From a virus: a stretch of 23,513 nucleotides of DNA. This document shows, in pieces, positions 1 to 23,513 of the stretch (position 1 is its first letter; each line of letters begins with the position of its first letter). The stretch lies in the IMG/VR virus record IMGVR_UViG_3300051212_000938, positions 1 through 23,513 of that record; one strand, written 5' to 3'. The notes beneath the pieces were generated by a model. That model saw only the letters and a list, made by a program, of their open reading frames with translations. It ran no database searches and was not told the DNA's origin. The position numbers and the translations under genes were made by a program.

Positions 1-100
1 GACTATAAGCATCTGTGCCAAATACCAAAAGAACAACAAGAAATAAACTTCCAATCATAAGAACTGGAATGAGCAGTGTTTCCCAATCAATGTTTTTCAT
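1..100 (-). CDS. Small membrane protein, N-terminal part (runs off window)
   Basis: The ATG at 98-100 overlaps the TGA of the preceding gene as ATGA. Thirty-three codons are open to the window edge and there is no stop. The visible protein begins MKNIDWETLLIPVLMIG and continues with Phe, Leu and Val until FGTDAY, so residues about 9-27 form one transmembrane helix after a short polar N-terminus. It is the last visible gene of the operon that starts at 1358. I do not recognise a family. The translational coupling and the helix make a real gene likely; the remaining length is unknown. Confidence 0.6.
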   Translation of the reverse strand, partial: MKNIDWETLLIPVLMIGSLFLVVLLVFGTDAYS

Positions 101-282
101 AGTGCCTCTAGTTCCTCACACAATTCTAACACATCAGCACACATAATCACAGCACCAACGGTAGTTCCTTTTTGGAGTTGGTTGATGACTTCACGGAGAG
201 CAGCAGCAACTCCATCATTTGGAAAGTTGTAAGTATCCTCTGCTTCGTATGCTTCCATAATCTTTTTTGCTCTTTCGGTCAT
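97..282 (-). CDS. Small acidic helical protein, paralogue of the next gene upstream
   Basis: This 61-residue protein has no recognised family. It starts MTERAKKIMEAYEAED and ends CEELEAL. It shares a pattern with the neighbouring 70-residue protein encoded at 279-491: an MT(E/D)xAxK start, a Glu-Ala followed by an aromatic residue, a Pro and Asp near residue 21, an Ala-Leu and Ile-rich helix, and a terminal Glu-Ala-Leu. That suggests an old tandem duplication. Both its start and its stop are ATGA overlaps, so it is translationally coupled inside the 1358-to-1 operon. There is no membrane segment, and it is probably an early accessory protein. Confidence 0.75.
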   Translation of the reverse strand: MTERAKKIMEAYEAEDTYNFPNDGVAAALREVINQLQKGTTVGAVIMCADVLELCEELEAL

Positions 283-491
283 AGTGCCTCCACATCATAA
301 GAAAGTTCATAAAGTTTTTGAGCATCAACTACCATATCTTCTACACCTTCATCTTTACAACACTGATAGTATTGATATTGATTAGCAATCTCACGAATAG
401 CAGTAGCAAGTGCTTCTTTCATATCATCTGTTGGTTCTACAATCAATTCTGATTTGAATGCTTCCCAAACTTTGTATGCTGCGTCAGTCAT
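279..491 (-). CDS. Small acidic helical protein, paralogue of the next gene downstream
   Basis: This is a 70-residue acidic, mostly helical protein of unknown function. It begins MTDAAYKVWEAFKSE and ends SYDVEAL, matching the layout of the 61-residue protein encoded just downstream. It differs by a middle insertion (about residues 39-52, with Tyr-Gln repeats and a Cys-Cys pair). The stop forms an ATGA overlap with the downstream start, and the start overlaps the upstream gene by 8 nt. The fit between the frames supports translation. No catalytic motif is visible. Confidence 0.75.
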   Translation of the reverse strand: MTDAAYKVWEAFKSELIVEPTDDMKEALATAIREIANQYQYYQCCKDEGVEDMVVDAQKLYELSYDVEAL

Positions 492-699
492 AGTTATAAT
501 CAGTAGGATAAGAGGAGTTCAGGTATACACTTTCTTGGTGACTTTCCCAACCATTTTCACTACCCATTTCATAAATTGCTTGGGCAAACTCAATAAAATT
601 TTCAGGAGTTCCAAAATATTCAGAACAACTACCATCGTCTCTCAATCCACCCTCTTGAAAGTGAAATCTTACAAGTTCAAGGATTTGTTCGTTAGTCAT
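484..699 (-). CDS. Small hypothetical protein
   Basis: This 71-residue acidic protein is not recognised. It begins MTNEQILELVRFHFQEGG, which reads as an amphipathic helix, and has an aromatic middle (EYFGTPENFIEFAQAIYEMG) and a Tyr/Ser/Asp-rich tail. Its start forms an ATGA overlap with the stop of the 696-920 gene, and its own end overlaps the next start by 8 nt. The MTN(E/Q)Q opening resembles that of its upstream neighbour, but I cannot show homology over the full length. Confidence 0.7.
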   Translation of the reverse strand: MTNEQILELVRFHFQEGGLRDDGSCSEYFGTPENFIEFAQAIYEMGSENGWESHQESVYLNSSYPTDYNYD

Positions 700-920
700 A
701 GCAACTCCAATTCATCACAAATAGCATCAATCTCTTTGAGACATTCATCCCATCCAGAATTAAACATCACATCCAGTTCATCAGTAAAATCAATCTTATT
801 GGTTCCTGATAGTTGCTTACGAAGATGTTGAAGAGTTTCTTGGAGCAACCAAGCAGGATTGTGTGCCTGACTTTCCCAGAAAACTTTTAGAAGTTCTTCT
901 GCTCGTTGTTGGTTAGTCAT
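696..920 (-). CDS. Small hypothetical helical protein
   Basis: This 74-residue protein has no recognised family. It opens MTNQQRAEELLKVFWESQ and ends ICDELELL. The end resembles the Leu/Glu-rich ends of the two paralogous proteins further down the operon, but the rest does not align convincingly. Its stop overlaps the next start as ATGA, and its start lies 8 nt inside the preceding gene. It is predicted soluble and acidic. Confidence 0.7.
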   Translation of the reverse strand: MTNQQRAEELLKVFWESQAHNPAWLLQETLQHLRKQLSGTNKIDFTDELDVMFNSGWDECLKEIDAICDELELL

Positions 921-1095
921 TCAAATCTCCATCAAAGTTGTTTAGATACTGCCAGAACCAAAATCCATTCTCCCACTCTTCACACTCACCTTTATCATAA
1001 ATGTGTGGAAACATTAGATTTTGCCAAGCATTAAAAGTCCATTCCCACATTCCTTTTCTCAACCAGAATTGTTGAAGTTTATATGGAAGTTTCAT
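913..1095 (-). CDS. Small Trp-rich protein, second gene of a duplicated pair
   Basis: This 60-residue protein has eight Trp residues. I start it at the ATG at 1095 (MKLPYKLQQFW) because that ATG forms an ATGA overlap with the upstream stop; an in-frame GTG nine bases earlier is less likely. The segments MWEWTFNAWQNL and ECEEWENGFWFW resemble MWNNFKMWRDL and EECYNWFW in the protein encoded at 4066-4401. That gene also sits directly behind a relative of this gene's upstream neighbour. The two loci therefore look like copies of one two-gene unit. Function is unknown. Confidence 0.75.
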   Translation of the reverse strand: MKLPYKLQQFWLRKGMWEWTFNAWQNLMFPHIYDKGECEEWENGFWFWQYLNNFDGDLND

Positions 1096-1358
1096 TCTTC
1101 CCACCCATCAAAGTATTCAGTAAAAAAGTTTAAACTCAAACCAACTTTACCAACTTGAAAATCTACTCCAAATAAAGAATTAGTAAAGAATGAGAATAGG
1201 ATGTGTAATCCACCATCACTAAAAACTAAACGACTGGGATTTTCATAATGAACCCAGAGTAATGTTTTATTGTTGATGATACCAAACTGCCAAGTGCGGT
1301 CAGTATCACCATCATCCCAAACTTTTAGGTTATACTGATAGGGTTTAAATGGTTTCAT
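1092..1358 (-). CDS. Small hypothetical protein, first gene of a duplicated pair
   Basis: This 88-residue protein is rich in aromatic and beta-forming residues. I start it at the ATG at 1356-1358 (MKPFKPYQYNLKVW), not at an in-frame TTG 33 nt earlier that lies at the promoter. The C-terminal part, L-H-I...F-Q-V-G-K-V-G-L-S-L, resembles the part with F-S-I-G-R-V-G-F-T-F in the protein encoded at 4376-4657, and the distance from a conserved Trp to the Gly-(Lys/Arg)-Val-Gly motif is nearly equal (46 and 47 residues). It is the first gene after a sigma-70-like promoter and a terminator, so it should be expressed early. The biochemical role is unknown. Confidence 0.75.
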   Translation of the reverse strand: MKPFKPYQYNLKVWDDGDTDRTWQFGIINNKTLLWVHYENPSRLVFSDGGLHILFSFFTNSLFGVDFQVGKVGLSLNFFTEYFDGWEE

Positions 1359-1379
1359 CGGTTTGTTGTGTATGAGGTT

Positions 1380-1408
1380 ATTATACAACAAAAGGCACTC
1401 TGGTTCAA
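1380..1408 (-). promoter_or_regulatory. Early sigma-70-type promoter, stem-loop type
   Basis: On the minus strand, TTGAAC (1408-1403) is followed after exactly 17 nt by TATAAT (1385-1380). The -35 box lies in the loop and the edge of a terminator-like hairpin (1391-1416). The first start codon is 22 nt beyond the -10 box. The bases after the -10 (AACCTCATAC) resemble those after the -10 at 8601-8606. It should drive the 1358-to-1 operon. Confidence 0.7.
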
Positions 1409-1416
1409 GTGCCCTT
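1386..1416 (-). terminator. Intrinsic terminator at the end of the 4863-to-1437 operon
   Basis: On the minus strand AAGGGCACT (1416-1408) pairs with AGTGCCTTT (1399-1391) around an 8-nt loop, giving a 9-bp stem with one G-U pair, followed by TGTTG. It begins about 20 nt after the stop codon of the 1437-1691 gene. It overlaps the promoter of the following operon, so one short segment ends one transcript and starts the next. Confidence 0.65.
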
Positions 1417-1436
1417 GTGACGGTTTCTCAAGTGTC

Positions 1437-1691
1437 CTATTTCAGTTCCTCTTCAACTTTCTCAATCTCAAAGATTGCGTTTAGAAACTCCAGACCATGC
1501 TTACCAACAACCCAAGCATCCTTATCCTCAAAGAACCTATCACCGATGGTTCTCATATCATAACCCTCTTTGTCTTTATCAAAGAAGGCAACTACACAAC
1601 AGGTTTCACCGTAAGTTTGAGGATACCACTTGACGAGTTCATATTTGTTGTTGCATTTGCTCCAACGGAACTCAATATCACGAAATCTCAT
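1437..1691 (-). CDS. Hypothetical protein, last gene of its operon
   Basis: This is an 84-residue soluble protein. Its N-terminal half is basic and aromatic (MRFRDIEFRWSKCNNKYEL) with beta-strand-like segments and a Cys-Cys pair at 31-32. The C-terminal half is acidic and helical and ends KVEEELK. The start forms an ATGA overlap with the short gene upstream. A hairpin terminator follows the TAG stop. No family is recognised. Confidence 0.75.
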   Translation of the reverse strand: MRFRDIEFRWSKCNNKYELVKWYPQTYGETCCVVAFFDKDKEGYDMRTIGDRFFEDKDAWVVGKHGLEFLNAIFEIEKVEEELK

Positions 1692-1864
1692 TCTTCATCC
1701 TCTTCATAAGGGAACATTTCATCATACTCTTCATCAGTGAGAGTCAGATACTGAACATCAGCATCTTTATGTTCTTCGGCATACACCAACTGATAGTGAG
1801 CAAAGTCACTTTCAGAAGTGCTGGCATATTCTACAAGACCATCAACAAGGCATAGGTAATTCAT
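1688..1864 (-). CDS. Short acidic protein of 58 residues
   Basis: The gene fills the gap between its neighbours exactly. Its ATG (1864-1862) forms an ATGA overlap with the stop of the 1861-2076 gene, and its TGA (1690-1688) forms an ATGA overlap with the next start. The protein begins MNYLCLVDGLVEYASTSESD and ends in a strongly acidic tail, TDEEYDEMFPYEEDEE. The acidic tail could be a DNA mimic or a binding tail, but that is conjecture. The double coupling is the main evidence that it is real. Confidence 0.75.
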   Translation of the reverse strand: MNYLCLVDGLVEYASTSESDFAHYQLVYAEEHKDADVQYLTLTDEEYDEMFPYEEDEE

Positions 1865-2076
1865 TCGTCAATCTCCATAATCTCAATGATAGATTTGATC
1901 TTTTGTAGATCTTCTAAACGTACCTCAATCTCATCATATTCTTCACAAAATTGCTCCATACGTTCTTGATGCCCCTCATCATCGTAGTTGGTTTCTTCAC
2001 GGATTTCCCATTCTACATCAGATAGACGTGCTCTGGTATCATCAATGAAGTATTCAAGTGTATCAATCAAAGACAT
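1861..2076 (-). CDS. Small acidic coiled-coil protein
   Basis: This 71-residue protein (MSLIDTLEYFIDDTRARL...) is almost entirely helical and rich in Glu, Arg and Asp. Heptad-like spacing runs from about residue 15 to residue 66 (VEWEIREE, YDEIEVRLEDLQKIKSII). It probably forms a short coiled coil. The stop is in an ATGA overlap with the next gene, and the start shares one base with the TAA of the preceding gene (TAATG). Function is unknown. Confidence 0.75.
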   Translation of the reverse strand: MSLIDTLEYFIDDTRARLSDVEWEIREETNYDDEGHQERMEQFCEEYDEIEVRLEDLQKIKSIIEIMEIDE

Positions 2077-2288
2077 TAGAGTACCTCCCAGTGTGCGTCA
2101 GATTTGTCACCGAAACGATTAGTTCCAGCGCGGATTGAAACCCAGAAAAAGTATTTACGATTTTCAGAGGCAAGAAACAACTCACCTCCAGTATCCTGCT
2201 CTACAATACAGATAGGATTACCTTCCATAGTATTAGCAAGACGATTCTTTGCCTTACTACTAATTGCTCTGACCGTTACTTTTCTCAT
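2076..2288 (-). CDS. Small hypothetical protein
   Basis: This 70-residue basic protein starts at the ATG at 2288 (MRKVTVRAISSKAKNRLAN). GGAATGAG lies just upstream as a ribosome-binding site, so the in-frame GTG one codon earlier is unlikely. It has a basic N-terminal segment followed by beta-like stretches (GELFLASENRKYFFWVSIR). Most neighbours are acidic, so nucleic-acid binding is possible but unproven. It begins 40 nt after the stop of the RTX gene, beyond a small hairpin. Confidence 0.75.
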   Translation of the reverse strand: MRKVTVRAISSKAKNRLANTMEGNPICIVEQDTGGELFLASENRKYFFWVSIRAGTNRFGDKSDAHWEVL

Positions 2289-2302
2289 CACTCATTCCAT
2301 AC

Positions 2303-2325
2303 ACCCAATTTGAAGTTAATTGGGT
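2303..2325 (-). other. Intergenic 8-bp hairpin behind the RTX gene
   Basis: ACCCAATT (2303-2310) and AATTGGGT (2318-2325) form a perfect 8-bp stem with a 7-nt loop, just after the RTX stop codon. Neither strand has a T-run after it, so it is a poor intrinsic terminator. It may be an RNA-processing or mRNA-stability element between the two genes. Confidence 0.45.
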
Positions 2326-2328
2326 TCA

Positions 2329-2832
2329 TCAGATTGTAATAGTTTTGATTTGTTCTAGAGTAAAGTCTCCAGTATAAATTGCTTGGAGACGATGATTTGA
2401 GTAAATTCCAATACCATTATCAAGTTGAGCAAAGGATACATTGCCTCCAAGGATATCAATACGATCCTCAAATCCAAGATTTGTAATCGTATCCACTTTC
2501 TTATCACACTTAATGAAAGCAATATCCGTTTGACTATCAGCAGTCATAGTATAAGTGTTCTTTCCTTTATCACCATAAAGTCTATCAGCACCAAGACCAT
2601 CAATCAGAATATCATTCTTTTGATATCCATAAATCACATCATTTTGGTCGGTTCCCAAAAGATAATCATTACGACGAGTACCATAGATGTAGTTTGTAAT
2701 AGGATCCTGTTGGATGACGTTTACTACAACATTATTCACAACTGTTGTATTTACAGTTGTTTGTTCATAAATCACAACTTCATCCTTATCTTTATCTTTA
2801 CGATCGTGTTCTTTGTGTTTGTACTTGCTCAT
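2329..2832 (-). CDS. RTX (haemolysin-type) calcium-binding repeat protein
   Basis: The protein has 167 residues when started at the ATG at 2832 (MSKYKHKEHDRKDKDKDE); an in-frame TTG 15 nt earlier overlaps the protease gene. Residues 1-20 are Lys/Asp/His-rich and 24-40 are Thr/Val/Asn-rich. Residues 51-95 hold about five tandem nonapeptides of the RTX type (GTRRNDYLL, GTDQNDVIY, GYQKNDILI, DGLGADRLY, GDKGKNTYT). The segment after them (FEDRIDILGG) resembles the fold after the RTX block in serralysins. The gene starts 5 nt after the metalloprotease stop. Inference: it supplies in trans the calcium-binding half of a serralysin-like enzyme. Confidence 0.8.
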   Translation of the reverse strand: MSKYKHKEHDRKDKDKDEVVIYEQTTVNTTVVNNVVVNVIQQDPITNYIYGTRRNDYLLGTDQNDVIYGYQKNDILIDGLGADRLYGDKGKNTYTMTADSQTDIAFIKCDKKVDTITNLGFEDRIDILGGNVSFAQLDNGIGIYSNHRLQAIYTGDFTLEQIKTITI

Positions 2833-2837
2833 TTTAA

Positions 2838-3359
2838 TTAGTTCCAAATTCCAGTAAGTGTGTCAAGATCAGCAGTTCTCCAAGTAGATGGATAAGAACC
2901 ATCTACTCTATATGCCATCACAGTGTCGTTTGTTGTTGCTCCATTTCCAGCAGGGTTTGTAGTCACATAGTAGTCTCCATCATAATTATCAAATGGATGT
3001 TCAAGTCCAAGAGTGTGTCCAAATTCATGAAGTAAAATCCAAGATTTTGCAGCATCATAATAATCTTTCTTTACTGATACTTCCCAGTGAGAATTATTAT
3101 GATATTGTGCATATCCAGCATAATTGTGACCAGGATAAACTTGATCTTTTTGATAGAAACGAATGTCTGCTTTTTCTGCTTTTTTTCTAAACTTAAATTT
3201 GATGTCCAACATTTTATCTGTATCTTTGACCATTTGTTTTACAAAGGGTTTCATGTCACCTAAGGACTTATCAATATAAACAGTCAAGATGTTTTTATCC
3301 ACAAGACCCTTTGTATAATCAACAAAGGTAGTATCAATCAAATAAGTTGGTTCAAGCAT
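2838..3359 (-). CDS. Zinc metalloprotease, serralysin/M10-like metzincin
   Basis: This 173-residue protein has the metzincin zinc site HEFGHTLGLEH at residues 111-121 (ligands His111, His115 and His121; catalytic Glu112). A Met-turn candidate, TVMAYR, lies near 146-151, and the downstream W/D/L pattern (STWRTADLDTL) resembles the end of serralysin catalytic domains. It has no signal peptide and no propeptide. It is about the size of a bare catalytic domain, without the C-terminal RTX region usual in serralysins; that type of region is encoded by the next gene. It could process virion or host envelope proteins, but the target is unknown. Confidence 0.88.
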   Translation of the reverse strand: MLEPTYLIDTTFVDYTKGLVDKNILTVYIDKSLGDMKPFVKQMVKDTDKMLDIKFKFRKKAEKADIRFYQKDQVYPGHNYAGYAQYHNNSHWEVSVKKDYYDAAKSWILLHEFGHTLGLEHPFDNYDGDYYVTTNPAGNGATTNDTVMAYRVDGSYPSTWRTADLDTLTGIWN

Positions 3360-3364
3360 AATTC

Positions 3365-3931
3365 CTAAGGTTGAATGTCATTTTTTCCATGGAGAGGGCA
3401 ATCAGCATTCACCCATTTACGATCATCAGGCATTTCTTCATTATCCATTACAGGACACTTACATCCCTTTTCAACAGCAGCATAACTACCAGGAATCAAC
3501 ACATCACCCCATTCTTTAAAAGTCATTGCATCCATTTCCTCATCGGTATATTGAGGATTATCAGGTTGCTCAAGACGGGAAAGTTTTGCTTTCAGATCGT
3601 AAATCTCATCTTCCAACTTGCGAAACTCTTTAGAATAATCCTCAGATAGTACAAGGTCAAACTCATCAGCAACCTTCTTCATATCTTCTTCACTACGCAT
3701 ATCATTAAATGCAAGTGAACAAGCACCTTTCATAATACCAAGTTCATTATGTCCCATCGTGCGGGCAATATTTCCAAAGAAACGAAACAGTTGAATGCTG
3801 TTAATGTCTTCAGCAGGAATCTGAAAAGTATAATGCTCTTCCGGAAGAGTTTCATCGTCATAGATTCCAGATGTATAACTTGGAGTCCATTCAGTATCAA
3901 ACTGAACCTTGAGAGTTGCTTTGTAAGTCAT
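3365..3931 (-). CDS. Hypothetical protein with coiled coil and C-terminal Cys motif
   Basis: The protein has 188 residues from the ATG at 3931 (MTYKATLKVQFDTEW); the in-frame TTG two codons earlier is rejected. The first half looks like an alpha/beta domain. Residues about 100-125 form a charged coiled coil (KEFRKLEDEIYDLKAKLSRLE). The C-terminus has a possible zinc or redox motif: Cys-Lys-Cys-Pro, then about 18 residues later CPLHG. Similar CxCP...CPLH tails occur on small phage proteins, from memory. Its TAG stop is 5 nt before the protease start, so the two are cotranscribed. Confidence 0.75.
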   Translation of the reverse strand: MTYKATLKVQFDTEWTPSYTSGIYDDETLPEEHYTFQIPAEDINSIQLFRFFGNIARTMGHNELGIMKGACSLAFNDMRSEEDMKKVADEFDLVLSEDYSKEFRKLEDEIYDLKAKLSRLEQPDNPQYTDEEMDAMTFKEWGDVLIPGSYAAVEKGCKCPVMDNEEMPDDRKWVNADCPLHGKNDIQP

Positions 3932-4088
3932 CGCCAAGTTGAACGCGGGGTTTTTTGTCTACAAGGTAATCATACAGCATCTGGGCAAACCCGTACTGGG
4001 GTCTTGTGCCAGTTTCGATACTGGTCGATGTGGCAACAGTCCACATAATATCAAGTTGCAGTTTATCAGGTAGTTCTTTCATCATCAT
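3897..4088 (-). CDS. Small hypothetical protein overlapping its neighbours
   Basis: This 63-residue protein starts at one of three successive ATG codons (4088, 4085 or 4082). It overlaps the upstream gene by about 20 nt and the downstream gene by 35 nt, more than is usual here. The text (MKELPDKLQLDIMWTVATS, then a Tyr/Leu-rich middle) looks like a folded protein. The MK(E)LPxKLQ opening resembles that of the 913-1095 protein. It is probably real because it fills an otherwise empty stretch. No function is recognised. Confidence 0.6.
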   Translation of the reverse strand: MMMKELPDKLQLDIMWTVATSTSIETGTRPQYGFAQMLYDYLVDKKPRVQLGDDLQSNSQGSV

Positions 4089-4401
4089 CTACAAGGTCTT
4101 TTAAGTCAACAATGAAACCTTCAGTCAGTGGAATCAATTTCTCTTCTCCACTCTCAATTTTATCTACAAGGTCTTGAAGATATTCAAGAAACTCTTTATC
4201 ATAACATTCATCTAGGTTGATAGAAGACCAAAACCAGTTATAGCATTCTTCATAAGGGTCATCATCATCAAGTAAAGCATAACCCTCATAGTTTCCACTG
4301 ATGAGGTCTCTCCACATCTTGAAATTATTCCACATCTCACGCCACCCTGTTTGAAAGCAATGACCGAAATAATACTCAAACCAGTTCATCTTTTTGGACA
4401 T
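4066..4401 (-). CDS. Trp- and Asp-rich hypothetical protein, second gene of a duplicated pair
   Basis: The protein has 111 residues from the ATG at 4401 (MSKKMNWFEYYFGHCF). GGGATGAG lies seven bases upstream as a ribosome-binding site. ATGs at 4413 and 4389 and a TTG at 4440 are alternatives. The N-terminal 60 residues are aromatic; the C-terminal 50 are acidic and helical and end VDDDERTT. The MW..F..W..L and EECYNWFW segments resemble the 60-residue protein encoded at 913-1095, suggesting a related but longer copy. Its start lies within the end of the upstream gene. Confidence 0.7.
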   Translation of the reverse strand: MSKKMNWFEYYFGHCFQTGWREMWNNFKMWRDLISGNYEGYALLDDDDPYEECYNWFWSSINLDECYDKEFLEYLQDLVDKIESGEEKLIPLTEGFIVDLKDLVDDDERTT

Positions 4402-4657
4402 AAAACAACTCATCCCGCCAGTTTCTACCAGCAATATCAAAAGTAAAACCTACTCGCCCAATAGAGAACAAACAGGAGAACAACTTACCATATCCCATAG
4501 AGATTTGAAGATAAGGAAACTCAATCCACTTCCCATACTCACCATAATCAAAAGCAAGTTGAAGAAGTGAGTATCGTTCTGTAAGAAAAAGTGCTAGATA
4601 CCACTCTTTACCATAATCTTCTCTCACACCCCATTTTGCTACTTGAAAGATTTTCAT
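4376..4657 (-). CDS. Hypothetical protein, first gene of a duplicated pair
   Basis: This 93-residue aromatic protein starts at the ATG at 4657 (MKIFQVAKWGVRED), 2 nt after the upstream stop; the TTG two codons earlier is less likely. Its core (YLQISMGYGKLF, then FSIGRVGFTF) resembles the protein encoded at 1092-1358, with nearly the same spacing from a conserved Trp. Each of these genes is followed by a Trp-rich gene of one family. It probably has a beta-sheet fold; function is unknown. Confidence 0.75.
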   Translation of the reverse strand: MKIFQVAKWGVREDYGKEWYLALFLTERYSLLQLAFDYGEYGKWIEFPYLQISMGYGKLFSCLFSIGRVGFTFDIAGRNWRDELFYVQKDELV

Positions 4658-4659
4658 AA

Positions 4660-4863
4660 TCAATGAGGCAACGACTTCAAACCATTTAAAACTTCTTGGA
4701 ATCTTTCGGCACGACTCTTATGGTGCTCTAAGTTTTCTTCTAATACACCCACAATATCGTCCAGCACAACATCCAGAGAGGCATCAGTATCAAAGTATTT
4801 CTGGATTGCTTCGGCAAGGTATCTCCTCCGACTCCACTCCATACTGTAAGGTTTGTAGTCCAT
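4660..4863 (-). CDS. Small helical protein, first gene of an early operon
   Basis: This 67-residue protein (MDYKPYSMEWSRRRYLAEAI...) is predicted to be all helix, with a basic patch at 11-14 and an acidic middle (LDVVLDDIVGVLEENLEHH). It is the first gene after the perfect consensus promoter at 4885-4913, so it should be strongly transcribed early in infection. The start ATG is at 4861-4863 and the leader is about 20 nt. No family is recognised. Confidence 0.8.
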   Translation of the reverse strand: MDYKPYSMEWSRRRYLAEAIQKYFDTDASLDVVLDDIVGVLEENLEHHKSRAERFQEVLNGLKSLPH

Positions 4864-4884
4864 AATCTAAGAGTATATGTGGGT

Positions 4885-4913
4885 ATTATAGGGTATCTAG
4901 GGTAGTTTGTCAA
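4885..4913 (-). promoter_or_regulatory. Perfect consensus sigma-70 promoter
   Basis: TTGACA (4913-4908), exactly 17 nt, then TATAAT (4890-4885) on the minus strand. The -35 box overlaps the TGA stop of the 4910-5233 gene. TACCC occurs three times on the minus strand (4904-4900, 4895-4891, 4885-4881), at about one helical turn. It should drive the eleven-gene run down to the terminator at 1391-1416. Confidence 0.85.
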
Positions 4914-5233
4914 TCACGCTGACGCCAATCGGTTTCGTCTTCATCTCTCTTAAACCAATCGTGTAAGTCATCGGGAGAATCAAAACCACGACGACCGAAT
5001 CTTTCGTGACCCAATCCACCAATGTCTAATTGATTCATAAAGTCGTCTAAGTCACCTTCTTGCATCATTTCATTTTCAGCAGTTCTGCGTGCTTGTCTTA
5101 AAATTTTGGATGCATGGGCATTATGCTGTGCTAATTTTTCGCACCAAATTATATCACTAAGAGAAACTTCTCGTTTTTTTGCTATTCTATTACAAATTTC
5201 TTCTAAACGAATTCTATAGTTATGAGATAACAT
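4910..5233 (-). CDS. Conserved T4-like cyanophage protein of unknown function
   Basis: The protein has 107 residues from the ATG at 5233 (MLSHNYRIRLEEICNRIAKK); an in-frame TTG 12 nt earlier is rejected. The N-terminal two thirds is helical and basic; then comes GDLDDFMNQLDIGG, and near the end GFDSPDDLHDWFKRDE. From memory, this pattern recurs in T4-like cyanophage genomes as a hypothetical protein. Its TGA overlaps the -35 box of the following promoter. The leader holds an AATAAATA late-promoter candidate that covers the stop of the endonuclease gene. Confidence 0.8.
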   Translation of the reverse strand: MLSHNYRIRLEEICNRIAKKREVSLSDIIWCEKLAQHNAHASKILRQARRTAENEMMQEGDLDDFMNQLDIGGLGHERFGRRGFDSPDDLHDWFKRDEDETDWRQRD

Positions 5234-5252
5234 AAAATAGTCCAATTTTTTG

Positions 5253-5260
5253 TATTTATT
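5253..5260 (-). promoter_or_regulatory. Late-promoter candidate AATAAATA
   Basis: AATAAATA lies on the minus strand 20 nt before the ATG of the 4910-5233 gene. It contains the TAA stop of the endonuclease gene at 5256-5258. The first base differs from T4 TATAAATA, which appears tolerated elsewhere in this window. Confidence 0.4.
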
Positions 5261-6092
5261 CTAGTCTTTTTCTTTTGGAAGTATCTATATTTCTTTTCTT
5301 TTGATAGTTTGATAAACCTGCAGGAGATGATATGTATCCCGTTTCTAAACAAATCCATCTTTGTAAAGATGTTTTTATGCCAAGTTCTTTTTTTTGTTCC
5401 GCAGTTAATGAGAAAATCCCTTTGTTATGTTCTTTGCACATTTTACCTGTTATTTGTCCTCCACTGATACAGGATTTTTTCTTTTTTTCTTCATCCATTC
5501 CATATATTCCTGTTTTCATTTCATATGATTTTTTTCCTCCCACTTTTCCACCTTCACTTCCATATTTTTTTCTTTCTTCTTTTGATAATCCACATATACC
5601 AACTCCAAGTTCTTTAACTTTATTTCCTGCCTTTTTACTAATCTCCATTCTTTGTTCTTTAGTTATTGCAAATATACCAACTCCAAGTTCTTTAGTTTTA
5701 TTGCCATTTTCTATTAATTGATCCTTTGTTAAAGTAAATATTCCAGATTTATTCTCTCTTGTTTTTATTCCACCCCTTCTTCCAGATTTTGTTAAAGATT
5801 TTATAGAATAAGAACCTCCACATCTTTCATTAAGACAACAAGGATCATTAAGAACTGGTTTTATCAATCTATCCTCAAGTTTTCTACATTCTTCATAACC
5901 TTCATCAGTATAATCAAATACTTCTAATATTTGTTTCTTTGGTGTATAAAATTCCCAACATCACTTATTTGTTATTGGAGAACCCCAGTATTCCTCATCA
6001 AATACTTTTTCTTTCTTACTTCCATAATAGTAGTAAGAAACCTCTTCAAAGGTAATTTTGTATGTGTAAATTCTTGGACTTTGTGAAGTCAT
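5256..6092 (-). pseudogene. GIY-YIG-type homing endonuclease, broken by one in-frame TGA
   Basis: From the ATG at 6092 the frame reads MTSQSPRIYTYKITFEE, then SYYYYGSKK, a GIY-YIG-like start (Tyr-x-Tyr-Lys-Ile-Thr ... Tyr-Tyr-Gly-Ser). A TGA occupies codon 44 (5963-5961). The same frame continues without a shift for 234 more codons: WEFYTPKKQILEVFDYTDEG, LIKPVLNDPCCLNE, then about five NUMOD-like repeats built on GI(F/Y/C)-x-(L/I/M)-(T/S/D)-x-(D/E)-(Q/E), and a tail with CLETGYISSP and NIDTSKRKRLE. A TGG-to-TGA change would explain the stop. Alternatives are readthrough, internal initiation (a TTG at 5867) or a sequencing error. A late promoter precedes it. Confidence 0.8.
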
Positions 6093-6104
6093 TTCTATTC
6101 TATT

Positions 6105-6178
6105 AAACCCGCATTAGTATTTATAATAGAAAAGGTGCCCAAAAGAGCACCTAATCTTATCTGTAGAGTTTGCGGGTT
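6105..6178 (-). promoter_or_regulatory. Late promoter TATAAATA between inverted-repeat arms
   Basis: TATAAATA lies at 6125-6118 on the minus strand, 25 nt before the ATG of the endonuclease gene. Arms AACCCGCA (6106-6113) and TGCGGGTT (6171-6178) flank both it and the terminator hairpin at 6133-6152. Late RNA should start near 6112 and would lack the upstream arm; read-through RNA would carry both arms. Confidence 0.6.
6132..6152 (-). terminator. Intrinsic terminator of the helicase operon
   Basis: On the minus strand AGGTGC (6152-6147) pairs with GCACCT (6138-6133) around an 8-nt loop and is followed by TTTCT. It lies about 40 nt after the stop of the 6191-6430 gene, the last gene of the run that begins with the helicase. 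Confidence 0.65.
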
Positions 6179-6190
6179 CAACAGATATCA

Positions 6191-6430
6191 TTATTTATTC
6201 ATATTTTTGTATTCTTCCATCAACTCTTTTGCGAGTTTCATAGACCGTCGCCACATAAGATACTTCACAATCGGATTACGAGGATTATAAAGTATCCACC
6301 ACTTTACTTTCTCATATTCTACTCTTGCCAGTTGAGTTATTAAATAAAATCCTCTAGCAACAGAAGAATCGGTAACAATCAAATAACCAATACAGAAGAA
6401 TATGATGAAGTAAATGTATGTGGTATTCAT
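6191..6430 (-). CDS. Small membrane-anchored protein
   Basis: This 79-residue protein has one N-terminal transmembrane helix at about residues 4-20 (YIYFIIFFCIGYLIV). A basic, aromatic, helical domain follows (VKWWILYNPRNPIVKYLMWRR) and ends LAKELMEEYKNMNK. It is probably an inner-membrane protein with a cytoplasmic C-terminus. From memory, similar proteins occur in T4-like cyanophages. Its start forms an ATGA overlap with the gene upstream, and it is the last gene before the terminator. Confidence 0.8.
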   Translation of the reverse strand: MNTTYIYFIIFFCIGYLIVTDSSVARGFYLITQLARVEYEKVKWWILYNPRNPIVKYLMWRRSMKLAKELMEEYKNMNK

Positions 6431-6588
6431 CTTCGTATTGTTTTGAGATATTCTAACACATTCTCACGCACTGCCATCAACTCATTGTAACACTTTTGAT
6501 TGTGAGCACATTGTCGCAACTCGTGGTCTGGTTTATGGACGGATTCAATAAACAGATCCAGTCCACGATTCCATTGGTCATTTGTCAT
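6427..6588 (-). CDS. Short hypothetical protein of 53 residues
   Basis: The ATG is at 6588 and the TGA (6429-6427) forms an ATGA overlap with the next start. The protein begins MTNDQWNRGLDLFIESVHK and ends VLEYLKTIRR. It has two Cys and three His residues in the middle (HELRQCAHNQKCYN), but their spacing is not a recognised zinc site. It is predicted helical. Its start overlaps the preceding gene by 11 nt. Function is unknown. Confidence 0.7.
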   Translation of the reverse strand: MTNDQWNRGLDLFIESVHKPDHELRQCAHNQKCYNELMAVRENVLEYLKTIRR

Positions 6589-6748
6589 CTTTTTTAATTG
6601 TTACAGGACAAAAGGGAACAACTTTACGAATTTCTTGAATGATTTCAGTTCTTTGAGTCGTTGTGAGTCCAGCAACTCTTGAAAGACGATTAATAAGACT
6701 TAAAGCATCCGAACAAGATATGGTTGTTGTCAGTAATAGTGCGACCAT
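6578..6748 (-). CDS. Short protein of 56 residues with hydrophobic N-terminus
   Basis: The ATG at 6748 is preceded by GGGAATGAG, a good ribosome-binding site. The protein opens MVALLLTTTISCSDALSLIN and continues with a helix (GLTTTQRTEIIQEIRKVVPF). The N-terminus could be a short signal or lipoprotein leader ending at Cys12, but it lacks the usual positive charges and the position three before the Cys is Thr. A 21-residue frame starting at 6755 overlaps it and looks less likely. No family is recognised. Confidence 0.6.
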   Translation of the reverse strand: MVALLLTTTISCSDALSLINRLSRVAGLTTTQRTEIIQEIRKVVPFCPVTIKKDDK

Positions 6749-6769
6749 TACTCATTCCCATATTTCCAA

Positions 6770-6777
6770 TATTTATT
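6770..6777 (-). promoter_or_regulatory. Late-promoter candidate AATAAATA
   Basis: AATAAATA on the minus strand follows and overlaps the TAA stop (6778-6776) of the upstream gene, 21 nt before the ATG at 6748. It shares the stop-codon overlap seen at other late-promoter candidates. Weak on its own. Confidence 0.35.
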
Positions 6778-6979
6778 AGGAGAATCCCTTGCTCTTAACC
6801 TTTTTTTTATCTTTTACGATTATAACATCTAAAAAATCCGGAATCTGACAATTTTGATACCAATACATCTGAGTGTCTTCCCAATTATCAAAAAACTGGA
6901 TTTTACCACTCTTCAATACAATCTCATAGTCATGCCTATCATAAAGACCATCAGATGTGACTTTAAATGTCTTTGTCAT
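6776..6979 (-). CDS. Small hypothetical protein
   Basis: This 67-residue protein opens MTKTFKVTSDGLYDRHDYEI and reads as a small beta-rich domain: alternating hydrophobic strands, an aromatic stretch (FFDNWEDTQMYWYQNC) and a basic tail KDKKKVKSKGFS. Its start forms an ATGA overlap with the gene upstream. It sits in the middle of the helicase operon. No family is recognised. Confidence 0.75.
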   Translation of the reverse strand: MTKTFKVTSDGLYDRHDYEIVLKSGKIQFFDNWEDTQMYWYQNCQIPDFLDVIIVKDKKKVKSKGFS

Positions 6980-7197
6980 ATGAATTTATCCAATGTGGAG
7001 ATAGATTTGCCCTTCATTGCCTTCTTAATGTAAGTCAAAGCAGACCTATAGTTGTTGGCAGTATGAATCTGCTGCCCGTTGTGGAGAATCACAAATTTCT
7101 TCCCCCAAGGTACTGCTGCCCACATTCCATCCTTTGTCACATAACCATTCGGATCTCCTGGTTTTGGATTCAAGAGACCCTCATTTTGAATATTCAT
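6976..7197 (-). CDS. Small hypothetical protein
   Basis: The protein has 73 residues from the ATG at 7197 (MNIQNEGLLNPKPGDPNGY); an in-frame TTG one codon earlier is rejected. The core WAAVPWGKKFVILHNGQQIH reads as antiparallel strands, followed by a basic helix (RSALTYIKKAMKGK). It could bind nucleic acid, but nothing specific shows this. The ATG shares its A with the TGA of the upstream gene (TGATG). Confidence 0.75.
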   Translation of the reverse strand: MNIQNEGLLNPKPGDPNGYVTKDGMWAAVPWGKKFVILHNGQQIHTANNYRSALTYIKKAMKGKSISTLDKFI

Positions 7198-7337
7198 CAA
7201 TACAAAACTGTAGAAGACATAACACGGGCGTTTGGATATTGTGCAAGAGCAACCTGAACTGCCTCTTGACGGTTACGCGCATAACATTCAACATAGAATG
7301 TCTGACCACTAACCATGCAGGTGACACGATGTTTCAT
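7197..7337 (-). CDS. Short hypothetical protein of 46 residues
   Basis: The ATG at 7337 has GAGGT eight bases upstream, and the TGA shares a base with the next ATG. The protein, MKHRVTCMVSGQTFYVECYA then RNRQEAVQVALAQYPNARV, reads as a beta-beta-alpha-beta unit in which a strand pair precedes an Ala-rich helix. This layout, with a conserved ARN...EA..VA segment, is common in small cyanophage proteins, from memory. It is the first gene after the helicase in this operon. Confidence 0.75.
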   Translation of the reverse strand: MKHRVTCMVSGQTFYVECYARNRQEAVQVALAQYPNARVMSSTVLY

Positions 7338-7348
7338 AATTAAATACC

Positions 7349-8587
7349 TCAGCGTTTGATGGTGGAGATTGCAGGTTCGCCTTGAACAAAGATTGTCTCA
7401 GCAACGCTCTGCAGGCGTTTGGCAGTTGCGATACCGACATTACTATACACGGGAACATGGATGAACCCATAGGACTTGTGATAGTCATTCAACTGTCCAG
7501 GGATCAAAGTCCCCTCTGAGAGGCGCTTAGAATCGTCTGGATGAAGGCGAATCACCCTACCGATAGTCTGTGCCATAGCGATGTAATCCATGTTCCTCAT
7601 GAGGACGCAGGAGGTCAATCCAGGGCAGTTGATACCCTCAGAAAGGATGCTGTAGTGAAGAATGATAAACTTCTTCTCAGGATCCTTACCCCATGCAGTC
7701 AGAGTGTCAAAGAACACCTCACGGGAAACCTTTTGATTGTTGATAAATGCACCATACTTTGCAGTTACCCACAATACATCATATCCATGAGACTGAACTT
7801 CTGTCATGAAATCAGTCTCTGCAAGCATCCGAATCAACACTTTGGTATTGGGCGCAGCTACCAGAACCTTTTGCATATTGTCTTCATTGAGAATCGTATC
7901 CAGAAGAGTCATGCAATCACGCTCTGCTGCATCATCTTTATCACGAGTTGCATTGACTTGACTCACACAAACTTGAGGAGGAACGATGAAACCACCCTCA
8001 ACTAATTCAGGAGCAGGAACATTACAAATCACTTGACCATACACAGATCCATCGTTCATCCCAGGTTTGGAAATAGTAGCAGAATGCTTAGGAGTAGCAG
8101 TGAAGAAATAGCAGCGGTTAGCAGTAGCAGAGAAGTGCTTTGTAGCAGGGAAAAAGTGACTCTTAACGCTATTATGTGCTTCATCGAAGTAAATAGTGTC
8201 AATATGAATATCTGCCTGTTGCAGACGCTGAAGAGAATTATAAGTAGTAAAGATCAGTTTATGACCTTTGTTGTGATAGTTCCATGCAAAGATCCTATTC
8301 GGACTTGTAGTGCTGTAATGAGATGTCTCACCACTATGCACATGAAGAACGCTAGCGTTAGTGATAAACTCAAGAAACTCAGCAGACAACTGCTCCGCTA
8401 GCATGATGCGTGGAGCAACCACCACAATCGTTTGAGGATCGCTATTGGAAAACTTTTTGATCGCATCAGCAATCATGGTCAGAGTCTTTCCAGACCCAGT
8501 GGGCATGATCAATTGACCAATACGATACTTGAGCATTGCTTCAATACCGCGTTGTTGGTGAGGACGGAGTTGAATCACGGGGTTCAT
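7349..8587 (-). CDS. SF2 (DEAH-type) helicase, UvsW-like or res-subunit-like
   Basis: This 412-residue ATP-dependent helicase has the SF2 motifs in order: Q/RPHQ region LRPHQQRGIE at 7-16; Walker A MPTGSGKT at 28-35; motif Ia VVVAPR at 55-60; motif Ib region FTTYNSLQ; motif II DEAH at 135-138; motif III TATP at 163-166; motif V region SEGINCPG; motif VI QTIGRVIRL at 340-348. It resembles the helicase cores of type III restriction subunits and phage UvsW. No separate nuclease domain or long accessory region is visible. It is the first gene after an early-type promoter, so a replication, recombination or anti-host role is possible. Confidence 0.9.
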   Translation of the reverse strand: MNPVIQLRPHQQRGIEAMLKYRIGQLIMPTGSGKTLTMIADAIKKFSNSDPQTIVVVAPRIMLAEQLSAEFLEFITNASVLHVHSGETSHYSTTSPNRIFAWNYHNKGHKLIFTTYNSLQRLQQADIHIDTIYFDEAHNSVKSHFFPATKHFSATANRCYFFTATPKHSATISKPGMNDGSVYGQVICNVPAPELVEGGFIVPPQVCVSQVNATRDKDDAAERDCMTLLDTILNEDNMQKVLVAAPNTKVLIRMLAETDFMTEVQSHGYDVLWVTAKYGAFINNQKVSREVFFDTLTAWGKDPEKKFIILHYSILSEGINCPGLTSCVLMRNMDYIAMAQTIGRVIRLHPDDSKRLSEGTLIPGQLNDYHKSYGFIHVPVYSNVGIATAKRLQSVAETIFVQGEPAISTIKR

Positions 8588-8658
8588 TGCGTATGAGACT
8601 ATTATAGCAGAAGACCGTCCCTGATGCGACTCAGTGGACGGTCTCTTAAGTGTCCTAT
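8587..8658 (-). repeat. Promoter plus stem-loop cassette, copy 2
   Basis: This is the second copy of the cassette at 1366-1440, with conserved edges and a different stem. AGACCGTCC (8612-8620) pairs with GGACGGTCT (8636-8644), and CTGA/TCAG continues the stem inside after one bulged base (8635), leaving a 6-nt loop. No T-run follows. It separates the 614-residue fibre gene from the helicase gene. Confidence 0.65.
8601..8609 (-). promoter_or_regulatory. Early promoter with extended -10, helicase operon
   Basis: TGCTATAAT (8609-8601) is an extended -10 element on the minus strand. No good -35 box is found 16-18 nt upstream, where the hairpin lies. The bases following it match those after the -10 at 1380-1385 (CTCATAC). 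The helicase ATG is 14 nt further on. Confidence 0.6.
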
Positions 8659-8709
8659 AAAGCTTTAGACTCTCATCTTCAACCGGGACAAAGGTAGTCT
8701 ATATGGTTT
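8659..8709. other. Rest of the gap between the fibre stop and the helicase promoter cassette
   Basis: The 122-bp gap between the helicase start and the fibre stop has no gene. Beyond the cassette it holds an AAAGCTTT palindrome and a weak 6-bp inverted repeat (TAGACT at 8666-8671, AGTCTA at 8696-8701; 24-nt loop). I see no RNA gene here. Confidence 0.4.
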
Positions 8710-10554
8710 TTAGTACAGTGTCAAGCTTGTAGATCCAACACCAGTAATTGTGAAGGTTAATACATTACCTGATACTGTGATTTTTACTGGATTAGTGACT
8801 CCAATACCACTTGTAAATCCACCTTGAGATGTTGTAATTCCAGAAACATTAAGACTTTGTGCAGTTGTAATGTTAAGAGTAGAAGTTTCAGAAACATTAA
8901 GAGTAGATACTGATGCAATACCGCCAACTACGTTTGTTGCTGTGGTTGCAGTTCCTGTTAAAGAACCACTAAAAGTTGTTGCTGTTACGATACCAATACT
9001 ATAAATATTGCCAATGTTGGCGTTTGTTGCAGTAAGATTAGATGCCTGAATAAGTCCAGATGCTCTTACTCCACTTGATGTGATAGCAACACCAGGGCCA
9101 AAAAGAGGATCTCCACCAACAAAAAACTCATAAGAATTGCTAGAAATTGTGCTTGTAGAAATTCCAAGTCTTGATAAAGTTGTAATACCAAGATTTCCTG
9201 TTAAAGATCCATTGAATGTAATATTTCCAGTTACATCCAGATTATTTGTGACAGTTAAATTGCTATCAATTGTTGTGATGCCTGTAATATAAGAAGTTCC
9301 TACAACATATAAGTGACTCGTTGGATTCGTAATACCAAGTCCAAGTTTTCCATCATATGTTAGTGACATTACTGGATTTGATGGGTCTTGACCGTAAATC
9401 CAATGGAAAGTACCAGTTCCTAATCCAGCACTACCATAATCAAGATAATAGTTGACATTTCCAGCGTTTGAGTTTATAATATCTAAAGATGTTGGGGTAC
9501 TATACAAATAGAATCCATTTGTATTTCCAGTTCTTACCTCTGCACTTCTACCAATACCAATTGTAGCAACACTATTTGCACTAATTACACGAATTGAAGA
9601 AATACCCGTTTTATTAACTTCAATATCTGCTTCTGGTTGTGTTGTGGTGCCTACTCCCACCTTTGCTGGGAATCCAACAACATAAAGTGCTTGAGTTACT
9701 GTTGCAATTCCAGTTGAAGTAAATCCACTATTTACAGAAGTAACAGAAACTGTTCCTGAAGGTGCTAAAGTTGTTGCAGTTGATGCAGTTCCAGTTAGAT
9801 TCCCTACAAAAGTATTAGCAGTTATAATTCCAGAAACAATATTGGGAGGAAGTCTAGATGTACTTAATGTCCCCGTTGTAATGTTATCAGCATTAATTGC
9901 AGTTAATCCTGCACCAGATCCTACAAAAGATGATGCTGTAATTATTCCTGATAATCTAATACTTGATGGGAAGAATGAAGTACTTAAAGTGCCAGAAGAT
10001 ATGTTAGAGGCATTAATTAGGGATATATCAGATCCAAATCCAGAGAAAGATGTTGCCGTAATTATACCATTACTATAAACATCACCGGTAGAGTTAATAC
10101 CAATACCCGAGGAATATACAAGAGGATTTACCCCAACTTGCAAATAAAATACAGGACTTGTAGTTGCTATTCCAACTGTACCTGCAGCATAAATGCTAGA
10201 GACACCTGCTCCAGTATTTACGTCTACCCACTGTGATGTTGGTAAGTTTAATAATTTAGAACCATCTCCATAATAAGTTACAACTCCAGAAGTAGCAGTT
10301 ATAATTCCTGAAGTTAGTGATGTAATTCCTATGTTCAGAGTTGTAAATGATCCTACACCAACGCTTAAGTTTGAAATATTTGCAGATCCTGCAGTAACTA
10401 GTCCAGTAACTCTTGCGTCTCCATAAACATTCAACAAATAATCTTTAGGTATTGTGGTTCCAATACCGACTAGACCATTTGCATTAACGATAAAGTTGTC
10501 ATTATCAACCTGAACTCCATTCCTAAAGTTAAATGACTTGTTATAATTTGCCAT
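8710..10554 (-). CDS. Fibre-like virion protein with internal repeats
   Basis: This 614-residue protein is Gly/Thr/Ser/Ile-rich and low in charge, as in phage fibre proteins. It opens MANYNKSFNFRNGVQVDNDN, followed by VGIGTTIPKDYLLNVYGDA, a phrase common in cyanophage tail-fibre-like proteins. A unit of about 40 residues is repeated at roughly 160-255, built around SGIITA(T/S/N)(S/T)F and (S/T)GTLSTS; further GIT, SGI and GNLTG units follow. No enzyme motif is seen. It is expected to be a trimeric, beta-structured adhesin or fibre on the virion. It is preceded by a CATAAATA late-promoter candidate and is the last gene of the late module. Confidence 0.8.
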   Translation of the reverse strand: MANYNKSFNFRNGVQVDNDNFIVNANGLVGIGTTIPKDYLLNVYGDARVTGLVTAGSANISNLSVGVGSFTTLNIGITSLTSGIITATSGVVTYYGDGSKLLNLPTSQWVDVNTGAGVSSIYAAGTVGIATTSPVFYLQVGVNPLVYSSGIGINSTGDVYSNGIITATSFSGFGSDISLINASNISSGTLSTSFFPSSIRLSGIITASSFVGSGAGLTAINADNITTGTLSTSRLPPNIVSGIITANTFVGNLTGTASTATTLAPSGTVSVTSVNSGFTSTGIATVTQALYVVGFPAKVGVGTTTQPEADIEVNKTGISSIRVISANSVATIGIGRSAEVRTGNTNGFYLYSTPTSLDIINSNAGNVNYYLDYGSAGLGTGTFHWIYGQDPSNPVMSLTYDGKLGLGITNPTSHLYVVGTSYITGITTIDSNLTVTNNLDVTGNITFNGSLTGNLGITTLSRLGISTSTISSNSYEFFVGGDPLFGPGVAITSSGVRASGLIQASNLTATNANIGNIYSIGIVTATTFSGSLTGTATTATNVVGGIASVSTLNVSETSTLNITTAQSLNVSGITTSQGGFTSGIGVTNPVKITVSGNVLTFTITGVGSTSLTLY

Positions 10555-10571
10555 CTCGGAGACTTTTTAAG

Positions 10572-10579
10572 TATTTATG
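10572..10579 (-). promoter_or_regulatory. Late-promoter candidate CATAAATA
   Basis: CATAAATA on the minus strand includes the TAA stop (10577-10575) of the collar-protein gene, within TCATAAATAC. It lies 18 nt before the ATG of the 614-residue fibre gene, at a suitable distance for a late transcript. Confidence 0.55.
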
Positions 10580-11114
10580 AAACTCTCATAATGAACGCTA
10601 AAGCGTAGTATGGTGGTCTGTTTTCATGTGCTCCATTTTGACCCTCAGCAGTAATTCCATGTTGGTGATTATTATTGACACCTCCAGTATTAGAATACCA
10701 TCTTGCATCCTGCGGTTGATCTGGTCCCTCAGCTCTAAATGACCCATCCGGACCAGTTCCTCCAAAATTACCATCATTAATTACATAATATTGATCAAAA
10801 CCACTATTTAAATTGTGAGTATGATTGGGGGAGTCATTTCCAGTTGTTCCTCCATGGGAGTGAGATGGCATTTCATTTATAGTAAGTGCTACTGAATTAG
10901 CACCACCAGTAGCAGCAACAGCATATCCACTACCAGCACCTACAATAAATCTATCTTGTAGATTTGGAGTACCGTTAGTACCATTACATAAAGACCAACC
11001 AGTAGGGATGGTGGCGATGGTTCCAGACCACATAATAATTCCACCAACTGGAATTGTTCCAGATGCTTGACTTCCAAATGTATCTCCTAATAAAGTTGCT
11101 TGTGTAACTGACAT
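10575..11114 (-). CDS. Short phage tail-collar-domain protein
   Basis: This 179-residue protein has the tail collar domain pattern: IPVGGIIMWSG near residue 21, then IPTGWSLCNG, TPNLQDRFIVGAGSGY and ATGG. A His-rich region follows (MPSHSHGG, HTHNL, NNNHQHG) and it ends NRPPYYALAFIMRVS. In T4 short tail fibres such histidines bind metal along the trimer axis; that role is inferred here. A strong ribosome-binding site, AAGGAG, precedes the ATG. It lies between two large fibre genes and is probably a tail-tip or baseplate fibre protein. Confidence 0.88.
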   Translation of the reverse strand: MSVTQATLLGDTFGSQASGTIPVGGIIMWSGTIATIPTGWSLCNGTNGTPNLQDRFIVGAGSGYAVAATGGANSVALTINEMPSHSHGGTTGNDSPNHTHNLNSGFDQYYVINDGNFGGTGPDGSFRAEGPDQPQDARWYSNTGGVNNNHQHGITAEGQNGAHENRPPYYALAFIMRVS

Positions 11115-11131
11115 TTCTTTATCTCCTTATA

Positions 11132-14100
11132 TTAGTATTTAATCACTGGAAGCATTCCAACATATGGTGGAAGGTTTGCATTGGTTTCATTCCCTGCGGT
11201 TCCTGCATAATTAATTGTAATTCCAGTTGTATTTGGGTTTGTAATTACAGTTCCAGAACTAACTACTCCATGATTACGATTTCCTGGTCCCTGAGTAATA
11301 CCACTACTATTTGGATTCTCTAAGTCTTGGTTTGAAGTATGTGTGTGTCCTGTATCAGTAATTTCATGATTATGATAAGGTACAATCGCATCAGCACTAC
11401 CTCCAGTAACACCAGGAACTGCAGAATAACCTGCGAAGTTATTAACTAAGTTAGGAAGTCTTCCTGTAGCACCATAAGTGGATCCTAAGAAGTTACGAAG
11501 ATTTTGGAGAAGGGAAGCATTGACACCTTGGAATGTGCCACCGGTAGGAATGTCTCCACCATTACAAATTAGATATCCTTCTGGTGCATGATACTCAGTT
11601 GCACCAATTGTTACACTACCTCCAGTTGCAGTATCTGCAGATGATGCTGCCATATAGAAGAACGATCCTACAGGGACACCAGGTGCCCATTTAACACCTG
11701 TTGCTTGAGCACTATCTGCAGTTAATACTGTTCCATTTGCGCCAACTGAAAGTTTTGCAGCAGTGTTATCTCCAGTTGCAACAAGAATCTGTCCCTTTGC
11801 ATCCCAATCAACATTAGAAACCAAAGATCCTTGTCCACCTAAAGCAACGATAAAGCAAGAAACTCCAGATGCAGGAGCAGTTGTGAATCTAATTGTACTT
11901 GTATTTGCACCCTCAAAAGTTACAATTAAGAAATCTGTGCCAGGTTTTTGAATGACTCCTCCAATTGATACAATCAAGTTTGCAGAACTACCAGCAGGAA
12001 TGAATGCTGTACCAGCAATATTAAGAGTGAAGTCTGTGGTACTTCCATTAAATGATCCAGAAATATCATCACAAATTACAGAGTTTCCAAGTGGGAAATC
12101 ACCAGTAATTGATGCAGAATCTGCTGGAATATATCCAAGAGCATTTTGAACTTCGCGGAAAGTAACAAAGTCTTGAGATCCATCCGCACGAAGCATTTTG
12201 AATGTTGGTGTACCATTTAAAGTTGTAGTTTGAGGTACAGTTGCTTTAAACTTTGGTGATGTAATTCCCTCTACACCCAAGACAGTAAGAGTACTTCCAA
12301 TACTTGCATTGCCAGTGACATTTAATCCAAGAGAAGTGACGGTCTTAGCAACACCAACACCACCTAAAATTCTTAATGCACCAGTTGAAGTTGAAGTTGA
12401 GTCTGTAAGATTTGAAATTAAGACACTTCCTGTAAAAGTAGAATTTCCTCCAACATTTAAGTTTTCACCAACTCCAACACCACCCTTAACAGTTAAAGCA
12501 CCTTTTCCTGTAGAATCTGATGATGTTGTATTTGTAACTCTAACCTGTCCACTAAAAGTAGAAGCATCCTTACTTCTAATTTGTTTATTAAATGTAACTG
12601 GGCCATCAAATTGTGAAAGAACTGTTCCAGAATCTCCACCTTCAACAAGAAGTCTTTCTTTTACAGTTACTTCATCATAAACAACACTTGACTTGGAAGG
12701 ATCTTCACCAGTCACTGTTGGTGATGGAATATCATAAGAAATTACTTCTCCAGATGCTGAAGAAGTTTTAGTATTTCCACTGAAGAAATCGCCACTGTTA
12801 TTCATTCCAGTATAAACAACAGTACCACCCGATCTTTCTTGAGATTGAACTAAAAAGTCTTCTCTTTCAGAAAGAGATTTAATTTGAACTTGTGGTAAAC
12901 CAGTTGAATAGTTACCTGGACCATATCCAAGATATTCGAAAGTATGTCCCGAAGCACGAAGAATTGATGGTCTTCTAAATTCGACGGCAATTGGATTGAT
13001 CTTACGAATTAATGATCCTGCATCGTGAGATTCTTTACGAGTTCCAAGAACACCACGAATAACTGTAAATTGAGAATCATTATTTGACGTGGTAATTCTC
13101 ATGATTTCATTATCAATCTGAATATAAGATCCTAATGCAAATCTTAAACCAGTACCGATACCAGAATTAATTGTTGAAATTACTAAAGTATCTGCAGAGG
13201 AATTATCCGAAATCGCCGTTGAAAGTCTTATGATTTCACTATCATAAAATGAAACTTGGCGAATTCCAAAGTTTTCTTCTCTTACATCTGAAATTGCTTC
13301 ATTTGCAGAGTATCCATGCTTAAGAATAAATCCGTTTGTGGCACTTAAAGACTGATTAGTAATTGCAGTAAATGTATTAACACCTACTCTTTCACTAACA
13401 ACATAATCTCCAAGATTATTATTTGTAGAATCAATAACTCTAAACTTATTACCCTTTAATAATCCATGGGGAGTTTCTGTTGTGAAAGTAGTAATTCCTG
13501 TTGCAGAATTATATGGTGTGGTAGTGATTCTAGAGGAAGAACCAACTATAAGTACATATTGTCCTACAATTGGAGTTGGATCTCCAGATGTTTTGGCAAC
13601 TGAAATTTGAGTTGAAGAATTAACTGCACTAATTCTGTAATATCCATCAGTTGCAGTTCCTACTCCAGTAATTTGAACTACATCACCAATATTTGTAGAA
13701 ATTCCTGCGGTTGCAATTGTATATGTTGCATTTCCATTTCCAGAACCAACTCTTGAAGAATCAAGATAAAGAACTTCTCCATTTGAATATCCAGATCCTC
13801 CAGAAATAATTGATACAGAACTTACATCTCCTCCAGATTCTACAACTACTTTTGCTGTTGCTCCTTTCCAAGTTCCTACTGAAGGATTTGGATCAGTATT
13901 TAAAAGTTTTACGTCATAATGTGTTCCTGGAATATAATTTGCATTTGGAGTGTATAGAGTTCCTGTAACAACTTTTCCAAATCCATGTCTTCTTCCAAAT
14001 GTAATTGTTGAAATTCCAGAGGTAGATACAACTGAAGTAATTGATTTTCCAATACCCGAAACTCCAGAAAGTTTATCTACAGTTTCTCTAGTAATACTTT

Positions 14101-17100
14101 TCTTTAAGTCACTTGTATTTGTATCGCCAATTGGAGAACGAAGAGCAAATGTTTTTGCCGATTGTGGATTTGCATCAATATTATCTCTATCTAACTGAGG
14201 ATAAAGATTTACAGGATTCTGAGAGTACTCAAGATTTGTAAACTCTTCTGTAATCTTATTACTTGCATTTAAGAGATAAAGATGATAGATTCCATCTTGA
14301 GATCCTTGTACATAAGGAGAAATAACTTCATTACGATAAACATATAGATTTGACTGCCAATCATTTCTTTCAAATCTTGGTAGAGATCTAATTTGATCTG
14401 CTGTAGTTCTAGAGTTAATATTGTTTGTACTCGTCGCCCCTGGAGTATGAGTTCTTCCATTTACATCAACTACAGAATGTGTAAATGACATATCATTTAC
14501 AATTGATGTAACTGCAAATTTACCATTATATCCACGATCATATAGACCGCTTGGATTACTACTATCAGTTACATTGCGAATGATAACTAAATCACCAACA
14601 TTTAATTCGTGAGGAAGTGATGTTAAAACTGTAACCGTTGTAGACGCTAAAGTACAAGTAGTGATAAATCTTGGATTCTTGTTATATTCAAAATCAGCAC
14701 TTGTAATACTCGTTCTGGTGAAATCATTTTCTCTTGCACCAGTTGTACTTGACTCTTGAAGAATAAATCCATCTTCTGGATCTTTAGCTCCAGATAGTTC
14801 TTTTGGAATTACAACTCTTACCTTATAAATTTTTTCATCCAAACTACGATCATCAACAATTCTCTTAACATAAGTAAGATCAGTTGTTTCACTTAATCCT
14901 GCAACTCCAAGAGTATTCAGTTGATTATAAATTTGGTTTGCACTATTTACAGTGATATACCAATTTCCTGCTGTAGAATCAAATTGAATTGGAGAACCAA
15001 TGTCACCAGATGTTTTATCAGAAACTCTACTATAAACTTTAAGTTGAGTTCCTCCATATACTGTCAACGCTTCATTATTAAGAGCGTTAGTAAATGATGT
15101 TGCTAATCTGATTTGTGTTGAATTGACCCGAATTGCATAATAAACAATATGTGGAGTTACATTTTCGGGAAGATCTCCAGTTTCACTGTTGATAATAATC
15201 TTTTCACCAGTTTCAATTGTATGAGATCCTATTGTTAAAGTTGAAGAACTTACAGTAGAAACATCATAAACTTTATAAGAACTTGTTACACTATCCTGCA
15301 TATAAATGTCTGCAGAATATTCGGTGTTATTAATTGAAAGGTATAATTTATCATTAAGACGAGCGCCAATACGATAACCTTGAGTAACACTAACTGGTAA
15401 ACTATCTACAGCATTAAATCCATAAAGATAAAGATGAGTTGAAATACCAACAGAAGTTGTCAAACCAACATCAATTGATAACCATTCAATGTCTTCCTCT
15501 GTAGTCGTATCAATATCTCTTGGAGGAATAATAGAGGTAATAAAGGCATTATTATCCTTATCAAATGCCTCTGCTTTGAATCCATCAGAGTTAAGTGATA
15601 TCTGACCAAAGTTTGAGTTTGAGTTGGTTATAGAGGCATCTGCACCAGACTCAAGATCAAAATGCTTATTAAATCCAATTGCAAAGACTGATACTACCTG
15701 AATAAAAGAGTCATTGGTGACTTTAATGTGACTTGTTTCCCATCCTTGCCTATAAATTGCATTAGGATCTAAATGATAAACTTTTGAAGTATCTGTCTGC
15801 GATGCTCCTGTTGGTAAATCTGATCCGTATACTGTAGTATAATTTACACCATTATAAGTTCTTGTAATAGGATCATACTTTACAAATGAACGATCATCTT
15901 TTTGCAATGATACAGCAGTAAACTGTGCAACAACCATTGAACGGAAACCTGATGCTTTGTTACCATCAGCAAGCATTCCGTTCATACCCCAGACAGATCT
16001 GAGAGAACAGTTAAAGATATAAGGAGATGCTCCTGATACTGTATCAGTTTCTACGGTTACAGTTGCTCCAGTTACTACAGGTGTTGGATCTAGAGTAATT
16101 GGGAATGACTCAAGTAAGTATGTAAATGTAGTTGCACTGAGAACATTTTGTACCTTTGTTGAAACATTATATGTTGGTACACTGACTCCTTTAATTTTAA
16201 TTGGAGTTCCTGTATTTAAATTATGATCTTCTGTTGTTGTAACTGTGACTAAAGTACTTGCAGTTGTACCATTTCCAGAAATAATCGACTGAATATCAAT
16301 TGGATCAGATGCAAACGCCCCAACGATTTCCCATTCGGGTGCCATTTTTGCAAAGTCTTCATCACTTGCAGGAAACTTTGCATCTGCTGGAATTGGACGA
16401 TATGAATTAAAAGCATTTGAAAGTTTGCTATAATACATATCAAGGTCAGTCAGACCATAGGTGCCGATTTCATTCACACCATCAGCATACTCAAAACAAG
16501 TAAGTTTATGGTGTGAGAATCTTGGAACTGACTGATAATTACTTGTAAAGAATGAAGGGTGAGTATAAACTAAACCAGAATCATCAGCATCAAAGAATGA
16601 AAACTGCCAGAAGTAACACGCACCAGTAACTCTAAAAATTGCAGACTTTCCTACAAGAGGGTCTGTTGGGTTTGGAACGTATTTTGGTCTGACTTTCGTT
16701 TTTCTTAAATCAAGACCAACGATTGAAGTTCCTCTTGGTACTATAACACCACCATTAACACTATTAAACTTATAGAGAATATTATCTTCTTGTGTAAGAT
16801 CGAAATTAGATTCTAATTCTAAAGATAATGTAGTAAGTGCTGGAGTCCCTACCCCACCTGTTGGAGGAACGGAATATGCTGTACCGCCATTATCGTAAAT
16901 TGCAAATCCAGGTCTATTATCAACTAAGTGTTCTCCTGGAAAGACAAGAATCGTTGTTTTTTCTACTAAATCATTACCTTTTCCATTCACAAAAGAGAAT
17001 CTTGCCGCTTCTAAAAGTGCTCTCTGAATCGTTTTAAAAGGTTGAGCAAGCGAATTTCCAGTATTAGTAATCGAATCTGTAGCGTCTAAATCATTGGGGT

Positions 17101-17161
17101 TTACATATAATGTGCGCCCATCGGTATTCTTGATGAAGTTGCTTAACTTATTCAGAGGCAT
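11132..17161 (-). CDS. Giant virion fibre/adhesin protein with C-terminal collar domain
   Basis: This 2009-residue protein is a quarter of the window. Near residue 13 it has DGRTLYVNPNDLDATDSITN, then AQPFKTIQRALLEAA, the usual entry to a right-handed beta-helix. The middle carries several H-x-L-x-x-G modules (EDHNLNTGTPIKIKGV, LPHELNVGDLVIIRNV, TPHGLLKGNKFRVID). A region near 1560-1680 repeats the STGAL..GGVGV.(K/N).(L/V)(N/T) pattern three times. From about 1829 a collar domain follows: VPVGSFFYMA, APEGYLICNG, YGATGRLPNLV, His pairs HNH and HTHT, then PPYVGMLPVIKY. No catalytic motif is seen. It is probably a long fibre or adhesin for host contact, with a late promoter overlapping the upstream stop. 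Confidence 0.88.
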   Translation of the reverse strand: MPLNKLSNFIKNTDGRTLYVNPNDLDATDSITNTGNSLAQPFKTIQRALLEAARFSFVNGKGNDLVEKTTILVFPGEHLVDNRPGFAIYDNGGTAYSVPPTGGVGTPALTTLSLELESNFDLTQEDNILYKFNSVNGGVIVPRGTSIVGLDLRKTKVRPKYVPNPTDPLVGKSAIFRVTGACYFWQFSFFDADDSGLVYTHPSFFTSNYQSVPRFSHHKLTCFEYADGVNEIGTYGLTDLDMYYSKLSNAFNSYRPIPADAKFPASDEDFAKMAPEWEIVGAFASDPIDIQSIISGNGTTASTLVTVTTTEDHNLNTGTPIKIKGVSVPTYNVSTKVQNVLSATTFTYLLESFPITLDPTPVVTGATVTVETDTVSGASPYIFNCSLRSVWGMNGMLADGNKASGFRSMVVAQFTAVSLQKDDRSFVKYDPITRTYNGVNYTTVYGSDLPTGASQTDTSKVYHLDPNAIYRQGWETSHIKVTNDSFIQVVSVFAIGFNKHFDLESGADASITNSNSNFGQISLNSDGFKAEAFDKDNNAFITSIIPPRDIDTTTEEDIEWLSIDVGLTTSVGISTHLYLYGFNAVDSLPVSVTQGYRIGARLNDKLYLSINNTEYSADIYMQDSVTSSYKVYDVSTVSSSTLTIGSHTIETGEKIIINSETGDLPENVTPHIVYYAIRVNSTQIRLATSFTNALNNEALTVYGGTQLKVYSRVSDKTSGDIGSPIQFDSTAGNWYITVNSANQIYNQLNTLGVAGLSETTDLTYVKRIVDDRSLDEKIYKVRVVIPKELSGAKDPEDGFILQESSTTGARENDFTRTSITSADFEYNKNPRFITTCTLASTTVTVLTSLPHELNVGDLVIIRNVTDSSNPSGLYDRGYNGKFAVTSIVNDMSFTHSVVDVNGRTHTPGATSTNNINSRTTADQIRSLPRFERNDWQSNLYVYRNEVISPYVQGSQDGIYHLYLLNASNKITEEFTNLEYSQNPVNLYPQLDRDNIDANPQSAKTFALRSPIGDTNTSDLKKSITRETVDKLSGVSGIGKSITSVVSTSGISTITFGRRHGFGKVVTGTLYTPNANYIPGTHYDVKLLNTDPNPSVGTWKGATAKVVVESGGDVSSVSIISGGSGYSNGEVLYLDSSRVGSGNGNATYTIATAGISTNIGDVVQITGVGTATDGYYRISAVNSSTQISVAKTSGDPTPIVGQYVLIVGSSSRITTTPYNSATGITTFTTETPHGLLKGNKFRVIDSTNNNLGDYVVSERVGVNTFTAITNQSLSATNGFILKHGYSANEAISDVREENFGIRQVSFYDSEIIRLSTAISDNSSADTLVISTINSGIGTGLRFALGSYIQIDNEIMRITTSNNDSQFTVIRGVLGTRKESHDAGSLIRKINPIAVEFRRPSILRASGHTFEYLGYGPGNYSTGLPQVQIKSLSEREDFLVQSQERSGGTVVYTGMNNSGDFFSGNTKTSSASGEVISYDIPSPTVTGEDPSKSSVVYDEVTVKERLLVEGGDSGTVLSQFDGPVTFNKQIRSKDASTFSGQVRVTNTTSSDSTGKGALTVKGGVGVGENLNVGGNSTFTGSVLISNLTDSTSTSTGALRILGGVGVAKTVTSLGLNVTGNASIGSTLTVLGVEGITSPKFKATVPQTTTLNGTPTFKMLRADGSQDFVTFREVQNALGYIPADSASITGDFPLGNSVICDDISGSFNGSTTDFTLNIAGTAFIPAGSSANLIVSIGGVIQKPGTDFLIVTFEGANTSTIRFTTAPASGVSCFIVALGGQGSLVSNVDWDAKGQILVATGDNTAAKLSVGANGTVLTADSAQATGVKWAPGVPVGSFFYMAASSADTATGGSVTIGATEYHAPEGYLICNGGDIPTGGTFQGVNASLLQNLRNFLGSTYGATGRLPNLVNNFAGYSAVPGVTGGSADAIVPYHNHEITDTGHTHTSNQDLENPNSSGITQGPGNRNHGVVSSGTVITNPNTTGITINYAGTAGNETNANLPPYVGMLPVIKY

Positions 17162-17194
17162 CGGATTATGACTTCTTAAGATATTGCTATCTTT

Positions 17195-17202
17195 TATTTA
17201 TG
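17195..17202 (-). promoter_or_regulatory. Late-promoter candidate CATAAATA for the giant fibre gene
   Basis: CATAAATA on the minus strand spans the TAA stop (17200-17198) of the small acidic gene, again in the context TCATAAATA. Transcription would start near 17189, leaving a leader of about 28 nt before the ATG at 17161. Confidence 0.55.
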
Positions 17203-17500
17203 AAGTCAAATCCTCCCCATATTCAAGTTCAAAGTCGTCTGGAAGGTCTTCTGGATTTTCTAATTCTACTGGAAACAACATTGGATGTGCTTCTTCATCT
17301 ATAAGGTAGAATGAAGATTTATATAAGTCTTCTGGGTCATATGTACGATTTTTATCTGCTTCTCTACATAATTCCTGATCGTATAAGTGTCCATCAGGCA
17401 TTTCATCGAAGGTAAATGGAACAGAGTTGATAAAATACATCTTCACAATCATACTGCCGTCATTATACCAGCAATATGCGGAGTCGATACGATAAGACAT
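17198..17500 (-). CDS. Small acidic hypothetical protein
   Basis: The protein has 100 residues from the ATG at 17500 (MSYRIDSAYCWYNDGSMIVK). GGGAG lies upstream at a suitable distance, so the in-frame GTG nine bases earlier is unlikely. The first third is beta-like and hydrophobic; the rest is strongly acidic (YDPEDLYKSSFYLIDEE, then NPEDLPDDFELEYGEDLTS). It lies between the HNH endonuclease and the giant fibre gene. No family is recognised. Confidence 0.75.
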   Translation of the reverse strand: MSYRIDSAYCWYNDGSMIVKMYFINSVPFTFDEMPDGHLYDQELCREADKNRTYDPEDLYKSSFYLIDEEAHPMLFPVELENPEDLPDDFELEYGEDLTS

Positions 17501-17521
17501 AGGATTCACTCCCGTATCTTA

Positions 17522-17529
17522 TATTTATT
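17522..17529 (-). promoter_or_regulatory. Late-promoter candidate AATAAATA
   Basis: AATAAATA on the minus strand covers the TAA stop (17527-17525) of the HNH gene and lies 21 nt before the ATG of the 17198-17500 gene. Confidence 0.4.
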
Positions 17530-17986
17530 TTTTGTTCTTACCTCTATAAGTATCCGTTTGTGCGTGACAGTTGGGGCACAAGATACGAAGGTTTTCTAAA
17601 CGATTATCGTGATGGTTGCCGTTTATGTGATCTAATTCTAAGGGTGCTAGTTTTCCGTTCCATTCAGTTATACCACAACACTCACACTTATGTTGTTTGA
17701 GACCTTCTGCTAATAAACGATTTTTTAACCTGAATGATTGAACTACTGAATTTTCTCTTAAATATTCTTTAATATGTCTTTTTGGGCCAATAACTTTTCC
17801 TTTATTCCACGCTTGTCCAGTAAAATGTGAGGTATCAATGCCTAAATTTTGTATTCTTCTATTCGTAGTTTGATAATTTCCTCCAGCAGGAACAATATTT
17901 AACTTATCTAAGACTTGACGAATGCTTGTAGAAGTTTTTACTGCCTCACGAAGTTCTTGTTCGCTATAAGTATATCTGCTATTCAT
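17525..17986 (-). CDS. HNH homing endonuclease
   Basis: This 153-residue protein has a helical N-terminal half (SEQELREAVKTSTSIRQVLDK) that looks like a helix-turn-helix DNA-binding region, with a linker containing HFTGQAWNKGK. The HNH nuclease domain is C-terminal: CECC at 101-104, LELDHINGN with His120 as likely general base, Asn132 in RLENLR, and CPNCH at 137-141. The two Cys pairs would bind structural zinc. It lies next to the tRNA cluster, a common insertion site. Its late promoter sits in the loop of an inverted repeat, so expression appears confined to late infection. It may be a free-standing homing enzyme. Confidence 0.9.
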   Translation of the reverse strand: MNSRYTYSEQELREAVKTSTSIRQVLDKLNIVPAGGNYQTTNRRIQNLGIDTSHFTGQAWNKGKVIGPKRHIKEYLRENSVVQSFRLKNRLLAEGLKQHKCECCGITEWNGKLAPLELDHINGNHHDNRLENLRILCPNCHAQTDTYRGKNKK

Positions 17987-17988
17987 TT

Positions 17989-18028
17989 AAATAGTAAACG
18001 CTACTACTATTTATAAGGTTTACTATTT
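17989..18028 (-). promoter_or_regulatory. Late promoter TATAAATA in the loop of an 11-bp stem-loop
   Basis: AAATAGTAAAC (17989-17999) and GTTTACTATTT (18018-18028) are perfect inverted repeats. The 18-nt loop holds TATAAATA at 18015-18008 on the minus strand. The arm next to the HNH gene ends two bases before its ATG and so covers the ribosome-binding region. Late RNA would begin near 18002 and would lack the upstream arm. Read-through RNA from the tRNA region would fold and hide the start. Confidence 0.7.
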
Positions 18029-18032
18029 TAAG

Positions 18033-18114
18033 TAGGGCGAGCGGGACTTGAACCCGCAAGGCTTGCGCCACCGGTTTTTAAGACCGGAATGTTTACCGAT
18101 TTCATCACCGCCCC
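18033..18114 (-). tRNA. tRNA-Leu(UAA)
   Basis: An 82-nt class II tRNA. Acceptor GGGGCGG pairs with TCGCCCT. The anticodon stem CCGGT/ACCGG encloses CTTAAAA, giving anticodon TAA. The long variable arm contains GGC GCAA GCC, and the T arm is GCGGG TTCAAGT CCCGC. CCA is not encoded. It reads UUA/UUG codons, which are frequent in AT-rich phage genes. Confidence 0.93.
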
Positions 18115-18123
18115 GTGATGTGA

Positions 18124-18156
18124 GACCATTATAACTGTTAAAGTTTGAATGGTCAA
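18124..18156 (-). promoter_or_regulatory. Promoter for tRNA-Leu, with dyad
   Basis: TTGACC (18156-18151), 17 nt, then TATAAT (18133-18128) on the minus strand, in the 43-nt gap between two tRNAs. GACCATT (18124-18130) and AATGGTC (18148-18154) form a 7-bp dyad that overlaps both boxes. GGTCTCA follows the -10, similar to the sequence after the -10 at 8601. Confidence 0.65.
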
Positions 18157-18157
18157 G

Positions 18158-18230
18158 TGCTCCTTGTCGGTTACGATCCGACCTGTGTCCGATTATGAGT
18201 CGGGTGCTTTCACCAGATAGCTAAAGGAGC
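18158..18230 (-). tRNA. tRNA-Met(CAU), elongator type
   Basis: A 73-nt tRNA. Acceptor GCTCCTT/AAGGAGC is followed by discriminator A, and the anticodon loop CTCATAA gives CAT. The G1-C72 pair argues against an initiator; a lysidine-type Ile tRNA is not excluded. The D stem has only 3 bp (GCT/AGC) and the top anticodon pair is C-A. The T loop is ATCGTAA, in which A54 and T58 are swapped relative to the usual T54 and A58. CCA is not encoded. It lies 2 nt from tRNA-Ile. Confidence 0.85.
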
Positions 18231-18232
18231 AA

Positions 18233-18304
18233 TAGGGATACTGGGAGTTGAACCCAGACTAACCCGTTATAAGCAGGCCGCTCTAACCATTAAGCTATAC
18301 CCCC
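18233..18304 (-). tRNA. tRNA-Ile(UAU)
   Basis: A 72-nt tRNA with acceptor GGGGGTA/TATCCCT (two G-U pairs), D stem GCTT/GAGC, anticodon loop CTTATAA giving TAT, and T arm CTGGG TTCAACT CCCAG. CCA is not encoded. It would decode AUA, a codon that is rare in GC-richer cyanobacterial hosts but common in AT-rich phage genes (inference). Its 5' end is only a few bases from a terminator hairpin. Confidence 0.9.
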
Positions 18305-18305
18305 A

Positions 18306-18331
18306 TAAAAACTCAGAATATTACTGAGCTT
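18306..18331 (-). terminator. Intrinsic terminator between the antitoxin-like gene and the tRNAs
   Basis: On the minus strand AAGCTCAG (18331-18324) pairs with CTGAGTTT (18316-18309) around a 7-nt loop, with one G-U pair, followed by TTA. The stem begins in the last codons and the loop includes the TAA stop of the 18321-18494 gene. The tRNA-Ile 5' end lies immediately beyond. Confidence 0.6.
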
Positions 18332-18494
18332 CGTTGTTTAACTCAGTGTGTATTCGTATGAGATCATCATCGGCAGGCATCATAACCGCTGCCTTTCCAT
18401 TCTCATCCACAATACCTATGTGCTCTCCGCTTTCTACTCTTTCAATCAGTTCATCGAATCTTTCTTGAAATTCTTCCACCGTGAAAATTTCCAT
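18321..18494 (-). CDS. Phd/YefM-family antitoxin-like protein, 57 residues
   Basis: The ATG at 18494 has AAAGAAAAG upstream, and the TAA stop lies in a terminator hairpin. The protein begins MEIFTVEEFQERFDELIERV, then ESGEHIGIVDENGKAAVMMP, then DDDLIRIHTELNN. This matches the Phd/YefM layout: an N-terminal strand and helix, a G(E/K)xIxIxxxxGxxAVxxP core and a short C-terminal tail. In that family the N-terminal fold binds DNA and the tail binds a toxin. No RelE/Doc-like toxin gene is adjacent, so it may be an orphan that neutralises a host toxin or acts as a regulator. A late promoter precedes it. Confidence 0.75.
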   Translation of the reverse strand: MEIFTVEEFQERFDELIERVESGEHIGIVDENGKAAVMMPADDDLIRIHTELNNEAQ

Positions 18495-18509
18495 TCTTTT
18501 CTTTGAGGA

Positions 18510-18517
18510 TATTTATA
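18510..18517 (-). promoter_or_regulatory. Late promoter TATAAATA for the antitoxin-like gene
   Basis: A perfect TATAAATA on the minus strand, between the stop of the 18526-18726 gene and the ATG at 18494. It implies that the antitoxin-like gene is expressed late, unlike the early-promoter gene before it. Confidence 0.65.
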
Positions 18518-18525
18518 GCATAGCA

Positions 18526-18726
18526 TCATTCACCATAAATTGCAAGATCTGCATATTCAATTTGATCAGGATCAAGATTGGCAGTAACAACTTCAAGGAC
18601 ATTCATAAACTCTTGAACGGTTTCACACTCTACCATACGCTCGCTTCCTTGGTCACTCAGGAGCAGAAAGGTACGACTGCAGACATCAATCACAATACCT
18701 TGAACGGTCTCTTGTGCGGTACTCAT
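18526..18726 (-). CDS. Small acidic hypothetical protein behind a strong early promoter
   Basis: This 66-residue acidic protein opens MSTAQETVQGIVIDVCSRTF, contains LLLSDQGSERMVECETVQEF and ends IEYADLAIYGE. The first half has a small beta-barrel look; the second half is helical. Similar short proteins occur in T4-like cyanophages, from memory, without a known function. It has its own perfect consensus promoter and a leader that can fold on the start codon. A one-gene early unit with this promoter strength suggests a host-takeover role, which is inference. Confidence 0.75.
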   Translation of the reverse strand: MSTAQETVQGIVIDVCSRTFLLLSDQGSERMVECETVQEFMNVLEVVTANLDPDQIEYADLAIYGE

Positions 18727-18788
18727 GGGGGTGTTTTGTTGATTACCCCCATATTATAGGGCATATGGGGGTGGGTGTCAAGTTGACA
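18725..18788 (-). promoter_or_regulatory. Perfect sigma-70 promoter with three complementary arms and a palindrome
   Basis: TTGACA (18781-18776), 17 nt, TATAAT (18758-18753) on the minus strand. ATGGGGGT occurs at 18725-18732 and 18765-18772, and ACCCCCAT at 18745-18752 on the plus strand, so the middle arm can pair with either outer one. The arm nearest the gene includes the first two bases of the start codon. The -35 box is one half of the palindrome TGTCAA-G-TTGACA (18776-18788), a possible operator. Confidence 0.75.
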
Positions 18789-18810
18789 AGAATTCAAACC
18801 ATGAGTAGGA

Positions 18811-19080
18811 TCACTCTGTCAGGGTTGAAGATGATGCTGCGACGGATTCGTCTTGACGTTCTTTAGCTGTTTTTATAACTGCATTAGCAACTATTTCTTC
18901 TTTAGTTCCAGAAATTTCTCCACCCTCTAATGCAATTCTTTGACATTCTGCTAGAAAAATTTCCTCCATAGCTCTTTCACATCTTACATTTACAGCATTT
19001 TCAATCCACTCTTGAGGATCATATGCAACATAAGAAAGTGCTTTATATTGTGCTTCAGTAAGTTTGATAGTGTGTTCCAT
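18811..19080 (-). CDS. Conserved small protein of the fibre block
   Basis: This 89-residue, mostly helical protein opens MEHTIKLTEAQYKALSYVAY, continues DPQEWIENAVNVRCERAMEE, and ends in a Ser/Thr-rich tail. Proteins with this DPQEWIENAV... pattern are, from memory, found beside fibre and structural genes in T4-like cyanophages. A small virion or assembly protein is a reasonable guess. It is the last gene of the structural run, 3 nt after the C1q-like gene. Confidence 0.75.
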   Translation of the reverse strand: MEHTIKLTEAQYKALSYVAYDPQEWIENAVNVRCERAMEEIFLAECQRIALEGGEISGTKEEIVANAVIKTAKERQDESVAASSSTLTE

Positions 19081-19083
19081 AAA

Positions 19084-19611
19084 TTAACCCCATAAGTAAC
19101 CGTAAAAGTGTGCTAATCCTTCTCCATAATAGTAATCTGTAGTAGCTGGATTTCCAGATGCTGCACATCCAAATTGTACATAATCATTTGCTGCTAATAC
19201 TAGGTAATATGCTGCAGTCACATCTCCATGATGAGTTGTTGTTCCCCCATCACCGGCACAATATCCCAATGATCTTGTAGTTACATTAACTCCATTTTTG
19301 TAAAAAGATACTTCAATAGATGATGGTCCTCTTTGCAATACTTTTCCATGAAAAAAATATGTTCCTGCTACTGGTGCAGTAAATCTTCCAGTAGTTGTGC
19401 TATAATGACCGCCAACATTATGAATTACCCTATTAAATTGAGTTGTAAATATTGTAACGGCGGAAGATGACAATCCTGCACTTTGATCCACATAAAATAA
19501 AGGTCTGTTTGGTTGAAATACTCTTCCAGCAGAATCTATAAGAAGAGCATCTGTACCATTACTATGCTCAATTGTTGTTGTTAGAATAGTATTAGCGACT
19601 AAAGAACTCAT
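19084..19611 (-). CDS. C1q/TNF-like domain virion protein
   Basis: The protein has 175 residues. The N-terminal 60 residues are Thr/Ser-rich, with NGTDALLIDSAGRVFQPNRP resembling fibre connectors. From about residue 66 the pattern matches the C1q/TNF jelly roll: GGHYSTTTGRFTAPVAGTYFF, then SIEVSFYKNGVNV, YYLVLAANDYVQFGC and a final aromatic strand AHFYGYLWG. C1q domains trimerise and are used as ligand-binding tips on some phage fibres. The position at the end of a set of short fibre genes supports a receptor-facing or decoration role. Confidence 0.8.
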   Translation of the reverse strand: MSSLVANTILTTTIEHSNGTDALLIDSAGRVFQPNRPLFYVDQSAGLSSSAVTIFTTQFNRVIHNVGGHYSTTTGRFTAPVAGTYFFHGKVLQRGPSSIEVSFYKNGVNVTTRSLGYCAGDGGTTTHHGDVTAAYYLVLAANDYVQFGCAASGNPATTDYYYGEGLAHFYGYLWG

Positions 19612-19617
19612 AAGGCA

Positions 19618-19947
19618 TCAACTAATCTTTGGTGGTTTTGGATACTTCATTTTAATCTCATCAATCTTTGCTTTCCATCCTTCATATCCTTCATGATATA
19701 AAGTATCTAGTTGATCAGTGATACTAGGATACTCTTTCATACGAAGACGTTGATATTTATTACGTTCATATTCCTGTTTGAGTCTTTCAATTTCATTTAG
19801 AATTATTGTTTTATCTGGTTTTGGTATCTCATTACTGTCATCCCAAATCATATCTTCATATTCATCACCATAACATGTCCATTGAGCACCAGGATAAAGT
19901 GATAAAAGTGCCTGTGGAATTTTTATTTGATCTTTATTAGTAATCAT
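19618..19947 (-). CDS. Fibre-associated assembly-type protein, copy 2
   Basis: The protein has 109 residues from the ATG at 19947 (MITNKDQIKIPQALLSLYPG); this start forms an ATGA overlap with the fibre gene upstream, while a TTG 39 nt earlier does not fit. It shares with the protein at 20938-21261 the elements LSL(Y/R)PGA(Q/E)W, a G(D/E)(D/E)YE segment, E...L......YQRLR.KEYP and a terminal KYPKP. The (E/R)YP...(D)QLD.LYH phrase (here ITDQLDTLYHEGYEGWK) is typical of small proteins paired with phage tail fibres. It is probably a chaperone or fibre-attached assembly factor. Confidence 0.75.
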   Translation of the reverse strand: MITNKDQIKIPQALLSLYPGAQWTCYGDEYEDMIWDDSNEIPKPDKTIILNEIERLKQEYERNKYQRLRMKEYPSITDQLDTLYHEGYEGWKAKIDEIKMKYPKPPKIS

Positions 19948-20447
19948 GCGGATACCTCCATTATTAGAAAATTCGGAGCAGACCAATCATAATTTATATT
20001 TGCGGTTCCACCCCATAGGTCACTAAAAAAAAGTGTAAATGTTGTTGGGTTGGTATTATTTGCGTTCACATAATGAACTATTTTGGCATTCACGAGCATT
20101 AATGCTCCATTTGAATCACTTCGATAAAACAACATATCTCCTGAGGCATTAGAATTTATAGCAGTTCCGTCACGATATATTTTACAAGCAATTCCGTCAT
20201 CTCCACTACCACCAAAAAAATAAAGACTCCCAATAAATCTTACATATAATTTAGATGATGCTGATATTGGTGTTATAGATGCGCTGATATTAGTTGTTAC
20301 ATAAGATGCAGAAGTAGTACTAACAGATCCTGTTTTACCATTGTTCAGTGCAGTGCTACAAACAACTTGGAGGATACTTCCTGTACTTCTAAGTATATCT
20401 TTTGTTGTTGTATTTTGTACTGTGTTTGTTCGTATTATAGATGTCAT
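19944..20447 (-). CDS. Short fibre-like protein, copy 3
   Basis: The protein has 167 residues from the ATG at 20447 (MTSIIRTNTVQNTTTKDILR); this start forms an ATGA overlap, so the longer frame with a GTG start is rejected. It aligns almost end to end with the 20444-20935 protein: STGSILQVV, SYVTTNIS, GDDGIACKIYRDGTAINSNA, HYVNANNTNPTTFTLFFSDLWGGT, and a terminal (M/I)E(V/I)SA. The divergence of the middle suggests an old tandem duplication. It reads as a beta-rich trimeric fibre segment. Its ligand is unknown. Confidence 0.8.
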   Translation of the reverse strand: MTSIIRTNTVQNTTTKDILRSTGSILQVVCSTALNNGKTGSVSTTSASYVTTNISASITPISASSKLYVRFIGSLYFFGGSGDDGIACKIYRDGTAINSNASGDMLFYRSDSNGALMLVNAKIVHYVNANNTNPTTFTLFFSDLWGGTANINYDWSAPNFLIMEVSA

Positions 20448-20935
20448 GCTGATATTTCCATTACTGTAAATTGACTCACACCCCAGTCTCCACTTATAAC
20501 TCCAGTACCACCCCACTGATTACTAAAGAAAAGAGTAAATGTTGTTGCACTTGTACTATTCGCATTTACATAATGTGTTATGCAACAAGGTAAATGGTGG
20601 TTATTTGTATTAGAATCACTACGATATAATAAATTATCCCCTGCATTTGAGTTCAATGCATTTCCATCTCGGTAAATCTTATATGATACTCCATCATCTC
20701 CAGGTCCATTAATAAATTTTCCATTACCCACAAACTCAACAAGTAATTTTGATGTAGATGATGTTGGAGTAATTGTTACCGATAATCCAGTAGTAACATA
20801 TGTTGAAGAAGTTGTCGTAATTTCTGCTGGGAATCCAAGAGTATTACTATTCACGATTTGAAGGATACTTCCCGTGCTATTCAGAATAGGTTTTCCTGCA
20901 GTAGTTTGAATTTGATCTACTCTTAGTGTGCTCAT
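20444..20935 (-). CDS. Short fibre-like protein, copy 2
   Basis: This 163-residue protein opens MSTLRVDQIQTTAGKPILNS, then TGSILQIVNSNT. That N-terminal segment is nearly shared with the 21258-21791 protein and resembles other phage fibre N-termini of the MSTLKVN.IQ type, which attach the protein to the tail. The body carries GDDGVSYKIYRDGNALNSNA and HYVNANSTSATTFTLFFSNQ, shared with copy 3. It has two Cys together (CC) near residue 117. It lies 2 nt after the upstream assembly-type gene and is probably a structural tip protein. Confidence 0.82.
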   Translation of the reverse strand: MSTLRVDQIQTTAGKPILNSTGSILQIVNSNTLGFPAEITTTSSTYVTTGLSVTITPTSSTSKLLVEFVGNGKFINGPGDDGVSYKIYRDGNALNSNAGDNLLYRSDSNTNNHHLPCCITHYVNANSTSATTFTLFFSNQWGGTGVISGDWGVSQFTVMEISA

Positions 20936-20937
20936 AA

Positions 20938-21261
20938 TTATTCAGGTTTAGGATATTTTGCCTTTACTGCAAGACAAGCATCTATATATGCTTGAATTTG
21001 TTTTTGATCTCCTTTTACAATACCATCAAGATATTCTTTAAAGTCTGGATATTCTTTTGCACGAAGTCTTTGATATTCGGTATCTTCCCATTCTTTTTGA
21101 AGTCTCAGTAATTCTGCTTCAACTTCTTCTCGTGTTGGTTTCTTTTGACCACCTTCATAAACTGGTTTTTCTAACCAGACAAGACCTTCATAATCATCCC
21201 CAATTAAATTCCATTCTGCTCCAGGTCTCAATGAAAGAATTGCAGATGCTATACTTGTCAT
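20938..21261 (-). CDS. Fibre-associated assembly-type protein, copy 1
   Basis: This 107-residue protein (MTSIASAILSLRPGAEWNLI) shares with copy 2 LSLRPGAEW, GDDYEGLVW, a charged helix ELLRLQKEWEDTEYQRLRAK, EYPDFKEYLDGIV and a terminal KAKYPKPE. Its start forms an ATGA overlap with the fibre gene before it, so it is coupled to that gene. The pairing of a fibre with a helical partner bearing a YQRLRAKEYP segment is common in phage tails. A fibre chaperone or attached assembly protein is inferred; no direct evidence of chaperone activity is visible. Confidence 0.75.
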   Translation of the reverse strand: MTSIASAILSLRPGAEWNLIGDDYEGLVWLEKPVYEGGQKKPTREEVEAELLRLQKEWEDTEYQRLRAKEYPDFKEYLDGIVKGDQKQIQAYIDACLAVKAKYPKPE

Positions 21262-21791
21262 CCTGTTATCTCCATTAGAACAATGTTGCTACAACTAAGC
21301 ATATCTTGACCAGCTCTATCATTTATGTATAACGAACTGCTTCCACCATTCCATCCAGAATTTGCATATATTTGATAAGTTAGTGCAGACGTAGTTCCTG
21401 GAGAGTCCAAATAATCTATAGGCATACTAAAAATTTGATTGTCTCTAGCAGTCTCTTGTGAAGATTGATAATGTATCCAATAAGCAGTTGCACCCCCAGT
21501 TTGAAGAGTTTCTCCATGATTTGGTATCAAATCAGATCCATTTCTATAGATATGAATTCCGCAAACATAAGTATAACTACATACAAGCATTGCCTGTATA
21601 AGTATTTTATTTGAACTTGAAGTGGGATTTATAGTTGCAGAAAGACCAGTAATTGCTTGTGGTGTCGTTGAAGTAATTGTTTGCCTAACAAATCCAGTAT
21701 TGGCAGAAACAACTTGAATGACACTTCCTGTGCTATTTAAGAGTGGTTTTCCATCAACTGTTTGAATTGCGTTAGTCTTTAGTGTACTCAT
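21258..21791 (-). CDS. Short fibre-like protein, copy 1
   Basis: The protein has 177 residues. The N-terminus MSTLKTNAIQTVDGKPLLNS, then TGSVIQVVSANTG, is closely shared with copy 2. The body is beta-rich and different: ATINPTSSSNKILIQAMLV is still recognisably related, followed by an IHIYRNGSDL segment that parallels KIYRDG in the other copies, and a terminal VLMEITG. The conserved N-terminal anchor and more variable body are usual for host-range proteins. The assembly-type gene follows with an ATGA overlap. Confidence 0.82.
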   Translation of the reverse strand: MSTLKTNAIQTVDGKPLLNSTGSVIQVVSANTGFVRQTITSTTPQAITGLSATINPTSSSNKILIQAMLVCSYTYVCGIHIYRNGSDLIPNHGETLQTGGATAYWIHYQSSQETARDNQIFSMPIDYLDSPGTTSALTYQIYANSGWNGGSSSLYINDRAGQDMLSCSNIVLMEITG

Positions 21792-21799
21792 AATTTATC

Positions 21800-22081
21800 T
21801 CAAATAATGACCCAATTACCACCCGAACTTATAGTGACGGTGACGCCATTATTTATTGTAATTGGTCCAATACTCATTTCATTATAAGCTGAGTTTATTA
21901 AATAATTTGCCGAAATTGTTGCACCCGTTCTAAAAAATGGAACACTGCTGGCAGTAATAGTTCCATTTACATCCAAAGCAGATGATGGATCAGTTTTTTT
22001 AATTCCTAATCTATCATTTGCAATATCAGCAAATGCAATACCATCAGAAACAAAATTACCAGTGTCTCTAGTTTTTCCCAT
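21800..22081 (-). CDS. Fibre-like or connector virion protein
   Basis: This 93-residue protein opens MGKTRDTGNFVSDGIAFADI and then carries NDRLGIKKTDPSSALDVNGT, a phrase common in phage fibre proteins ahead of beta-rich repeats. It ends with a segment around SIGPITINNGVTVTISSGG, typical of short fibre tips. It is the first gene after the 90-bp gap and the AATAAATA late-promoter candidate. It probably forms a small trimeric fibre or connector. Confidence 0.8.
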   Translation of the reverse strand: MGKTRDTGNFVSDGIAFADIANDRLGIKKTDPSSALDVNGTITASSVPFFRTGATISANYLINSAYNEMSIGPITINNGVTVTISSGGNWVII

Positions 22082-22104
22082 TTTATTCTAGGTCTTTATT
22101 TTTG

Positions 22105-22112
22105 TATTTATT
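22105..22112 (-). promoter_or_regulatory. Late-promoter candidate AATAAATA
   Basis: AATAAATA on the minus strand lies 24 nt before the ATG of the 21800-22081 gene, in the 90-bp gap 22082-22171. It would start a late unit for the short-fibre block. No hairpin terminator is evident in this gap. Confidence 0.45.
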
Positions 22113-22171
22113 GAAAATCTATCAAGAGAGATGTATACTGTTTTATCTAATATTTTTTATTCATTTTAATG

Positions 22172-22573
22172 TTAATGGGTGGATGAAGGTTCAGATAGTG
22201 TCCACCCATTTAACTCTGGAACATACTTGTACATGATTCCATCACCATGTAAATCATATTCTAATTCTGGGTCTGCCTCCCATTCGAATGTTTGATTGTT
22301 TAAAATATAAGTTTCATTTGGACATGGAGGGATGAATGCATTTAAATTAGCGTCATACTTATATCCAATTGATGCTGGATTATTAGTAATAGAATTATCT
22401 ATTGAATATTCTATTTGATTTTCTTCTATTTCATATTCAGTTGCATATTCTAAATCTTCCTCAGATATAACATCTTCTTGAAATGCACTTCCATTAACAA
22501 TAACATTATTTTCTTCAGTTACACTTGTATTGATAACAACGTTGTTTTCGTCTAGTGTTGCAAAATATTTCAT
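22172..22573 (-). CDS. Acidic virion-accessory protein
   Basis: This 133-residue protein opens MKYFATLDENNVVINTSVTE, has an acidic helix region (EEDLEYATEYEIEENQIEYS) and then a conserved-looking core: ASIGYKYDANLNAFIPPCP, then TFEWEAD. Proteins with IGY.YD...(D/N)AFIPP and a following W occur among T4-like cyanophage structural genes, from memory, often beside fibres. Its start forms an ATGA overlap with the oxygenase-like gene upstream, so the two are translationally coupled. Confidence 0.75.
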   Translation of the reverse strand: MKYFATLDENNVVINTSVTEENNVIVNGSAFQEDVISEEDLEYATEYEIEENQIEYSIDNSITNNPASIGYKYDANLNAFIPPCPNETYILNNQTFEWEADPELEYDLHGDGIMYKYVPELNGWTLSEPSSTH

Positions 22574-23133
22574 TTTTGAATACCAAGATAATTTCTTTTA
22601 TCGTATATATGATCTTTATATTCGCCGTCTGTATTTACGTAGTGTAAAAAAGACTGTAAGTACCATTTTTGATTAAAGGGTTCTCTCCAATGATAAAGAT
22701 TACATCCACGATATAAACATAAGTCTCCTGGTTCTAATAATATTTTAATTGGATTTGATTTATCATTATTTTCACTGAAGTAAATTGGTGAAATATCATT
22801 ATTAGGAACTCCTAATGAAATAGTAGCAGATATTTCGCAAGAAGGTCTATCTTTATGAATAACTAATTCATCTCCCATACCATAAAGTCTGCTGTAACTA
22901 TATGTTGGAAGTAAATTAAATTCAGATATTTTACTTAAAGATTCTGTTGAAGATTCAAGAATAGTTTCCATTAAAGGATCCCCATAAAATGAATAACTAT
23001 TTGGTGCCTGTTCATCGCCAAGAATAGAATGTCCTGCTTTAATTCTCAAAAAAAAGTATTGTTGTATAAATTCAACAAAATCAGGTTCTAAAAAATTTTT
23101 AACAACCTGAAATCCATATTTTTTAAAAGTCAT
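22570..23133 (-). CDS. 2-oxoglutarate/Fe(II) oxygenase-like protein
   Basis: The protein has 187 residues from the ATG at 23133 (MTFKKYGFQVVKNFLEPDFV), 4 nt after the upstream stop; an ATG at 23157 and a TTG at 23169 are alternatives. It has the double-stranded beta-helix pattern: a Fe-binding H-x-D candidate (IHKDRPSCEISATISLG, His93 and Asp95), a distal His in GDLCLYRGCNLYHW (His148) and a nearby Arg150. Such enzymes hydroxylate proteins or small molecules using 2-oxoglutarate and oxygen. The substrate is unknown. The location beside fibre genes suggests modification of virion proteins, which is inference. Confidence 0.75.
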   Translation of the reverse strand: MTFKKYGFQVVKNFLEPDFVEFIQQYFFLRIKAGHSILGDEQAPNSYSFYGDPLMETILESSTESLSKISEFNLLPTYSYSRLYGMGDELVIHKDRPSCEISATISLGVPNNDISPIYFSENNDKSNPIKILLEPGDLCLYRGCNLYHWREPFNQKWYLQSFLHYVNTDGEYKDHIYDKRNYLGIQK

Positions 23134-23137
23134 TTTT

Positions 23138-23513
23138 CTATTTAAAAGGTGATCCATGAACCCAAGCAACTAAAGAATATCTTTCGCCTTTTGTTACTGG
23201 AGTTACTTCATGTAAAGTGTAAGATGGGAAAGTAACAACATATCCTTTTTCTTTGCGAATAATTGTTGGTTCCGTAGAAGAATATAATCTTAGTTCTCCA
23301 CCCTCATATTCTGATGGATCTGATAACTGGAGAACGATACTTAACTTTCTGTTATGTGGAATATCCCAGGTTAAAGGATCTACATGAGCTTTATAACAAC
23401 CATCTTCTTGGTCATTATAATATGTAAACTGCAATACTTCAATTTTATTAAGATCAAAATTAAAATACTTTAAATTATTATCATTTACTAATTCGGTCAA
23501 TCTAGAATATATC
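23138..23513 (-). CDS. PKHD/prolyl-4-hydroxylase-type 2OG-Fe(II) oxygenase (5' end off window)
   Basis: The frame is open to the window edge and ends with TAG at 23140-23138, so the N-terminal part, probably several dozen residues, lies outside. A TTG at 23500 is unlikely as a start. The visible part contains LQFTYYNDQEDGCYKAHVDP (the H-x-D iron motif), LSIVLQLSDPSEYEGGELRL, then TFPSYTLHEVTPVTKGERYS with the distal His and the 2-oxoglutarate-binding Arg. This order matches prolyl-4-hydroxylase and PKHD-type enzymes, which are frequent in T4-like cyanophages. It is followed at 4 nt by a second oxygenase-like gene. Confidence 0.88.
   Translation of the reverse strand, partial: IYSRLTELVNDNNLKYFNFDLNKIEVLQFTYYNDQEDGCYKAHVDPLTWDIPHNRKLSIVLQLSDPSEYEGGELRLYSSTEPTIIRKEKGYVVTFPSYTLHEVTPVTKGERYSLVAWVHGSPFK

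Follow-up and report, generated by a model that had tools for sequence, protein, structure and literature searches.

The window analyzed here is a 23.5-kb IMG/VR virus record (23,513 nucleotides, 36% G+C) whose genes lie on the minus strand. Judged by its sequence, the source virus is a T4-like cyanophage, and Synechococcus phage S-SRM01, a member of the Kyanoviridae, gives its best long match in the phage collection. Read along the minus strand, the locus of interest begins with three tRNA genes (18305-18032). The genes for tRNA-Ile (18232-18305) and tRNA-Met (18157-18230) form the upstream part of a putative early tRNA unit, and the gene for tRNA-Leu(UAA) (18032-18114), which is intronless in the window, has its 3′ end 3-4 nt before a predicted hairpin. 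These are followed by an HNH endonuclease ORF of 153 aa (17525-17986, with its ATG at 17986-17984) and then by a phrog_4134 gene to which no function is assigned (17198-17509, likely ATG at 17500). The 153-aa ORF matches phrog_10822 with an E-value of 2e-53, while its Pfam HNH/HNH_3 match is weak, Pfam HNH falling just under the cut-off. The ORF belongs to a homing-type endonuclease family, and its product may be an active homing endonuclease that gains from acting late.

In S-PM2, S-CAM1 and S-SRM01, which lack the HNH gene, the phrog_4134 gene lies directly behind tRNA-Leu. Thus, the HNH module is an insertion between those two genes. The late motif of the phrog_4134 gene in the window, AATAAATA at 17529-17522 on the minus strand, overlaps the end of the HNH gene. 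Two further observations concern other ORFs of the window. A Phd/YefM-type antitoxin-like ORF (18321-18494, minus strand), with TATAAATA at 18517, lies beside the tRNAs, and similar ORFs are found near tRNAs in other cyanophages. Elsewhere, a metalloprotease-like ORF (2329-3359, minus strand) carrying the motif HEFGHTLGLEH is followed by an ORF with repeats that resemble RTX repeats.

The spacer between tRNA-Leu and the HNH ATG measures 45 bases and holds two 11-nt arms, perfect complements of one another, around the T4-type late promoter motif TATAAATA. On the minus strand the layout is tRNA-Leu ...CGCCCTACTTA-AAATAGTAAAC-CT-TATAAATA-GTAGTAGC-GTTTACTATTT-AA-ATG. The 5′ arm, AAATAGTAAAC, occupies 18018-18028 with an imperfect extension to 18031, and the 3′ arm, GTTTACTATTT, occupies 17989-17999, ending 2 nt before the ATG, with an imperfect extension to 17986. 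With these extensions, a repeat search lengthens the arms to 14 nt at 93% (17986-17999 and 18018-18031). An inverted-repeat search also finds an alternative 9-bp hairpin, formed by TAAATAGTA (18013-18005) and TACTATTTA (17996-17988), which is mutually exclusive with the main one, covers the same start region, and needs RNA from upstream of about 18005.

A preliminary description of this locus had placed a perfect 11-bp inverted repeat over the ribosome-binding region of the HNH gene. The repeat and its coordinates are confirmed. The ribosome-binding site proper is another matter, as no Shine-Dalgarno sequence is visible before the HNH ATG in the window, nor in the cyanophage leaders, and the hairpin is therefore better described as covering the start region (about -3 to -13). 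On the window alone the repeat is not significant. A Markov shuffle of the window is expected to yield 0.34 perfect 11-bp repeats with loops of up to 30, the probability of finding at least one is 0.2, and two are observed. Its significance comes from the relatives.

The motif TATAAATA lies in the hairpin loop (18008-18015, minus strand), its first base being 29 nt from the ATG. The proposal that the loop holds a late promoter agrees with published data, in that NATAAATA is the published cyanophage late motif (PMC2984593), and with the complete isolate S-CRM01, which has the same arrangement and encodes gp55, gp33 and gp45. Within the window, the coding (minus) strand has 12 copies of NATAAATA and the plus strand one, and several of these sites are 20-41 nt ahead of gene starts. 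The late promoter consensus is positioned such that late RNA would be without the 5′ arm, the transcription start being predicted from T4 promoter geometry to fall near 18002 (17999-18003).

Directly upstream of tRNA-Leu is a sigma-70-like (early) promoter, TTGACC-17-TATAAT (18128-18156, minus strand), which is conserved in most relatives. This promoter lies within an inverted repeat of its own (18124-18136 and 18142-18154). In the window (18124-18156, minus strand) and in most relatives, the halves of this repeat change together (GACCATT/AATGGTC, GACAATC/GATTGTC and GACTATT/AATAGTC, with AGCA/TGCT and AACT/AGTT in the inner part), and some contigs carry several copies of it.

We consider it likely that the inverted repeat before the HNH gene acts as an RNA hairpin that times the expression of a free-standing HNH homing endonuclease. 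RNA started upstream, be it from the sigma-70-like promoter that precedes tRNA-Leu or from a more distant site, would read through the tRNA into the HNH gene, a reading that this conserved promoter strengthens. Such read-through RNA would carry both arms, and the resulting stem, with a 3′ arm that extends as far as the start codon, would block ribosomes. At late times, the gp55/gp33/gp45 machinery would initiate about 6 nt behind TATAAATA in the loop, past the 5′ arm. The late RNA would have no 5′ arm and could form no hairpin, leaving the start open. The additional late motif further upstream, at 18517, makes it possible that some late read-through RNA also carries the hairpin. The preliminary description was right to call this logic established in T4, where I-TevI, I-TevII, I-TevIII and segB share the hairpin/late-promoter arrangement, as does mobE of Aeh1 (PMC2988022). 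Specifically, early I-TevI RNA folds and hides the start, whereas late RNA begins too far downstream to fold (PMC2988022).

The relatives of the window locus comprise 80 viral contigs fetched with the HNH protein, and further protein scans of viral contigs returned mostly the same ones. With one contig cut, 79 relatives are assessable. The HNH gene is directly behind tRNA-Leu(UAA) in 73 of them, the tRNA gene being intact in 53 and split by an intron in 20, and the remaining six are without that context. In about 50 distinct leaders, the loop holds the late motif (TATAAATA or a variant) at a fixed distance of 28-32 nt from the ATG, and in most family members the hairpin starts a few nucleotides behind the tRNA 3′ end. 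The arms pair better with their own partners than with swapped ones among 32 dereplicated leaders (mean 22.1 versus 16.7; 20,000 permutations, p < 5e-5).

Covariation was assessed in a gap-free alignment of 16 leaders that are in the window's register. Compensatory, two-sided changes occur at 10 of the 13 pairs, and 89% of the cells in this alignment are paired, compared with 37-55% for slid partners. The covariation score is 0.518, versus 0.035-0.188 for slid partners, and is reached by no shuffle; the shuffle test is inflated by relatedness, whereas the slid control retains it. The preliminary description had staked its reading on the arms remaining complementary in relatives, and this comparison comes out strongly in its favor. 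In addition, the stems contain 16 G.U versus 4 A.C pairs (p = 0.006, with G.T and A.C scored alike), and this excess of G.U on the transcribed strand points to pairing at the RNA level. The leaders thus appear to hold a hairpin over the initiation region of upstream-started RNA that has been kept by selection on pairing, with weak or broken stems in a few family members (for example, L002, L014 and L023).

The HNH protein and spacer of L004 and L006 are 100% identical despite tRNA regions that are only 35% alike, so that hairpin and HNH travel together. Indeed, tRNA-Leu genes with unrelated bodies still precede the same HNH gene and hairpin. We rejected the broader proposition that the entire HNH family has the hairpin and the late motif. 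The late motif is absent from HNH homologues in other phages (GodonK, LCK69, Michonne, Francesca and others), as would be expected if their promoters differ. In the non-cyanophage homologues L070 and L079 a Shine-Dalgarno sequence is located inside the hairpin, and the loop of L070 holds TATAAT instead of TATAAATA.

Folding calculations predict that the start is hidden in read-through RNA and open in late RNA in all 32 family members. The cost of opening the region from -12 to +5 averages 11.6 kcal/mol in read-through RNA versus 3.9 kcal/mol in late RNA, and is higher in the former in 32 of 32 cases. Shuffling the 5′ arm cuts the mean read-through cost for the family to 5.6 kcal/mol. The window shows one of the weaker contrasts (6.1 versus 3.3 kcal/mol, and 7.0 kcal/mol with the 5′ arm shuffled, which is to say not lowered), probably because the alternative 9-bp hairpin can form in place of the main one. 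Likewise, the main hairpin of the window is modest (z = -1.9).

Stems of this kind are uncommon at other late promoters. The HNH family has a median stem score of 21.5, compared with 12 among 87 other genes whose late motif is similarly spaced (p = 5e-12). In S-CRM01, where the HNH gene is behind tRNA-Leu, its stem is the strongest of 89 late-motif sites (score 32, the next being 23), and the hairpin folds at -25.6 kcal/mol (z = -6.7). The S-CRM01 homologue (L082, 1441-1500) has a perfect 13-14 bp stem and an ATT where others have ATG, and the deposited annotation starts the gene within the tRNA.

Among other genes that have a stem of at least 8 bp around the late motif, 7 of 15 encode HNH or GIY-YIG endonucleases; among 96 genes without a stem, at most 11 do so (p = 0.003), where 11 is an upper estimate from family counts. 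Long stems found by DNA pattern scans that are independent of gene calls belong mostly to this HNH family, with others at GIY-YIG/NUMOD3, endonuclease VII-like and RuvC-like genes, so the device appears to be common to several nuclease families. Other HNH, GIY-YIG/NUMOD3 and endonuclease VII-like genes whose start-codon hairpin encloses a late motif are located at L065 294-668, L062 3715-4164, L268 9855-10559 (minus strand), L301 73-768 (minus strand) and L413 6516-7154. A late promoter nested in a start-codon hairpin may be a general signature of phage homing endonuclease genes, and could aid their annotation. The notion that all late genes behind a tRNA have such a hairpin was rejected, in that 16 non-family genes in this position have a median score of 16.5, compared with 23.75, and endonucleases again account for several of their top scores. 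In HNH-less S-CAM1 (L582, 1083-1120), a 9-bp hairpin surrounds ACTAAATA before the phrog_4134 gene behind tRNA-Leu, so the device is not confined strictly to endonucleases.

An inverted repeat centered on a promoter could also serve as a DNA operator, to which a dimeric repressor, the HNH protein or some other, would bind so as to shut off the late promoter at its center. There is precedent for this, because I-TevI represses its own late promoter, and operators lie over the promoters of I-TevI and, probably, of I-TevII and I-TevIII (PMC2988022). However, the arms at the HNH locus vary widely among close relatives yet stay complementary, and the same architecture is found with different arms in unrelated endonuclease families. 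Moreover, a DNA site should be symmetric, whereas G.U outnumbers A.C by 16 to 4 on the sense strand. An operator role could coexist with a role in RNA, but as the sole explanation it is disfavored, and we regard it as improbable.

More doubtful still is the possibility that the hairpin belongs to the tRNA, as a terminator of the tRNA-Leu transcript or an element in its 3′ processing, with its position before the ATG being incidental. Although the hairpin does begin within a few nucleotides of the tRNA 3′ end in most family members, its stem has no U-run after it, and no such hairpin is found behind the same tRNA in HNH-less S-PM2 and S-SRM01. Similar hairpins also precede endonuclease genes that have no tRNA upstream, and the motif-to-ATG spacing of 28-32 nt is conserved. 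This explanation is very unlikely. Finally, the repeat might have arisen as a palindrome by chance, the leader being rich in A+T, or have been left as a scar when the HNH module was inserted. Such an origin fits the window taken by itself, where an 11-bp repeat is not significant (0.34 expected), but it is scarcely credible in light of the compensatory evolution, the conservation across the family, and stems that are far above those of control promoters.

The nearest analogue of the proposed timing hairpin is segB, in the tRNA cluster of T4. Like the HNH gene, segB is a free-standing endonuclease gene among tRNA genes, with a start hairpin and a (predicted) late promoter that lets late RNA escape (PMC2988022). 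The two differ in that segB encodes a GIY-YIG rather than an HNH enzyme, resides in a tRNA-Arg/tRNA-Ile region rather than at tRNA-Leu(UAA), and is carried by a coliphage rather than a cyanophage. The intron-encoded I-TevI, I-TevII and I-TevIII and the free-standing HNH gene mobE of Aeh1 are similar in that a hairpin in early or middle RNA hides the start, whereas late RNA is translated (PMC2988022). In the I-Tev genes, however, a consensus Shine-Dalgarno sequence about 8 nt before the AUG is hidden, and none is seen in the window. Furthermore, the I-Tev targets are td, nrdD and nrdB, and not a tRNA. The I-Tev and mobE systems have been studied by experiment, whereas that of the window is known from its sequence.

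Thus, the timing switch as such is already known from T4. What appears to be new is a cyanophage form that lacks a Shine-Dalgarno sequence and recurs in dozens of related viruses and with several kinds of endonuclease. No description of a hairpin-timed endonuclease in cyanophages was found in the part of the literature that we searched. The covariation evidence from dozens of lineages would extend a textbook T4 switch to cyanophages.

SegB-type genes beside tRNAs can amplify tRNAs against tRNA-cutting defenses (PMC13096335). Those loci resemble the HNH locus in that a homing endonuclease gene is persistently next to phage tRNA genes (PMC13096335), but they involve another nuclease family, and there is no evidence of amplification at the HNH locus.

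The adjacent tRNA gene might also be the target of the endonuclease. In 20 relatives, tRNA-Leu(UAA) is interrupted by a group I intron between U34 and A35 (between CTT and AAAA), which is the site used by cyanobacterial tRNA-Leu introns. Of these split genes, 19 were found by splice-site pattern and that of L056 by Rfam; the carriers are L004 (1672-1955) and 19 others, including L010, L023, L024, L030, L034, L047, L056, L065 and L070. The phage intron resembles cellular tRNA introns at 72-83% (BLAST to genome contigs). According to a 2014 review, all phage introns then known were in protein-coding genes (PMC3984707). We found no report of phage tRNA-Leu introns in the literature searched, which does not disprove that one exists.

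In the huge phage LR756511, an HNH protein of the same family is encoded inside a tRNA-Leu intron, which is evident by sequence although the split intron was missed by Rfam. Together with the introns at the tRNA-Leu(UAA) anticodon, this suggests that the family targets that site in a collaborative-homing arrangement. It is possible, if somewhat doubtful, that the anticodon site of tRNA-Leu(UAA) has its homing endonuclease in this HNH family, whose gene stands alone behind the tRNA in cyanophages and lies within the intron in the huge phage. F-CphI and the psbA intron of S-PM2 form a comparable pair, in which the gene with the group I intron likewise has a free-standing endonuclease as its neighbor (PMC3984707; Zeng et al. 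2009 as cited in PMC3037559). F-CphI bears a motif of the Endo VII type and has psbA as its target (PMC6083498; Zeng et al. 2009), whereas the window has another HNH family beside tRNA-Leu(UAA), its putative target.

A separate observation concerns the size of some of these tRNA genes. Those with a UAA (Leu) anticodon in L006 (1882-1955), L012, L014 and L033 are only about 74 nt long and are without the usual long variable arm.
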